Assembly (NCBI RefSeq): GCF_026004055.1
Contig: NZ_BPIJ01000001.1
Location: forward strand, 930,001-994,000
Source: Meiothermus sp.
GTDB taxonomy: Bacteria > Deinococcota > Deinococci > Deinococcales > Thermaceae
DNA length: 64,000 bases
Reading direction: 5' to 3'
Made by a program: the position numbers and the translations under genes
The notes under the pieces: generated by a model
Told to the model about the DNA's origin: nothing
What the model saw: the letters and a program-made list of their open reading frames with translations, nothing else
The model's database searches: none
Shown: piece after piece, positions 1 to 64,000 of the stretch
Layout: the number at the start of each line of letters is the position of its first letter
How positions within the stretch are numbered: the stretch's first letter is position 1

Positions 1-948
1 CTCGGGGTTGCGGGTTTTGGCGTTGATGGAGTAGTTGCCGTCGGCAAAGGTAGAGACCCAGGTGCGCTCGCCCCGGCGCAAGGGTGGGGCCGGCACAAAT
101 CCGAAGTTGAGGCGGGGGTTGTTGTCGCGGAAGTAGGCGATGTCGAAGCCACCGGTTACAAAGAAGGCGGCCCCGCCATTGGTAAAGAGGGTACGGCCCT
201 CGGGATAGCCGATGCCGGCGAAGTTGGGGGGCATGAACTCGCGCATGGCCGCCGTTTCTTCCAGGGCGCGAATGAAACCCTCGTCTACGAAGGTCTTTTG
301 CCCTGCCGTGACGGCCCGGAAGTAGTCGGAGCCGCCATAGAAGTTGGGGCCAATTACACCAAAGATCTGCTCGAGGCTGATGCCATCCTTGGGGCCGTTG
401 GCCAGGGGAATAATTCCTGCTGCCTTGATGCGGGCCAGCATGGCTTTGAAATCGGGCCAGTTATCGGGAATTTCGCGGATGCCCGCCCGCGCCAGCAGGT
501 CTTTGTTGTAGAAGAAGCCCAGGCTCTGAGTGGCAAAGGGCACCCCGTAGATACGGCGACGGGTGTCATCGCGGAAACCCCGCGCCGCATTGAGCAGCGT
601 GGCAGGGAAGCGGGCCAGGTTGGGCACCTGCTGGGCGGTAATGGGCAGCAGATACCCTGCATCGGCCAGTTGGGCCAGACCACCGTAGGCGCGGGTGTGA
701 ATGATATCGGGGCCTGTTCCGGCGGCCAGGGCCGAGGAAAGAATGGTGTTGTACTCGAGGTTGTTGTAGGGGGTGTAGACCACCCGAATACCAGTTCGGG
801 CTTCGAACTGCTTGGCGATGTCGTTATAGAACTCGCGGTCTTCGACCCGCCAGCTCCAGAAAGTGAGGGTGGTTTGCTGGGCAAGCGCTACGCCCAACGA
901 AAGTAGCACGCCCAGCAAGATAGCCCGCAAGACCGTCGTCCTGATCAT
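1..948 (-). CDS. ABC transporter solute-binding protein, sugar type (3' end outside window)
   Basis: Extracellular binding protein that would capture a carbohydrate and deliver it to an ABC importer. The visible 316 codons start MIRTTVLRAILLGVLLSLG, a signal peptide ending near ALAQQ. The mature part (TTLTFWSWRVEDREFYNDIAK, then AALAAGTGPDIIHTRAYGG) is typical of solute-binding family 1 proteins. The start is fixed by a GGAGG box 8 nt before the ATG. Permease genes would lie beyond position 1. A GH88/GH105-like gene lies upstream on the same strand, separated by transposon debris, so a sugar-use locus may have been interrupted. Family is clear from sequence; the ligand is unknown. Confidence 0.85.
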   Translation of the reverse strand, partial: MIRTTVLRAILLGVLLSLGVALAQQTTLTFWSWRVEDREFYNDIAKQFEARTGIRVVYTPYNNLEYNTILSSALAAGTGPDIIHTRAYGGLAQLADAGYLLPITAQQVPNLARFPATLLNAARGFRDDTRRRIYGVPFATQSLGFFYNKDLLARAGIREIPDNWPDFKAMLARIKAAGIIPLANGPKDGISLEQIFGVIGPNFYGGSDYFRAVTAGQKTFVDEGFIRALEETAAMREFMPPNFAGIGYPEGRTLFTNGGAAFFVTGGFDIAYFRDNNPRLNFGFVPAPPLRRGERTWVSTFADGNYSINAKTRNPE

Positions 949-1013
949 ACCTCTGCCTCCTTGTGGGAACCCTTTAGAGCCCCCGTGACCCGGAACCATT
1001 TTTGGTCGAGGCC

Positions 1014-1019
1014 AGTATA
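1014..1019 (-). promoter_or_regulatory. Putative -10 box of the solute-binding protein gene
   Basis: TATACT on the minus strand, about 65 nt upstream of the ATG at 948. A convincing -35 is not seen (TGGATA lies about 17 nt further up). The rest of 949-1147 shows no gene. Confidence 0.35.
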
Positions 1020-1147
1020 CGGCAAAGCCTTTTTGGTATCCAGGTGGTCTATGTTGAAACGATGCTTGTACTACTGAGTTCAGAGAATAGATTTGGAGCT
1101 GTTTTTCACAAAGAAGGCCGCAGTGCAATTAGTGGCTGACACATATA

Positions 1148-1338
1148 ATACCGGATTCAAAAAGATACTCTTCAAAACCAGAAACCCAGAGGCTATCTTT
1201 TTGCATCCTAGAGCACACCCCTCCCTGACGGTCGGCGAAAAAAAACGTCTCCCTTCCAAGGGGCGGTATCGCCCTCCGCTACGCGGATAACTTCGGTCGG
1301 GTTAGTTCGTCACCATTCGGTGACGAACTAACCGAATC
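1148..1338 (+). mobile_element. MITE family A, copy 1 (right end truncated)
   Basis: Starts ATACCGGATTCAAAAAGATA and is near-identical to copies at 16238, 25481 and (shorter) 4861 and 59668. Near the right end it has a perfect hairpin, GTTAGTTCGTCACC, loop ATTC, then the complementary arm (about 1304-1335). The expected terminal TGGTAT is missing: at 1338 the sequence runs straight into an IS630-type transposase fragment. No believable protein is encoded. Confidence 0.85.
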
Positions 1339-1860
1339 GTCCCAACCGCAGCTCATCGCTAAACCCAATCCGGCCCAGAGCCTCCCCCAGGGTCTGACCC
1401 CCTCGGTGGAGCTGCTCGGCTATCAGGGCTTTGAGCCCCCCTTTTTCCAGCGCGCTTGCGCTGCCGCATCGGCCTTGGCAGCACTCGGTCGCGGTACTTT
1501 GGGGTGAATCTTCCATCGAGCCATCAGCCCATAGAGGCCTTTATAGCTGTACTGCACCCCAAAGCGTTGTTGCACCCACTGCCGCGCTTCTTCGTAGGTG
1601 CGAAAGCTTCCTTGGGCACTCTCGGCTCGCAGTTCCAGTTGTTGGTCTTGATCCAACCAGGCTCGACTGACCTTGACCCCCCAGCCCGGTACGCGCTTCA
1701 ACACCTCCTGCAATCCCCCGGCCCGATACCAAGCCAGCCACCGGTTGAGGGTTTTACGTCCAATCCCCACTTCTTTGGCCGCATCCTGTGCAGCTTTGCC
1801 TCGACGTACCAGCCACATCGCCTGCAGCCGTTTACGTCGTTTGGTATAAGAACCACTCTC
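1339..1860 (-). pseudogene. IS630-type transposase remnant, truncated, two frames
   Basis: Reading leftward, frame 0 gives [20 protein letters not shown], then a helix-turn-helix ([20 protein letters not shown]), ending WKKGGSKP at a stop at 1423. The -1 frame continues it as [15 protein letters not shown] and FSDELRLG, the start of the DDE domain. The switch occurs at a GAAAAAGGGGGG run, so it could be a programmed -1 frameshift as known for some IS630 elements, or simple decay. The element stops at 1339, where the MITE A end supplies the last residues RFG and a stop. The catalytic DDE residues are absent, so it is dead. No clear start codon was found upstream of 1818. Confidence 0.8.
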
Positions 1861-1870
1861 GCTTTCCAGT

Positions 1871-3343
1871 TCAAACCATGCCCTGCAAAGCGGCTACTAA
1901 CTGGGCAAAGAGGCCCGTCCCCCAGGCGGCTCGGATGCGGTAGTGGGTCTGCAAGGCCACCTCGCTGGCGGGATTGTGCTGGCTTACCCCCCCCAGGCAG
2001 CCATCGGGCTCGAGAAAACCTTCAAGCCCCTGGGCACAGCGCAGCGCTGCCTGCAAAGCCCCTGTACCCAGCCAGCCGGCCTGCACGGCCAAAGCCAGCC
2101 CTGCTGCAATGCCGGCTGAACCCGAGGTTTCGACAGGTAGGTCGGGCCGGTCGGTAAACACGCTCCAGAGCCCATCGGGCCGCTGAGATTGAAGTAGCAG
2201 GTGCGCAATTCCGGCCAGCCTTGAAGCCAGCTCGGCCCGGCCTGGGTGGTCGGGAGGCAGTTGGAGGGCGGTTTGGGCGGTTCCCAACACCAGCCAGGCG
2301 ATTCCCCTGGCCCAGTTGACCATGTAGCGGCGGCCGTCGTGGTAGGCCCGTTGAATCACGCATTCCCCCCGGTACAAAAAATCCCAGCGCCTGGCACACG
2401 CCTGCCAGGCCACCTCCCACCAGGCAGGCTCGTGCAACACCGTGGCGCAAGCGGCCAGGGGAAACGCCAGGGTGAAGCAGCCTTCGGTGGTCAGGAAGTC
2501 ACGCCCTTGGCGGGCCGTTTCCAGCATTTGCCCGCCCAGGGCCCGCAGAAGCTGGGCCCGCTCGAGGGTAGGCTCTACCTGTTGCAAATAGGCCAGGGCC
2601 GCTACCGGCGCAAAGGACTCGAGCTTCTGGTTTAGCGGGTCAATGTAGCCGGGTTCTTCCACCACTTCACCACGACCCTTCCTCCCCTCGAGGGGAAACC
2701 CCTCCCCTACCCCCGCCAGCCTCCGCCGCAAGGCTTGCAGGTACGATGCCTCCCCGGTGGCCTGGTGGAGGTTGCAAAGGCCGGTGGTGGTGCAGCCAAT
2801 CATCCAGCCCAGGTAGTCGTTGGCGGCCCTCGAGAGCAAAAAGTCGCCCAGCATTCGCTGCATCGGGGAAACCGCCCCCCCTGGCACCGCCACCCATGCA
2901 CTGGTGGGGCCCAACCGCTGCCCTTTCCCCACCAGTAGCGCGGGCAGGGACCCCGGTTGCAGGGAGTCTACCAGCCCCACCGGGTTTTCCGCGGCCGAGA
3001 CGGCCAGTTCCAAAACCTCCGGCCAGGCGCCCGGGTTTTGCCCCAACGCTTCGGACATATCCAGCACAAAGCTGGCCCACTGGGCCGGAATTCGCACGTC
3101 CAGCTCCCCTATCAACCCGCCTTGGTAAAAAACCCGAACCCAGGCCGTTCGGCGGCAATCGCGGGCATTTACCAAACGCAGCAGGGGCCGCGATGACACA
3201 TTCACCTTGGGCCTGGAAAACCACAGACGAAGGGGCCGGTCTCCCAGTTGAATCGCCTGCAAACCAAAATTGGCTATCTCCAGCAGCGCCGCCTCGGCCT
3301 GGGCAGGGCTTTCCTGGGTTCTTAGCTCGAGAGGAATCCGCAT
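1871..3343 (-). CDS. Glycoside hydrolase GH88/GH105-like protein
   Basis: 490-residue protein whose C-terminal two thirds resemble the (alpha/alpha)6-barrel unsaturated glucuronyl/rhamnogalacturonyl hydrolases (GH88/GH105). Visible marks are [12 protein letters not shown] near residue 343 (family WARG-GW motif), [21 protein letters not shown] near 390-410 (family DG.W ... ETSG motif) and internal helical repeats. The N-terminal ~170 residues are a separate, unrecognised beta-rich region. There is no signal peptide, so it is probably cytoplasmic. The start lies 7 bp after the amidohydrolase stop, suggesting one operon. The stop lies next to the transposase remnant, so the C-terminus may have been trimmed. 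Substrate not predictable. Confidence 0.75.
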
Positions 3344-3350
3344 GGGCTTT

Positions 3351-4781
3351 TCAGAACAACTCGAGCTCTCCCCCCAACACCCGCCCCACCGGGCGGCCCT
3401 GCTCCCACAGGGTCAGGTCGGCGGGCGCGCCAGGGCGAATCTGGCCGTGCTCGGGCCAACCTGCCGCCAGGGCGGCCCCCCGGGTGTGGGCCCAAAGCAC
3501 TTCGGCGGGGGTCAGGTTCTGGGCCGGGTTCAAGGGGTGGGCGGTAGCGGCCTCGAGGTTGAGCTCGAAGAGGGGCCGCATCACCGGCGCATCCGAGCCG
3601 AAGGCCAGCGGCAGACCGGTGTTCCACAGGTCGCGCAGGCGGAAGGCCTCCTGCTCAAAGCCTTTCAGGTGATAGCGCACCAGCTCGGCGTCACCCAACA
3701 GGTGCATGGGCTGCAGGGAAAGGGCCAGGTTCAGCCCTGCAAAAAGTGGTAGCTCGGCATCGCGCACGTGCTGGACGTGCTCGAGGCGAAAAATCCGGCG
3801 GGCCAGAGGCGCCAGGCGGTGAAACACCCCCAGCACCCCCTGCACCGCCCGCGTGCCGATGGCATGCACCACCAGGCCAAAACCCGCCTGCAAAGCGGCC
3901 TGACCTTCACTTTCGATGAGTTCCAGAGGGTCAAGTACAAGGCCATGCGAGCCGTCGGGATAGGGCTCGATCATCCAGGCAGTACGGCTGCCCAGGGCCC
4001 CATCGGCAAAGAACTTGACCGCCGCCACCTCCAGCCGGTCGCTCCGCCAGCCGGGCCGGGTTTCGCGCCAGTGGTCGCGGTCCAAAGCCCACCACAGCCG
4101 CACCGGAAGCCGCACCGAGGCCGCCAGTTGCTCGGCCAGGCGGTAGTGGCACCAGCCCATGTGATGCACAGCAGTGTAGCCCCGGCGGGCCAGGTCTTGC
4201 AGACCGCGCTCGAGTTCGGCCAGACCAGGCTGGGGCAGCACCCGGTTGACCAGTTCCTGCGCGTTCTCGAGCAGATAGCCGGTGGGTTCCCCCTGCGCAT
4301 CCCGCACCAAGGCCCCTCCGGGCGGGTCGGGTGTATGGAGGCCTATGGCCGCAAGTTCCAGGGCCTTGCCATTGGCCCAGGACGAGTGCCGGTCGCGGCT
4401 TTGCAAAAACACCGGATGATGGGGGGCGGCGGCGTCCAGCAGTGCTCGGGTGGGATAGGCCCGGAACAAATAGCCCCCACCCCGAATCCAGGCGCCGGGG
4501 GGCAGGGAGCGGGCTTTCTCGGCCACCCTTTGCGCCACGGCCTGGGGGTCGGTCAGGCCGTCTAGATCCAGGCTCTCCAGTTGCAAGCCCCACATCTGCG
4601 GATGGGCATGGGCTTCGTGCAGGCCAGGGGTTATCTGCTCAAAAGACAGTTTCTTGACGCCGGGGTAACGCGCACGCAGGTCTTGCAGGTGCCCTACATC
4701 GGCAATGCGGTCTCCCTCCAGGTACACCGCCTCGGCCTGCCCCATCTCGGTCATGGTTTCGATGCGCCCCTGTAGCAGCAT
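3351..4781 (-). CDS. YtcJ-like metal-dependent amidohydrolase (Amidohydro_3)
   Basis: 476-residue TIM-barrel amidohydrolase. The metal motif lies in GLHEAHAHPQ (H58 and H60), and FGSDAPVM near residue 390 carries the conserved barrel Asp. The N-terminal GRIETMTEMGQAEAVYLEGDRIADVG and C-terminal APADLTLWEQGRPVGRV strands form the small beta-sandwich usual in this family. Members hydrolyse amide or amine bonds in varied, often unknown substrates. It is the first gene of a two-gene unit with the GH88/GH105-like gene (7-bp gap). Family assignment is firm; substrate unknown. Confidence 0.85.
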   Translation of the reverse strand: MLLQGRIETMTEMGQAEAVYLEGDRIADVGHLQDLRARYPGVKKLSFEQITPGLHEAHAHPQMWGLQLESLDLDGLTDPQAVAQRVAEKARSLPPGAWIRGGGYLFRAYPTRALLDAAAPHHPVFLQSRDRHSSWANGKALELAAIGLHTPDPPGGALVRDAQGEPTGYLLENAQELVNRVLPQPGLAELERGLQDLARRGYTAVHHMGWCHYRLAEQLAASVRLPVRLWWALDRDHWRETRPGWRSDRLEVAAVKFFADGALGSRTAWMIEPYPDGSHGLVLDPLELIESEGQAALQAGFGLVVHAIGTRAVQGVLGVFHRLAPLARRIFRLEHVQHVRDAELPLFAGLNLALSLQPMHLLGDAELVRYHLKGFEQEAFRLRDLWNTGLPLAFGSDAPVMRPLFELNLEAATAHPLNPAQNLTPAEVLWAHTRGAALAAGWPEHGQIRPGAPADLTLWEQGRPVGRVLGGELELF

Positions 4782-4860
4782 GGGGGCATCGTATCCTGCC
4801 TATCCCTGGCGCTCAAGCTGTGGGTATTCATGCTGGCTTGGGCCCCGACCGTTTTGACTT

Positions 4861-4986
4861 ATACCCGATTCAAAAAGATACTCTTCAAAACCAAAAACCC
4901 AGAGGCTATCTTTTTGAATCCTAGAGCACACCCTTCGGTCGGGTTAGTTCGTCACCGAATGGTGACGAACTAACCGAATCTGGTAT
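4861..4986 (+). mobile_element. MITE family A, copy 2 (internally deleted)
   Basis: 126-bp version with the A left end (ATACCCGATTC) and right end (GAATCTGGTAT). It keeps the terminal GTTCGTCACC hairpin but lacks about 70 bp of the middle. TA dinucleotides at both ends fit a TA target duplication. It lies between the divergent amidohydrolase and VanW genes; 4787-4860 and 4987-5070 show nothing else. Confidence 0.85.
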
Positions 4987-5082
4987 TACGACCTGTGGCC
5001 TGCGACATGAGATCTTTCCGAACCCGATTGGGGGATTGCCTTCATATCCAGCCCACATCTACACGCTATACTCAAAATCCGA

Positions 5083-6813
5083 ATGAGACGGGGCTTGCTG
5101 ATTGGTTTGGGAATTTTCACCGGATTGGTACTGGGCTGGGCGGTATTCGAGCGCTATCATCACCAACGGGTGTTTGCGGGCGTGGAGGCTGCTGGGGTCG
5201 CGGTAGGCGGCCTGACCGTAGACGAGGCTGCCGCCAAAATTGCAGCGGAAACGCAAAACATCACCCCACCCCGGCTCACCCTCAAGGCAGGCGATAAGAC
5301 CCTCGAGGTCTCTGCCGCCGAGCTCGGCTGGAAACCCGATGCCCGCGCAACCGCCGAGCGGGCCTTTGCCGTGGGCCGTACCCGCTTTGCCGAGCGAATA
5401 GCGGCTTTGTTGGGGCAGGTCAAGGTACCCCTCGTGCCCAGCGTGGACGCTGTCGCCCTGGAAAAACGATTACAAGCCATTGCCCGCTCGCTCGAGTATC
5501 CCCCCCAAAACGCCCGGGTGGTGTTCAAGAATGGCCGGTACGAGGTCATCCCCGAAAAAGCCGGCGTAAGGCTGGACATCCAAAGCGCAATCGAGACCTA
5601 TGTGCAACACCCCGAGCAGACCGTGCTCGAGTTTTTTCCCCAAACCCTCACCCCCCGCCTCACCGCCCCCATGCTGGAGCCGGTAGCCCGCAAGGCGAGC
5701 GAACTCCTGCGGCCCCTCACCCTGGTCTATAGCGAACCCAGGCTGGCCGGGGGTGGGCGGGAGCACAAGCGCACCCTGAGCGCAAACGAAGTGGCCTCGC
5801 TGCTCGAGGTGGGAGAAGAAGTGCGGGTTAACCCCCCAATCCTGAACAAAATCCTGGCCCAGATGGCCCGCCACGACCGGCTGCCGGTGGACGCTCGCTA
5901 CGTCATGGGCCCCGAGGGACAGCTCCTGGTGCGCCCCGAAACAGCAGGCTGGAAGCTGCACCAGCCCGAAACCCGCAAGCAACTGGAGCTCGCACTGCTA
6001 CGGCCCGATGTGAGCGAGGTGGCCCTGACGGTGGTACCCAAAACCGCCCAGGTACGGGCTGCCGACCTCCCCCAGGCCGAAGACCTGCAGTTGCTGGCCG
6101 AGGCCACCACCACCTACGCAGGCTCGAGCAACGAGCGCATCGCCAATGTCCACGCCGCTGCCCGCAACCTCGACGGCTACATCGTACCTGCGGGGGGGGT
6201 CTTCGACTTCAACCACGCCATCGGCAACATCAGCCCGGAGAACGGCTTCATGGAGGCCCTGGTCATCTCCGGGGGGCGCACCATCAAGGGCGTGGGAGGT
6301 GGGGTCTGTCAGGTCTCGACCACCGCCTTCCGGGCTTTGTATCAGGCCGGGCTGCCCATCCTCGAGCGCAACCAGCACGCCTACCGGGTGCGCTGGTACG
6401 ACCCCATCGTGGGTTACGACGCGGCGGTGTATCAGCCCTACCTCAACCTACGGGCCACCAACGACACCCCAGGCCCTCTGGTCGTTCGCACCGCCTTCAC
6501 CCGTTCCACCCTCACGGTGCGGCTCTACGGCATTCCCGACGGACGGCAGGTTTCGGTTTCCAAGCCTGTCATCCTCTCCCGCACCCCGCACCCTCCGCCA
6601 CAGTACATCGTGGACAACAGCCTGCGCCCCGGCCAGGTCAAGCAGGTGGACTGGGCCGTGGACGGCTACCGTACCCGCATCACCCGCACCATCACCCGCC
6701 CCGATGGCCAGGTGGTGGTGGACGTGCTCAACTCCAACTTCCGCCCCTGGCGGGCAGTCTATCAGGTGGGGCCCCAGACCCCGGTGCCCGCCGATGAGGT
6801 GGCCTCGAGGTAA
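5083..6813 (+). CDS. VanW-family envelope protein with peptidoglycan-binding-like domains
   Basis: 576 residues. A membrane anchor at residues 3-25 (GLLIGLGIFTGLVLGWAVF) is followed by a long extracytoplasmic region with repeated AGDKTLEVSAAELGW and SANEVASLLEVGEEV segments typical of YoaR/PG_binding_4 domains. A VanW domain occupies about 345-485 (FDFNHAIGNISPENGF, GVGGGVCQVSTTAFRALY, ERNQHAYRVRWY). Family members act at the cell wall, but the reaction is not established. There is no Shine-Dalgarno; TATACT ends 9 nt before the ATG, so the mRNA is probably near-leaderless. It is convergent with the GGDEF gene (4-bp gap). Confidence 0.85.
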   Translation: MRRGLLIGLGIFTGLVLGWAVFERYHHQRVFAGVEAAGVAVGGLTVDEAAAKIAAETQNITPPRLTLKAGDKTLEVSAAELGWKPDARATAERAFAVGRTRFAERIAALLGQVKVPLVPSVDAVALEKRLQAIARSLEYPPQNARVVFKNGRYEVIPEKAGVRLDIQSAIETYVQHPEQTVLEFFPQTLTPRLTAPMLEPVARKASELLRPLTLVYSEPRLAGGGREHKRTLSANEVASLLEVGEEVRVNPPILNKILAQMARHDRLPVDARYVMGPEGQLLVRPETAGWKLHQPETRKQLELALLRPDVSEVALTVVPKTAQVRAADLPQAEDLQLLAEATTTYAGSSNERIANVHAAARNLDGYIVPAGGVFDFNHAIGNISPENGFMEALVISGGRTIKGVGGGVCQVSTTAFRALYQAGLPILERNQHAYRVRWYDPIVGYDAAVYQPYLNLRATNDTPGPLVVRTAFTRSTLTVRLYGIPDGRQVSVSKPVILSRTPHPPPQYIVDNSLRPGQVKQVDWAVDGYRTRITRTITRPDGQVVVDVLNSNFRPWRAVYQVGPQTPVPADEVASR

Positions 6814-6817
6814 CCCC

Positions 6818-7867
6818 CTACGCCGTACTGAGTTCCACCCGGTTGCGACCTAGGTGCTTGGCCTGGTACAACGCCTTGTCGGCCCGCTCCACCAGGCTGT
6901 GGATGCTGTCGCCCAGATGCCCCTCGGCCACCCCAAAGCTGGCCGAGACAGCCCCCACCTGCTCGAAGGGCCAGAAAGCGATGTCCTCACGCAGGCGTTC
7001 CACCGCCGCCAGCACGTCGTGCTGGTTTTCACCGCGCATAAGAATCATGAACTCCTCGCCGCCCCAACGCCCCAACAGATCGCCCTTGCGCAAGGAAGAG
7101 CGCAGGCGCCGGCCCACTTCCCTGAGCACCGCATCACCTACGGCGTGTCCGTAGCGGTCGTTAATCTGCTTAAAGTGATCGAGGTCGAGCAGCACCACAT
7201 AGAGCCCATGCGCCCGGTGCGCTTCTTCCTCCAAGCGCTCGCTCAGAGCCAGGCGGTTGGGCAGCCCGGTGAGGGGGTCGGTGCGAGCCAGAGTGTGCAT
7301 CTGCAACACCTGACGGTGGGCATCGGCCAGTTGATCCTTGACGATGGCCAGCGCGTACAGCAAACCGGCCATGGCCACCAAGCGCATCTCGTCTCGCGCA
7401 AAAGCCAAAAACTCACTGCGGTTTTGCCCCAGGGCCACCTCACCTCCCAGGCGTAGCAGCCCCAGGCTCAGGGTAATTGCCACCAGGGCCAGGCTGTAGG
7501 CCAGCCCCTTCCGGGCCTCGAGCACTATATAGAACAGAACCATCACCAACGCCATGACCCAGTAGGTACTCTCGATCTCGACCCAATTCTGTTGTAGGTT
7601 GCCCCAAAACAGGTAGTAGGCAAACTTGATGCTAAAAAACCCCGAGGTAACTGCGATGGTCTCGAGTTCGATCCGATTCAGGTTGTCCCGCCGGTAGAGC
7701 CGCCAGGCCCAGATCGCGCACATGAGGGTAAACAGCGGATAAAGCCACCGAATGAAACCCTCCTCTGGGCGCAACAGCCAGATAAGCCCCAAAACCGGTA
7801 TGGCCAGCACGACCCCCCAAAAGTAGGCGGTTCGTTTGGTACGTTCGTTGAATGGCAACCCCTGCAC
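6818..7867 (-). CDS. Membrane-bound diguanylate cyclase (GGDEF)
   Basis: 349 residues from a GTG start. Six or so membrane helices lie within residues 15-175, followed by a GGDEF domain at about 190-345. The signature is GGEEF at 269-273, an active form. RKGD at 260-263 is an RxxD inhibitory I-site at the usual 5-residue spacing, so product feedback by c-di-GMP is expected. The protein should make c-di-GMP from two GTP in response to a membrane-sensed signal that cannot be named. It is convergent with the VanW gene and sits downstream of plsY on the same strand. Confidence 0.92.
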   Translation of the reverse strand: MQGLPFNERTKRTAYFWGVVLAIPVLGLIWLLRPEEGFIRWLYPLFTLMCAIWAWRLYRRDNLNRIELETIAVTSGFFSIKFAYYLFWGNLQQNWVEIESTYWVMALVMVLFYIVLEARKGLAYSLALVAITLSLGLLRLGGEVALGQNRSEFLAFARDEMRLVAMAGLLYALAIVKDQLADAHRQVLQMHTLARTDPLTGLPNRLALSERLEEEAHRAHGLYVVLLDLDHFKQINDRYGHAVGDAVLREVGRRLRSSLRKGDLLGRWGGEEFMILMRGENQHDVLAAVERLREDIAFWPFEQVGAVSASFGVAEGHLGDSIHSLVERADKALYQAKHLGRNRVELSTA

Positions 7868-7930
7868 CCTACCAGTCTAAAGGCCAGGAGGATCAAAACT
7901 CGGTACGTTTTTTGCACCGCAGCTCAGCCA

Positions 7931-8560
7931 TCACGTAACAGGGGTCTCCTGGGCGGCCTCCGAGCCGGGCAATTTCTCCCCCAGGCGGCGCTCGTTGCCG
8001 GCCTGAAGGCGCTTGATGTTTTCACGGTGCGTCCAGAAAATCAGGCCCGCCAGCACCAGTACGGTCAGGATTTCCCACCAAGGCCGCCCCAAGGCAACAG
8101 CAACCACCACGGCGGTCAGCCCCCCAATCATGCTACCGGCCGATACAAACCGGGTGAGCCACATGGTGAGCACCCCCACCGGAAAAGTAAGCAGGGCTAC
8201 CAGCGGATCCAAAAAAAGCAGGGTACCAAAGCTGGTCGCCACCCCTTTTCCCCCGGTAAAGCGCAGAAAAACCGAGTAGTTGTGGCCCAGCACCGCCGCC
8301 AGCGCCACCCCTCCCAGCAACAAACCTTCGATGCCAAACAAGCGGGCCAGCAAAACCGCAATACCCCCCTTGAACACATCGAACGCTGCTACCAAAGCCG
8401 CCGGGCCCGCCCCCAGGGTACGCAGGATGTTGGTAGCCCCGGTATTTCCCGAGCCCACTTTCTGGATATCCACGCCATGGTAGCGAGCGACCCAAGCCCC
8501 CGCGGGAATCGCGCCAAACAAGTAAGCCAGTAGCAAAATGAGCCAGTTTGTCCACTCCAC
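7931..8560 (-). CDS. plsY: Acyl-phosphate:glycerol-3-phosphate acyltransferase PlsY
   Basis: 209-residue integral membrane enzyme that transfers an acyl group from acyl phosphate to glycerol-3-phosphate, the first step of phospholipid synthesis. Family motifs are visible: GAIPAGAW at the N-terminus, [15 protein letters not shown] near 37-51, [18 protein letters not shown] near 107-125, and [15 protein letters not shown] at the C-terminus. The length is normal. The start is a GTG 8 nt after TATAAA (8569-8574, minus strand), suggesting a leaderless message. The CRISPR array begins 100 bp upstream. Confidence 0.95.
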
Positions 8561-8662
8561 ACAGACATTTTATACGGACAGGGGGTAGTTCTCCGAGGGC
8601 CTACGGGGTTTGCAGCAAAAGCAGCTCGAGGCCAACACCGCCAATAACCCAATTGCCCCCCT

Positions 8663-9654
8663 GTTGCAATCCCCTTGCGGGGCTATTTTTTTGCGACCGT
8701 CAGCGATTAAGATATACGGTAGCGGAAAATACGTTGTTGCAATCCCCTTGCGGGGCTATTTTTTTGCGACACCTGGGCGGTGGTGGTGAAGCGCACCGTC
8801 TCAGGGGTTGCAATCCCCTTGCGGGGCTATTTTTTTGCGACTGGTCAATCAGGGTCGTCGAGTCGCTGCAGGTTCCTGTTGCAATCCCCTTGCGGGGCTA
8901 TTTTTTTGCGACTGGAGCGGGTGGTGAAGGCCCCGGGTGGGGCCATCCTCGTTGCAATCCCCTTGCGGGGCTATTTTTTTGCGACGCAAATCCTCCTAAA
9001 CGAAGTAACGTCAAAGGAGTGCTACGACGTTGCAATCCCCTTGCGGGGCTATTTTTTTGCGACTTGAAGAAGACCTTTATATTCATGTATTTATAAGTTG
9101 CAATCCCCTTGCGGGGCTATTTTTTTGCGACTCCTGATTCTGCAATATCTTTTAGAATCTCTAATAAAACGTTGCAATCCCCTTGCGGGGCTATTTTTTT
9201 GCGACTTGCCAGAGGTAGGACTTTACAGCCGGCCCGAGGCTAACTAGTTGCAATCCCCTTGCGGGGCTATTTTTTTGCGACTTCTATTACCTATATTTAT
9301 AAGAATGTAGCAGACCTATACGTTGCAATCCCCTTGCGGGGCTATTTTTTTGCGACGTGCTGGACACGAAGCCGCCACAGTCCACGCCTAGCAAGTTGCA
9401 ATCCCCTTGCGGGGCTATTTTTTTGCGACATTAACTCTGTAAAAGAATTTATCTTGAATAAGGTAGAAGAAGTTGCAATCCCCTTGCGGGGCTATTTTTT
9501 TGCGACTTAGAGACGACACAGTATGTAAGAAACTAAAAAAGAAAGTTGCAATCCCCTTGCGGGGCTATTTTTTTGCGACTCGATGTGCCAAACCGCTCTG
9601 GCCTAGGATCACTACCAGCGTTGCAATCCCCTTGCGGGGCTATTTTTTTGCGAC
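8663..9654 (-). CRISPR. Orphan CRISPR array, 14 identical 35-bp repeats, 13 spacers
   Basis: Repeats start at 8663, 8736, 8807, 8878, 8951, 9029, 9097, 9171, 9247, 9322, 9395, 9472, 9545 and 9620. On the + strand each begins GTTGCAATCCCCTTGCGGGG and ends CTATTTTTTTGCGAC; the inner CCCCTTGCGGGG forms a hairpin. Spacers are 33-43 bp. Read on the minus strand the repeat ends ATTGCAAC, matching the 8-nt crRNA tag type (ATTGCRAC) I recall from Thermus, so transcription is probably leftward with the leader at 9655 and beyond. A promoter in the leader agrees. No cas gene lies in the window, so processing must rely on cas genes elsewhere; the repeat resembles Thermus type III-associated repeats. Confidence 0.98.
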
Positions 9655-9719
9655 AGCATACCCCGTTAAGTGCCGTTCTGTACAGGGCTGGTGCAGGGGG
9701 TATTTATGAGAAACAGCAG

Positions 9720-9744
9720 TTATCCACAGGCAGCCTGTGGATAA
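9720..9744. promoter_or_regulatory. Perfect inverted pair of DnaA-box sequences in the CRISPR leader
   Basis: TTATCCACAGG, a 3-nt centre CAG, then the exact complement CCTGTGGATAA. Each arm contains TTATCCACA, which fits the bacterial DnaA-box consensus TTATNCACA. It lies 65 bp from the first leader-side repeat. There is no T-run on either side, so it is not an intrinsic terminator. Function is inferred only. Confidence 0.6.
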
Positions 9745-9862
9745 CTCTCCAAAAAGTGCGGTTTGTTGCGATGAATGCTTACAAAATTGCACTTTTGGAT
9801 TTTTTGTGGCGATGTTTTGCGACAAGCATCGCTAAAACTTTTTGTCAAGAAGCTCGATGGAA

Positions 9863-9922
9863 GATTCCAACAGGCACATTATAGCATTTTGCGCAAAACA
9901 TAATGGGTGTTTTGTTGGAATC
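9863..9922. promoter_or_regulatory. 60-bp nested palindrome over the CRISPR leader promoter
   Basis: Outer arms GATTCCAACA (9863-9872) and TGTTGGAATC (9913-9922) are perfect inverted repeats. The centre is the 12-bp palindrome TTTTGCGCAAAA (9887-9898). The gaps on both sides are exactly 14 nt, so the whole 60 bp is symmetric about one point. The promoter -10 lies inside it, which suggests an operator for a dimeric or tetrameric regulator. Confidence 0.6.
9878..9886 (-). promoter_or_regulatory. Extended -10 promoter of the CRISPR array
   Basis: On the minus strand TGCTATAAT: a perfect TATAAT at 9878-9883 preceded by the TGn extended -10 element. No good -35 is seen, as expected for an extended -10 promoter. 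A start near 9871 would give a leader transcript of about 215 nt before the first repeat. Confidence 0.6.
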
Positions 9923-10074
9923 GCTTCCGCACCGTTTGGAAGGGCATTTAGTTTAGCGATTCTGCTCTGGGGGGTGCGTTTGCTATGGTTTTTTTGCGGG
10001 GTGAATAGTGCGTAACGCTACCTGTAACAGCGGCAAGGGGCGAGAAAACGGCGGGCCGGGTTTGGGGTTGCTAG

Positions 10075-10412
10075 TGGTCTGGTAACAAAATACGCAGTAT
10101 GGGGTTTAGCCTTCAGAACGCGCCGTGTCTCGTAAACCTGGGCCTTCGGTGCCTTGCCTGTACGGTCATGCAAAAAGCACCCCACCCCCCTTCGCCCCTT
10201 TCCTCCCCTACTGCGTAGGGGAGGCCAGGTGGGGTGGCTGACCTGGCCCTTCACGCAGCGGATTGGGGGCCTTGCCTGATACCCTCCCCCACCCTCCCTA
10301 CGCGGTAGGGAGGGCGTTTTTAGGCCATCTCGGGGGCCGAAGTGGGATGGAATCTCTACATCGATGTATTCGGGGTACGGTACAAAACTTCGGAAATTTA
10401 GTTACCAGACCA
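10075..10412 (+). mobile_element. MITE family B, copy 1
   Basis: 338 bp with terminal inverted repeats TGGTCTGGTAAC, flanked by CTAG on both sides (10071-10074 and 10413-10416), a 4-bp target duplication. Inside are two strong hairpins. One is CCCTCCCTAC, loop GCG, GTAGGGAGGG followed by CG and TTTTT at 10292-10321, shaped like an intrinsic terminator. Near-identical copies lie at 16438, 35284 (reversed) and 49048. It encodes no recognisable transposase. Copy C1 begins right after its target duplication. Confidence 0.9.
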
Positions 10413-10416
10413 CTAG

Positions 10417-10705
10417 TGGACTGGTAGTCTGATTTACGTCACTTTGCCCTTACAAATCCAAACGTGAGCACCTTGTTATTGCGAGGAGGCCCCCGCCGCC
10501 GAAGCAATCCAGATAGCCTTGTGTAGGCTGGCCGGGGCAGAGATTCTGTCGCGTCTCCCACCCATAGGGTGAGGCGTAACGTACCCGGTACAGCAAAGTT
10601 CGTTGTACCGGGTATTCGTGGGAGTCCGCTCTGGATTGCTTCGCATCCTGCGGATGCTCGCAAAGACGGGAGAAGGCCGGCGTCACATACTTTGTTACCA
10701 GAGCA
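10417..10705 (+). mobile_element. MITE family C, copy 1
   Basis: 289 bp with ends TGGACTGGTAGTCTGATTTACG and CACATACTTTGTTACCAGAGCA, which match the family B termini but enclose a different core. Flanks are CTAG (10413) and CTAA (10706). The right flank contains the stop codon of the molybdo-oxidoreductase gene. Related copies: 44579, 49391 and 60514. Confidence 0.88.
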
Positions 10706-11299
10706 CTAATCGCTGAAGCGTTCTTCTTTCCAGGGGTCGCCCCGGCGGTGGTAGCCGTTCACCTCCCAGAAGCCCAGCTCCTCTCTATCCAAAAACTGAA
10801 GCCCGCGAACCCACTTGGCGCTTTTCCAGGCGTACAGGTGCGGCACCACCAGGCGCAGGGGGCCGCCATGCTCGCGCGGGAGCGGCTGCCCAAAAAGGGT
10901 ATGGGCCAGCAAGTTTTGCTCTAGCAGAAAATCGTCTAGGGTAAGGTTGGTGGTGTAGCCGCCGTAGCAGTGGACGAGTACCGCCCGGGCCTGGGGTTTG
11001 AGCCGGACTTGCCGCATCAAGTCTGGCACGCGAATACCGCTCCACTTCACATCTAGCTTGCTCCAGCGGGTCACACAGTGAAAGTCGGCGGTCAGGTCGG
11101 ACTGGGGTAGGGACATCAGCTCGGCCCAGCTCAGGGTTTGGGGCTCCTCTACCTGCCCCGAAATCTCGAGGCGCACCTCTTCCGGGCGCACGGTGGGGGT
11201 GGGGCCGTAGGTGAGCACCGGGAATTTCTCGGTGAGCACCTGGCCGGGGGGTACGCGCTCGGTGTCCACGCTTTTAGGCTTGAAGAAGTTGCCAAACAT
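10706..11299 (-). CDS. YuiH-like sulfite-oxidase-fold molybdopterin oxidoreductase
   Basis: 197 residues from the ATG at 11299 (a longer GTG start at 11347 is possible). Oxidored_molyb fold: the cofactor-ligand cysteine is in TADFHCVTRWS (about residue 75), with GGYTTNLTLDDF and GGPLRLVVPHLYAWKSAKW as further family motifs. The C-terminus GYHRRGDPWKEERFSD looks complete. No twin-arginine signal is present, unlike MsrP, so a cytoplasmic location is likely. The natural substrate of this branch is not known. The stop codon lies in the flanking tetranucleotide of MITE C1. TATCCT sits 6 nt before the ATG. Confidence 0.85.
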   Translation of the reverse strand: MFGNFFKPKSVDTERVPPGQVLTEKFPVLTYGPTPTVRPEEVRLEISGQVEEPQTLSWAELMSLPQSDLTADFHCVTRWSKLDVKWSGIRVPDLMRQVRLKPQARAVLVHCYGGYTTNLTLDDFLLEQNLLAHTLFGQPLPREHGGPLRLVVPHLYAWKSAKWVRGLQFLDREELGFWEVNGYHRRGDPWKEERFSD

Positions 11300-11391
11300 A
11301 TCCGCAGGATAGAGCCCGCCGGCCGTTGACCGGGTAAGCGAGGGCACAAAACGCCGGTCAGACCCTCTCTACCATGGCGTGCGGGTACAAC

Positions 11392-11724
11392 CTAGCGGGA
11401 GCGATACTGGATCACCTCCACCTTCTCCATGGTGATGAGGCCCTCCCGCACCATCTGGTCGAGGGTGGGCAGGAAGGCCTGGATTTTTTCTTCATTATCT
11501 ACAATTTCGATGCAGATGGGCAGGTCTTCGGAGAGTTGCAGAATTTTGGCGGTGTGGATGCGGGAGTGAGCACCAAAACCCATGAAGCCCTTAAAAACCG
11601 TAGCTCCGGCCAGACCCGCTTTTTTGGCCTCGAGCACAATCGCTTCGTACAGGGGCCGCCCTTGCCACTTGTCCGACTCTCCCAGAAAAATTCGCACCAG
11701 CTTGGCTTCCCCTTGCAGCTTCAC
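11392..11724 (-). CDS. DUF190 (PII-like) protein paired with CrcB
   Basis: 110-residue protein, MKLQGEAKLVRIFLGESDKW onward, with GLAGATVFKGFMGFG and the C-terminal REGLITMEKVEVIQY strand typical of DUF190, a PII-like ferredoxin fold. It is commonly found next to crcB and may sense or modulate fluoride export (inference). I chose the GTG at 11724, behind GGGAGG; it overlaps the crcB stop as GTGA, indicating translational coupling. Confidence 0.88.
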   Translation of the reverse strand: MKLQGEAKLVRIFLGESDKWQGRPLYEAIVLEAKKAGLAGATVFKGFMGFGAHSRIHTAKILQLSEDLPICIEIVDNEEKIQAFLPTLDQMVREGLITMEKVEVIQYRSR

Positions 11725-12095
11725 AACCACCTCCCGGCCAGACGGTAGGCCACAAAAACCAGCACAAACCCCAGCGTCACACTACCCGCCACATACAAGA
11801 AAGCCTTGAGCCACTCGCCCTGTTGTACCAGCGTGAGGGTTTCCCAGCTAAAGGTGGAAAAGGTAGTGTAGCCCCCCAGTACCCCCACCGCCAGAAACAG
11901 CCGCCATTCGGGGCTCAGGGCCCCGTCCAGGCTTTGTCGAAGCACGACGCCAATCAAAAAACTCCCGCTAATGTTGATTAGAAAGGTGCTCCAGGGAAAC
12001 CCTGGCCCACTGAGGCCCTGCACCCAGGCTCCCAGCCCGTAGCGCAGCATCGCGCCAATGGCCCCGCCCAGCATGACCAGCAAATAGCGCTCCAC
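11721..12095 (-). CDS. crcB: Fluoride-specific ion channel/exporter CrcB (Fluc)
   Basis: 124-residue, four-helix membrane protein that forms dual-topology dimers to expel fluoride. Family motifs: GGAIGAMLRYG near the N-terminus, STFLINISGSFLIG with the conserved Asn, and GGYTTFSTFSWE with the phenylalanine/threonine pore residues. The GTG at 12095 (VERYLLVMLGG) gives the usual length; the longer upstream reading is not family-like. A single crcB is present, so a homodimer is expected. I see no fluoride riboswitch in the 80 bp between it and the divergent lipoprotein gene. Confidence 0.93.
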   Translation of the reverse strand: MERYLLVMLGGAIGAMLRYGLGAWVQGLSGPGFPWSTFLINISGSFLIGVVLRQSLDGALSPEWRLFLAVGVLGGYTTFSTFSWETLTLVQQGEWLKAFLYVAGSVTLGFVLVFVAYRLAGRWL

Positions 12096-12175
12096 GCTGC
12101 TAAGTATCTTCCCTAAAGCCCGCCTTAATCCAGTCCTCTGTAATGCTCTCAGGAAAGCAAGGGTAGACTCTAGGG

Positions 12176-12682
12176 ATGAGATTTTTGAGCCTCCCCATTG
12201 TGTTGCTCTTGCTGGCGGGCTGTGCACCCCAGCCTGGGATTGGCGATAAAGAACGGCAGGAATGGGGTTTGCAGCCCATCATCACAGGCTTTGCACCCGA
12301 CCGGGGCGAGGGCGGCAAGTACAAGCTGCGCGAACGGGTCTTTTTTAGCTTTACCCTGAGCCGGCCGGGCTACGTGACGCTGGTTACCATGGACTCCGAC
12401 ACCACCACGGCGGTGCTCGAGCGCAACGTGCAACTGCCCGCAGGACAGCACACCTTCCCCCTGGCCACCGACCGCAACGCCCAGGGCCAGGCCACCTACC
12501 TGGTAGTACCCCCCCTGGGGCCCTCCCGCTTTAGGCTCCTGTACACCAGCACCCCGGCCACCAACCGCGAGCTATTCCGGGGCAAGCTGAGCAACGAAGA
12601 GTTCAACCGCCACACCCGGGCCTACCTGAGCGAGGCCCCGGTGCGCGATGTGGCCGAGACCTGGATGGAGGCGGTTCAATGA
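12176..12682 (+). CDS. DUF4384-type lipoprotein
   Basis: 168 residues. Signal peptide MRFLSLPIVLLLLAGC ends in a lipobox (LAGC), so the protein is expected to be lipid-anchored. The region RVFFSFTLSRPGYVTLVTMDSDTT matches the DUF4384 beta-sandwich, a domain seen in envelope proteins of unknown role. The stop overlaps the next start as ATGA, so the two lipoprotein genes form an operon, divergent from crcB. Confidence 0.8.
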   Translation: MRFLSLPIVLLLLAGCAPQPGIGDKERQEWGLQPIITGFAPDRGEGGKYKLRERVFFSFTLSRPGYVTLVTMDSDTTTAVLERNVQLPAGQHTFPLATDRNAQGQATYLVVPPLGPSRFRLLYTSTPATNRELFRGKLSNEEFNRHTRAYLSEAPVRDVAETWMEAVQ

Positions 12683-13896
12683 CACGCTGGCTTTTTGTAG
12701 CTTTGGTGGCTGTTGTCGGACTCACCGCCTGTACCCCCCCAGGCCCACAGACCCAGGTGTGTAACCCCGTAGAAGACCTAGGTACCGTGACCGGAAGCCT
12801 TACACCGGTCAGCACACTCAAGGTACTCGACCCCGACAAGACCGAGGTGGCCCCAAGTGAGGTAGTGGTCACAGACAGTACCTTTAGCGCGAATGCAGGC
12901 GATGTGTTAGTTAGCAACTGTAACGATGGCCTGTTACGTAAAGTCACTGGCGTCTCAACACAGTTTGAAAGGGGCAATGGCGTTTCTACACAGGCTGTGC
13001 GCAAGGTTTACCTCAAAACCGAGGATGCGGCCCTCGAGGATGCCATCGCCTCGGGCGATGTGACCTTGGAAAGCGACCTGACCATCGGCGAGGCCAACAT
13101 GACCCAAGCCCTCCCCGGCGTGAGCGTGCAGGACTTTACCGGGCGCATCAACCTGACCAATGTGAAGTTCGATATTCCGGGTGTACCGGGCGCTACCATC
13201 ACCCTCAACGGCTTTATCGAACAAACCCTCAAGCCCAATTTCAACCTCAAGTTTAGCAGCGGCAGCATCGAGGTGTTCAAGGCCGGGATGAGCGGCACCC
13301 TCAAAGCCCAGGTGACCGCCACCATCCAGGCCAACGCCGGCTACAGCGCGTTCAACGTGAACCGTGAGCTGGCCTCCTGGAACATCAAGCGGGCCTTTTT
13401 GGTGGGCAGTGTGCCGGTGGTGGTGGTGTTGCAGCCCAAGCTGATTGCCGGGGTAAGCAGTGGGGCCAGCGGCAAGGTGACGGTTTCGGTGGGCATCGCC
13501 CCCACCTTCACCACCAACGTACAGCTCGACTACAACCGCAGTCGCACCACCAACGGCGGCTGGAACAACACCTTTACCGCCAACTTTGCCCTGAACCCCA
13601 CCTTCAACTACTCGGTTCCGGTGCAGGGTTCGGGTAATGCCTTTGCGGGCTTGGCCATGGATATCAAGTTTTATGGTATTGCCGGGCCCAGCCTCGAGGC
13701 CAAACCCTTCATCAACCTGACCCTTTCAGGCAATAGCGGTGCCGCCACCCTCAAGAGCGGCATCAACGGCAGCAGCAAGGTCGAGGCCGGCTTTAAGGTG
13801 CTGGGCAAGGGCCTCGAGACCGCCTACAACGGCCCTAGTATCGAGCAAGCCCGCATCTTCAGTTGCCAGGCCCCCAGCACGTGTACGGCCAACTAG
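12679..13896 (+). CDS. Large lipoprotein of unknown function
   Basis: 405 residues. Lipobox in VALVAVVGLTAC near residue 18. The mature part is rich in Thr, Ser, Asn and Gly, with alternating polar/non-polar strands (GKVTVSVGIAPTFTTNVQLDYN, NTFTANFALNPTFNYSVPV) that suggest a long beta structure at the cell surface. Cysteines near the mature N-terminus and in FSCQAPSTC at the C-terminus could pair. I do not recognise a family. It is coupled to the DUF4384 gene by a 4-bp overlap. Confidence 0.75.
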   Translation: MTRWLFVALVAVVGLTACTPPGPQTQVCNPVEDLGTVTGSLTPVSTLKVLDPDKTEVAPSEVVVTDSTFSANAGDVLVSNCNDGLLRKVTGVSTQFERGNGVSTQAVRKVYLKTEDAALEDAIASGDVTLESDLTIGEANMTQALPGVSVQDFTGRINLTNVKFDIPGVPGATITLNGFIEQTLKPNFNLKFSSGSIEVFKAGMSGTLKAQVTATIQANAGYSAFNVNRELASWNIKRAFLVGSVPVVVVLQPKLIAGVSSGASGKVTVSVGIAPTFTTNVQLDYNRSRTTNGGWNNTFTANFALNPTFNYSVPVQGSGNAFAGLAMDIKFYGIAGPSLEAKPFINLTLSGNSGAATLKSGINGSSKVEAGFKVLGKGLETAYNGPSIEQARIFSCQAPSTCTAN

Positions 13897-14053
13897 ACGG
13901 CCAAAGGCAAGCAGAGAGCGGCAATTCAGGGCGCGGACTCGCCGAACCATTAGGGATGGTTCCTGCCGCAGTAAGTTTCTAGCGGCCCATATTGGGCCTT
14001 TAGCGCTATGCAATGGCCTTGCACATAAGCGCCGCAACCCCGAAAATACCCAG

Positions 14054-15208
14054 GTGTTCGAGTTTTCCATTGCCGCCCAGTCCGGCAGAGCCCGCACCGG
14101 GCTGTTTACCACCCCTCACGGCGTGGTGCAAACTCCGCTGTTCATGCCGGTAGGCACCCAGGGCAGCGTGAAGGGGATTTCACCCAGGGAACTCAAGGAA
14201 ATCGGCTCGCAGATTATCCTGGCCAACACCTACCACCTGCTGCTCCGCCCTGGCCCCGAACGGGTGCGGGCGCTGGGCGGGCTGCACAAGTTTGCCGCCT
14301 ACGAGGGCCCCTGGCTCACCGACTCGGGCGGCTTTCAGGTGATGAGCCTGGGCGACCTGCGCAAAATAAGCGAGCAGGGCGTAACCTTTCGCAGCCATCT
14401 GAACGGCGACCTGATCGAGCTCACCCCCGAGTACAGTGTGCAGGTGCAGGAAGCCCTGGGAGCCGATATCATCATGGCCTTCGACGAGTGCCCCCCCTAC
14501 CCGGCCACTCCGGAGTATCTGAAGGCTTCCATCGAACGTACCCTGCGCTGGCTCGAGCGCTCCCTCAAGGCCAAAACCCGCCCCGACCAGGCCCTCTTTG
14601 CCATCGCTCAGGGAGGGGTTGACCTGAAGCTACGCCGCATCAGTGCCCAGGCCACGGTGGCTTTCGACACCCCCGGCTTTGCCATCGGGGGGTTGGCGGT
14701 GGGCGAGCCCAAGGAGGGCATGTACCCGGCAGTGGAGCTTTCCACAAGGCTTTTACCCGAGGATAGGCCCCGCTACCTGATGGGGGTGGGCCACCCCGAA
14801 GACCTGGTAGCCTCGGTGGCCCTGGGGGTAGATATGTTCGACTGTGTTTACCCCACCCGCACCGGACGCTTCGGCTATGCCCTGGTGCCCGAAGGACGGC
14901 TTAACCTGAAGCTCTCCCGCTACCTCGACGACCCCCGCCCCATCGACCCGGCGTGCGACTGCTACGCCTGCACGCACTACAGCCGGGCCTACCTCTCGCA
15001 CCTGGTGCGGGCCGAGGAGATGCTGGCCCCCCGCATGATCTCGCTGCATAACCTGCGCTACCTGCACCGCCTGATGGAAGGAGCTCGAAGCGCTATTCGG
15101 TCGGGTGAGTATGGCGAGTTTGCCCGGGAGTTTGCCGAAAGGCGCTTTGGGCACGAAATTCCACCCTGGTTTACGAGGGCCCTCGAGGAGGGCGGGCACT
15201 GGGACTAA
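14054..15208 (+). CDS. tgt: tRNA-guanine transglycosylase (queuine tRNA-ribosyltransferase)
   Basis: 384 residues from GTG at 14054. The enzyme exchanges guanine-34 for preQ1 in GUN-anticodon tRNAs, the committed step of queuosine formation. Visible: TPLFMPVGTQGSVKG, LANTYHLLLRPG, the substrate-binding DSGGFQVMSLG, FDECPPY, and the zinc site CDCYACTHY followed by the His in MISLHNLRYLH. The GTG gives the family length; the upstream open frame is not family-like. In 13897-14053 I see a hairpin (GAACCAT, TAGG, ATGGTTC) but no good Shine-Dalgarno. Confidence 0.95.
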   Translation: MFEFSIAAQSGRARTGLFTTPHGVVQTPLFMPVGTQGSVKGISPRELKEIGSQIILANTYHLLLRPGPERVRALGGLHKFAAYEGPWLTDSGGFQVMSLGDLRKISEQGVTFRSHLNGDLIELTPEYSVQVQEALGADIIMAFDECPPYPATPEYLKASIERTLRWLERSLKAKTRPDQALFAIAQGGVDLKLRRISAQATVAFDTPGFAIGGLAVGEPKEGMYPAVELSTRLLPEDRPRYLMGVGHPEDLVASVALGVDMFDCVYPTRTGRFGYALVPEGRLNLKLSRYLDDPRPIDPACDCYACTHYSRAYLSHLVRAEEMLAPRMISLHNLRYLHRLMEGARSAIRSGEYGEFAREFAERRFGHEIPPWFTRALEEGGHWD

Positions 15209-15269
15209 TTTCCTTTTGCAAAAAATAGAGTGGGAATAAAATTTGGCTACAAAAGAACGGAGGGTAGCC

Positions 15270-16223
15270 ATGTTTCTCAAGAGCCTTTCGTATGGGAGGG
15301 TCGGCTATGTGTTGTTTTTTGTCGGTCTTTTGAGTGCATTGTTCGTCTCCTGCACCGGCCCTGCAACCCAAGACCCCGAACAAGTCTTTCGGGACGTGGT
15401 AGAAGAGGTGGCACAGGAAGCACCGCTGTACTCAAAAGTGGAGCCCATGGTTCTACCGGACAAGATTCTGGCCGCCGCCGCGCAGGGCAACTTGGCAGCA
15501 AAGCGCTTGGTGGAGTGGGCTCAGGTACTCAATCAATCTCGAGAGATCCGGGGCCATCCATCACCGCCCAGCCTGAGCGAATCCTCCATGAAGACTGACG
15601 TTCCAATCGCGACCTACACCCTGGCGTCGGAACTCTCACCGACCACAACCAAAGAATGCACCTCCTTGCCATACCCTATATGCACTTATACCTGGTACGA
15701 AAACAATGGTCAGTTGAAAGTAACCGCCCTTTTCATGTCGCCTCCAGAGCAGTGGTATCTGGGGATTTTCTATAATGGCGAGTTCGGAGGCTACCATTAC
15801 CAGGACGAGCCCATCCAGGTGTGGCAAACCAAAAAAGACCTGAAGTGGTCGGCTTACATGTACTACGCTAAGATGCCGCCGTGCTCTGCAGAAACCATAC
15901 TCAACTGGCTAAACCTTACCTGGGTTGATGGAGAGGGCACCCTATGCATCGGCGGCATTGGATGCCGGCTTTTGTACGAAACCCATTGGATATCGGAGGC
16001 TTACACCTGCGTTGGAGAATACCACCCAGTATGGCGGCTCGAGACCGTTAGTAACCCACCCGTAGGAAACATCCAAACCGTATGGCGAAGATATAACTGG
16101 AGCTTATCCAAAAAAACACTTTACCTGTGGGTAGAAACGGTTTACACCGCAGATTATCGGTACTGCGAGACTGAGTACAACGAAAACAGACAAGTAGTAA
16201 ACAGGGAATGTGGAAACTGGTAA
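15270..16223 (+). CDS. Putative lipoprotein of unknown function
   Basis: 317 residues from the ATG at 15270, chosen for the GGAGGG 6-8 nt upstream. Hydrophobic signal with lipobox-like LFVSC near residue 27. The mature part is rich in Trp, Tyr and Cys (TYTWYENNGQLKVTALF, AYMYYAKMPPCSAETILNWL, YRYCETEYNENRQVVNREC), suggesting a disulphide-stabilised beta protein. No family recognised. Codon use is less GC-biased than its neighbours (many ATA, AAA, GTA), so horizontal gain is possible. A solo A-family end (CACCAGATTC) follows the stop directly. Confidence 0.7.
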   Translation: MFLKSLSYGRVGYVLFFVGLLSALFVSCTGPATQDPEQVFRDVVEEVAQEAPLYSKVEPMVLPDKILAAAAQGNLAAKRLVEWAQVLNQSREIRGHPSPPSLSESSMKTDVPIATYTLASELSPTTTKECTSLPYPICTYTWYENNGQLKVTALFMSPPEQWYLGIFYNGEFGGYHYQDEPIQVWQTKKDLKWSAYMYYAKMPPCSAETILNWLNLTWVDGEGTLCIGGIGCRLLYETHWISEAYTCVGEYHPVWRLETVSNPPVGNIQTVWRRYNWSLSKKTLYLWVETVYTADYRYCETEYNENRQVVNRECGNW

Positions 16224-16237
16224 CACCAGATTCAGTT

Positions 16238-16434
16238 ATACCGGATTCAAAAAGATACTCTTCAAAACAAACAGCCCTGGGGGCTATCTTTTTGAATCCT
16301 AGAGCACACCCCTCCCTGACGGTCGGCGAAAAAAACGTCTCCCTTCCAAGGGGCGGTATCGCCCTCCGCTACGCGGATAACTTCGGTCGGGGTAGTTCGT
16401 CACCATTCGGTGATGAACTAACCGAATCTGGTAT
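16238..16434 (+). mobile_element. MITE family A, copy 3 (full length)
   Basis: 197 bp, ATACCGGATTC to GAATCTGGTAT, with the 3'-side hairpin of GGTAGTTCGTCACC and its near-complement. TA lies at both ends. MITE B2 follows immediately, its left flank TTAG overlapping the last base, so B2 inserted beside or into this copy. Confidence 0.9.
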
Positions 16435-16437
16435 TAG

Positions 16438-16775
16438 TGGTCTGGTAACAAAATACGCAGTATGGGGTTTAGCCTTCAGAACGCGCCGTGTCTCGTAAAC
16501 CTGGGCCTTCGGTGCCTTGCCTGTACGGTCATGCAAAAAGCACCCCACCCCGCTTCGCCCCTTCCCTCCCCTACTGCGTAGGGGAGGCCAGGTGGGGTGG
16601 CTGACCTGGCCCTTCACCCAGCGGATTGGGGGCCTTGCCTGATACCCTCCCCCACCCTCCCTACGCGGTAGGGAGGGCGTTTTTAGGCCATCTCGGGGGC
16701 CGAAGTGGGATGGAATCTCTACATCGATGTATTCGGTGTGCGGTACAAAACTTCGGAAATTTAGTTACCAGACCA
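16438..16775 (+). mobile_element. MITE family B, copy 2
   Basis: 338 bp, same termini and hairpins as copy 1, flanked by exact TTAG duplications (16434-16437 and 16776-16779). It is nearly identical to copy 1, implying recent movement. The remainder, 16780-16856, carries a degraded A-type tail (GGTCACCGAA). Confidence 0.9.
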
Positions 16776-16856
16776 TTAGTTGGTCACCGAATAGGGCCGA
16801 AGTTATCCGTATATAACAGGGCAATATCGCTCCAAAGACAATCGTTCGGAATCCGA

Positions 16857-17993
16857 TTACCCTTCTCGGTAAAAGCGGCTGTTCAGGTAGTAGTCGGTGT
16901 AGAGGATTTTGACATAGGCCACCAAAGGCACCGCCAGCAAAGCCCCCCCAAGGCCAAAAAGCGAAGCGCCGATCAGCACTGCGGCAATGCCCGTCACCGG
17001 GTGCAAGCTGGTGGTGCGGCCCATAATGACCGGCCAAACCACCCCCTGTACCTGGTTGCATACCCACAGGGCCAGCGTCACGACTGCCAGGGCCAGCCAG
17101 CCCAGCGGCAGCGCCAGCACCAGGGCCGGGATGGCCGAAATAATCACCCCTAGCACCGGCACAAAGCTAAAGAGGAAGGCCAGAAAGCCCAGAGACATGG
17201 CCTGGGTCAAAACCTCGAGGCCAAACCCCTGGAAGATGCCAAACGCAAGGTACATGGCCACCGTCACCAACAGCCCGTTGAACAAGGCCCCCAGGATGGT
17301 GCCGCGCACATAGCCGCCAAAGGCCAGGTCGGCTTTCTGGGCTAGCTCGAGGGTCAGTGGCTGATGTGGCACAGGCACTGCGCGCAACACTGCGGCCCCG
17401 ATGCGGGGCAGGTCGTAGAGCAGGTAAATCGAGAGGGTGATCACCGTAAGGAGCTGAAACGCACCGCCCAGGAGCCGGGTAAAGAACCCCAGCAAGTTAC
17501 CTCCCTGGGTCAGCACGCCCTGGAGGGCCTGGAGCAAGGTTTGAACGAAGGCTTGAAGCAGGGTTTGCAGGTTGAGCGTGGCCTGGCCCAGGGCCTCGAG
17601 CAAAACCGGGGGCAGCTCCACCCGGCCTATGTGCTCGGGCAGGGCCTGGGCCCAGCCGAGGATGGGCTGCAAAAGCGTCGGCAATCCGGCGGCAAACCGG
17701 GCCAACTGCCCCACCATGTTGGCCAGCAGTACCGTCGCCAGGCCCATCAAAAACAGCATCCCCACAAAAACGGCCACCACCCCCAAAGCCCGAGTCAGGC
17801 GGCGCACCTCAAACCAGCGCACCACCGGGCTGACCACATACGAAAACACAAACGCCGCCACCACCGTACCCACAGCAGTTCGGGCTCCGTTCAAAACCCA
17901 GCTCAGCAGCACCAGGCCCAGCCCCACCAGGCCCACATACACCACCAGTCGCACCCAGGGGTTCTGCCAGGCCCAGTTCAAGGTTGCGCCCAT
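16857..17993 (-). CDS. AI-2E/PerM family transporter, paralogue 1
   Basis: 378-residue membrane protein with about eight helices and the central amphipathic region ALPEHIGRVELPPVLLEALGQATLNLQTLLQ that marks the AI-2E (TqsA/YdiK/PerM) family. Conserved patches are YLLYDLPRI, FVPVLGVIISAIPA and IMGRTTSLHPV. Members export small molecules or act as Na+/H+ antiporters; the substrate cannot be told. It lies 4 bp downstream of paralogue 2 and shares its exact C-terminal YLNSRFYREG, so the pair arose by tandem duplication. Confidence 0.88.
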   Translation of the reverse strand: MGATLNWAWQNPWVRLVVYVGLVGLGLVLLSWVLNGARTAVGTVVAAFVFSYVVSPVVRWFEVRRLTRALGVVAVFVGMLFLMGLATVLLANMVGQLARFAAGLPTLLQPILGWAQALPEHIGRVELPPVLLEALGQATLNLQTLLQAFVQTLLQALQGVLTQGGNLLGFFTRLLGGAFQLLTVITLSIYLLYDLPRIGAAVLRAVPVPHQPLTLELAQKADLAFGGYVRGTILGALFNGLLVTVAMYLAFGIFQGFGLEVLTQAMSLGFLAFLFSFVPVLGVIISAIPALVLALPLGWLALAVVTLALWVCNQVQGVVWPVIMGRTTSLHPVTGIAAVLIGASLFGLGGALLAVPLVAYVKILYTDYYLNSRFYREG

Positions 17994-17997
17994 ATCT

Positions 17998-19104
17998 CTA
18001 ACCTTCGCGGTAGAACCGGCTGTTCAGATAAAACTCGGTGTATAAAACCTTCAAGAAAGCCGTCAGTGGAACCGCCAGCAGCGCCCCCACCAACCCGTAG
18101 AGGCTCGAGCCCACCAGAATGGCTCCAATCACACTCACGGGATGCAGGCTGGTGGCCTGACCCAGAATGCGAGGGCTAAGGAGATGGGCCTCGATCTGGT
18201 TGGCCACCACCACCACCCCCAACACTGCAATCACCTGCGGCCAGCCCACCGTAAGGGCCAGGAGCATCGCCGGAACAGTGGAAATGATTACCCCGGCAAA
18301 GGGAATCAGGTTAAACACGCCCGCCAGCAGACCCAACGAACCTGCCAGAGGGACGCCAAAAATCCAGAGCCCCACCCCTATCAGCAAGCCCACCCAAAAG
18401 GCTACCTGAAGCTGCCCACGCAGATAACCCCCTACCGCCCGGTCGAGCTTGGTCAGGATGTCCGCGGCCAGGGGCTGGTAGGGCAGCGGCACCGCCTGAA
18501 ACAAGGCCCTGGATATTTGAGGCAGGTCGTAGAGCAGGTAAACCGAGATAATTAGTGCTGCAAAAAGCTGGAGTGCTCCCCCCACCAGCGAAGCAAAAAA
18601 CCCTACCAGGCTACCCCCTTGCGAAAGCAAGGCTCGCAACCCCTGCAAGAGGGTTTGGGTAAAGCCCTCGAGCAAGGTTTGCAGGTTCTGGGCGGCCTGG
18701 GCAAAAGCCCCTTCCAGCGCCGGGGGGATCTGAATCCGGCCCACGCTCGAGGGCAGGTTCTCGATCCAGGCCAGCAAGGGCGCCAGAATGCGGGGGAGTT
18801 CGGTGGCAAAGCGGGCCAGCACGTTCACCATGTCGGCAATCAAAAACGAGGCCAGCCCCAAAAACAGAATGAGCCCCAGGTACACCAGCAGCACCCCCAC
18901 AAAGCGGGGCACCCAGCGCTCCAGACGCCGCACGATGGGCGAGGTCAGGTAGGCAAACACAAAAGCCAGCACCAGGGTGACCAATGCAGCCCTGGCCCCG
19001 CCGAACACTGCCCCCAAAAGCTGAATTAGCAGGTAGATCAGAATCGCATAGGTCGCGATTCGCACCCACAGCAGCTTCCAGATTTCGGCGAGGTCGCGGC
19101 GCAT
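17998..19104 (-). CDS. AI-2E/PerM family transporter, paralogue 2
   Basis: 368 residues from the ATG at 19104 (a GTG two codons earlier is equally possible). Same architecture as its neighbour: N-terminal helix pair, SSVGRIQIPPALEGAFAQAAQNLQTLLEG central region, YLLYDLPQI, LIPFAGVIISTVPA, ILGQATSLHPV. TATTGT lies 7 nt before the ATG and no Shine-Dalgarno is present, so the message may be leaderless. It is cotranscribed with paralogue 1. The M23-like gene precedes it on the same strand with a short gap. Confidence 0.88.
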   Translation of the reverse strand: MRRDLAEIWKLLWVRIATYAILIYLLIQLLGAVFGGARAALVTLVLAFVFAYLTSPIVRRLERWVPRFVGVLLVYLGLILFLGLASFLIADMVNVLARFATELPRILAPLLAWIENLPSSVGRIQIPPALEGAFAQAAQNLQTLLEGFTQTLLQGLRALLSQGGSLVGFFASLVGGALQLFAALIISVYLLYDLPQISRALFQAVPLPYQPLAADILTKLDRAVGGYLRGQLQVAFWVGLLIGVGLWIFGVPLAGSLGLLAGVFNLIPFAGVIISTVPAMLLALTVGWPQVIAVLGVVVVANQIEAHLLSPRILGQATSLHPVSVIGAILVGSSLYGLVGALLAVPLTAFLKVLYTEFYLNSRFYREG

Positions 19105-19122
19105 GGGCACTACAATACCGCA

Positions 19123-19836
19123 TCAGGGCAGGCTAAACTCGAGCTTCCCCCTGGCCCGCACCGCGGCGGGGGTCAGGCCCTGGCCAAAATATTTGTCCCT
19201 GTCGGGCTCGCCGTCCCACAGCTCAAACAACAACCGCGCCCCTACGCTCCCTCCGCGCAGGGATGCCTCGGTGCCGCTGTTGCCCACCTGCCCAATCCAC
19301 TGCCCCTTATACACCTTGCTGCCCACCTTTAGGCCCGGCGCAATGGCGGAAAGATGAGCATACACGGTAGTGAACCCCCCCGGGTGACGAATCCAAACCT
19401 CCCGCCCGCGCAACTTGTCCATCTGCTCCGGGCTGGCGCCACCCGCCACCGCTCGTATTAGGGCCTCGAACTCGGCCCGGGTCATCTCTTGGTAGTTCGT
19501 CTCAGCCTTGACCACCTCACCCCCGGCCGCTGCCACCACCCCCATACCAAACCGCACCGGCACGCAGGCATCGCCATCGGTGAAAACAAAACCGGGGCTG
19601 GTGCCTTTGCGGTATTCGCGGGGCGCACCGGGCAGGTTGCGGTCGGTTTTGGGTAAGCAAGCACCCGGCAAGGGCAGCATGAAGCCCTCGGGGCCCTTCT
19701 GCAGGTCTTGCTTGAGCCTGGCAATTTCGGCCTGCAAGCCCGCGACCTGCCTGCGAGCACTGGATAGCTGGACGCTCTGCCAAAAAGCCAGGAGCGTCAC
19801 CAGGGCCAGCACAATCCAGCCGGGCTTGATCGGCAT
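19123..19836 (-). CDS. Degenerate LytM/M23 domain protein (probable pseudoenzyme)
   Basis: 237 residues: N-terminal membrane anchor (residues 7-24), a coiled coil (SARRQVAGLQAEIARLKQDL), then an M23 (LytM) domain. VYAHLSAIAPGLKVGSKVYKGQWIGQVGNSG is clearly M23. However, the first zinc site (normally HxGxD) reads YRKGTSPGFVF and the final HxH reads ARLLFEL, so three of the four usual zinc/catalytic residues are missing. Like EnvC or NlpD, it probably regulates a wall amidase rather than cutting peptidoglycan (inference). Confidence 0.8.
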   Translation of the reverse strand: MPIKPGWIVLALVTLLAFWQSVQLSSARRQVAGLQAEIARLKQDLQKGPEGFMLPLPGACLPKTDRNLPGAPREYRKGTSPGFVFTDGDACVPVRFGMGVVAAAGGEVVKAETNYQEMTRAEFEALIRAVAGGASPEQMDKLRGREVWIRHPGGFTTVYAHLSAIAPGLKVGSKVYKGQWIGQVGNSGTEASLRGGSVGARLLFELWDGEPDRDKYFGQGLTPAAVRARGKLEFSLP

Positions 19837-19950
19837 GGGTTTATTCTATCGCGGCCATCTCCACTTTGGCCGCCAGTCCTAGCAGTAAAAAACGGTGCGT
19901 AGCGCTCCCGACAGATAGGAATCCCCTCTTTCTGAAAAAGTCCCTATGAC

Positions 19951-19978
19951 AAAAAAGGGACACAGCAAGCTGTGTCCC
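19951..19978 (-). terminator. Intrinsic terminator of rpmB
   Basis: On the minus strand GGGACACAG, loop CTTG, CTGTGTCCC, then TTTTTT: a perfect 9-bp stem and T-run 16 nt after the rpmB stop. Confidence 0.93.
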
Positions 19979-19993
19979 CCAAAGCTATTTTGC

Positions 19994-20290
19994 TTACAGC
20001 AGGCTCAAAAGACGGGCCTTGATCTGTTTGGCGGTGAGACCCTCGAGCTTCATGCCCTTGGAGCGCTCGACCAGCTCGTAGACCTTGTGGGTGTGGCTGT
20101 TGGCCACCCGGAAGGTGATGGGCTGTCCGGCCACCATTACGGTCACCTTACGCAGGTTGGGTTCTTGCCAGTGCTTGGTGTAGCCGGTAATCTTCTTACC
20201 CACCCCACCCTCACGCTTGGCCTTACCACGGGTAATGATGCTGTAGGCCACCGTGGGGCGCTTGCCGCTAATTTCGCAGATCTTCGACAT
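19994..20290 (-). CDS. rpmB: 50S ribosomal protein L28 (bL28)
   Basis: 98 residues starting MSKICEISGKRPTVAYS, with GKAKREGGVGKKITGY and ITFRVANSHTHKVYELVERSKGMKLEGL, close to my memory of Thermus L28. The ATG at 20290 has AGGAG 9 nt upstream; the earlier in-frame start is not family-like. A monocistronic gene with its own terminator, divergent from lspA. Confidence 0.97.
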   Translation of the reverse strand: MSKICEISGKRPTVAYSIITRGKAKREGGVGKKITGYTKHWQEPNLRKVTVMVAGQPITFRVANSHTHKVYELVERSKGMKLEGLTAKQIKARLLSLL

Positions 20291-20393
20291 CGCAGGACTC
20301 CTAACTGCCAACACAAGGGGAGGCCCCTTGGTTCAGGGCAACGGCAACGAGTATAGCATACCCTCACGCAAGCATGCTAGACTTCCCAGCGGT

Positions 20394-20882
20394 ATGAATA
20401 TCGCCACCTGGCTGGTTCCTGCCCTTCTGGTCGCCGATCAGGCCATCAAACTGGTGGTGCTGTGGGCGGTGGGTCCCCGCATTTTCGACCCTGGGGTAGG
20501 CGCTATTTTCTTAACCAACTTGTTCTGGATTGTGGACGCCACCTTTATCAAAAACACCGGCGCCGCCTTCGGCCTCTTCCAGGGCGGCGCCCGCATTCTG
20601 GTCTGGGTAAGCCTGGGGGTGGGTATCGGAATTCTAGTCTACCTGAGCCTGTACCACCGCCGCGTCTCACTGCTAGGCCAGATTGCCTTTTCCCTGATTG
20701 CCGCAGGCGCCCTGGGCAATGCCGTAGATCGGTTGGGCCACGGCTGGGTGGTGGACTATGTGGACATCAACCGCACCGGCCTGGCCATTCTGGACAACTT
20801 TCCCATCTGGAACCTGGCCGATAGCTGTGTGGTCGTCGGGGTGCTTCTTTTACTGCTGCCCCAGCGCAGGCGGCGGTACTGA
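20394..20882 (+). CDS. lspA: Lipoprotein signal peptidase II
   Basis: 162-residue, four-helix inner-membrane aspartyl protease that removes the signal peptide from diacylglyceryl-modified prolipoproteins. The two catalytic aspartates are in GNAVDRLGHGWVVDYVD and NLADSCVV; NTGAAFGLF is the third family motif. TAGACT lies 10 nt before the ATG and no Shine-Dalgarno is evident. Several predicted lipoproteins in this window are its substrates; Lgt is encoded at 47.5 kb. Confidence 0.96.
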   Translation: MNIATWLVPALLVADQAIKLVVLWAVGPRIFDPGVGAIFLTNLFWIVDATFIKNTGAAFGLFQGGARILVWVSLGVGIGILVYLSLYHRRVSLLGQIAFSLIAAGALGNAVDRLGHGWVVDYVDINRTGLAILDNFPIWNLADSCVVVGVLLLLLPQRRRRY

Positions 20883-21288
20883 ATACACCATCGCAAAGAT
20901 ACCCCAACACTTCCACGGTTTCCAAAGAGTGATAGCCCTCAAGCCCCTCCCTACCGCATCCCCTGGTTGCGTGAAGGGTCAGGTCAGCAACCTCACCTGG
21001 GCTCCCCTACAAGGCATGGGAGGGACAGAGCGAGCCCAGGCTGAGACTCCTGGAGCGAGCCTCACAAATATCGGGCCTGTAAAGAACGCGTTAATTCGCC
21101 GACCGTGCAGGTACGGGCTTTTATGTGACACAGTGCTCAAAAGTGTTTAGAGCGGTTCCCACGAATACCCCCAGCAGCGGTGGGTGCAGTTGGGGGTAAA
21201 ACACGGGCCGCCGCGAGGGCAGTGCTTTTGAGAGACGCGATAGAAACCCCCCTCCTGATGGGAGAGGGGCGGCTTAGGGCCAAAAACC
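20883..21288. repeat. Gap holding decayed B-like and E/F-like repeat fragments
   Basis: About 20939-21010 resembles the core of MITE B (GTGAAGGG.CAGGTCAGC, CACCTGGGCTCCCCTAC) but with many changes. 21146-21243 (AGAGCGGTTCCCACGAATACCC ... ACACGGGCCGCCGCGAGGGCAGTG) matches, in reverse, the insert within element E3 at about 51199-51282. No gene is credible here. Confidence 0.6.
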
Positions 21289-22335
21289 TCAACCAATGCC
21301 CTCGGCCACTTCAATCCGCAGCAAGGAGCGCACGTGCTCGAAGTGGTTGACAATGGTGGCCACCGATGAACCGGCAAAAAGCAGTCCCAGGGCCAGATTC
21401 CCCCGCTCACTCAGCACCAGCGAGCCGGAGTCGCCCGGCGCCGAGATGTTGGTGGTAACGATCTGGTCAATGAAGCGGGCCACCCGTCCACCCCCATAGT
21501 TCACATCTACAGTGGCTCCCAGTACGGTAATGCGCCCGGTGGTCATGTTGGTGGTGCGCCCGGTTTTCTTGACCCGCTGCCCCACCTGGGTTTTGGAGCG
21601 GGGCTGCCAGCCCTGCACATAGCCGTTCCAGTAGATTTCCCGGTCGAGGTCGTGGAACTGGCCCTCGGCAATGGCCGCGTCTACTAGGTTGCGGTGCAAA
21701 GCCCGAGGCACCGGGGGCTCGAAGGTGATGGGCACAAAGCGGCTGAGCCGGGCGATCAGGTCGGCGGGCAGGGTGCCTCCATCAAACACCCCGGGCTGGA
21801 GGATAGGGTCGCCCAGGTTGGCGTTGTTGGAATTGGCCAGCACATGGTTGTTGCTAAGAATGTAAAAACGCGGTGGGATGCCCAGTCCGTGCGCGGGAGG
21901 GCTGACGGTCGCGCCCGGCAGAAAGTCGTAGACGGCAGTGGCCATGGTACCCGCCGTCACTTTGAAGTGCCCCACACTATAACCGCCCTCGGCGGGCCGG
22001 ATGCGCTTGGTGAGGGTCTGGATCCCCGGTTCCTCGGCATTGCCGGCAAACACCTCGCCAATGGCCAGTACGTCGGTCTGCATATCGCCTAGCTTGGCCG
22101 GAATCAGGTCGGCTCGGCTAAGCTGACTGCGCTCCAATTTTTGGCTGACCAAGACCACCAGGGCCGGCTCGCCGGTGGGCTCGCCGTTCTTCCACTTGAC
22201 CCCCACCCCCAGGCCCCGCACGTTTTGGCGCATGGCCTCGGGCGCTAAAAAGGCGTCTTGAGCGGCTTGCTTGGCCTTTTCGGCTTCGGCCTGAGCGCTG
22301 GCCGAAAGCATGGCTTTGGCTTCGTTAATAGGCAT
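21289..22335 (-). CDS. Trypsin-like (S1 fold) serine protease with N-terminal accessory domain
   Basis: 348 residues, no signal peptide. The triad is visible: His164 in YILSNNHVLA, Asp219 in LVDAAIAEG, Ser303 in SAPGDSGSLVLS. Residues 35-95 (NVRGLGVGVKWKNGEPTGEPALVVLVSQKL) form a separate domain that recurs as the small protein encoded just upstream at 22447. The ATG at 22335 follows GGGGGATGAT. Similar cytoplasmic S1 proteases exist in many bacteria with unknown targets. Confidence 0.85.
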   Translation of the reverse strand: MPINEAKAMLSASAQAEAEKAKQAAQDAFLAPEAMRQNVRGLGVGVKWKNGEPTGEPALVVLVSQKLERSQLSRADLIPAKLGDMQTDVLAIGEVFAGNAEEPGIQTLTKRIRPAEGGYSVGHFKVTAGTMATAVYDFLPGATVSPPAHGLGIPPRFYILSNNHVLANSNNANLGDPILQPGVFDGGTLPADLIARLSRFVPITFEPPVPRALHRNLVDAAIAEGQFHDLDREIYWNGYVQGWQPRSKTQVGQRVKKTGRTTNMTTGRITVLGATVDVNYGGGRVARFIDQIVTTNISAPGDSGSLVLSERGNLALGLLFAGSSVATIVNHFEHVRSLLRIEVAEGIG

Positions 22336-22446
22336 ATCATCCCCCTGCGATAGTAATAGTCCCCTGCAAATGCCAACGTAATGAAGAATGTCAGAGGTAG
22401 CTCTGAACCGAGTGGCCTCGAGACTGCACCGACCGGAAAAACCTTG

Positions 22447-22677
22447 TTACTGGGCCTGCACCGAGCCCACTTCCCGCACCCGCACCGGCACCCCCTCGAG
22501 GTTCTTGGGCACCCGCTCGTGCGGCTCTAGGGCGGCCAGCGGCAGTTTACGGCTAACCAACACCACCACCACCGCGCGGCCCTGCTCCTCCCCCCGCCCC
22601 ACCCCCACCACGTTGGGTAGGGTCATCAGGTGGGGGGTATGTTTCTCGATGAGCTTTTGCAAGGTCTCCTCGGTCAT
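22447..22677 (-). CDS. Small protein homologous to the N-terminal domain of the adjacent protease
   Basis: 76 residues from the ATG at 22677, chosen for the GGAGGGGAT box. LPNVVGVGRGEEQGRAVVVVLVSRKLPLAALEPHERVPKNLEGVPVRVREVG aligns along its length with residues about 38-95 of the protease at 21289 (NVRGLGVGVKW ... LVVLVSQKLERSQLSRADLIPAKLGDMQTDVLAIGEV). It may be a free inhibitor or propeptide-like partner (inference). Both genes are on the minus strand, 111 bp apart. Confidence 0.75.
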   Translation of the reverse strand: MTEETLQKLIEKHTPHLMTLPNVVGVGRGEEQGRAVVVVLVSRKLPLAALEPHERVPKNLEGVPVRVREVGSVQAQ

Positions 22678-22832
22678 ATCCCCTCCCTTCTCCCGGGTTC
22701 TGTCTGCAAACCAGGGCCGTAATTCGGTGCTACCGGAGAACACCGTCCATACAGCCTAAACACCCGGGCGTTACACTGGCGTTACGGCCAGATGAACAAC
22801 GGGTGAGTCCGCTCTTGAGCTCGAGACCGATT

Positions 22833-23984
22833 TTAGAGAATCGCGGCGATGCGCTCGAGGGCTTTACGAATGTTGTCTTCGCTGGTGGCGTAGCTAAAGC
22901 GCACGTGGTGGGGGGCTGCAAAATCGGTGCCGGGCACCACGGCTACCCGGGCTTCGTTGAGCAGCTTGAGGGCGGCCTGGTTCTCGTCGGGGTCGATGCG
23001 AGAGACGTCGGAGAGCACATAGAAGGCCCCGTTCACCTTGGGAGTGGGCAGGCCCAGCGCGTTCAGGCCATCCACAATGATTCCGCGGCGGGCGCGGTAG
23101 GCTTCACGGGCCATGGAGATAAATCGCTGGGCCTCTTCTACATTGTTTAGGGCCTCGACCATGGCCCACTGGGCAATGGTGTCGGGGCTGGTGGTGGACT
23201 GGCTGGAAACGTCGATGATGCCTTTGATGACATCCTTGGGGCCCCCGGCGTAGCCAATGCGCCAGCCGGTCATGGCGTAGGCTTTGGCCGCGCCGTTGAC
23301 GGTGATGGTGCGGTCGGGGGCCACGTGGGCCGGCGAGAAGTGCTCGCCTTCGTAGATCAGGTGCTCGTAAATTTCGTCGGAAACGATATAAAGGTCGTGC
23401 TTGTTGGCTAGTTCGGCAATGGCAACCAGCACCTCTTTGGGATAAACCGCTCCGGTGGGGTTGCCCGGCGAGTTGAGCACGATGGCCTTGGTACGGGGGG
23501 TGATCTTGTGTTCGACCTCGGCGGGGTCGGGGATGAAGCCCGACTCGGGGCCGGTGTTGACCTCGACCGGCACTCCTTCAGCAAAGCGCACCATCTCGGG
23601 ATAGCTGACCCAGTACGGCCCAATCACGATCACCTCGTCGCCCGGGTCGAGGATGGCCTGAAACAGGTTGAAGAGGGCCTGCTTGCCGCCTACCGTTACC
23701 ACGGTCTGGTCGGGGGGAATCTCGAGGCCGTTTTCGCGCTTGAACTTGGCGCTGATGGCTTCGCGCAGCTCGGGGATGCCCGCAGGCGGGGCGTATTTGG
23801 TTTTCCCGGCAGCCAAGGCCCGAATAGCGGCATCTTTGACAAACTGAGGGGTATCGAAATCGGGCTCGCCGGCGGTCATGGCGATCAGGTCTACGCCCTG
23901 ACGACGCAGCTCGAGGGCTTTGGCATTCACCGCCACCGTGGAGGAGGGTTTCATGGTTTTGACGCGCTTGGACAGGCCTCGCAT
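22833..23984 (-). CDS. aspC: Aspartate aminotransferase (PLP fold type I)
   Basis: 383 residues. The pyridoxal-phosphate lysine is in GAAKAYAMTGWRIGYAGG; SPGNPTGAVYP binds substrate carboxylate and cofactor; FAAPHHVRFSYATSEDNI holds the C-terminal Arg. The sequence matches closely what I recall of the Thermus thermophilus AspAT (MRGLS start, KYAPPAGIPELRE, SQSTTSPDTIAQWA). It transaminates aspartate and 2-oxoglutarate, and possibly aromatic amino acids or prephenate in this clade. The ATG at 23984 is the family start. Confidence 0.95.
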   Translation of the reverse strand: MRGLSKRVKTMKPSSTVAVNAKALELRRQGVDLIAMTAGEPDFDTPQFVKDAAIRALAAGKTKYAPPAGIPELREAISAKFKRENGLEIPPDQTVVTVGGKQALFNLFQAILDPGDEVIVIGPYWVSYPEMVRFAEGVPVEVNTGPESGFIPDPAEVEHKITPRTKAIVLNSPGNPTGAVYPKEVLVAIAELANKHDLYIVSDEIYEHLIYEGEHFSPAHVAPDRTITVNGAAKAYAMTGWRIGYAGGPKDVIKGIIDVSSQSTTSPDTIAQWAMVEALNNVEEAQRFISMAREAYRARRGIIVDGLNALGLPTPKVNGAFYVLSDVSRIDPDENQAALKLLNEARVAVVPGTDFAAPHHVRFSYATSEDNIRKALERIAAIL

Positions 23985-24056
23985 ACCAGTAGATTGTCCA
24001 GGCTCCAGGGCCTGGGGTCAAGGGTAGAGCAAGCTCTGATTCAAAACCCGGTTGGC

Positions 24057-24587
24057 TTAGACCCGCTCCAACCAGGACCCGCTATACCCCGGAGGCAAGA
24101 CCGGCCACTCTTGCCGGCGCATGTGTCGCTCGACCTGTCGCACTGCCCGACGGGCCTGCTCTACCCACTCACTGGGATAGAGCGGGGCTTTGGCGGCAAA
24201 TTCCTCGAGGTCGAAGGTCTGGCAGTGGTGGTCGGCTTTGCACTTAACGTCTATTTCCAGGTCGTACTGCCAGATGCGGCCCGGCTCGAAGCGGGGTGGG
24301 GTCTGGATGTTCCAGTAGTATTCCAGCACCCGTCCCTCGGCGTCTAAGTCGGGCCCCCCCGAGTACCAGCGCCCCACAAAAAAAGCCACATAGGCCTGGT
24401 GGTCTACCTGCAATACCCGGTTCTTGCTGACGTGATGAAAGGCAAAACCCAGCGGCATGTGAACCAGCAGACCATCCTCGCGCACCTCGCACACCTGGGC
24501 CTCCCACCAGTAGTGCAGGGCGTGGGCCGGGTATTTCCAGAACTCCAGACGCAAGGTCTGGCCGACTTGATAGCGGTTTACAGCCAT
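24057..24587 (-). CDS. DUF402 protein
   Basis: 176 residues from the ATG at 24587 (AGGA upstream). DUF402 fold: EYYWNIQTPPRFEPGRIWQYDLEIDVKC is the core, where acidic residues bind metal in the nucleoside-phosphate phosphatases of this family (Ntdp). The C-terminal ARRAVRQVERHMRRQEWP is helical. Substrate not determinable. It precedes aspC on the same strand but with a 70-bp gap, so it is probably not translationally coupled. Confidence 0.8.
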   Translation of the reverse strand: MAVNRYQVGQTLRLEFWKYPAHALHYWWEAQVCEVREDGLLVHMPLGFAFHHVSKNRVLQVDHQAYVAFFVGRWYSGGPDLDAEGRVLEYYWNIQTPPRFEPGRIWQYDLEIDVKCKADHHCQTFDLEEFAAKAPLYPSEWVEQARRAVRQVERHMRRQEWPVLPPGYSGSWLERV

Positions 24588-24728
24588 TCGTCCATTCCTC
24601 ACCCGGCTGGCACCTTCCCCTGCAGTTTACCGCGCCGCCCCAAGGTAAGAAGCAAGTGAGCGCAGTCTCTCGGGGCATTAACGCCCTCTTGTCCTAGCCT
24701 CAGAACCGCCGGTGCTAGGCTAGCGGGC

Positions 24729-25193
24729 ATGAAGCGGCTAAACCTGGGCTTTCTGGTATGGGGCAGCACACTGCTAGCGGCCTGTGCGCCCAGCGCCGGC
24801 ACCCCCTCCGAGGCCAGCGTGCCCATCAAGCCGGGCGAAACCTATGTGCTGGAGGTAAAAGGCCTCCAGATTGCCAAGGGCAACCGCTTCACCCTGACGG
24901 TTGGGAACAAACTCGAGCGCCGCACCACCCTGGGCCGCGACTGGTTCTTCGTGTCCGCCCGTCCCACGGCGGCGGCCCGTGGGGCCAACTTTAACTACTA
25001 CCCCGACCGCCAAACTTTGAGCGTGGTGGTCATGCTGGACGCAGTCGTTAGCCGCAACCAGGCCAGCCGGTTGGAAGTGCTCTACTGCGACCTGAAGCCA
25101 GGCCAGGGCGGCTGGACGGGCTCGGCCAACTACGACCCCGGCCTCAAGGAAAAAACACTCAAGGACGGAACCTGCACGCTCCGGCGAACTTGA
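24729..25193 (+). CDS. Small lipoprotein of unknown function
   Basis: 154 residues. Signal MKRLNLGFLVWGSTLLAAC with lipobox LAAC. The mature domain (GETYVLEVKGLQIAKGNRFTLTVGNKLERR ... LSVVVMLDAVVSRNQASRLEVLYC) looks like a beta-sandwich with two late cysteines. No family recognised. TAGGCT lies 8 nt before the ATG, suggesting a leaderless message. Confidence 0.75.
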   Translation: MKRLNLGFLVWGSTLLAACAPSAGTPSEASVPIKPGETYVLEVKGLQIAKGNRFTLTVGNKLERRTTLGRDWFFVSARPTAAARGANFNYYPDRQTLSVVVMLDAVVSRNQASRLEVLYCDLKPGQGGWTGSANYDPGLKEKTLKDGTCTLRRT

Positions 25194-25254
25194 GGGCCCG
25201 CTAGAAGGCGCGCTAGCGTGCCACCCACTCAAGTTTCGCCACGCCTCCTCCGGG

Positions 25255-25290
25255 TCTCCCCACGATGCCAAAGCGTGGGGAGATTTCGTT
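25255..25290 (+). terminator. Probable terminator after the 24729 lipoprotein
   Basis: TCTCCCCACG, 9-nt loop, CGTGGGGAGA, then TTTCGTT: a perfect 10-bp stem with a weak T-run, 60 bp after the stop. Confidence 0.5.
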
Positions 25291-25323
25291 GCGCGCCGGG
25301 TCTTGGGCTGGCGCCTGCTCTAC

Positions 25324-25712
25324 AGCGTTCTTCACAGACGTGGCCGCCCACGAAAACGAGAAGGGACAAGCAGACGTGCCTCACCTCGGTGAGGCACGCT
25401 TGTCTGCGTTGCGTCTGGGCCCAGACGCATGTTTTCGAGTTTCCCGGCGGCCACTGTTCTGTCCAGGACAAAAGATTCTTATACCGGATTCAAAAAGATA
25501 CTCTTCAAAACCAAAAACCCAGAGGCTATCTTTTTGAATCCTAGAGCACACCCCTCCCTGACGGTCGGCGAAAAAAACGTCTCCCTTCCAAGGGGCGGTA
25601 TCGCCCTCCGCTACGCGGATAACTTCGGTCGGGTTAGTTCGTCACCATTCGGTGACGAACTAACCGAATCTGGTATTAGTTCCCGATGGCTCGATATTTG
25701 TGAAGAGCGCTC
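25324..25712 (+). mobile_element. Element E, copy 1, interrupted by MITE A
   Basis: The left end AGCGTTCTTCACAGACGTGG and right end TGTGAAGAGCGCTC are inverted repeats. Inside are hairpins: GTGCCTCACC facing GGTGAGGCAC (about 25376-25396) and the palindrome GTCTGGGCCCAGAC. MITE A4 (25481-25676) sits within it. The right end abuts the TATACT and GGAGG of the Uma2 gene at 25725, so the element may shape that promoter. Other copies: 48841, 51135 and 63337. Confidence 0.75.
25481..25676 (+). mobile_element. MITE family A, copy 4 (nested in element E1)
   Basis: 196 bp, ATACCGGATTC to GAATCTGGTAT, flanked by TA. Almost identical to copies 1 and 3. Its position inside E1 shows A moved after E was in place. 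Confidence 0.9.
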
Positions 25713-25724
25713 TATACTGGAGGC

Positions 25725-26288
25725 ATGCCCCGCCCCGAGCCGGTCGGCAAAACCACCTTCGAGGCGTACCTGGAGCTCGAGGCCCGCTCCCCGGTGCGGC
25801 ACGAGTTCGTGGATGGCATGATCTTTGCGATGGCGGGTAGAACGGATTACCACGCCACCATCAGCCTGAACATCGCCACCCAGGTTAGAGCTACAGCTAG
25901 GGCTTCGGGTTGTTTTGTCTATATGGAAAACATGCTGCTGCAGACCCCGGACGGCCCCACCTATTACCCTGATGTGTTCGTGACTTGCGAGGAGAGCAAC
26001 GACGGCTCACGCTACAAACGCTTCCCCTGCTTTGTGGTGGAGGTGCTGTCGGAAAGCACCTCAGACATTGACCGAGGGGAGAAGCTACACAATTACCGCA
26101 TTCCTAGCCTGAAAGCCTATATTTTGGTGTCGTCTGAGCGGAAACTGGTAGAGGTCTACCGGCGACTAGAAGATCAAACCTGGCGCTACGAGGTGCTCGA
26201 GGGCGCCGGCGAGCTCGAGCTACCTTGCTTGGGCTTGAAGCTGGGCCTGGAAGAAATTTACGCCGATGTAGACGTATCCGGCAACTGA
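25725..26288 (+). CDS. Uma2-family (DUF820) nuclease
   Basis: 187 residues. Restriction-endonuclease fold of Uma2: an N-terminal Glu in RHEFVDGMI, the metal Asp in GPTYYPDVFVTCE, and FVVEVLSEST as the E-x-lys-like strand. The family is abundant in cyanobacteria and Deinococcota, with no settled role. TATACT followed by GGAGG leads to the ATG. A second Uma2 gene lies convergently at 26319, but sequence identity between them is low, so this is not a recent duplication. Confidence 0.85.
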   Translation: MPRPEPVGKTTFEAYLELEARSPVRHEFVDGMIFAMAGRTDYHATISLNIATQVRATARASGCFVYMENMLLQTPDGPTYYPDVFVTCEESNDGSRYKRFPCFVVEVLSESTSDIDRGEKLHNYRIPSLKAYILVSSERKLVEVYRRLEDQTWRYEVLEGAGELELPCLGLKLGLEEIYADVDVSGN

Positions 26289-26318
26289 ATGCGGTTTCCA
26301 CGAATACCCGGCCAGGCA

Positions 26319-26843
26319 CTACACCCACCACTCGAGCCTATCCTCCCCAAAGGCCAGCGGCGCAACCGCCGTACCCTTGTCGAAGTAGATGGGCTGATAG
26401 TCCGGGGCACGGTAGACTTCTAGCTTTTCTTCCAGCAGGTTCACAATCCAGATTTCGGGAATGCCCGCTCGAATGTACAGGGGAAGCTTCACGGTGCGGT
26501 CGAAGACCAGCGTCGAGTCGCTCACCTCAATGACCAGCAGGATGTCGGCGGGGCCGGGTGGGCGGTCGTCGTAGCGGGATGCAGGGGGCACCGTGAGAAT
26601 AAAGTCGGGCTCAGGCTCCGACCTGTCGTCGAGCTGGATTGGAACCTGGCAGAACATGTAGGTCTTATCCTTCAGCTTGGTGACAATCTCGTAGTTCAGG
26701 GCACCAATGTAGCGGCGGTGTTTGTGGCCCATCGGGGACGTAATGTAGACCTCTCCATTGATTAGCTCCACCCGGCCCTGCCCCAAGGCCCCTGCGGCAT
26801 AGGCCTTGTGGTAATCTTCGACGGTGAAACGGTGCTTCACCAT
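26319..26843 (-). CDS. Uma2-family (DUF820) nuclease, second type
   Basis: 174 residues. Starts MVKHRFTVEDYHKAYAAG; VELINGEVYITSPMGHKHRRYIGAL, then SEPEPDFILTVP carries the metal Asp and LLVIEVSDSTLVFDRTVKL the second acidic motif and catalytic-site residues. The C-terminal PEIWIVNLLEEKLEVYRAP is the family's closing strand. Convergent with the other Uma2 gene and divergent from paaA. Confidence 0.85.
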   Translation of the reverse strand: MVKHRFTVEDYHKAYAAGALGQGRVELINGEVYITSPMGHKHRRYIGALNYEIVTKLKDKTYMFCQVPIQLDDRSEPEPDFILTVPPASRYDDRPPGPADILLVIEVSDSTLVFDRTVKLPLYIRAGIPEIWIVNLLEEKLEVYRAPDYQPIYFDKGTAVAPLAFGEDRLEWWV

Positions 26844-26910
26844 GGCTCGAGTATAGCGCCTGGCCCAGCCACTTTGAAATTTTGATTGCCTCGAGCTAAA
26901 CTAGCAAAAA

Positions 26911-26924
26911 CTAACAAGCGTTAG
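26911..26924. promoter_or_regulatory. PaaR-like operator in front of paaA
   Basis: CTAACAAGCGTTAG within the larger palindrome AAACTAAC, 4 nt, GTTAGTTT. It matches 13 of 14 positions of CNAACGNNCGTTNG, the site I recall for the Thermus thermophilus TetR-family repressor PaaR, which is released by phenylacetyl-CoA. It lies 21 bp before the paaA start, a position suited to repression. Confidence 0.75.
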
Positions 26925-26944
26925 TTTGGTTTTTGGGAGGAGAG

Positions 26945-27913
26945 ATGCCAAAGTACGGAGTACCCACCGACCCCGACTACAACGAGCGCCTGGCCGAGTT
27001 CGAGGCCCGCATCCAGCGCGGTGAGAAAATTGAGCCCGGCGACTGGATGCCCGAGGAGTACCGCCGCCAGCTCATCCGGATGATCTCCCAGCACGCCCAC
27101 TCCGAGGTGGTAGGCATGCTCCCCGAAGGAGCCTGGATTACCCGCGCCCCCACCCTCAAGCGCAAGATGATTCTGGTGGCCAAGGTGCAAGACGAAGCCG
27201 GGCACGGTCAGTATCTCTACCATGCCGCCGAGACCTTGGGCATAAGCCGCGAGGCCATGCTGGAAGCCTTGCTCGCGGGCAAGGCCAAGTATTCCTCCAT
27301 CTTCAACTACCCCACCCTGACCTGGGCCGATATCGGCACCATCGGCTGGCTGGTGGATGGCGCAGCCATCAAGAACCAGACCATGCTGGCGGCCTGCTCC
27401 TATGGCCCCTATAGCCGGGCCATGGTACGCATCTGCGCCGAGGAGACCTTCCACCACAAGCAGGGCAAGGAGATGGTGCTGCTCTACGCTAAAGGCACCC
27501 CCAAGCAACGCCAGATGGCCCAGGATGCCATCAACCGCTGGTGGTGGCCCGCGCTGATGATGATGGGCCCCCACGACAAGGACAGTCCCAACACCGAGGT
27601 GCTGGTGCGCTGGGGCATCAAGACCAAAACCAACGATCAGGTGCGCCAGGAGTTCATCAACGAACACGCCCCGGAAATTCTGGAGGCGGGTCTCACCCTC
27701 CCCGACCCCGACCTGCGCTACGACGAACAAACGGGCAACTGGCTGCACGGTCCCATCAACTGGGAAGAGTTCTGGCAGGTGGTAAGCGGCAACGGCCCCA
27801 TGAACAAAGAACGCCTGGAGGCCCGTCGCCGCGCCCATGCCGAAGGGGCCTGGGTGCGGGAAGCCCTCGAGGCCTACGCCGCCAAGCAGCAAAAAACCGT
27901 GGTCGCAGTCTAG
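26945..27913 (+). CDS. paaA: 1,2-phenylacetyl-CoA epoxidase, catalytic subunit PaaA
   Basis: 322 residues from the ATG behind GGAGGAGAG. A ferritin-like di-iron monooxygenase subunit that epoxidises the ring of phenylacetyl-CoA. Iron-ligand helices are visible: [15 protein letters not shown] (ExxH) and [41 protein letters not shown] is typical of PaaA. First gene of paaABCD, under a PaaR-like operator. Confidence 0.96.
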
Positions 27914-27958
27914 CCAGTAGCAAGAAGCTATCTGCTACAGGCGCTCTGGAGGAGCAAT

Positions 27959-28528
27959 ATGGACACCCAATGGCCCCGCTGGGAAGTCTTCAAGCAAGAC
28001 ACCCCGAGTAAGCCCCACCAGGCGGTAGGTTCGGTGCACGCTGCCGACCCCGAGCACGCCCTCCTGACCGCCCGCAACGTGTTTGCCCGCCGGCCCCAAG
28101 CGGTGAGCATGTGGGTGGTGCGGGCAGACGATATCTTCTCCTGGACGAAAGAGGAGCTTCTCGAGGCAAACCTCACCCACATTACCCAGCCACAAACCAC
28201 AAACCACAAGCCACAAGCCTTCGCCGTGTTCCGCAAAACCAGCCACAAGCGCTCCATGACCTTTGTGGACTACGTGGGCGAAGTGGAGGCCCGCTCACCC
28301 GAGGAAGCCCTAAAGAAGGCCCAGGCAACTTTTACCGATGCCGAGGCCCTGGCCTGGTGGCTGGTGCCCACAGCCAAAATTGTCAAAAGCGACCCCAGCC
28401 AGGAAACCATCGAGAGCTGGTTTGCCCCGGCCAAGGACAAAACCTACAAGCAGCAGCAGTATTACGCCACGGTAGGCTCGCATGTGAGCAAGTTCAAGGT
28501 CGGGCGGGGGGTGGAAGATGAGGAGTGA
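27959..28528 (+). CDS. paaB: PaaB with two tandem PaaB-like units
   Basis: 189 residues, about twice the ~95-residue E. coli PaaB. Unit 1 ([35 protein letters not shown] ... [10 protein letters not shown]) and unit 2 ([38 protein letters not shown] ... [10 protein letters not shown]) align with each other. They are joined by a Gln/Thr-rich linker coded by four 7-bp repeats (28189-28216). PaaB is a structural partner in the epoxidase complex. GGAGGAG precedes the ATG. The 3' end overlaps paaC by 11 bp. Confidence 0.88.
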
Positions 28529-29276
28529 AGTCCGTGAAGCCCTGATTGCCAAACTAACCGCACTCGCCGACGACGAGGTGATCCTGGCCCACCGCAACAG
28601 CGAATGGACGGGCTACGGCCCCATTCTGGAAGAGGACATTGCCCTGGCCAACATCGTGCAGGATGAGCTGGGCCATGCCACCCTGTGGTATGGCCTGCGA
28701 AAGGAGCTCGACCGCAGCGACCCCGACCAACTGGCCTTCTTCCGCGACGCCAACGAGTACCGCTGCTGCGAGCTGGTAGAGCTACCCAAAGGCGACTGGG
28801 CCTTCACCATGCTCAGACAGTATCTCTTCGACCTGTACGAGGCGCTCTGGCTCGAGGCCGCCCAGCACAGCACGTACAAGCCCCTGGCCGAGGCCGCCCA
28901 AAAAATAATCCGCGAGGAACGCTTCCACCTGCAGCACACCCGGGCCTGGGTGGAGCGGCTGGGCCTGGGCACCGAGGAGTCCAACCGGCGCGTGCAGCAG
29001 GCCCTGGACTTCCAGTGGGGCTACGCTCAACAGCTATTTGTGCCCATCCCCGGCGAAGAACTTCTGGTGGCCGAGGGCATCGTGCCCGACCTCTTGCCCA
29101 TTAAGGCGCGGTGGCTCGAGCTCGCCACCCGCCACCTGCAAAACGCCGACCTCAAACTGCCCATCAACCCCGGCTACCAGCCCACCTCCCGCGCCTACCA
29201 CACCGAGCACCTGTGGAGCATCCTGGCCGAGATGCAATCCACCGCCCGCTGGGAGCCTGAGGCCAAGGTCTGGTGA
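28518..29276 (+). CDS. paaC: 1,2-phenylacetyl-CoA epoxidase, structural subunit PaaC
   Basis: 252 residues. Ferritin-like fold related to PaaA but serving as its stable partner; [14 protein letters not shown] and [17 protein letters not shown] retain the helical pattern. [30 protein letters not shown] is a PaaC signature. It starts within the paaB end and stops 1 bp before paaD, so translation is coupled. Confidence 0.93.
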
Positions 29277-29277
29277 T

Positions 29278-29772
29278 ATGACCACCCTGCCCGATACCAA
29301 GCAGGTCTGGGAGGCCCTGGCCCGGATTCCCGACCCCGAGATTCCGGTGGTGAACGTGGTGGAAATGGGCATCGTGCGGGAGGTGCAGCTCGAGGGCCCC
29401 AAGGCCATCATCTCCATGACCCCCACCTTTTCGGGCTGCCCCGCCCTGCACCTAATCCGGGAGCAACTAGAAGAAACTGCCCGCTCGCTGGGCTTTGCCG
29501 AGGTCGAGGTGAAAACCGTGCTCTCGCCGCCCTGGAGCACCGACTGGATCACCTCCGAGGCCAAAGAACGCCTGCGCCAGTACGGGATTGCGCCACCCAA
29601 GCCCACCCGCGAACAGGGTGCTTTGATTGAGCTCGAGGCCGCCCCCACCCGCTGCCCGCGCTGCGGTTCCTTCAACACCTCGGTCAAGAACACCTTTGGC
29701 CCCACCCTGTGCAAGGCCATCCACGTCTGCAACGACTGCAAAGAACCCTTCGAAAGCTTCAAAACGGTCTGA
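29278..29772 (+). CDS. paaD: PaaD, metal-sulfur maturation protein of the phenylacetyl-CoA epoxidase
   Basis: 164 residues from the ATG at 29278. N-terminal MIP18/DUF59 domain (IPDPEIPVVNVVEMGIVREV, TPTFSGCPALHLIREQLE) and a C-terminal zinc ribbon (CPRCGSFNTSVKNTFGPTLC ... CNDCKEPFESFKTV) as in PaaD/PaaJ. It is thought to help assemble the Fe-S cluster of the reductase PaaE. No paaE follows: the next gene is an unrelated lipoprotein, so the reductase must be encoded elsewhere. Confidence 0.93.
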   Translation: MTTLPDTKQVWEALARIPDPEIPVVNVVEMGIVREVQLEGPKAIISMTPTFSGCPALHLIREQLEETARSLGFAEVEVKTVLSPPWSTDWITSEAKERLRQYGIAPPKPTREQGALIELEAAPTRCPRCGSFNTSVKNTFGPTLCKAIHVCNDCKEPFESFKTV

Positions 29773-29825
29773 TGTAACGCCCGCAAACCTTTTTTGGGTC
29801 AAATCTAACTACCTTCCTCCAGTGC

Positions 29826-29854
29826 TTGGGTATACAATTGCAATGCTTTATATA
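29826..29854 (+). promoter_or_regulatory. Putative promoter of the 29872 lipoprotein
   Basis: TTGGGT, 17-nt spacer, TATATA, followed by AGGAGGAATTT before the ATG. Confidence 0.4.
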
Positions 29855-29871
29855 GCGAGCAGGAGGAATTT

Positions 29872-30456
29872 ATGAAACGTTTATCCCTACTCGGCGGTGT
29901 TTTGGCTCTGGCTTTTGCAGGCTGTGGACTGATCAGCAGCCCCCCCATCGATAACCCTTTCGGGCTCGCAGGCCAGCAAACCCAGGTATCTCTCGGCCCC
30001 AACAGCCAGGCCACCGGCAACCTCAGCGTCAACGCGACCTTTAACGACACCACCCTCAACCTCCCCGTAACTCCTACCGGCTTCAACTACAGCTTGGCCA
30101 TCCAGAACGTCTCGTTTAGCGGTTGCCCCAGCACCCCACCCCAGACGGTGAGCGTCTCCATGAGCGTAAGCGCCACCATACAGGATAACCCCGCTTCCGG
30201 ATCGCGCCAGGCCACCGCCTCGGCCAGCAACGTCCAGTTCACCCTCACCCAGTCCGGCAGTAGCTATACCGTGAGCAACCTCACGGGGGGCAGCCTGAGC
30301 TTCTCCAACCTTCAGACCCTGCTCGACATCCTGCAAAACGGCGGGCAAAACACCGCGAGCCTCTCGGGCACGGTCAACACCACCAGCAACCCCGATCTGG
30401 CGGGCTGCACCATGACCATCACCTGGGGCGGCGGGCAGGGCGTGCTCAAGTTCTAG
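29872..30456 (+). CDS. Lipoprotein of unknown function
   Basis: 194 residues. Signal MKRLSLLGGVLALAFAGC with lipobox FAGC. The mature part is Ser/Thr/Asn-rich with regular beta-strand spacing and three later cysteines (SGCPSTPP, AGCTMTITWGG). It resembles in style the surface lipoproteins at 12679 but no family is recognised. A strong AGGAGG ribosome site and its own terminator suggest an abundant, monocistronic product. Confidence 0.78.
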   Translation: MKRLSLLGGVLALAFAGCGLISSPPIDNPFGLAGQQTQVSLGPNSQATGNLSVNATFNDTTLNLPVTPTGFNYSLAIQNVSFSGCPSTPPQTVSVSMSVSATIQDNPASGSRQATASASNVQFTLTQSGSSYTVSNLTGGSLSFSNLQTLLDILQNGGQNTASLSGTVNTTSNPDLAGCTMTITWGGGQGVLKF

Positions 30457-30474
30457 AGACTCATCCAACCGGAG

Positions 30475-30500
30475 CCCACCCCAGAAGGGGTGGGTTTTTT
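30475..30500 (+). terminator. Intrinsic terminator
   Basis: CCCACCCC, loop AGAA, GGGGTGGG, then TTTTTT, 19 nt after the lipoprotein stop. Confidence 0.93.
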
Positions 30501-31890
30501 AGCGCTGGGGCAACTCGAAATAGCGCCGCACCACCTCGCGCACCTCGGGGGGCAAAGGTTCGGACTCGAGGTACTTTTCGGCCTGGCGTTGCACATTTTG
30601 CGGGGGCTGGCCCGACTGCCAGGGGCTGGGCAGGGGCTGGGGTCTTCCCTGCCGGTTTTCACCCCGACTGAGCGGTGCTTCTCCGGCCGAACGCTGCGGG
30701 TTGGCCGGAGGGCGGGCCTGCATACCACCCTCACCACGGCCTTGGCCCTGGGCATTCTGCCCCTGGTTATCTCGAGAAGCCTGAGTCTGGCCGGATTGCG
30801 ATCCCGGCTGGGCCTGTCCAGGCTGTGCAGATCCGGGTTGGGGTGGTTGCGCTGGTTCGGATTGTTGGGAGGGCTGAGCGGACGGGTTGGGCTCTCTTCC
30901 CTGAGAACCAGGCGCGGGTTGTCCCTGCGGGGTTTGTTCAGACGTCGAACGGCCTGTTTGAGACGGCTGTGCTTGCCCAGGTTGTTGGGGCTGTGCTTGC
31001 CCAGGTTGTTGGGGCTGCGCTTGTTCAGGTTGAGATCGCTGTGCCTGTCCAGGCTGTGGTTGCTGTGCTTGTTCAGGTTGTTGGGGCTGCGCTTGTTCAG
31101 GTTGGGCTGCGGGCGGATTTTGACCAGGCTGGCCGGTCTGCGGTTGCCCCGTCTGGTCAGATTGGGGCTGGCTCGTTGATGTGTTTTGCGGTTGTGTGGA
31201 GCCCTGACCATTTTGGCTGGATGTAAGCTGTTCACGGCTTTGAGGGCTCTCAACGGGTTGGCCGGGGCGGGCTGCATCCTGGGTGTCTTCTTGGCTCGAG
31301 GCCTCGCCCGCACGATCCTGCCCTTCCGGGCTACGCGGGTCTACAGGCCTTTCCGAAGGACTGCCTGCTTCCGAACCTTGCTGTTGGCTTTGTGGCGAAC
31401 CTTCCGGCGACAGGGGTTGCCCAGTTTGGGGGCTGGGACTGGGTTGTGCCGGACGGGTCGGGCTACCCGTCTCTGGTGAGGTGGGGGAGGTTGGGCTGGC
31501 CTGGCTAGGAGCCGCCACAAAGGGGAGCTGCAATGGGGGCAAGACCCATACCACGCCGACCAGGCCCAGGTAGAGGGCCGCAGCAACCCAGGGGAAGGCA
31601 GGGGGTCGGGCCCCTCGCAGGCTGGCCTCGGCCTCGGTTTGCAGTTGGCTGCGCCAGGGGTGGTTGGCGGGTGCTTCCAGCGCGCTGCGGTAGGCCAGTC
31701 CGTAGCGGCGGTCAAGGTCGGCCAGGGCTTTAGGCTCTTCCCAGCGGGTGGGATACAGCAACCCTACGAGCGAAAACAAAATCCAGGCTGGATGCACCAA
31801 CCAGGCCAGTGGAAGCAGCAAAAGTGCCAGCCCTGCAGCCAGCCAAAGCCGCACCCGCCAGGCCCGCCTTTGCGCCCACACCCGGTGCAT
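30499..31890 (-). CDS. Membrane protein with long Gln/Pro/Ser/Gly-rich repeat region
   Basis: 463 residues. Two N-terminal membrane helices (about 13-45), a short helical segment, a third helix near 100-118, then about 290 residues of low complexity with a degenerate PGQAQPQQ-type repeat. The ordered tail ends PLPPEVREVVRRYFELPQR. The PPEVREVVRRYF end and three-helix layout resemble proteins found beside MoxR/VWA genes, which lie 0.5 kb upstream here (inference). The repeat-coding DNA makes copy-number variation likely. Function unknown. Confidence 0.7.
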   Translation of the reverse strand: MHRVWAQRRAWRVRLWLAAGLALLLLPLAWLVHPAWILFSLVGLLYPTRWEEPKALADLDRRYGLAYRSALEAPANHPWRSQLQTEAEASLRGARPPAFPWVAAALYLGLVGVVWVLPPLQLPFVAAPSQASPTSPTSPETGSPTRPAQPSPSPQTGQPLSPEGSPQSQQQGSEAGSPSERPVDPRSPEGQDRAGEASSQEDTQDAARPGQPVESPQSREQLTSSQNGQGSTQPQNTSTSQPQSDQTGQPQTGQPGQNPPAAQPEQAQPQQPEQAQQPQPGQAQRSQPEQAQPQQPGQAQPQQPGQAQPSQTGRSTSEQTPQGQPAPGSQGREPNPSAQPSQQSEPAQPPQPGSAQPGQAQPGSQSGQTQASRDNQGQNAQGQGRGEGGMQARPPANPQRSAGEAPLSRGENRQGRPQPLPSPWQSGQPPQNVQRQAEKYLESEPLPPEVREVVRRYFELPQR

Positions 31891-31959
31891 GGGCTTAGGG
31901 TAAGAGATTTGGGGTAAAACCAGTAGGGCGCAGTATACGTTGCAGCTTGCACCAAATCC

Positions 31960-32232
31960 CTAAAGACGCCCTAAAATCTCTTCTGTTTGCTGAAAGTAGC
32001 CATCTTTGGGAATCAGCACATAGCCTTTGACGGTTTGCACGGGATAGTAGGGAACGCCCAAGTGTAACTCCCGGGCAGTACCCTCGTAGCGGCGGATTTG
32101 CGCGGGGTTAAAGGCGGGCCGGGGCCGCAGTTGCACGGCCTGCGAGATGCGCTCGATAAGGAGCGCCATATAGGCAGCGATTCCCCAGGCTCGAGCCGAT
32201 TTCACAAAGGGTAGTGTAGTCGGAAACGACAC
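31960..32232 (-). CDS. Small conserved-looking protein, unknown
   Basis: 90 residues from a GTG (MSFPTTLPFVKSARAWGIAAYMALLIERISQA ... GVPYYPVQTVKGYVLIPKDGYFQQTEEILGRL). Balanced composition and a sensible fold pattern (helix then strands) argue it is real, but no Shine-Dalgarno is seen and the start is uncertain. 32233-32426 shows only short GTAGTAGG-type low-complexity DNA. Confidence 0.5.
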   Translation of the reverse strand: MSFPTTLPFVKSARAWGIAAYMALLIERISQAVQLRPRPAFNPAQIRRYEGTARELHLGVPYYPVQTVKGYVLIPKDGYFQQTEEILGRL

Positions 32233-32426
32233 AGGAAGGATGAGTCAGGACAAGTTACCATTTTTAGGCGTACAACCAGCTTTTGCACCAGATGGAAGTG
32301 GGTAGTAGGAGGTAGGTAGTGGGTCTACGACATCTGTCCTCTAACCCCTGCTCTCTATCTCACCGCTCCTGCGGTATGCAACCAGTAGAAGGCAAAGTCG
32401 CTGAACAGATTTTGCCCTTTAGAACC

Positions 32427-33644
32427 CTAATTCCGGCTCACCTTCCGGTTCAAAAAGTCCATCAGCACGTATCGCCCGATGTTCCCCGGCGTGGTGAGGT
32501 AGGCTTTGCCCTTGGTAATTTGCGTCAGTTTCTTGACAAAGGCCAGTAGCTCGGGCTCCCGCGCCAGCATGAAGGTGTGGATGGGAATGCCTTCTTTGCG
32601 GGCCAAGGTGGCTTCTTTGAGGGTCTCGGCCAGGATGACCGGGTCGAGGCCCCAGGCGTTTTTGTAGATCTGGCCCGAGGGCAGGGTGAGCGCCGAGGGC
32701 TTGCCGTCGGTAATCATGATGATCTGTTTCATCTCGCCGCTCATCTTTTTGAGCATCTTGCGGGCCAGCTTGAGGCCCTCGGCGGTGTTGGTGTGGTAGG
32801 GCCCAACCTGCACCGTGGGTAGCTTGCCCAGCGGCACTTCCTCGGCGCTGTCGTGGAACACCCCAAAGCGCACCTGGTCGCCGGGGTACTGGGTGCGAAT
32901 CAGGTGGGCCAGGCCCAGGGCCACCCGCTTGGCGGGGGTAAAGCGGTCTTCGCCATACAGAATCATGGAGTGGGAGCAATCCAGGAGCACCACCGTGTTC
33001 ATGGCGGCGGTGTACTCGGCCAGCTCGATGGTCAGGTCGCTCTCCTCGAGGTTTTCCAGCCCTTTCATCACCACCTGCTTGAGGGTTTCGCCGATGTTGA
33101 TGTTGGGCTGGTCGCCAAACTCGTAGGGCTTGGTCTCGCCGCTACTCTCCACCCCCGAGGCATAGTGCCGGGTGACGTGGGCACCGGGGGCATTTTTGCC
33201 CAGCGAGCCCAGCAGGGTACGCAGGCTTTTGAGGCCCAGAAAGTCTACCGATTTGTTGGTGAGCTCGAGCCGGGTGTCCTGGGCCTCACCCTGAAAACCC
33301 TGCCCCGTCTCGGACGGGTCGCTACCAGGCAAGCGGATAAAGCCCTCGTCCTGTAGGCGCTGCATGAGCTTCTGGATCTCGCGGTAAAGCCGGGTCTCTT
33401 CCTTGCGGTTGGCAAAACGGGCCTCGCGTAGCCACTCCTCGGGGATACGATCCTGTTCCAACAGGGCTTGTAGCAGGGCATCGTAGAGATCTTCGGCAGT
33501 GGGGCTACGGTTGGGGTCGGGTTGGTAGCGGTTGTAGGGGTCGGAAAAGCCCGAGTCCATCAGAAAGTCCTGAATCATGTCCATCAGGTCGGCGCCGCTT
33601 AGATCGTCGAAGCCGGGCTCATATTTGGAGTATCGGACGCGCAT
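32427..33644 (-). CDS. VWA-domain protein (partner of MoxR-like ATPase)
   Basis: 405 residues from the ATG at 33644 (GAGGAAAT box). The N-terminal half is acidic and helical. A von Willebrand A domain starts near residue 215, with MIDAS DCSHS in [19 protein letters not shown] and the later Asp in [11 protein letters not shown]. MoxR-type AAA ATPases with VWA partners act as chaperone pairs that mature metal or cofactor enzymes. The ATPase gene is 73 bp upstream; the spacer holds inverted CTAATAGC and GCTATTAG arms. Confidence 0.87.
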
Positions 33645-33717
33645 ATTTCCTCGCTGGTGGCTAATAGCGGATGGCTTTTGAGTTCTGCTATTAGCTATTG
33701 ACCGTGTGCTGAGTGCA

Positions 33718-35139
33718 CTAATTTCCGCTGCCCCACCGCTCGCGCTCCCGCTCGACGGGGGCGCTGTAACTCTCCTCGCCCCGGGCAATCTTGCGGCGAC
33801 CTGCCAGGCCTTCCAGGATAAACTCCCCGGCGGCCACCAGGGCCTCGGGGGTGGTCTGGGGCTCGAGTTTTTTGGCGGCAGCTAAGAGGCCCGGCACTTT
33901 TTCCATCTCCTTCAGCACCGTTTTGGCGCTGCCCTCGGGTAGGGTGAGCAGGTTACCCTCGGCGAAGTACTGCACAATCTCGTCTACCGGCAAGCCTCGA
34001 GCCCGTTCGCCATAGGCCAGACCAAAGGCCTTGAGCAAGAGGTCGCGGGCCACCCGCTCGGCCCCCTGGAGCTCGCCCTCGTATTCCAGCTCAATTTTCC
34101 CGGTAATGGCCGGCAAAGCCGCGTACAGGTCAATCGGGCGGGCCACCGGACGCTCACCAAAGCGCAGAGCCCGGCGCTCGGCGTTGGAGGCTACCAGCTC
34201 CAACAGGCTAATCGAGAGGCGCTGCGAGACCCCGGAAGTCTTGTCCACCCGCTTGTCCTCGCGGGCCACAAAAGCCACCGCCTCCGAGGCTTCGGCCACA
34301 TAGGCCGGCACGTACATCCCTTCTTCGCGGGCAATCCAGGCCTCTTGTTGGGTAATGGAGAGGCCTTCCTCGAGGGTGCGCGGATAGTGGGTGCGAATTT
34401 CCGAGCCAATGCGGTCTTTGAGGGGGGTCACAATCTTGCCGCGGGCGGTGTAGTCCTGAGGGTTGGCGGTGAAGGCAATCCAGACGTCGAGCTGCAACCG
34501 CACCGGGTAGCCCCGGATCTGCACGTCGCCTTCTTGGAGGATGTTGAAGAGGGCTACCTGCACCTTGGGAGCCAGGTCAGCTACCTCGTTGATGCCGAAG
34601 ATACCCCGGTTGGCCCTGGGCAAAAGGCCGTAGTGCACGGCCTCGAGGTCGCCCAGCCCAGTGCCCCGCTTGGCAGCCTTGATGGGGTCAATATCGCCCA
34701 GAAGGTCGGCTACGGTGGTGTCGGGGGTGGCCAGCTTTTCCACGTAGCGCTCGGCGCGAGGAATCCAGACGATGGGGGCCTCGTCGCCCGCTTCTTCCAG
34801 CATGCGCTTGGCCTCGGCCGAAAGCGGGAAGAGGGGGTTGTCGCGGATCTCGGTCGGCAGGGCCGGAATTTCATCGTCCAGGAGTTCGGTGAGCTGGCGC
34901 AGGATGCGGCTCTTGGCCTGACCGCGCAAGCCCAGCAAAATGAAATTGTGCCGGGCCAGGATGGCATTGACCAGGCTGGGAATCACCGAGTCGTCGTAGC
35001 TCTGGATGCCCGGAAAAAGCCTCTCGCCCGAACGGAGCTTCCCGATCAGGTTCTCCCGCGCCTCGTCCTTGACGCTGCGGCGGAGCTTCTCCAGGGGGTA
35101 GGTGCGCTTGAGTTCTCCGAGGGTTCTTGCCTTGGTCAT
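33718..35139 (-). CDS. MoxR-like AAA ATPase (Mg-chelatase subunit I type)
   Basis: 473 residues. The AAA core spans about 45-330: Walker A-like GLRGQAKSR (Ala in place of the usual second Gly/Thr context), Walker B-like [12 protein letters not shown] with Asn-Glu rather than Asp-Glu, and sensor-1 FTANPQDY. This unusual P-loop is typical of the ChlI/BchI-like branch. It probably remodels a partner with the downstream VWA protein. TACACT lies 8 nt before the ATG without a Shine-Dalgarno, suggesting a leaderless message. Confidence 0.88.
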
Positions 35140-35283
35140 TGTTCAAGTGTAGTCCGGTATGGCTCAAGATTGTGTAAATCAGATTGGGATTGAGAAGGCC
35201 GCAGGTTCCAAGTCTCATGTTGCAGGTCGCATGTCAGAGAAAGTCCTTGAGCTGCATAAAACACCCTGAGGCCAGGTTCTTAA

Positions 35284-35622
35284 TGGTCTGGTAACTAAAT
35301 TTCCGAAGTTTTGTACCGCACACCGAATACATCGATGTAGAGATTCCATCCCACTTCGGCCCCCGAGATGGCCTAAAAACGCCCTCCCTACCGCGTAGGG
35401 AGGGTGGGGGAGGGTATTAGGCAAGGCCCCCAATCCGCTGGGTGAAGGGCCAGGTCAGCCACCCCACCTGGCCTCCCCTACGCAGTAGGGGAGGGAAGGG
35501 GCGAAGCGGGGTGGGGTGCTTTTTGCATGACCGTACAGGCAAGGCACCGAAGGCCCAGGTTTACGAGACACGGCGCGTTCTGAAGGCTAAACCCCATACT
35601 GCGTATTTTGTTACCAGACCAC
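35284..35622 (-). mobile_element. MITE family B, copy 3 (reversed)
   Basis: 339 bp, same termini and internal hairpins as B1, in reverse orientation, with exact TTAA duplications (35280-35283 and 35623-35626). 35140-35279 and 35627-35676 contain no recognisable feature apart from short GCAGGT/CATGT repeats. Confidence 0.9.
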
Positions 35623-35676
35623 TTAATGCCTGTTTTTTTGGTTCTTGGCCTTTAGCCTTGTGCCTTAGGCTTTTAG

Positions 35677-36246
35677 CTACTTGCTTATCACCGCCACCAC
35701 CAACCGCCCCGGGCCGTGCACCCCCTTGACCATAATCTGGCCGATATCGGCCGACTTGCTGGGGCCCGAATGCAGTCCGATGGCGGAGGGAAGGTGGGGC
35801 TTCAGGGCCTCGAGGGCCTCAAAAAGGGTTGGGTAGACCTGGTCTTCCGGCACAAAAACCAGGTGCACAGGGGGCAAAAGCTGCACACGGCGACCTTCCT
35901 GACTGGTCAGGATGACCGTGCCGGTCTCGGCCACCGCCCCTATGGCCCAGGAGATACCCAGCGGAGCTTCCTCGGGGGGCATGGGGGGCCGTTGGGGATG
36001 AAGCGCCGGGGGGACGTTCTGTCCCACCGCCACCCCAGCAAAGGTCTGGGCGAAGGGTTCAAGCCATGCCCGGGTCGCCTCCAGTCCCGTAAGCCGCACC
36101 ACCTCTCCCCCGTTCTCGCTCAGGCGCTCGGTAAAGAGGGCCAGGGCCTCGGTAGACAGGCCAGGTGCAGCCAGGGGCTCCGGCAGGGCAGTTTTGGGAC
36201 GGTGCTCGAGGGCCCGCTGGATGCGGCCCAGGATACGCTCACGCAT
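35677..36246 (-). CDS. LUD-domain protein (LutC/YkgG family)
   Basis: 189 residues. The family signature is visible: ISWAIGAVAETGTVILTS and the C-terminal GLHSGPSKSADIGQIMVKGVHGPGRLVVAVI. LutC belongs to the LutABC L-lactate oxidation complex, but here neither LutA nor LutB is adjacent, so this could be a lone member or have partners elsewhere. Divergent from aroQ, with the starts 70 bp apart. Confidence 0.85.
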   Translation of the reverse strand: MRERILGRIQRALEHRPKTALPEPLAAPGLSTEALALFTERLSENGGEVVRLTGLEATRAWLEPFAQTFAGVAVGQNVPPALHPQRPPMPPEEAPLGISWAIGAVAETGTVILTSQEGRRVQLLPPVHLVFVPEDQVYPTLFEALEALKPHLPSAIGLHSGPSKSADIGQIMVKGVHGPGRLVVAVISK

Positions 36247-36315
36247 GGCTGGAGTATATCAACCGCCCTGTGTGCGTTGCAGATCAGCAGCAAAGCCCCT
36301 TAGCATAAGGTGCAA

Positions 36316-36756
36316 ATGATCCTAGTACTCAATGGCCCCAACCTGAACCTGCTGGGCAGGCGCGAACCCCACGTCTACGGCCATACCACCTTGGAGGAGC
36401 TCGAGGAGCTTTGCGCCAACTGGGGCGCCGAACTGGGGCTGGGCATTGTGGCCCGGCAATCCAACTTCGAGGGGCAGCTTGTGGAGTGGATTCAACAGGC
36501 AGCCGAGGAGGGGTTTCGCGCCATTGTGCTGAACCCAGGGGCCCTTACCCACTACTCCATCGCACTCCTGGATGCCATCCGAGGGCAGCAATTGCCGGTG
36601 GTAGAGGTACACCTCTCCAACCTGCACGCCCGCGAGGAGTACCGCCGCCATTCGGTAACCGCTACGGCGGCCAGGGGCATCGTTTCGGGCTTTGGGCCCC
36701 TCTCCTACAAGATGGCCCTGGTTTATCTGGCGGATTTATTAGAGGCCCAGCCATGA
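36316..36756 (+). CDS. aroQ: Type II 3-dehydroquinate dehydratase
   Basis: 146 residues from the ATG at 36316 (a GTG two codons earlier is possible). Dehydrates 3-dehydroquinate to 3-dehydroshikimate in the shikimate pathway. MILVLNGPNLNLLGRREPHVYG holds the catalytic Arg and Tyr; NPGALTHYSIALLDAI and EVHLSNLHAREEYRRHS are the other motifs. Slightly odd: the usual GRREP-x-x-YG loop reads PHVYG, still compatible. Overlaps the next gene by ATGA. Confidence 0.95.
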   Translation: MILVLNGPNLNLLGRREPHVYGHTTLEELEELCANWGAELGLGIVARQSNFEGQLVEWIQQAAEEGFRAIVLNPGALTHYSIALLDAIRGQQLPVVEVHLSNLHAREEYRRHSVTATAARGIVSGFGPLSYKMALVYLADLLEAQP

Positions 36757-37016
36757 AGGTGCACTGGCAGGAAGTGGCGATGGTAGTGGCCATTGTCTCT
36801 ATCTTTAGTATCGTTGCAAAAATCCAGCAGTTGGGCTTCTGGTCGTCGCTGTTGGCGGGTCTGCCGCTGGGCTTGCTGGCGGGGGCGGCTTACTGGCTCT
36901 TGATGCCCCGGCTCATCCGCTGGGCGGCCAGGGGTCTACCACAAGAAAACCTCCCTCCCAACGGGAAGGAGGACAACCACCCCGGCGCTAGCGGCGAATC
37001 AGACGCCAGGCGGTAG
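36753..37016 (+). CDS. Small two-helix membrane protein
   Basis: 87 residues: helices at about 6-23 and 30-52, then a basic, polar tail. Translationally coupled to aroQ (ATGA). No family recognised. The 3' end overlaps the convergent bioY gene by 29 bp and contains a GGGAGG-type hairpin that may end transcription. Confidence 0.65.
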   Translation: MKVHWQEVAMVVAIVSIFSIVAKIQQLGFWSSLLAGLPLGLLAGAAYWLLMPRLIRWAARGLPQENLPPNGKEDNHPGASGESDARR

Positions 37017-37584
37017 GCAGCAAGGCCGCTGCAATGGCGGCTTTAATCAGGTCGCCCAGCAAAAAGGGCAACATTCCGGCCTGCAAAACCCCCCAGACCC
37101 CGGTGTAGCGGCCCGCACCCGAAAGGGCAAAGCCCAGCCAGATTACCCCCACCGCATAGATCAGCAGACTGGCCAGCAACATGGCCCCAAAGGTCTTGAG
37201 CGGGCTGCGGTCGGTGCCGTAGCGCTCGACCAGGTAGCCCACCAAGTAGGCCGCCAACGGAAAGGCCACTAGATAGCCTGCGGTGAAGGCAATGCGCGGG
37301 TGAAACCAGGTAGCCCCACCCGCAAAAACCGGCAGCACCAGCCCTTCCAACAGGTAGGTTCCCACTGCAAGCGCGCCCAGCCGACTCCCCAGGGCAGCCC
37401 CAACAAGCAGCACCCCCAGGGTTTGCAAGGTAATGGGCACCGGCTGTAGCGGGATAACCGCTTGGGACAGCAAAGCCAAGAAAAGACTGCCCCCCAGCAC
37501 TAAAAACAGGTCACGCTGCCAGCTTCGGGCCGGAAAAATGGACTTCGACAGGGGTAGATACGGTAGGCTTTGGGTTGGGTTCAT
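36988..37584 (-). CDS. bioY: Biotin transporter substrate-binding component BioY
   Basis: 198 residues from the ATG at 37584 (AGGAGG box). S-component of an ECF-type biotin importer, about six helices. Signature: AVIPLQPVPITLQTLGVLLVGAALGSRLG, then VFAGGATWFHPRIAFTAGYLVAFPLAAYLVG. It overlaps the birA 3' end by 4 bp, so uptake and ligation/regulation of biotin are coupled. Energy-coupling EcfAT genes are not in the window. Confidence 0.95.
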   Translation of the reverse strand: MNPTQSLPYLPLSKSIFPARSWQRDLFLVLGGSLFLALLSQAVIPLQPVPITLQTLGVLLVGAALGSRLGALAVGTYLLEGLVLPVFAGGATWFHPRIAFTAGYLVAFPLAAYLVGYLVERYGTDRSPLKTFGAMLLASLLIYAVGVIWLGFALSGAGRYTGVWGVLQAGMLPFLLGDLIKAAIAAALLPTAWRLIRR

Positions 37585-38510
37585 CTGCTTCCTCCTATAA
37601 AACCAATCATCTGTACCTCTCCTGCTCCGATGTGGTGGACGGTGTCCCCATTCTGCACCACCAAGGCGCCATCGTCGGCAATAGCGATGGCCCGGCCTTC
37701 CATAAGCCCCTGCCCTGTAGTGACCCGCACGCACTGCCCCAGGGTATAGCTTTGGGCGCGGTAGTCGTGCAAGAGTCCCTCGAGGTCGTGGTATAGCTGG
37801 GCATAGCGGGCCTCCAAACGCTCCAACAGGCGGGCCAGCACCCGAACCCTGGAGACTTCACCAAACTCCTCGAGGGCAGCCGCCTGGGGTGGAAGCCCAT
37901 CGGAGCGGTGCACATTGAGGCCGATGCCTAAGAGCACATAGGCCACTTCCTCCCCGCTTACCTGGGCCTCCAGCAGCACCCCCGCCAGCTTACGGCCATC
38001 GGGTGCGAGCAGGTCGTTGGGCCATTTGAGCCCCCCTACCCCGCACGCCTCGCACAGGGCCAGACCTGCCGCCAGCGGTAAGAACGGTAGGCTGGCGAGA
38101 GGCAGCCTGGGGCGCAGCAGCAGCGAGAAGGTCAGGCTATGGCCGGGTTCGCTGGCCCAGAGCCGCCCCCGCCGTCCTCGGCCTTTTTGCTGGCGCTCTG
38201 CTAACACCACCGTACCCTCCTCGGCCCCATCCAGAGCCCAGTTTTTGAGCACATCCTGGGTGCTCTCGACCGTCCCCAAGTAGGCATAAAAGGCTCCAAA
38301 ACGCCCGCTGCGTAGCGCTTCTAGGGCGGCAGGGGTGGGGGTTCCGGGAGCCAGCCGATACCCCTGACCCTTCCGGGTCTCGAGGGGGTAACCGGCCCGG
38401 CGAAGGGACGCGACCTGCTTCCAGACCGCCGTACGGCTGACACCGAGAAGCTCTGCCAGTGCTTCTCCGCTTTGAAAGCGCTCGGTGAGGTAGTCCAGGA
38501 GCAAGGGCAC
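37581..38510 (-). CDS. birA: Biotin-protein ligase and biotin-operon repressor BirA
   Basis: 309 residues from the GTG at 38510. N-terminal winged helix (ALAELLGVSRTAVWKQVASLRRAGYPLETRKGQGYRL) for DNA binding. Then the ligase core: biotinyl-AMP site GRGRRGRLWASEPG, KWPNDLLAPDGRKLAGVLLEAQ, and a C-terminal SH3-like domain (GRAIAIADDGALVVQNG). It activates biotin, attaches it to carboxylases and represses bio genes. A BirA-like operator covers its start, implying autoregulation. Confidence 0.94.
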   Translation of the reverse strand: MPLLLDYLTERFQSGEALAELLGVSRTAVWKQVASLRRAGYPLETRKGQGYRLAPGTPTPAALEALRSGRFGAFYAYLGTVESTQDVLKNWALDGAEEGTVVLAERQQKGRGRRGRLWASEPGHSLTFSLLLRPRLPLASLPFLPLAAGLALCEACGVGGLKWPNDLLAPDGRKLAGVLLEAQVSGEEVAYVLLGIGLNVHRSDGLPPQAAALEEFGEVSRVRVLARLLERLEARYAQLYHDLEGLLHDYRAQSYTLGQCVRVTTGQGLMEGRAIAIADDGALVVQNGDTVHHIGAGEVQMIGFIGGSR

Positions 38511-38541
38511 GTCAACTAAAATATTCTCTAGTGGTTGACAA
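38509..38541. promoter_or_regulatory. BirA-like operator over the birA start
   Basis: On the minus strand TTGTCAACC, 15 nt, AGTTGACGT. This follows the published architecture for BirA sites, TTGTAAACC-N14/15-GGTTTACAA (from memory), with the N15 spacing and inverted GTTGAC cores kept. It overlaps the GTG start and would repress birA-bioY. Confidence 0.6.
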
Positions 38542-38687
38542 GCGCAAGGGTCTGCTTCCAACCCCACTCGCATGCGGAAGGGTGACCGAAGAGCCCTCTA
38601 CGCCTCCTCTTTCGCCCTGCGCACCAGGCTGGCCGGACTCAACCCGTGTTACAAACGCTCTAATATACCGCTGGTACACTACGCTTT

Positions 38688-40928
38688 GTGCGGAGATTGC
38701 TACAGATTGTACGCATTGTTCTTATTGCCGCTTTTTTGGGGGCAACGGTCGGGGCAGGATATGTAGCCTGGCTCCTGCTGCGCGATCTGCCCAGCCTCGA
38801 GGCCCTCGACAACCTGCGGTTTACAGCCACCTCTACCTTCTACACCCGCGATGGTATACCCATAGCCGACCTGGCCTCGGTGGAAGATGGGCGGGCCATT
38901 GCGCGGCAACTGGTTCAACTAGAAGAGGTTTCTCCGGCGGCCATTGTAGCGGTCGTGGTCTCGGAAGACCAGCGCTTCTTCAAACACTACGGCATAGACT
39001 TCATCCGCTTGATGGGCGGGCTGTACTACTCTTTGCGCGGCGACCTGCAAGGAGGCTCGACCATTACCACCCAGGTAGTCAAAAACACCTTGCTGCGCGA
39101 TCTGGCTTTTGAGCGACGCGGTATTAGCGGCCTCGAGCGCAAGCTCAAGGAATTTCCCCTGGCCATCCAGATTGAGCGGCGCTACTCCAAAGAGGAAATC
39201 CTCGAGATGTACCTCAACGTGGTGCCCTGGGGTGGCAACGCCCAGGGGATTTGGGCAGCGGCCCAGGCCTACTTTGGCAAGGAACCCTCCGAGCTCAACC
39301 TGGCCGAAGGAGCCTACCTGGCGGTCTTAATTCCCGCACCCAACACCCGTTATCTGGACTTCCCTTCCACCCGCCGCCGTATAAAGGTGCTCCTGGACAA
39401 CATGGTCTCAGAAGGCTGGGTCAGCCAGGCCGATGCCGACGCGGCCTGGCGCTACAAGCTGGTGCCCAAGGGTTGGGAAATTACCTACGATGAAAAGGGC
39501 AACCTCAAGCAGGCCAAACTCCTTGACCCCAGTGTGCGCATTGTGCCCGAACGCAACGTGCGCCTGGCCCCGTATTTTGTGTTCGAGGTACAACGCTACC
39601 TGAAGGAAAAAATTGGCGCGGACAAACTGCGCGAACAGGGCGGGTTGCGCATCATCACCACCCTCGATCTGAAAATGCAGACCGCAGCCGAAAAAGCCGT
39701 AGTGGGCCGCCGCCTGCCCGACCAAGCCCAGTTGGCCCTGGTAGGCCTCGAGCCCAACTCGGGAGAGGTGCTGGCCATGGTAGGCGCCCGCCCCGGAACC
39801 GAGGGCGAGTTCAACCGAGCCACCCAGGCCTGGCGAAGCCCCGGTTCGGCCATCAAGCCCTTCACCTATGGGGTTGCGTTGGAGGCAGGCTGGACTCAAG
39901 CCACCACCGTGCGCGACGCTCCGGTAGAGTACCCAACGCCTCAAGGCGTCTGGCGTCCCAAAAACTTCGACGGTCGGTATCTGGATCGCCCGGTCAGCAT
40001 CCGCTACGCCCTGGATCGGTCGCTGAACCTGCCGGCCATTCGCACCGCAGAAGCCATTGGGATTCAGCACCTGGGCGACAAGTTGCGGGCAGCCGGCTTC
40101 CGCCTAACCGGCAATATGGCGGTGTTGGCGAACGCGATTGGAGGCGGTGCCGATATCACCCCCATTGGGCTGGCAGCGGCCTATGCCAGCTTTGTTAACG
40201 GCGGCTACCGGGTCGAGCCGCAGTTGGTTTTGCGGGTAGAAGACAACAAAGGCCGAATTATCTATCAACCCGAAACCAAAAAGGTACTCCTCTGGACGCC
40301 CCAGGTGGCCTATCAGATCTGGGATATGCTCAAGGGCTATGTCTACGATGTGCCGCCCGGCTTTCGCTCTAGTCTGGCCGCTGAAGCCCGCATCCCAGGG
40401 CGCATTGTGGGGGGGAAAACCGGCACCAGCGACGATGCCATCGATCTGTGGTTTGCCGGAGCCACCCGGGGGCTAGTGGCCACGCTATGGGTGGGCCGGG
40501 ATGACCACAAACCCCAGCGCATGGGCGGCATCGAACCGAGTAGTTCGATGGTCAACCCTCCCATCTGGCGGGACTTTGTGGAACAGGCCCTGCGAGGCCG
40601 CCCAGCCGGCGACTTTCCCCAGCCCTCGGGGCTGGTGTTGGCCAGGTTTGACCTGCTGACCGGCAACGAAAGCTCAAGTGGGGTAGCCGCCCTTTTCCCC
40701 GAGCGGCAGGTACAGCGCACTCAGGTCTCTCAAGCTGTGACCCGCGAGGCCCCTCCACAACCGACCTACATCTCCCGCCCGGGCCCGGCGGTAGCCAGCA
40801 CCAACGCCTATCAAACCATTGCGGTGGACTCGAGCACCGGCTGTCTGGCCTCTCCCCAAACCCCCACCGAGCGGGTGGTGTGGCTGCAAGTGCCCGATCA
40901 TCGCGTCAAGGAATACCAGTGTAACTAG
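38688..40928 (+). CDS. Class A penicillin-binding protein (transglycosylase-transpeptidase)
   Basis: 746 residues. Membrane anchor at 7-30. GT51 domain: catalytic Glu93 in VVVSEDQRFFKHYG, GGSTITTQVVKN, RKLKEFPLAIQIERRYSKEEILEMYLN. Transpeptidase domain: SPGSAIKP (Ser/Lys of SxxK, near residue 385), SLN in DRSLNLPA, and KTGTS near 580. It polymerises and crosslinks peptidoglycan. The GTG start lies 8 nt after TACACT with no Shine-Dalgarno. Divergent from birA. Confidence 0.95.
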   Translation: MRRLLQIVRIVLIAAFLGATVGAGYVAWLLLRDLPSLEALDNLRFTATSTFYTRDGIPIADLASVEDGRAIARQLVQLEEVSPAAIVAVVVSEDQRFFKHYGIDFIRLMGGLYYSLRGDLQGGSTITTQVVKNTLLRDLAFERRGISGLERKLKEFPLAIQIERRYSKEEILEMYLNVVPWGGNAQGIWAAAQAYFGKEPSELNLAEGAYLAVLIPAPNTRYLDFPSTRRRIKVLLDNMVSEGWVSQADADAAWRYKLVPKGWEITYDEKGNLKQAKLLDPSVRIVPERNVRLAPYFVFEVQRYLKEKIGADKLREQGGLRIITTLDLKMQTAAEKAVVGRRLPDQAQLALVGLEPNSGEVLAMVGARPGTEGEFNRATQAWRSPGSAIKPFTYGVALEAGWTQATTVRDAPVEYPTPQGVWRPKNFDGRYLDRPVSIRYALDRSLNLPAIRTAEAIGIQHLGDKLRAAGFRLTGNMAVLANAIGGGADITPIGLAAAYASFVNGGYRVEPQLVLRVEDNKGRIIYQPETKKVLLWTPQVAYQIWDMLKGYVYDVPPGFRSSLAAEARIPGRIVGGKTGTSDDAIDLWFAGATRGLVATLWVGRDDHKPQRMGGIEPSSSMVNPPIWRDFVEQALRGRPAGDFPQPSGLVLARFDLLTGNESSSGVAALFPERQVQRTQVSQAVTREAPPQPTYISRPGPAVASTNAYQTIAVDSSTGCLASPQTPTERVVWLQVPDHRVKEYQCN

Positions 40929-41075
40929 TGCTGCGTCAACAGGTATTTTTGGGGCTATTCCTTCGCACCGTGAACAAGCCGGCGACGTACAAGCGCTTTG
41001 CACCAACGCAGTTTGCTCGAAAAACCATTGGCCACCAACCTGCTCATAATCGATTGACGGTGTACTAGTGGCTAG

Positions 41076-41278
41076 TGGTCTGGTAACAAAGCAATCGGGA
41101 TACCTCCAATGAACCTAGCTTCTGCCCTCAACTCCCTGTTGTCACCCCTAGGCGCACGCAGTGCAACGAGGCATCTGGTACTGCATGGATACGGTGAATA
41201 CAGTGGACTGAGACACATCCGCTTCTTCACTTCGCTTTGCTGCGTTCGGAAGAGCAAGGAAATAAAGTTACCAACCCA
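41076..41278 (+). mobile_element. MITE family D (same ends as B and C, different core)
   Basis: 203 bp starting TGGTCTGGTAACAAAG and ending AAAGTTACCAACCCA, flanked by CTAG on both sides (41072-41075 and 41279-41282). The core is unlike B or C. It shows that one transposition machinery moves several unrelated cores. 40929-41071 has no recognisable feature. Confidence 0.75.
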
Positions 41279-41287
41279 CTAGACCCC

Positions 41288-41638
41288 TCAACCTGCCCGA
41301 CTCAACATACGGAGTACCAAATGTGGGTTTTGAGCTTGTGCTTGCAACTCAGAAGCCAGCAGATGAAGGTATTCGGAAAATATAGGCTCGAGTTTGGATC
41401 TCCAAGCCTCCAACAAGGTCTCGGACAAACCCAAGTGTTCGGCCCATAGTTCGACCAGCTCGCAGGCCCTCATCGGAAGGTGGGCTTGCAAACGACAAAG
41501 CAGGGTAGGAACCAAATGCTCAACCACAAAATGCCGGTCAACCAGCCAGTCCAGCCGGCTATCACGGCTTTTAATAAACAGGGCGTGGGCAGCGAGGGCG
41601 CTTTGCTCCAAGGTTTTGGCGTTGATGGCATGCTTCAT
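41288..41638 (-). CDS. Small helical protein of unknown function
   Basis: 116 residues starting MKHAINAKTLEQSALAAHALFIKSRDSRLDWLVDRHFVVEHLV; almost entirely helical, Leu/Ala/His-rich, soluble. GAAGGAT precedes the ATG. It is divergent from the Lrp-type regulator at 41765, a layout in which the regulator often controls its neighbour. No family recognised. Confidence 0.6.
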   Translation of the reverse strand: MKHAINAKTLEQSALAAHALFIKSRDSRLDWLVDRHFVVEHLVPTLLCRLQAHLPMRACELVELWAEHLGLSETLLEAWRSKLEPIFSEYLHLLASELQAQAQNPHLVLRMLSRAG

Positions 41639-41733
41639 ATCCTTCTCCCCGATCGGCTTGGTTCAAGCCGATGTCTTAATGGTAGTAGGCAGACCAGGGT
41701 TTGGAAATGGCATAACAAAACAAAAATGGGCAT

Positions 41734-41739
41734 ATAATC
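41734..41739 (+). promoter_or_regulatory. -10 box of the Lrp-type regulator
   Basis: Perfect TATAAT within an AT-rich tract (41717-41770) that is unusual for this GC-rich region and suits Lrp-type autoregulation. Confidence 0.6.
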
Positions 41740-41764
41740 AACATAAATAAAGTAAAATGCAAAT

Positions 41765-42232
41765 ATGACCATAGATTCGAAACCTATAGATGATCTCTCC
41801 TGGAAAATCCTCGAGCTGCTCCAACAAAACGCCCGTATGCCCTTCAGCGAGGTCGGACGGCGGGTGGGTTTATCAGCCCCCGCAGTGGCCGAGCGGGTGC
41901 GCCGGATGGAAGAAGCGGGGATTATTCGGGGATACCATGCCGTGGTAGACCCTAGCAAACTGGGCTATACCTTAGAGGTCTTCATTCGCGCCGAGGTAAC
42001 CCACAGCAACCACGATGCGGCCATCCGCTACATCTCAGAGCTGCCCAACGTGCTCGAGTTCTGGAATCTGACCGGGCGCGATGGCTACCAAATTCGCGCC
42101 GTATTTCGCTCGGTGCAGGAGTTAGAGCAGATGCTCAATCAGAAGCTGGGTATTTATGGCACCACAACCACCGCCCTGGTACTCTCCAAGCCGGTGGCTT
42201 TTCGGATACTAACCAAAGAGCAAAGTGGCTAG
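41765..42232 (+). CDS. Lrp/AsnC-family transcriptional regulator
   Basis: 155 residues. N-terminal helix-turn-helix (DDLSWKILELLQQNARMPFSEVGRRVGLSAPAVAERVRRMEEAGIIRGYHAVVD), then the RAM domain (GYTLEVFIRAEVTHSNHDAAIRYISELPNV, TGRDGYQIRAVF) that binds an amino acid or related ligand and drives octamer formation. Targets unknown; the divergent 41288 gene and itself are the nearest candidates. Confidence 0.92.
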   Translation: MTIDSKPIDDLSWKILELLQQNARMPFSEVGRRVGLSAPAVAERVRRMEEAGIIRGYHAVVDPSKLGYTLEVFIRAEVTHSNHDAAIRYISELPNVLEFWNLTGRDGYQIRAVFRSVQELEQMLNQKLGIYGTTTTALVLSKPVAFRILTKEQSG

Positions 42233-42299
42233 GTCAGCATAAACTCGTTTCGGTGCATCTCGGGGCTGTCTGAACCGGTACAGGGGTGTGCTTCGGGCT

Positions 42300-43274
42300 C
42301 TAGAGGTCGTACCAGGGGGGGATGCCCCGGTAGAGCTCGAGCGGCTCACCCAGCACTTCCTCTCGGCTGGCCTCCACCAGCGATATAACCTGCGGAGGGC
42401 AGCTCTCCACGCAGGCTCCGCACCCCGTACAGGCCGATACATTCAGTTTCAACACGTACTCTTCGCTCAAGCCCTCTACCGTGTCCCGCTCACGCTCGAC
42501 GGCCTTGGTCGGGCACACATTGGTACAAACCGGACACAGCGTACACCCTTCGGCCACAGCGATGCGAGGCCAGCGTACGTCTTCCGCACGGTAGGCCGCC
42601 ACCTTGCGCAAGCGCAGTTCGGCAGGGAGCTCCGAGCGTTTGTCTTCGTAGGTTTCTGGCTGGGGTAAGGGCAGGTTGGGTACGAGTTCTGCGGCAGAAC
42701 GCCTGGCCCCCCCAAACATGGCCCCAAAAAACTCCCGTCGGCCCACCTCCGCCCCGTGTAGCGCATCCTGCTGCATGTGTACCTCGAGGCCCGGAAAATA
42801 CTTCTTCCCCTCCTCCACAACCCACTGCACCCGCTCAGGGATGGAAGGGCCACCGATCTTACAACTCGCACAGTCCCCATGGGCCAGGGTGAGGGGGCCA
42901 TAGCGAGAGGCCGCTTCGGCCAACACCCCTGGGGTTAGCTGTCCCAGGCAGTGGATTTCGTCCCCTGCCCCCGGCGCTTTGGAGCAGCGAATCTGTCCAC
43001 GCCCCCGGTGCAGCTTCTCCTGGATGGGGCCGAGCGGAAACTCTAGGGCAATTCCGGGACAAACCGCAGTACAAAGCCCGCAACTTGTACATTTCACCTC
43101 ATCGACTTCGACGGTAAAACTTTGCAGGTTGATGGCCTCATGCGGGCAGACCTGCTGGCACTTATCGCACCCGCCCACACTGTTGCGCTCGAGTAAGCAG
43201 CGCGGCCCGGTGTACTCCGGGGTGGGGTCGGTCAGTTTGAGGAAAGCTCCAACGAGATTGTCAAATAGTCCCAC
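42300..43274 (-). CDS. Polyferredoxin-like protein with four Fe-S cysteine motifs
   Basis: 324 residues from a GTG. Cysteine motifs: GGCDKCQQVCPHEA and CTSCGLCTAVCP near the N-terminus, CTLCPVCTNVCP and CTGCGACVESCPP near the C-terminus, so several [4Fe-4S] clusters. The middle (IRCSKAPGAGDEIHCLGQLTPGVLAEAASRYG ... HGDCASCKIGGPSIPERVQWVVEEG) adds four more cysteines and resembles small redox-subunit folds (CoxF/HdrA-adjacent type). It should carry electrons; its partners are not adjacent. Monocistronic, tail-to-tail with the Lrp gene. Confidence 0.8.
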   Translation of the reverse strand: MGLFDNLVGAFLKLTDPTPEYTGPRCLLERNSVGGCDKCQQVCPHEAINLQSFTVEVDEVKCTSCGLCTAVCPGIALEFPLGPIQEKLHRGRGQIRCSKAPGAGDEIHCLGQLTPGVLAEAASRYGPLTLAHGDCASCKIGGPSIPERVQWVVEEGKKYFPGLEVHMQQDALHGAEVGRREFFGAMFGGARRSAAELVPNLPLPQPETYEDKRSELPAELRLRKVAAYRAEDVRWPRIAVAEGCTLCPVCTNVCPTKAVERERDTVEGLSEEYVLKLNVSACTGCGACVESCPPQVISLVEASREEVLGEPLELYRGIPPWYDL

Positions 43275-43335
43275 AGTGCCTAGGGTACAGGGTAGGAGGG
43301 TTAGGGGTCAGGCAGAAACTGACATTTACAAGGGG

Positions 43336-44415
43336 CTAGACCCTCGAGGCCGCCTTTGGCATCAGGTCTGCAATGGCCTGCATGAACTGCTCGAACTGGG
43401 CAAAATCGAGTTGCTGCTCGTTGTCGGAAAGGGCCACTTTGGGGTTGGGGTGCACCTCAATGTGTACCCCGTCCAGACCCGCCGCCAGGGCCGCTCTGGC
43501 CAGTGGGGCCAGCAGGTCGCGCCGCCCGGCGGCATGGGTCACATCCACGATCACCGGCAGGTGGGTCAGTTGCTTGGCCAGAATGGCCGCCGAGAGATCG
43601 AGGGTATTGCGCGTCCATTTTTCATAGGTGCGGATGCCCCGCTCACACAAAATCACCTCGGCGTTACCCTGCGAGAGGATGTATTCGGCGCTGTAGAACC
43701 ACTCTTCGATGGTCTGGGCAAACCCGCGCTTGAGCAAAACCGGTTTGTTGGCCTTGCCTACCTCACGCAGCAGGGCAAAGTTCTGGGCGTTGCGCGTGCC
43801 TACCTGCAGAATGTCGGCATACTGGGCCACCACCTCCACATCGCGGGTGTCCATCACCTCGGTCACAAACACCATGCCGTTGGCATCGGCTGCCTGACGC
43901 CCCAGCTTCAGGGCGGGCTCCCCCATCCCCTGGAAACCGTAAGGGGAAGTACGGGGTTTGTAGGCGCCTCCTCGCAGCACCTTGATGCCGTAGCCCGCCA
44001 GAAACTTGGCGGTTGCCAACATTTGCTCTTCTGACTCAATGGAACAAGGCCCGGCCACCAGCACCTTACCCTGTCCGAACACCACATCCCCCACCTTGAC
44101 GGTGGTGTCTTCGGGCTTGACCTGCCGCGAATAAAGGAATTTCTGTTTGTCTTGCTGCTCTTCCAGGTCGAGCGAAGCCTTGAAGATCTCCTTGAACAAC
44201 CGTTTGATGGTCTCAGCAGGGTAGGGGCCGGGGTTTTCCTGGGTGAGGTAAGCCAGCATCTCGTCTTCACGCTTGGGGTCATAGTGGGCCAGGCCCAGCT
44301 CGGTCTGCACCCGCCCAATTTCACTCACCAGCTTGCCCCGCTCGGAGAGCAACCGGAGCAGTTCGCGGTTGATCCGATCTACTTGCTTACGCAGGTCTAA
44401 AATGCGCTGATCCAT
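43336..44415 (-). CDS. Bifunctional chorismate mutase / DAHP synthase
   Basis: 359 residues. N-terminal AroQ-type chorismate mutase (MDQRILDLRKQVDRINRELLRLLSERGKLVSEIG, residues 1-90). Then a KDPG-aldolase-type DAHP synthase: VLVAGPCSIESEEQM, GGAYKPRTSPYGFQGMG, DILQVGTRNAQNFALL, KPVLLKRG, VIVDVTHAAGRRDL, GLDGVHIEVHPNP. It makes 3-deoxy-arabino-heptulosonate-7-phosphate; the mutase domain often acts as a chorismate/prephenate sensor for feedback. Together with aroQ it represents the shikimate pathway here. Confidence 0.95.
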   Translation of the reverse strand: MDQRILDLRKQVDRINRELLRLLSERGKLVSEIGRVQTELGLAHYDPKREDEMLAYLTQENPGPYPAETIKRLFKEIFKASLDLEEQQDKQKFLYSRQVKPEDTTVKVGDVVFGQGKVLVAGPCSIESEEQMLATAKFLAGYGIKVLRGGAYKPRTSPYGFQGMGEPALKLGRQAADANGMVFVTEVMDTRDVEVVAQYADILQVGTRNAQNFALLREVGKANKPVLLKRGFAQTIEEWFYSAEYILSQGNAEVILCERGIRTYEKWTRNTLDLSAAILAKQLTHLPVIVDVTHAAGRRDLLAPLARAALAAGLDGVHIEVHPNPKVALSDNEQQLDFAQFEQFMQAIADLMPKAASRV

Positions 44416-44578
44416 GAACCCAATGGTATACCAAGATTGCCTTCACAAAACAAGCCATCGGGGACGCGCCCAAATTACCCAAGGTGTTTGCCTCAGCAGA
44501 GGCTGCTCAAATACCTGTTCCAACCAACTGTCCGCACAGTTGCCTGATGCAGTATCGTATGGATGCCTGTTCAGCTAC

Positions 44579-44850
44579 TGGTCTGGTAACAAAGTATATG
44601 ACGCCGGCCTTCTCCCGTCATTGCGAGCATCCGCAGGATGCGAAGCAATCCAGAGCGGACTCCCACCCATACTCGGTACAGTGAACTTTGCTGTGCCGGG
44701 TATTCGTGGGAGACGCGACAGAATCTCTGCCCTGGCCAGCCTACACAAGGCTATCTGGATTGCTTCGTCGGCGGGGGCTTCCTCGCAATGACAAGGTGGT
44801 AACGTTTGGATTTGGCAGGGCAAAGTGACGTAAATCAGCTTACCAGACCA
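44579..44850 (-). mobile_element. MITE family C, copy 2 (reversed)
   Basis: 272 bp, TGGTCTGGTAACAAAGTATATGACG to ATCAGCTTACCAGACCA. The flanks CTAC and CCCC do not match, so it is older or rearranged. 44886-44908 (ATGGAATCTCTACAACCATG) is a fragment of the family B core. The rest of 44416-44578 and 44851-44935 shows no gene. Confidence 0.85.
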
Positions 44851-44935
44851 CCCCATCTGCACGGCCGGCAAAAACCAACCGGTGAAATGGAATCTCTACA
44901 ACCATGTACCTAAATCCAGATCTATCCGGGAGGTA

Positions 44936-45688
44936 TCAGGCAGCGCTGGGTTCTACCTCTTTGGGGCGGCTGCGTTCAGCCCACTTGACCAGCAGGATCG
45001 AAAAGCCATATAGCACCATCAGAGGGATGGAGACCAGGCTTAGGTTCACCACATCCACTGTGGGCGTGATCAGGGCTGCCAGTGTGATGAGAAGCACCAC
45101 TGCAATGCGCCAGTTGCTAATCAGGAAACGGCTGGTGAGAAACCCCAAGCGAGCCAACAGGTAGCTCACCACCGGCATCTCGAAGAGAATGCCCATCAGG
45201 GCCAGGAACGTCACTACCTGGCCCATGTACATCCCGATGGAGATTTGCGGCGTGACCACATCTCCCAGAAAACCCAGCAAAAAGGGCACTGCAAAGGGCA
45301 GCAGCACAAAGTAGGCAAACACAGCCCCCAGGGCAAAGCTAAAACCTGCCCCCAAAATGAAAGGAACTGCCAGCCTGCGTTCGTGGGCATAAAGGCCGGG
45401 CGCTATAAAAGCCCAAATTTGATACACGATGAAGGGCAGGGCCAATACCAGCCCGCCGAAGGCCGCCACCTTGAAGGCGGTGAGGAAGGGCTCGGTGATG
45501 TTCAAGACAATGAGCTCGGCTTTGAGCGAGGCGCTCGCGTTGTAGGCATCCAGCGGACGCCGCAAGGCTTCCAAAATCTGTACTCTGAAGGTAAAAGCGA
45601 CCGCCGTCATGACCGCCCAGGCCACAATGGCCCAGATCAGGCGATTACGCAGCTCCTCGAGGTGTTCCATCAAAGGGGCTTCCCGCAT
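44936..45688 (-). CDS. tatC: Sec-independent protein translocase TatC
   Basis: 250 residues from the ATG at 45688 (AGGGG box just after the tatA stop). Six-helix receptor for twin-arginine signal peptides. Motifs: MEHLEELRNRLIWAI with the conserved Glu/Arg, LNITEPFLTAFKVAAFGGLVLALPFIVYQIWAFIAPGLYAHER, and GILFEMPVVSYLLARLG. Forms an operon with tatA. Confidence 0.96.
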   Translation of the reverse strand: MREAPLMEHLEELRNRLIWAIVAWAVMTAVAFTFRVQILEALRRPLDAYNASASLKAELIVLNITEPFLTAFKVAAFGGLVLALPFIVYQIWAFIAPGLYAHERRLAVPFILGAGFSFALGAVFAYFVLLPFAVPFLLGFLGDVVTPQISIGMYMGQVVTFLALMGILFEMPVVSYLLARLGFLTSRFLISNWRIAVVLLITLAALITPTVDVVNLSLVSIPLMVLYGFSILLVKWAERSRPKEVEPSAA

Positions 45689-45699
45689 GGCAGACCCCT

Positions 45700-45954
45700 T
45701 CAAGATTTAGATTCTTCCTTGACCTCGAGAGGCTTCTTGAGCTCCTCCAGAGGCTTGCTGATCTCTTCTTTGATTTCTTTGAACTCCTTCACATCGGCGG
45801 CTTTTTCAAACTCCTCGCGGATGCTTTTGGCACCCCGCTGAAACTCGCGGATACTCTGGCCCAGGCTGCGCCCCAGCTCGGGCAGCTTGCGCGGGCCAAA
45901 CAGCAGCAACGCAATCAGCAAAATGATCAGGATTTCCGTCATTCCCAGGTTCAT
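45700..45954 (-). CDS. tatA: Sec-independent protein translocase TatA
   Basis: 84 residues. One helix (MTEILIILLIALLLFGPRKLPELGRSLGQSIREF) with the FG-PxKLPE hinge, then an amphipathic helix and a charged tail. Oligomers form the protein-conducting element of the Tat system. AGGAG lies 7 nt before the ATG. No separate tatB is visible, as in many minimal TatAC systems. Confidence 0.95.
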   Translation of the reverse strand: MNLGMTEILIILLIALLLFGPRKLPELGRSLGQSIREFQRGAKSIREEFEKAADVKEFKEIKEEISKPLEELKKPLEVKEESKS

Positions 45955-46052
45955 GGCACACTCCTGTGTATAGTTTACTCCGTTAGCTGAAGCTCATCTG
46001 AAAACCGCACCACCCCGGCCCCGGAAAGTAGGAGATAGAGCCGGCGGATGGT

Positions 46053-47429
46053 CTAGGAGTCCCCCCGTTTCCGTTTCACGTATCCCTCGATGTTCCGCTG
46101 GCGCTCGCGGGCAATGGCCAAGGCATCTTCGGGCACATCCTGGTTGATGGCGCTGCCTCCGGCAACAAAAGAGCCATCGGCCAGCGTCACGGGAGCAATC
46201 AGTACGCTGTTAGAGCCCACAAACACCCGCTTTCCAATGGTGGTCTGGTGTTTGCGTTGGCCGTCGTAGTTGGCGGTGATGACCCCCGCGCCGATGTTGG
46301 ACTCCTCCCCCACCTCGGCGTCGCCCAGGTAGGCCAGGTGTCCGGCTTTGGCCCGCTTGCCCAGGCGGGCATTCTTGAGCTCGACAAAGTTGCCCACGTG
46401 GGCGCCCTCTTCCAGGTAGGCCTTGGGCCGCAGGCGGGCAAAGGGCCCAGCATCGGCCCCGCTCGAGACATACGCTTCCTCGCAAACAGTATGGGACTTG
46501 ATCTTGCCACCCGACTCGACCACCGTATCGTTGAGCACGGCATAAGCCCCGACCTCCACCCCCTCGCCCAGCCGGGTTTTGCCCCGCAGAATCACCCCTG
46601 GCCACAGGGTCACGTCGGGCGCCAGCTCCACACTGGGCTCTATGTAGATAGTCTCGGGTAGGATCATACGCACCCCCTGGGCCATCCACTCGGCCCTTAA
46701 GCGCCGAAGCAACACTTGTTCGACCTCGGCCAGTTGGGCACGGGAATTGACGCCCAGCAACTCCCCGGTGTCCCGGGACTCTATAGAGGCGATCTTTTGG
46801 CCCGCCTCACGGTAAATGTGAATCAGGTCGGGGAGATAGTATTCTCCGGCAGCATTTTGGTTCCCCACTCGCTTCAGTTTTTCCCACAGGCTCGAATCAA
46901 AACAGTAAACCCCGGGGTTAATCTCCTGGATGGCCCGCTGCTCGGGGGTAGCATCCTTTTGCTCGACGTTGCCCAAAATTTGGCCCTGTTCGTCACGCAG
47001 GATGCGCCCATAACCGGTGGGGTCATCCAGCCGCATGGTGAGCAGGGCCATCCCGGCTCCCTCAGCCTGCATCGCGGCCACCAACCCGGTCAGGGTCTCG
47101 ACCCGGGTGAGGGGGGTATCGCCTTGCGTTACCACAATGGGGCCCTGGAAGTCTGCAAGGAGGGGCTGGGCCTGGGCCAGGGCGTGGGCTGTGCCCAGTT
47201 GTTGCGCCTGCACCACAAAACTCAGGTTGGGGTAGCCCTCGAAGGTTTGGCGCACCTGTTCGGCCCCGTGGCCGATGACCACCACCACCTTTTCAGCCCC
47301 GCTGGCAAACGCGGTATCGATGCAGTAGCCCACCAGGGGCTTGCCCAACAAGGGGTGCAGCACTTTGGGCAGCTTGGACTTCATGCGGGTGCCCAGGCCC
47401 GCGGCGAGAATCACTACAGCATGTGCCAT
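46053..47429 (-). CDS. glmU: Bifunctional GlcN-1-P acetyltransferase / GlcNAc-1-P uridyltransferase
   Basis: 458 residues. N-terminal nucleotidyltransferase: LAAGLGTRMKSKLPKVLHPLLGKP, QQLGTAHALAQAQPLL, TQGDTPL. C-terminal left-handed beta-helix with hexapeptide repeats; catalytic His in KAGHLAYLGDAEVGEESNIGAGVITANYDG. Makes UDP-GlcNAc for peptidoglycan. TACAAT lies 9-10 nt before the ATG. Confidence 0.96.
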   Translation of the reverse strand: MAHAVVILAAGLGTRMKSKLPKVLHPLLGKPLVGYCIDTAFASGAEKVVVVIGHGAEQVRQTFEGYPNLSFVVQAQQLGTAHALAQAQPLLADFQGPIVVTQGDTPLTRVETLTGLVAAMQAEGAGMALLTMRLDDPTGYGRILRDEQGQILGNVEQKDATPEQRAIQEINPGVYCFDSSLWEKLKRVGNQNAAGEYYLPDLIHIYREAGQKIASIESRDTGELLGVNSRAQLAEVEQVLLRRLRAEWMAQGVRMILPETIYIEPSVELAPDVTLWPGVILRGKTRLGEGVEVGAYAVLNDTVVESGGKIKSHTVCEEAYVSSGADAGPFARLRPKAYLEEGAHVGNFVELKNARLGKRAKAGHLAYLGDAEVGEESNIGAGVITANYDGQRKHQTTIGKRVFVGSNSVLIAPVTLADGSFVAGGSAINQDVPEDALAIARERQRNIEGYVKRKRGDS

Positions 47430-47496
47430 ATCTATCCGATTGTATGTCTAAAAGGGGAGCTTCAGGGTCTATCGGTGCCCGGAACCAGTACCGCCC

Positions 47497-48414
47497 CTAC
47501 CGTTTTCTATTCCTAAAAGCCTTGGGCGTAGGCTTCACCTGAGCGGCTACAGCAGGGATAGGAGGGGTTTCACGCTGCCCTTTCCAGCGCATCAGGAAAA
47601 AGATGGCCAACAGAATGAGCGGAATCGAAATTATTTGAGTGGCAGTAAAAAAACCGATACCCGCCTGTTCGTTGAGGTAAACCTTAAGCCATAGCGGGTT
47701 GAGCCGGAAGGTTTCCTCGAGTACCGAGCGCAACACGCTATACCACAGCACAAACTGCCAGAAAACATAGCCATACGCCCGGTTCTGCCGCAACCAGTAG
47801 ATGGACAAAAGCAACAAAACCAACCCAATCAAGACCCCGTACAGCTGGGTGAAGTGGACAGGCCCCCGCACAATTGTCTCAGGGGCACAGCGGGCCACCT
47901 CGCTAATATCGTTAATTCCGGGGCAGATACCCGGAAACCCGCTGGCCCAAGTAGGCCAGGTGAACCCTATCGGCCAGTTGGTCAGGCGACCGACGGTATC
48001 GGAGCCGTTCATGATGTTGCCCAGACGCCCTGCGGCGATGCCAATAGCGATGCCCGGCACCACCGCATCCAGGTAGGCCCAGATCGGTATTTTGTTGCGG
48101 TAGTAGTGGTAAATGAAGGGAATCAGACCTCCGATAATGGCCCCGTGAAAGGAAAGCCCGCCCTGCCAGATGTAAAAGGCCGAGGCGGGGTTGTTGCTGA
48201 AATCGCCGGGGCTGGTCAGCACATAACCCACCCGGGCCCCAATCACCCCCCAGATGACCGCCCAGAAAGCAATCTGCTCGAAGCGGTCGGGGTCAAAGCC
48301 CCAACTTTTCAGAAGTCGCTTGGCAATCTCAAAGGAAGCAAATATTGCCAGTACCAGAAAAAACCCGTACCAGCGGATTTGCAAACCGCCGATCTCGATC
48401 AGGATTGGATCCAT
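47497..48414 (-). CDS. lgt: Prolipoprotein diacylglyceryl transferase
   Basis: 305-residue membrane enzyme that attaches diacylglycerol to the lipobox cysteine. [30 protein letters not shown] with the essential His, [14 protein letters not shown] with the signature Arg/Asn, and [15 protein letters not shown] are visible. AGGAGG precedes the ATG. Together with LspA at 20.4 kb it processes the lipoproteins of this window. Confidence 0.96.
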
Positions 48415-48513
48415 TCAACGCCTCCTGCTAAACCTTACTTGAGTATGAGCATGTTCAGATTATCCAACACGGCAAGAGGCGCTCACACGCCCTGCGGTCA
48501 GTCTACGATAGGT

Positions 48514-48738
48514 TCAGGCAGAGGATAGTTTCCTTTGTAGGCGCTCGAGGGTAAACTTGCCCTCGAGCAGCACCTTATCTCCTTTGAGCAGCACCGGAAC
48601 CCGAAATGTGTAGGTTTTTTTCAGTTCTTCATCGGCATCCACATCTCTGAAAACGTAAACAACCCCCTGCGCCGCCAGCAGAGCCTCTGCCTCCTCGCAG
48701 AGGTGGCATCCTTTCCGACTGATAAGCACATAGTCCAT
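48514..48738 (-). CDS. Glutaredoxin-like (DUF836) protein
   Basis: 74 residues from the ATG at 48738: MDYVLISRKGCHLCEEAEALLAAQGVVYVFRDVDADEELKKTYTFRVPVLLKG. Thioredoxin fold with CHLC (residues 11-14) as active site and the cis-Pro in RVPVL. The longer open frame upstream runs into repeat DNA and is not part of the gene. Likely a small dithiol oxidoreductase. Confidence 0.85.
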   Translation of the reverse strand: MDYVLISRKGCHLCEEAEALLAAQGVVYVFRDVDADEELKKTYTFRVPVLLKGDKVLLEGKFTLERLQRKLSSA

Positions 48739-48840
48739 CTGAAGTCCAAGTATAGCCCAAAGACGTGGAACCTCGAGAAGAGATTGAATGGTGTAGCCCC
48801 CATCATCTCGATGACTGAAGGCCTGCGAAACCGGATTTAT

Positions 48841-49022
48841 CGCGCCCTTCACAAACGTGGCCGCCCAAGAAACGAGAAGGGACAAGCAGACGTGCCTCAC
48901 CGAGGTGAGGCACGCTTGTCTGCGTTGCGTCTGGGCCCAGATGCATGTTACGCACCCGAGCATGGGCCGGGATCACGCTTGGGTTTCGAGTTTCCAGGCA
49001 GATATTGTTCAGGATAAGGTTG
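48841..49022 (+). mobile_element. Element E, copy 2
   Basis: Begins CGCGCCCTTCACAAACGTGG, keeps the GTGCCTCACC/GGTGAGGCAC hairpin and the GTCTGGGCCCAGA palindrome of E1, and ends near AGGATAAGGTTGTCC. The right terminal repeat is missing, possibly removed when MITE B4 arrived. 48739-48840 shows nothing. Confidence 0.7.
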
Positions 49023-49047
49023 TCCATCATGCCAACCGTTTGTTTAG

Positions 49048-49386
49048 TGGTCTGGTAACAAAATACGCAGTATGGGGTTTAGCCTTCAGAACGCGCCGTG
49101 TCTCGTAAACCTGGGCCTTCGGTACCTTGCCTGTACGGTCATGCAAAAAGCACCCCACCCCCCTTCGCCCCTTCCCTCCCCTACTGCGTAGGGGAGGCCA
49201 GGTGGGGTGGCTGACCTGGCCCTTCACGCAGCGGATTGGGGGCCTTGCCTAATACCCTCCCCCACCCTCCCTACGCGGTAGGGAGGGCGTTTTTAGGCCA
49301 TCTCGGGGGCCGAAGTGGGATGGAATCTCTACAACGATGTATTCGGTGTGCGGTACAAAACGTCGGAAATTCAGTTACCAGACCAC
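49048..49386 (+). mobile_element. MITE family B, copy 4
   Basis: 339 bp like B1, with TTAG on both sides (49044-49047 and 49387-49390). MITE C3 starts directly after the right TTAG, repeating the B-then-C arrangement seen at 10075-10705. Confidence 0.9.
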
Positions 49387-49390
49387 TTAG

Positions 49391-49593
49391 TGCTCTGGTA
49401 ACAAAGTATGTGACCCCACTTTTTCCATCATTGCGAGCATCCGCAGGATGCGAAGGAATCTAGAAGCTCTGCCCCGGCCAGCCTACACAAGGCTATCTGG
49501 ATTGCTTCGTCGGCGGGGGCCTCCTCGCAATGACAAAGTGCTCACGTTTGGATTTGTAAGGGTAAAGTGACGTAAATCAGATTACCAGACCAT
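49391..49593 (-). mobile_element. MITE family C, copy 3 (reversed)
   Basis: 203 bp, TGCTCTGGTAACAAAGTATG to AATCAGATTACCAGACCAT, flanked by TTAG on both sides (49387-49390 and 49594-49597). The right TTAG contains the TAA stop of the DUF456 gene. Confidence 0.88.
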
Positions 49594-50073
49594 TTAGAAA
49601 ATAGCCTGAATAACCAGAACGCCCATCAGCAGGTGAATCAAAAACTTGCCCGCCAACCCGCCCAACAAACCCAGCACAGCGCCCCAAGCCCCACGCAACG
49701 CAGCCTCGGCAGAACGTCCGGCTACCAGCTCGCCCACATAGGCCCCCACCAAAGGCATTAGAAACAGCCCCAGGGGAGGCAGGACAAAAATACCCATGAG
49801 GCCCCCAACAAAAGCGCCCCACACCCCCTGGCGGCTGCCACCAAAGCGTTTTGCCCCCAGTGCGCCCGCAATATTGTCTACTAGCGAGGACAAAACCGTC
49901 AAAACAGCCAGGACAATCCAGATCGGTAGGGAAATCTCACCAAAGCCTGCCAGCAGTTCGTGCACCAAAGCCGCCCCAACGATGATAAAACCGGCGGGCA
50001 CCACCGGGACGAAGGTAGCAAAGAGCGCCCCCAGCCACACCACCACAAAAAGCCAGTCGGCAAAGGCATTCAC
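49594..50073 (-). CDS. DUF456 membrane protein
   Basis: 159 residues, glycine-rich helices with the duplicated small-residue pattern of DUF456 (LVDNIAGALGAKRFGGSRQGVWGAFVGGLMGIFVLPPLG ... GLLGGLAGKFLIHLLMGV). Function of the family is unknown. Its stop codon lies inside the target duplication of MITE C3, so the insertion landed on the stop without changing the protein. Confidence 0.85.
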   Translation of the reverse strand: MNAFADWLFVVVWLGALFATFVPVVPAGFIIVGAALVHELLAGFGEISLPIWIVLAVLTVLSSLVDNIAGALGAKRFGGSRQGVWGAFVGGLMGIFVLPPLGLFLMPLVGAYVGELVAGRSAEAALRGAWGAVLGLLGGLAGKFLIHLLMGVLVIQAIF

Positions 50074-50229
50074 GGGCCTGAGTGTAGCAGTCTTGGATGA
50101 GAAGGAGAACCTATGAGCCTGGCCGCAAAATCAGGGCAAAAAACACCCAGCAGCGGGCCGGATCGCTTGTCAAGGTTATCGGTGAGAGAAATCCTACTTG
50201 GATAGACCCGGTGGCCTTAGACTTTTTAC

Positions 50230-50889
50230 ATGAGCGCCAGGCTCCGCCGCTACTTTCTAACCGGTCTACTTTCCACTCTTCCTATCGCCGTGACCATTTA
50301 TGTGCTGGTATGGGTCTACAACTGGTCTAACAATATTATCGGAAGCATTTTGCGCGCCGTGGATGCCGAACCCTCGAGGTGGCTGTTGCCTTTTTTACCG
50401 ATTTTGGGCATCATTGCAACCCTGGGACTAGTAGCGCTGGTAGGGGCGCTGGCCGGCAACTATGTGGGTCGTCTGCTATTGGGAGCCATTGACCGTAGCA
50501 TCAAGACCATTCCACTGGTGCGCGAGGTGTACAACGCGGTTCAGCAAATATCTCACACTTTGTTAGGACAGCCCGAGGTGCAGTTCCAGAGGGCTGCTCT
50601 GGTCGAGTATCCCCGAAAAGGCGTGTATGTTTTGTGCTTTATCGCCAGCCCGGAGGTAGGCAAGAGACTGTCCCCACTCCCGGAGGGTTACACCGTGGTG
50701 CTGGTGCCCACCAGCCCCGTACCCGCTTCTGGCATGGCCATTATTGTTCCCACTGCAGATGTGATTCCCCTCGATATCAGTATCGAGGATGCCCTGAAGT
50801 ATGTGGTTTCGGCAGGCTTTATACTGCCAGAGGGAAAAGCCAGACAACTATCCGAGGCCGTCCCGATAGCGACCAAACCCCAGCTCTAG
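50230..50889 (+). CDS. DUF502 membrane protein
   Basis: 219 residues. Two N-terminal helices (GLLSTLPIAVTIYVLVWVYNW, LPILGIIATLGLVALVGALAGNYVG), then a cytoplasmic or surface domain with VREVYNAVQQISHTLLG and LVPTSPVPASGMAIIVPTADVIPLDISIEDALKYVVSAG, the family signatures. Role unknown. It ends in CTAG, a tetranucleotide shared with the stop of the opposing gene. Confidence 0.88.
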   Translation: MSARLRRYFLTGLLSTLPIAVTIYVLVWVYNWSNNIIGSILRAVDAEPSRWLLPFLPILGIIATLGLVALVGALAGNYVGRLLLGAIDRSIKTIPLVREVYNAVQQISHTLLGQPEVQFQRAALVEYPRKGVYVLCFIASPEVGKRLSPLPEGYTVVLVPTSPVPASGMAIIVPTADVIPLDISIEDALKYVVSAGFILPEGKARQLSEAVPIATKPQL

Positions 50890-51077
50890 CGTAGACCCTC
50901 CGCTTCGCCCGGCTTTTCATCGAGCTCTTTTTGGGTTTGCTCGAGATAGCGTAGCAAGGCCGCTAGGTTGGAGAAGCGCTGGGTCTCTCCTCCATCGGCC
51001 GGCTTAACCGAGGCTTTGACACTGCCGTCGGGCCCTTGCCACATCCGTACAATGAGTGTCACCGCCTTCTGGCGCAT
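50886..51077 (-). CDS. Small protein of unknown function
   Basis: 63 residues from the ATG at 51077 (AGGGG box): MRQKAVTLIVRMWQGPDGSVKASVKPADGGETQRFSNLAALLRYLEQTQKELDEK. A beta-strand region followed by an amphipathic helix, acidic tail. Sensible composition and a good ribosome site support a real gene. Tail-to-tail with the DUF502 gene, sharing CTAG. Confidence 0.65.
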   Translation of the reverse strand: MRQKAVTLIVRMWQGPDGSVKASVKPADGGETQRFSNLAALLRYLEQTQKELDEKPGEAEGLR

Positions 51078-51134
51078 GACGTCCCCTTTCATTGCTACAG
51101 GGTAGTAGCTCCAGCGTTATATTTGCGTTACTAT

Positions 51135-51409
51135 CACGCCCTTCACAGACCTGGCCACCCACGAAAACGAGAATTCATCTAGGCATCGCGTTTTCCACAC
51201 ACACTGCCCTCGCGGCGGCCCGTGTTTTACCCCCACCAGCACACACTGCTGTTGGGGGTCTGCGTGGGAACTGCTCCAGACGCATGTTACGCACCCAGGC
51301 GTGGTTCGGGCCTGCCCACGCTTGAGTTTCGAGTTTCCAGGCGGCCCCTGTTCCGTCCGGGATAAAGCTTTCTTAAATGCCGGATTCAAAATATGCGAAG
51401 AGCGCTCTA
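51135..51409 (+). mobile_element. Element E, copy 3, with a different insert
   Basis: Starts CACGCCCTTCACAGACCTGG and ends GCGAAGAGCGCTC. The part at about 51199-51282 replaces the usual E core and matches, in reverse, 21146-21243. A stray A-type end (GCCGGATTCAAAA) lies at 51379-51391. The remainder up to 51455 holds only the promoter area of the next gene. Confidence 0.65.
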
Positions 51410-51455
51410 ATGTCCCGGTCATCTGTCCCGCTTGAGCAGCGATAGCATATGGCTC

Positions 51456-52823
51456 ATGAAAACCATTTCCCGTACCGGCAAAGCCCTCGGACGCAGCGAG
51501 GTGGAAAAGGTCTACCAAAGCAAGCTGGCCGATCTGGAACAAGCAGCTGCAATGGTCAAGAGCAACTCGAGAATCTACGTCTCGGGCAACGCCGCCACCC
51601 CCACCCCCCTTTTGGAAGCCTTGGCACAGCGCAAAGAGGAGCTGGAGAACGTCGAGCTGGTTCACGTGCTCCAACTGGGCTCCGACCCCTTCCTGGCCCC
51701 GGAGATGGAAGGCCACTTCCGCCGCCGCTCCTTATTCGTTGGGCCCGCCGACCGGGAAGCCGTCAATAGCGGGCGGGCCGATTATGTGCCCGTCATGCTG
51801 CACCAGGTTCCCTGGCTCTTCAAGCGAGGGGTTTTGCCCCTCGATTATGCCCTAGTGCAGGTCTCGCCCCCGGACGAGTTTGGCTTTGTTAGTTTGGGTG
51901 TGGAGGTCATAGCAACCAAGGCAGCCGTGGAAAAAGCCCGCCGGGTCATTGCCCTGGTAAACCCCCGCATGCCGCGCACCTTGGGTGATACCTTTGTGCA
52001 CGTCTCCAAGTTTGCCGCCTTTGTGGAAGTGGACTTTCCACTCCCGGAGCTGCCTCGAGACACCTATGGCGAGGTCGAGGCCAAAATTGGGCAATATGTG
52101 GCCGACCTCATCGACGATGGCTGCACCTTGCAACTGGGCATCGGGGCCATCCCCGACGCGGTGTTAGCCAACCTGAGTGGACGGCAAGACCTGGGCATCC
52201 ACACCGAGATGATTTCGGATGGGGTGATGGAGGCGCTGGAAAAGGGTATCGTGACCGGGCAGCGCAAGAGCCTGCTTCCGGGTAAGGTGGTGGGTACCTT
52301 TGTGCTGGGTTCCAAGCGGCTGTACCGTTTTGTCCACAACAACCCCCTCTTCGAGATGCGGCCCGCCGACTGGGTCAACGATCCCTTCGTGGTAGCCCGC
52401 AACGACAACATGATCGCCATCAACTCGGCCCTCGAGGTAGACCTCACCGGGCAGGTCTGTGCCGATTCCATTGGCACCCGCATCTACTCCGGCTTCGGTG
52501 GACAGCTCGACTTCATCCGGGGGGCCGCCGCCAGCAACGGTGGCAAACCCATCATTGCTCTGCCCAGTAGCGGCAAGAACGGTGCGTTTAGCCGCATCGT
52601 ACCGATGCTAAAAACCGGTGCAGGGGTGGTGACCACCCGCGCCGACGTCCACTACGTGATCACCGAGTACGGGGTGGCCGAACTTTTTGGTAAGAGCCTG
52701 CGCGAACGCGCCCAAGCCCTCATCAACATAGCCCACCCCAACTTCCGCGAAGAACTGAGCAAAGCCGCGCTCGAGCGGGGCCTGCTGCCCAAAAGTTATC
52801 CTGGTTTTCGCCCTGAACACTGA
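51456..52823 (+). CDS. Acetyl-CoA hydrolase/transferase family CoA transferase
   Basis: 455 residues from the ATG at 51456, which has TAGCAT just upstream and no Shine-Dalgarno (a TTG at 51432 is the longer option). Family I CoA-transferase fold. Visible: IYVSGNAATPTPLLEAL, DDGCTLQLGIGAIPDAVLANLSGRQDLGIHTEMISDG (the Glu of HTEM is the expected thioester-forming residue), GFGGQLDFIRGAAASNGGKPIIALPS and VTTRADVHYVITEYGVAELFGKSL. It resembles 4-hydroxybutyrate/acetate CoA-transferases and acetyl-CoA hydrolases; substrate uncertain. Confidence 0.9.
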   Translation: MKTISRTGKALGRSEVEKVYQSKLADLEQAAAMVKSNSRIYVSGNAATPTPLLEALAQRKEELENVELVHVLQLGSDPFLAPEMEGHFRRRSLFVGPADREAVNSGRADYVPVMLHQVPWLFKRGVLPLDYALVQVSPPDEFGFVSLGVEVIATKAAVEKARRVIALVNPRMPRTLGDTFVHVSKFAAFVEVDFPLPELPRDTYGEVEAKIGQYVADLIDDGCTLQLGIGAIPDAVLANLSGRQDLGIHTEMISDGVMEALEKGIVTGQRKSLLPGKVVGTFVLGSKRLYRFVHNNPLFEMRPADWVNDPFVVARNDNMIAINSALEVDLTGQVCADSIGTRIYSGFGGQLDFIRGAAASNGGKPIIALPSSGKNGAFSRIVPMLKTGAGVVTTRADVHYVITEYGVAELFGKSLRERAQALINIAHPNFREELSKAALERGLLPKSYPGFRPEH

Positions 52824-53171
52824 AAGCGCATCTGTCCGCAAGCTTTGGAGAGTACCCTGGGTCGCGAGGCAAAAGCGGGACTGCTTGGCCGGCATTTCGT
52901 TCGAGACGAACTTTTAGCGTGCTTTTCCCGAATACCCGACTCGGCCAAAGCTGTAGCGCCAGGTGCTCACGGGAACGGCTCTCAAACCCGATTCGATTGA
53001 TTCGTTAGCAAGGGGAAGGGTCGCTTTCCGAATCCGGTATCGGTAGAAGCACGTCAGCTAAAATTGTCCACAAATCGTATACAGCATGAGGATTTGACCG
53101 GGTTCGCCAATGGCTGTGTGTCACCTACACCCTTGACAAACCGCCAAAACCCTGTCCATATACTTAGCCGT
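52824..53171. other. Gene-free region upstream of topA
   Basis: No gene seen. 52986-53040 looks like a very short A-family derivative: ACCCGATTC at the left and GAATCCGGTAT at the right about 55 bp apart. CCCGAATACCCG (about 52928) recurs near other repeats. The topA promoter occupies the end. Confidence 0.5.
53133..53164 (+). promoter_or_regulatory. topA promoter
   Basis: TTGACA and TATACT, both near-consensus, separated by about 20 nt; TATACT ends 7 nt before the ATG, so the topA message should be leaderless. Confidence 0.65.
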
Positions 53172-55673
53172 ATGCCGGATTCGACTTTGATTGTTGTGGA
53201 ATCGCCTGCTAAGGCCAAAAGCATTCAAAAAATGCTGGGGCCCGGTTACGAAGTGCGGGCCAGCAAGGGCCATGTGGCCGATCTGCCCGAACGTGACCTA
53301 GGAGTGAATATCGAAGCTGACTTCGCCCCCCAGTACGAAGTTAAAAAAGATAAGCAGCCCGTAGTGAACGACCTCAAAAAGGCCGCCCGGGGCAAGCGGG
53401 TACTTATTGCTACCGACCCCGACCGCGAGGGCGAGGCCATCGGCTGGCATGTGGCCCGGCTGCTGGGCCTAAACCCCCAGAACCCCCTGCGGGTCGAGTT
53501 TCACGAAATTACGCCCAAGGTGGTGCGGGCAGCGGTGCAGCAGCCTCGGCCCATTGACCAAAAACTGGTAGACGCCCAGCAGGCCCGGCGGGTGTTGGAT
53601 CGGCTGGTGGGCTATCAGCTCTCACCGGTGCTGAGCATGGAGTTTCGGCGCCGAGCGCTGTCGGCGGGGCGGGTGCAGTCGGTGGCGCTGCGGCTGCTGG
53701 TAGAGCGCGAGCAAGCCATTGAAGCGTTCGTACCGCAGGAATACTGGAGCATCGAAGGACGGTTTGAGTCGGAGGGTCAGCAGTTCAAAGCCTTGCTGTA
53801 CAGCGTGGGCCAGGAACGAGTGCAGTCGGGCGAGAAATTCCTGATTACCAACGAAAATCAGGCCCACACCATCGCCAGAGAAGCCCAGACCATTCCCAAT
53901 TACCGGATTAGCAGCATCGAGCGCCGCGAACGCCGTCGCAACGCCCCGCCTCCCTTCATCACTTCCACCCTGCAACAGGCCGCCAGCAGCCGCCTGGGCT
54001 GGACCGCCAGTCGCACCATGCGTATTGCCCAAAGGCTCTACGAGGGGGTGGACTTGCCCGAGGGCACAGTAGGGCTCATCACCTACATGCGTACCGACTC
54101 GACCCGGGTCTCACAAGAAGCCCTGGCCGAGGTGCGAAAGTTCATTCCGGAACGCTTTGGGACAGCCTACCTGCCCGAGAAGCCCAACTTCTTTACCGGC
54201 AAAAAAGCCGCCAATGCGCAGGATGCCCACGAAGCCATCCGCCCAACCTCCACCGAGCGCACTCCCGATGCGCTGCGCAAGCATCTGTCGGACGAAGAAT
54301 ACAAGCTTTATAGCCTGATCTGGCAACGCTTTGTGGCCTCGCAGATGACCCCTGCCGTCTTCGACCAAACCACTGTTAATGTGAGCGGAGGTGAGCTGGT
54401 CTTCCGGGCGGTGGGATCGGTGCTAAAGTTCGATGGTTATCTGCGGGTTTATGGGCGCGAGGAGGGCGACGATGCCGAAAACCGGCTCCCCCCTTTGCGC
54501 GAGGGGGCCGAGGCCCGGTTGCTGAAACTCACCCCCGAACAGCACTTTACCGAGCCGCCTCCCCGATACACCGATGCCAGCCTGGTCAAAACCCTCGAGG
54601 AGATGGGCATCGGGCGGCCTTCCACCTATGCCCCTACCATTGAAACCCTGGAGCGCCGGGGTTATTTGGAACGCAGCGGCAAGTCGCTCAAGCCTACCCC
54701 TTTGGGGCGCGAGGTAACCGGCTACTTAGTCAAAAGCTTTCCCGACGTAGTCGCCTACGACTTCACCGCCCAGCTCGAGTCCCGCCTCGACGATATCGAG
54801 GAGGGCAAAGCCGCCTGGCCCAAGGTGGTGCGGGAGTTTTACGAGCCCTTCCTCAAGGATTACCGCAAGATTCCCCAGAAACTATGCCCAAAGTGCGGGC
54901 GGCCCATGGAGTTAAAGGTCTCGAGGTTCGGCCAGTTTCTGGGCTGCACCGGCTACCCCGAGTGCAAGTACACCGAGCGGTTGGAAATCAAAAAAGAGCC
55001 CGAGCCCATCGGCGAAACCTGCCCGGCCTGCCAGATAGGGCAGTTGGTGCGCCGCCACGGGCGCTACGGAACTTTTATTAGCTGCAACCGCTACCCGGAG
55101 TGCAAATACACCCGCGACGAAGCTCCCTCAACCGGCCTCGAGTGCCCCAAGTGCCGTACGGGCGAGATAGTGCAAAAAACCAGCAAGCGAGGAAAGCCCT
55201 ATTACCGCTGCAACAACCCATCCTGCGACTTCCTCTCCTTTGACCCGCTGGTACCGGATAAGTGCCCGGTATGCGGCTGGAACGAGATAGCCAAAGGACG
55301 CTCCGGCAAGCGAGCCTGCTCCAACCCAAGCTGCGAGCGCTACGGCGGCCCCGACCTAGAAGCCCTAAACGAACGCCGAGCCAAACAAAGCAGCAAAGGC
55401 AAGGGCAAAGCCAAGGCCAAGGGTCAGCGGAGCGCCCAGCCCGCCAAGCCCTCGGCTACCTGGGCCGACCTCGAGCCCCTGATAGCTCGGGTAGGCCTGA
55501 CCCCCGACCAGGCCGAAGTAGCCCGGCGCACCCAGGGGCAACAAAAGGCCGTTGCCGAGGTTGCCAAAGCCCTGGGCAAGCCCGAGGACGAAACTCTCAA
55601 GCTCTTCCGCCAGGCCATGTTCAAGCTGCGGATGGAGTACGGCAAAGCCCGTAAGGAACCGGTAGGCACATAG
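53172..55673 (+). CDS. topA: DNA topoisomerase I (type IA)
   Basis: 833 residues from the ATG at 53172 (MPDSTLIVVESPAKAKSIQ). Relaxes negative supercoils. Toprim domain with ATDPDREGEAIGWH (acidic triad near 81-87). Active-site Tyr305 in GLITYMRTDSTRVS. Four C-terminal C4 zinc ribbons begin at CPKCGRPM, CPACQIGQ, CPKCRTGE and CPVCGWNE, the last one short. A Lys-rich linker and a helical tail (TWADLEPLIARVGLTPDQAEVARRTQGQ) follow. The upstream extension of the open frame is not family-like. Confidence 0.97.
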   Translation: MPDSTLIVVESPAKAKSIQKMLGPGYEVRASKGHVADLPERDLGVNIEADFAPQYEVKKDKQPVVNDLKKAARGKRVLIATDPDREGEAIGWHVARLLGLNPQNPLRVEFHEITPKVVRAAVQQPRPIDQKLVDAQQARRVLDRLVGYQLSPVLSMEFRRRALSAGRVQSVALRLLVEREQAIEAFVPQEYWSIEGRFESEGQQFKALLYSVGQERVQSGEKFLITNENQAHTIAREAQTIPNYRISSIERRERRRNAPPPFITSTLQQAASSRLGWTASRTMRIAQRLYEGVDLPEGTVGLITYMRTDSTRVSQEALAEVRKFIPERFGTAYLPEKPNFFTGKKAANAQDAHEAIRPTSTERTPDALRKHLSDEEYKLYSLIWQRFVASQMTPAVFDQTTVNVSGGELVFRAVGSVLKFDGYLRVYGREEGDDAENRLPPLREGAEARLLKLTPEQHFTEPPPRYTDASLVKTLEEMGIGRPSTYAPTIETLERRGYLERSGKSLKPTPLGREVTGYLVKSFPDVVAYDFTAQLESRLDDIEEGKAAWPKVVREFYEPFLKDYRKIPQKLCPKCGRPMELKVSRFGQFLGCTGYPECKYTERLEIKKEPEPIGETCPACQIGQLVRRHGRYGTFISCNRYPECKYTRDEAPSTGLECPKCRTGEIVQKTSKRGKPYYRCNNPSCDFLSFDPLVPDKCPVCGWNEIAKGRSGKRACSNPSCERYGGPDLEALNERRAKQSSKGKGKAKAKGQRSAQPAKPSATWADLEPLIARVGLTPDQAEVARRTQGQQKAVAEVAKALGKPEDETLKLFRQAMFKLRMEYGKARKEPVGT

Positions 55674-55688
55674 AGCCCCCGCCCTGCC

Positions 55689-55952
55689 ATGAAACTCCAT
55701 CTTGTGCGGCTGGCTAAAAAGCAGGGAGAGGCCCGTTTTCCCGGCCTCGAGGGGTTCCGCGCTTACCTGCTTAGCCAGCCCGAGTCGGTGCAGGAGGCCC
55801 GCATGTATGTTTTGCTCGAGGGAGAAGTGGTGATTGACCTGCCCGACCAGAGCTACTTGCACCTGCGTAAAGGGGAAGCCGCCTACCTCGATCAGCCCCA
55901 CCGGATCTCTCCTATTGACCCCAGCGTGATTGCCATGTGGAAAGTGCGATAG
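55689..55952 (+). CDS. Small cupin-like protein downstream of topA
   Basis: 87 residues: MKLHLVRLAKKQGEARFPGLEGFRAYLLSQPESVQEARMYVLLEGEVVIDLPDQSYLHLRKGEAAYLDQPHRISPIDPSVIAMWKVR. The LLEGEVVIDLP ... LRKGEAAYLDQPHRISP pattern fits a single cupin barrel lacking most metal histidines. It is 15 bp after topA and probably cotranscribed. Function unknown. Confidence 0.7.
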   Translation: MKLHLVRLAKKQGEARFPGLEGFRAYLLSQPESVQEARMYVLLEGEVVIDLPDQSYLHLRKGEAAYLDQPHRISPIDPSVIAMWKVR

Positions 55953-56083
55953 GTTGCAGTATGGGTTGGCTCAAAGCTCGCCAAATTTTCCCGCCAGCGC
56001 ACGAATAAACGCTCCTCTCAGGGAAAATCCGGCAGTTGAATACAGTAAATCCAAACCGAACTTCCCGAGGTATGGTAAAGGCC

Positions 56084-57022
56084 ATGAAACAGTTTCAAAA
56101 GCGCATCCCGGTCAGTGTGATTGGCGGATTTTTGGGGGCGGGCAAAACCACCCTGGTCAACCACCTGGTAAGCAGCGGATCTCACCGATTTGGCATCATC
56201 GTCAACGAGTTTGGCGAAACCGGCATCGACGGCTCACTTATTGAAAACGTGGACACCGACGGCATCGCCGAGCTATCCAATGGCTGTTTGTGCTGCGTGG
56301 GGCGTGAAGACCTGGTCTCGGCCTTGTTCAAAATCAGCGCCCGCAAGGACAAGCCCGACTACATCCTGATTGAGCTTTCGGGTCTGGCCGACCCGGTGCC
56401 GGTGGCCCAGACCGTGATGGATCCGTTCGCCCGCACCAAGTTCGAGCTAGACGGCATCATTGGGGTGGCCGACGCCCGCAACCTCGAGCAAACCCTGCGC
56501 GATGGCCCCGAGGGCGCTGTACAGCTTGCCTATGCCAGCACGGTGGTGCTCAACAAAACCGACCTGGCCACGCCCGAACAGGTAGCCGAGGCCGAGGATC
56601 TCATTCGGAAAATCAACCCCCTGGCCCAGATTCACCCCACGGCCCGATCCAGGGTGAACCCCGAAGCGGTGCTGCACCAGCGGGCCTTTGACCTGGACTG
56701 GAGACCGCCCCAGCACGCGCATTTACACACGCCCAGCGTACAGACCTTCACCCTGACGGCTGAACGGCTGCTCGAGCGCCACAAGGTCAACGAGTTTATT
56801 GACCAGTACCTCATCTCCAGGCCCGATGCGGTTTTCCGTGCCAAGGGGTTCCTGAGCGTTCGGGGCTTCGACCGTCAGGTACTTTTCCAGTCGGTACGAG
56901 AAATCTTCAGCCTCGAGCAATCCAAAGAGCCAGCCACAGCAAAGTCGCGCCTGGTGGTGATTGGCCGGGGCCTGAACCAGCTCGAGTACGAGGAAGCCTT
57001 CCAGGCCCTACAGATGCGATGA
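56084..57022 (+). CDS. CobW/COG0523-family metal-chaperone GTPase
   Basis: 312 residues from the ATG at 56084; TATGGT lies 7 nt before it and ATG 56072 is the alternative. Walker A GGFLGAGKTT (residues 14-23), the CxCC metal motif in ELSNGCLCCVGRED, LIELSGLADPVPV, NKTD, and a C-terminal CobW domain (AKGFLSVRGFDRQVLFQSV). A histidine stretch QHAHLH may bind metal. Such GTPases deliver zinc or other metals; there is no neighbouring clue to the client. Confidence 0.92.
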   Translation: MKQFQKRIPVSVIGGFLGAGKTTLVNHLVSSGSHRFGIIVNEFGETGIDGSLIENVDTDGIAELSNGCLCCVGREDLVSALFKISARKDKPDYILIELSGLADPVPVAQTVMDPFARTKFELDGIIGVADARNLEQTLRDGPEGAVQLAYASTVVLNKTDLATPEQVAEAEDLIRKINPLAQIHPTARSRVNPEAVLHQRAFDLDWRPPQHAHLHTPSVQTFTLTAERLLERHKVNEFIDQYLISRPDAVFRAKGFLSVRGFDRQVLFQSVREIFSLEQSKEPATAKSRLVVIGRGLNQLEYEEAFQALQMR

Positions 57023-57118
57023 TTCTCGAGGGAAGCGGATAGCCGGCAACCCTTTCTCAAAGCTTCAGGGCGACCCTCAAAGCAACCTGGGACATGCGGC
57101 CTCATCCACCCTCTGTAA

Positions 57119-58836
<1,718 letters not shown>

Positions 58837-58842
58837 TCTTCT

Positions 58843-59238
58843 ATGGCACCCACCGCCAAAACCCGCCGCGTGGGCCGACTGCTGGCCTGGGGCGATGCCA
58901 TTTGCATCGTGCTTTTTGCCATTATTGGCCTCCAAACTCACGGCGAGCCCGTAAGCCTCTCCGGCATTGTCCGCAATGCACTGCCCATACTGTTGGTCTG
59001 GTGGCTTATTGCGCCTTTTTTGCGCACCTACACCCGGCCCACCTGGCGTAACCTGCTCTTCACCTGGGCCATTGCCGTCAGCACCGGGGTCTGGCTGCGC
59101 TTCATGGTGCTACAAAAACCCTTCGATCTGGGCTATTTGATTTTTTGGGCAGTAACGCTGGGCGCAACCCTGATTCTATTGCTGGCTTGGCGGGGGTTGG
59201 CCATCCTGCTGCTTCGCCGACAACAAGTTCAAGCCTGA
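58843..59238 (+). CDS. DUF3054 membrane protein
   Basis: 131 residues, four helices ([74 protein letters not shown]). The first helix Asp and the GVWLR segment are typical of DUF3054. Unknown role. 6 bp after lipA, so probably in the same transcript. Confidence 0.85.
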
Positions 59239-59281
59239 CCTCGAGTATCGGAGCTTGCTTACCAGACGCTACACTAAAGCC

Positions 59282-59668
59282 ATGCGAATCAATATTTCAG
59301 GCACCTCCCCTTACGAGCCGGTGGTGGGTTACAGCCGTGCTGTACGGGTCGGGCCGTACATTCATGTGGCGGGAACCACCGCCACCGATGCCCATGGGCA
59401 ACTGGTCGGGCCAAACGACCCTTACACCCAGACCGTACAGATTCTGCGCAACATCGAAGCAGCCTTGAAAAAAGCTGGAGGTAGCCTCGAGCACGTGGTG
59501 CGTACCCGTATCTACGTGGTCAATATCGAGCGCGACTGGCGGGAAGTGGGCCGTGCTCACGGAGAGTTCTTTGCCCAGATTCGCCCGGCCTGCACCATGC
59601 TCGAGGTGAGCCGCCTGGTTGAGCCAGATATGCGGGTGGAGATCGAGGCCGAGGCCATCCTCATCTGA
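59282..59668 (+). CDS. RidA/YjgF family deaminase
   Basis: 128 residues from the ATG at 59282; TACACT ends 6 nt before it, so leaderless. RidA proteins hydrolyse reactive enamine/imine intermediates. [28 protein letters not shown] and [14 protein letters not shown] are visible, and the Arg/Glu active-site pair lies in [26 protein letters not shown]. The TGA stop is immediately followed by the TA of MITE A5. Confidence 0.92.
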
Positions 59669-59825
59669 TACCAGATTCGGGTAGTTCGTCACCGAATGGT
59701 GGCGAACTACCCCGACCGAAGGGAGACGTTTTTTTCGCCGACCGTCAGGGAGGGGTGTGCTCTAGGATTCAAAAAGATAGCCTCTGGGTTTTTGGTTTTG
59801 AAGAGTATCTTTTTGAATCCGGTAT
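59668..59825 (-). mobile_element. MITE family A, copy 5 (reversed, internally deleted)
   Basis: 158 bp, ATACCAGATTC to GAATCCGGTAT, carrying the GTAGTTCGTCACC hairpin at its left and the TTCAAAAAGATA-type end at its right. It starts on the last base of the RidA stop codon. The right end with flanking GAT forms TATGAT, a possible -10 for the next gene. Confidence 0.88.
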
Positions 59826-59856
59826 GATTGGTTGTAAAGCCTGTAAAGTGAAGACA

Positions 59857-60498
59857 ATGCATCTACTTTCCATCAACCTGGGCCGGCTCCAACCCTTGGA
59901 GATTGCCCACCAGACTACCCCCACCGGCATCTACAAAAATCCGGTCGAGACGGGGCAAATATCCACTTTGGGACTAGCCGGCGACCAAGTAGCAGACCAA
60001 GAGCATCACGGTGGCCCCGATCAGGCCCTTTATGTTTATAGCGCCGAGGACTACGACTGGTGGATGGAGCAGTTGGGCGAGGTGCTTGAGCCGGGCACTT
60101 TTGGCGAGAACCTGACCTTCTCGAGCTTTGGCGAAGGGCCGGTGCGTATTGGCGACCGTTTTCGGGTGGGTTCAGTTTTGCTGGAAGTATCCGCCCCTCG
60201 CATTCCCTGCGCCACGCTGGCCGCCCGCATGGGCGACCCAGGTTTCGTCAAGAAGTTTCGGCAGGCCGGGCGTCCGGGGTTTTATGCCCGGGTGCTCGAG
60301 GCGGGTTTAGTCCAACAGCATCAACCTATCCAGAAGCTGGCGGCCCCCTCCCACAACCCCACGCTGATAGAAGTCTTCGAGCTGTGGTACGACAAAACCC
60401 CCGATCCAGCCAAGCTGCACTGGATTCTTACGGCTCCCCTGGCCGAGCGGGCCCGGGCCGTCTATGCCGAGCGCCTTCAGTCTTCGGAAAAACCTTGA
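59857..60498 (+). CDS. MOSC-domain protein (YiiM-like)
   Basis: 213 residues from the ATG at 59857. MOSC domain with GLAGDQVADQEHHGGPDQALYVYSAEDYDWW and the conserved cysteine in APRIPCATLAARMGDP; GTFGENLTF is another family motif. The C-terminal three-helix part is as in YiiM, which reduces N-hydroxylated compounds using the molybdenum cofactor. The in-frame extension upstream is MITE DNA. The promoter probably derives in part from MITE A5. Confidence 0.88.
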   Translation: MHLLSINLGRLQPLEIAHQTTPTGIYKNPVETGQISTLGLAGDQVADQEHHGGPDQALYVYSAEDYDWWMEQLGEVLEPGTFGENLTFSSFGEGPVRIGDRFRVGSVLLEVSAPRIPCATLAARMGDPGFVKKFRQAGRPGFYARVLEAGLVQQHQPIQKLAAPSHNPTLIEVFELWYDKTPDPAKLHWILTAPLAERARAVYAERLQSSEKP

Positions 60499-60513
60499 AG
60501 CGCGGCGCGCTAG

Positions 60514-60708
60514 TGGTCTGGTAATCTGACTTTACGTCACTTTGCCCTTACGAATCCAAATGTGACCACCTCGTCATTGCGAGGAGGCCCCCGCCGTCCA
60601 GGCAATCCAGATAGGGTTGGCTGGGCTAGCCAGGCCAGAGATTCTGGATTGCTGTGGATGCTCGCAATGACAGGAGAAGGCCAGCATCACATACTTTGTT
60701 ACCAGAGC
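60514..60708 (+). mobile_element. MITE family C, copy 4 (short form)
   Basis: 195 bp, TGGTCTGGTAATCTGACTTTACG to ACTTTGTTACCAGAGCA, missing the middle of C1. Flanks CTAG (60510) and CCAG (60709) differ by one base. It lies 12 bp after the MOSC stop. Confidence 0.85.
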
Positions 60709-60787
60709 ACCAGTACAACATCTGTGAAGGACGCGATGGCGCCTTCAACCCTTGCATATGGCACCGGTATCCTCGAGAATCAGGCTT

Positions 60788-61564
60788 GTGTTGGCTAAAC
60801 GCATTATCCCCTGCCTCGACGTCAATGCCGGACGAGTGGTCAAGGGCATCAATTTTGTGAACCTGCGGGATGCCGGCGACCCGGTAGAGTCGGCCAAGGC
60901 CTACAACCTGGCCGGTGCCGATGAGCTGGTTTTCCTGGATATTACCGCCACCCACGAGGAGCGGGGCACCTTGCTCGAGCTGGCCACACAGGTAGCCGAG
61001 CAGGTCTTCATTCCCTTCACGGTAGGCGGGGGTATCCGGAGCCTCGAGGATGCCCGGGCTCTCCTTTTGGCCGGGGCCGACAAGGTCTCGGTGAACTCGG
61101 CAGCGGTCAAACGGCCCGAGCTTATTCAGGAACTTTCCGACCACTTCGGCAACCAGGCGGTGGTACTGGCCATCGATGCGCGGCGAAAGGGAAGCACTTG
61201 GGAGGTGTATGTGGCGGGGGGCCGCACCCCCACCGGCCTGGATGCGCTGGCCTGGGCTGAGAGGGGCGCAAGGCTGGGCGCAGGCGAAATTTTGCTCACC
61301 AGCATGGACAAAGACGGCACCAAAGCAGGTTTCGACCTCGAGCTGTGCCGGGCGGTCTCGAGGGTGGTGGGCATTCCCGTTATCGCCTCGGGGGGAGCGG
61401 GAACAAAAGAGCACTTTGCCCAGGTTTTGCAAGACGGCGTGGCCGACGCCGCCTTAGCCGCCAGCGTGTTTCATTTCGGCGAGATTCCCATCCCAGAACT
61501 CAAGGATTACCTAGCCCAGCAAGGTATTCCCATGCGGATAGAGCCTTCCCTACCTGCTTTTTGA
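60788..61564 (+). CDS. hisF: Imidazole glycerol phosphate synthase cyclase subunit HisF
   Basis: 258 residues from GTG at 60788 ([19 protein letters not shown]). TIM barrel that joins PRFAR and ammonia to give IGP and AICAR. Catalytic aspartates in CLDVNAG and AIDARRKG; phosphate sites [10 protein letters not shown] and [10 protein letters not shown]. Start choice follows the family; an ATG 36 bp upstream is possible but extends into non-family sequence. HisH is not adjacent. Forms a pair with hisIE. Confidence 0.95.
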
Positions 61565-61607
61565 AGCATGGTTGCAATCGCCCTGCAACCCTCCGAAAAT
61601 GGCCGTT

Positions 61608-62234
61608 ATGAACCTCGACGATGTGCAATTCGACCGCGACGGCCTGGTGCCGGTGGTTGTGCAAGACGCCCGCAGTGGGCAGGTGCTTACCCTGGCCTAC
61701 GCCAACCGCCAAGCCCTAGAACAAACCCTGCAAACCCGTCGAAGCACTTTCTGGAGCCGCAGCCGCAACGAGCTATGGGTCAAGGGCCTGACCTCAGGGC
61801 ACACCCAAGAGGTGCTGGAGGTGAGCCTCGACTGTGACCAAGATGCGGTTTTGTACAAGGTTATTCCGCGGGGCCCGGCCTGTCATACCGGGGCCGAGAG
61901 CTGTTTCCATAATCCCCTAACTCCGCCCGCTCACCCCCCTTTGGGTGAGGTGCTGGAGCAGGTTTACCGCACCATCCAGCAGCGCCTAAAGACCCTTCCC
62001 GAGGGCTCTTATGTGGCCCGGATGCACCAGGCCGGTCTGGATCGGGTGCTCAAGAAGGTGGGGGAAGAGGCGGGCGAGGTGATAATTGCGGCCAAAAATG
62101 CAAATCCCCAAGAGCTCGAGTGGGAAGCCTCCGATCTACTCTTTCATTTGCTACTGACCCTGGCAGAGCAAGGTATCTCTCCCGATGACCTGGCCCGAAC
62201 CCTTTGGAGCCGGCACAAGCCTGGGATCGGATAG
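61608..62234 (+). CDS. hisIE: Bifunctional phosphoribosyl-AMP cyclohydrolase / phosphoribosyl-ATP pyrophosphatase
   Basis: 208 residues from the ATG at 61608 ([20 protein letters not shown]; the ATG at 61599 is also possible). HisI domain: [25 protein letters not shown], zinc residues in [12 protein letters not shown] and [12 protein letters not shown]. HisE domain: [28 protein letters not shown] with the MazG-like acidic motif. Steps 2 and 3 of histidine synthesis. Follows hisF by 43 bp. Confidence 0.95.
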
Positions 62235-62351
62235 GGTTTTATCCGTGCAGATCGGTAGCCGCCTGGATAGGCAGCCACATTTGTAACGGGCGCCAACGTG
62301 ACGAACTTGGTCGTCGGTTCATGCCTGGGCTTACCCTGGTAAGCTCTTGAT

Positions 62352-63338
62352 ATGGAACTCGAGACCGATATGGACATTGAGCGGCTGTTGGTGTTGGAGA
62401 TTGCTCGGGTTACCGAGCAGGCCGCCCTGGCAGCGAGCCGTTTGGCCGGAATGGGCAAAAAGGACGAGGTGGACGGGGTGGGAACCGAGGCCATGCGAAA
62501 GGTGCTCTCTGAACTGCCCATCCGGGGCCGGGTGGTAATTGGCGAGGGCGAGATGGACGAAGCCCCCATGCTTTATATCGGCGAAATCCTGGGGCGCGGC
62601 GGCCCCGAGGTAGACATTGCCGTAGACCCGGTCGAAGGCACTACCATCACTGCAAAAGGGCTTCCCAACGCCATTACCGTCATCGCCATCAGTGAAAAAG
62701 GAGGGCTGGTGGGGGCACCCGATATGTACATGCAGAAGTTGGTGGTGGGGCCCCCGGCGGCAGGCAAGGTGAGCCTGGACTTCCCGGTGGAGGCCAACCT
62801 GCGCATTATTGCCGACTCGCTACAGCGCAAGGTAGAAGACCTGGTGGTGGTCATTTTGGACAGGCCCCGACACGAAAAACTGATTCGAGAGGTGCGCGAA
62901 GCCGGAGCCAGGGTCAAGCTCATCACCGATGGGGACGTGGTTGCTGCCGTTTCGGTGGCGGTGCGGGGTACCGGTGTTCACGCCATGATGGGCAGTGGGG
63001 GCGCCCCCGAAGGGGTGCTGGCAGCCGCTGCCCTCAAGTGTATGGGCGGCGAGATTCAAGGGCGATTCCTGCCGGAAAACGAAGCCCAGCTCGAGCGCCT
63101 GCGGGCTATGGGGGTCGATGAAACGCGGGTATACCGTACCAACGACCTGGCCCCTGGGAAGCAGATCGTTTTCTCGGCTACCGGCATTACCCACGGAGAG
63201 TTGCTCGAGGGCGTGCGGTATTTTGGCGGTGGGGCCCGTACCCATTCCATTGTGATGGGCTATCAGACCAAGGTGGTGCGCTTCATCGATTCGATCCACC
63301 TATTTGAAAGCGGGGCGCGGGTCAACATTCGCGTATAG
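62352..63338 (+). CDS. glpX: Class II fructose-1,6-bisphosphatase
   Basis: 328 residues. Gluconeogenic phosphatase of the Li+-sensitive fold. [15 protein letters not shown] and [23 protein letters not shown] hold metal-binding acidic residues, [11 protein letters not shown] and [25 protein letters not shown] substrate-binding segments. TAAGCT lies 6 nt before the ATG. The TAG stop overlaps the left end of element E4. Confidence 0.95.
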
Positions 63339-63452
63339 AGCGCTTTTCACATGTTTTGAACCATTGGGCTTCAAGAATGCTTTGTCCTGAACAGAACCGT
63401 GGCCGCCTGGAAACTCGAAACCCAAGGGTGGGCGGCCACGTCTGTGAAGAGC
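63337..63452 (+). mobile_element. Element E, copy 4 (short form)
   Basis: 116 bp with inverted ends AGAGCGCTTTTCACA and TGTGAAGAGC. It contains CCGTGGCCGCC and GGGCGGCCACG as inner inverted arms but lacks the hairpins of E1. It starts on the glpX stop codon. Confidence 0.7.
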
Positions 63453-63509
63453 ACAACAAAAAACCGGGGCCAGCAGACTGCCGACCCCAGGCTTCTCGCC
63501 GCTATACCT

Positions 63510-63959
63510 TCAAAACCCGATATTCACCCCCACTACTCCCCCCAGACCAAACGTACTGGAGCCCGAGAAAAACAGCATTGGGTGTACCTCAACAAAGATG
63601 CCGATGAGGGGCAGGCCTACGTTTAGATAGGTTCCGAGCACTCCCCTGGCTCCCAGCCCTCCTGAGGTAGAACCCTGGGCCAGGAGGGATACCGTGGTGC
63701 CGGTGGCATAAAACAGCCCCGCGCCGGCATATAGGTCGGTGAGGGGCACCGTTACCAACACATCTGCACCCCCCCCAAGCGAAGCCGGGCCGCCGGTGAA
63801 GAAGTTGGCTCCTGCATACACCCGCCCGTCTAGCAGCAAGGGCACTAGGGGTAGGCGAACACCTGCGTTAACACCAAAGGGACTCCCAGCAGTTACCTGA
63901 AGGCTCTGGGCAAAAGCCGGTACGAGCAACACCACCATCCAAACGAGCCATTTTCGCAT
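63510..63959 (-). CDS. Small exported beta-rich protein
   Basis: 149 residues from the ATG at 63959 (GGAGG 8 nt upstream). Signal peptide MRKWLVWMVVLLVPAFAQS. The mature chain alternates Gly-rich beta strands (VNAGVRLPLVPLLLDGRVYAGANFF, ADVLVTVPLTDLYAGAGLFYATG, GLGARGVLGTYLNVGLPLIGIFVEVHPMLFF) ending VVGVNIGF. The aromatic C-terminus and strand pattern suggest an outer-membrane beta barrel (inference). TATACT at 63978-63983 is its likely -10. Confidence 0.75.
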   Translation of the reverse strand: MRKWLVWMVVLLVPAFAQSLQVTAGSPFGVNAGVRLPLVPLLLDGRVYAGANFFTGGPASLGGGADVLVTVPLTDLYAGAGLFYATGTTVSLLAQGSTSGGLGARGVLGTYLNVGLPLIGIFVEVHPMLFFSGSSTFGLGGVVGVNIGF

Positions 63960-64000
63960 AGCCAAACCTCCGGGATGAGTATACGGGTGGTTTCTGGTAA

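Follow-up and report, generated by a model that had tools for sequence, protein, structure and literature searches.

IHF-dependent leaders of CRISPR types I-E and I-F contain a site for a host protein whose distance to the first repeat is fixed. In such leaders IHF is required for correct integration, as reviewed in PMC9048733. Among type III leaders, the comparison was made with those of Thermus (repeat GTTGCAA...GCCCCGTAAGGGGATTGCGAC); in T. thermophilus the type III arrays are transcribed, except for the one whose leader was lost (PMC7515739). Pairs of DnaA boxes have been described in E. coli, where a genome-wide study found that DnaA prefers boxes 2–3 bp apart, with the consensus TTATCCACA (PMC11317965). 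We found no open-access paper linking DnaA with CRISPR leaders. The leader described here lies in a 64,000-nucleotide stretch of Meiothermus sp. DNA, the whole of which is referred to as the window. It shares with the Thermus type III leaders the same extended -10, a start-site hairpin, CTTGAAA located 28–29 nt past the -10 in Thermus, and the block TTTCTCA(T/C)AAA, whereas the Thermus leaders have neither TTTTGCGCAAAA nor a DnaA-box pair. It is the DnaA-box pair that sets this leader apart from the known kinds. As in IHF-dependent leaders, a predicted site for a host protein keeps its distance from the first repeat, but the site is of the DnaA type and about 65–90 bp from the repeat, and the genome has no IHF pair: a search for genes of the two IHF subunits recovered one HU/IHF-family gene only. 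Like the double boxes of E. coli, the two boxes are close together and match the consensus, but they are inverted, 6–9 bp apart and placed inside a CRISPR leader.

The CRISPR array of the window (8663–9654, minus strand) consists of 14 repeats, which read GTCGCAAAAAAATAGCCCCGCAAGGGGATTGCAAC on the minus strand, separated by 13 spacers. It is transcribed leftwards, with the leader on its right side, and is a satellite array: the window contains no cas1, and the genome's three cas1 genes are all located away from the array. The conserved leader, about 250 bp long (9655–9905, minus strand), abuts the first repeat directly, on the 5' side of the array transcript. It is homologous to about 38 leaders of related genomes, collected from the genus and two sister genera and then aligned, as well as to a second leader of the same genome; the homology search returned no match in Thermus-like genomes. 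The comparison bears out the original prediction that this is a CRISPR leader and that transcription of the array proceeds on the minus strand. The second array, on contig C2 of the three-contig assembly, has a repeat 91–92% identical and a leader 78% identical to those of the window. It is immediately preceded by cas10/csm1, csm2, csm3, csm4, csm5, cas6, a Csm6-like gene and cas1; a further Csm6-like gene lies beyond this set. Since leader and repeat recur beside the csm/cas6/cas1 genes on C2, the window leader belongs to a type III-A array family. Named loci with the same leader family are those of Meiothermus rufus, M. luteus, M. taiwanensis and Meiothermus sp. The leader end CTTAACGGGGTATGC (9656–9670, minus strand), with 94% identity, adjoins the first repeat and is the probable docking end for Cas1-Cas2.

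A 60-bp nested palindrome in this leader had been proposed as a symmetric operator. On the minus strand, GATTCCAACA (9922–9913), TTTTGCGCAAAA (9898–9887) and TGTTGGAATC (9872–9863) are separated by 14 nt each, and all three blocks are symmetric about 9892.5. Letters and symmetry around the extended -10 are as originally described; the range then given, 9655–9930, does cover the whole leader, but the palindrome itself extends only from 9863 to 9922. Perfect 12-bp palindromes number 18 in the window, versus 20 expected, and the one at 9892.5 is alone among them in having an outer symmetric run of at least 8. Given this centre, the probability of an outer run of at least 10 within the next 29 positions is about 4e-5 in DNA of the same composition, by a post hoc calculation. 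The nested palindrome exceeds single-sequence chance, though it was picked after the fact.

The outer arms keep neither their sequence nor their symmetry in homologous leaders. The upstream arm (9913–9922, minus strand) is unconserved, at 64% identity, and column identities of the two arms are 0.64 and 0.70, versus 0.67 in far-upstream DNA. In 32 distinct leaders, all ten outer pairs are present only in the window, eight in one sister leader (L041) and one to six in the other 30, with an average of 3.8; the C2 leader of the same genome retains two. Pairing of each leader's own arms is in slight excess over cross-pairing (3.8 vs 3.1), and by the count over the named structure 61.6% of cells are paired, versus 56% in shuffles and 57% after a slide by one column. 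Because the arms are unconserved across homologous leaders, the 60-bp operator is refuted at the level of sequence comparison; lack of conservation of the two 10-bp arms in an alignment of related leaders is also what the original prediction had named as evidence against itself. In L041, one of the changes is compensatory (A-T to C-G). The outer arms may form a small clade-specific site in the window and L041.

The extended -10 TGCTATAAT (9878–9886, minus strand), with a predicted transcription start at about 9871, has column identities of 0.94–0.95 for TGC and TATAAT, so the minus-strand element noted previously is retained in homologous leaders. No consensus -35 was found upstream of it. The inner palindrome TTTTGCGCAAAA (9887–9898) fills the promoter spacer with 98% column identity in 36 leaders and is near-invariant across three genera, its symmetry being broken in relatives that carry TTTTGCACAAAA, TTTTGCGCAAAG or TTTTGCGCAAAC; it is absent from the Thermus and f5 leaders examined. 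We read this 12-mer as a part of the core promoter, namely the spacer beside an extended -10 that lacks a -35. Given that the outer arms are unconserved in related leaders, the palindrome region is probably an ordinary promoter.

The downstream arm TGTTGGAATC (9863–9872, minus strand) is the 5' half of a hairpin, TGTTGGAATCTTCCATC, at the predicted transcript start (9856–9872, minus strand). The hairpin arms vary in sequence yet still pair in most relatives; the stem is weakened by one mismatch in the window and is weak in several other leaders too. For the segment between the -10 and CTTGA in 38 distinct leaders, including those of Thermus and f5, the mean stem is 4.6 bp versus a maximum of 3.6 in 500 shuffles, and the minimum free energy is -10.5 versus -6.0 kcal/mol in shuffles. 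A count in a fixed register is weaker because two registers occur. We infer that this hairpin protects the 5' end of the pre-crRNA. It is followed by a CTTGACA or CTTGAAA block (9843–9849, minus strand), located 26–29 nt past the -10 in Meiothermus-type, Thermus and f5 leaders. CTTGACA was also considered as the -35 of a second promoter and rejected, there being no conserved -10 at 16–18 nt.

Conservation, positions, covariation and the shared cas-linked leader make it probable that the 60-bp palindrome is a composite of three unrelated things rather than one operator, within a leader that also has a box pair likely bound by DnaA. The conserved extended -10 promoter with its near-invariant spacer TTTTGCGCAAAATGC would start pre-crRNA synthesis at about 9871 on the minus strand, and the short hairpin at the extreme 5' end of the leader RNA, which includes the downstream arm, would have its protective role there. 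The unconserved upstream arm would match the downstream one through coincidence or recent drift, and the inverted perfect DnaA boxes, at a fixed 88–91 bp from the first repeat, would be the DnaA sites. The original proposal of a dedicated dimeric or tetrameric regulator that controls pre-crRNA transcription from the nested palindrome has in its favor the perfect symmetry in the window, the eight pairs of the one sister leader and the near-invariance of the inner 12-mer; set against the unconserved arms, down to two pairs in the other leader of the same genome, the broken 12-mer symmetry in several leaders and the absence of the 12-mer from the Thermus leaders examined, it is very improbable. 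A search of the genome for a regulon of TTTTGCGCAAAA gave just two further exact matches, both in coding stretches, and this likewise argues against such a regulator. It also bears on a narrower version, in which protein binding is limited to the inner TTTTGCGCAAAA and a leader-specific activator or repressor occupies the -10/-35 spacer. This version accounts for the invariance of the 12-mer in three genera without a good -35 and for its near-confinement to leaders: across 18 genomes of the genus almost every TGTTTTGCRCAAA site belongs to one of these leaders, and the six other matches have no leader context, five of them being inside open frames of at least 90 aa and one (C2:104268) not. However, there is no regulon, the symmetry is not strictly retained, and a spacer element of the core promoter explains the invariance equally well, which leaves the narrower version unlikely.

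The invariant symmetric element of this leader is a different one, missed by the original prediction: two perfect inverted DnaA boxes, TTATCCACA-N7-TGTGGATAA (9720–9744), 90 bp from the first repeat. Both boxes match the consensus and the dnaA-linked 9-mer, of which nine exact copies are found beside dnaA in the same genome (C2:512230-512440). They are conserved as boxes and not as background, with column identities of 1.00 and 0.99 versus 0.65 for the 7 bp in between. The region is covered by 40 Meiothermus-type and f5 leaders; every one of them has the pair, and in 38 both boxes are perfect. The distance from the pair to the first repeat is 88–91 bp in every leader measured, and that to the -10 is 117–134 bp, varying between families. 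The inverted pair is present in 30 of 111 genomes of the class, and within the genus it hardly occurs outside these leaders; a genome search with the reversed control pattern gave zero matches. When contigs were scanned for a box pair and a repeat-like start, Meiothermus was the only source, among the matches listed, of repeat arrays that immediately follow the pair. The pair is absent from the Thermus type III leaders examined. It is contained in leaders of G095 and G108, two genomes of another family than Meiothermus and probably Trueperaceae-like. There are five such arrays in G108; the pair is 88–89 bp ahead of the repeat in those measured, and CTTGACA and mostly also the hairpin come in the same order. 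In the G108 leaders (L290–L294), a third DnaA box, in one case with a single mismatch, is found about 30–40 bp upstream of the inverted pair. Cas typing beside one f5 array (L295) revealed housekeeping genes only. As a candidate terminator, the box pair was listed as terminator-like and then rejected, being without a clear T-run and without covariation.

DnaA likely binds the inverted pair at 9720–9744, and its role at the leader may be in spacer integration or in transcription control. The constant distance to the repeat and the variable distance to the -10 make it more likely that the pair is tied to the insertion point than to the promoter. It is possible, if still doubtful, that DnaA at the pair would bend or bridge the leader and help Cas1-Cas2 to find the leader-repeat junction in place of IHF. 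The fixed position relative to the repeat, the identity of the boxes with the 9-mer clustered beside dnaA and the single HU/IHF-type gene, hence no IHF heterodimer, are consistent with this role. Pointing the other way, E. coli DnaA prefers pairs 2–3 bp apart, unlike the inverted boxes here at 6–9 bp, and Thermus type III leaders lack the boxes, yet two type III arrays of T. thermophilus acquire spacers (PMC7515739), so the boxes are not universally required. More tentatively, DnaA in the Meiothermus-type and Trueperaceae-like type III leaders might position or time spacer integration, coupling CRISPR memory to the replication state. We are similarly hesitant about DnaA acting at the pair as a roadblock to transcription or as a switch that links pre-crRNA to replication, or being titrated there. 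The boxes are about 125 bp inside the predicted transcript and DnaA is a known transcription regulator (PMC8203912), but the fixed distance is to the repeat and not to the promoter, and titration would make such a position unnecessary. Finally, the pair could be an RNA hairpin of the leader transcript that matches DnaA boxes incidentally. A 13-bp stem is predicted in RNA; however, its arms never co-vary, the deviating leaders L043 and L073 are uncompensated and the middle freely loses pairing, making this explanation improbable.

The palindrome is unremarkable, but the class of leader that holds it is not. Its best-conserved parts across two Deinococcota families are exact DnaA sites, the promoter core and the leader end, and the spacing between the DnaA sites and the place where spacers are inserted is constant. 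If DnaA acts at the leader, a new host factor would be added to type III adaptation or to the control of crRNA, and CRISPR would be directly tied to the replication cycle. Outside these leaders, three loci of G000 (L080, L081 and L083, at C2:541989, 655131 and 905539) contain clusters of two to three direct DnaA boxes, apart from the dnaA-linked cluster; these are possible regulatory or titration sites. Another locus, L099 (G003, C3:537775), has three DnaA boxes in an apparent methyltransferase coding stretch and represents an inverted pair outside CRISPR leaders. Near the leader, positions 10071–10417 of the window are occupied by a MITE-like element of about 345 bp with 21-bp terminal inverted repeats (CTAGTGGTCTGGTAAC...), present in about 30 copies in the genome at about 97–99% identity. 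A second, more variable unit (10417–10708) is often found alongside it.
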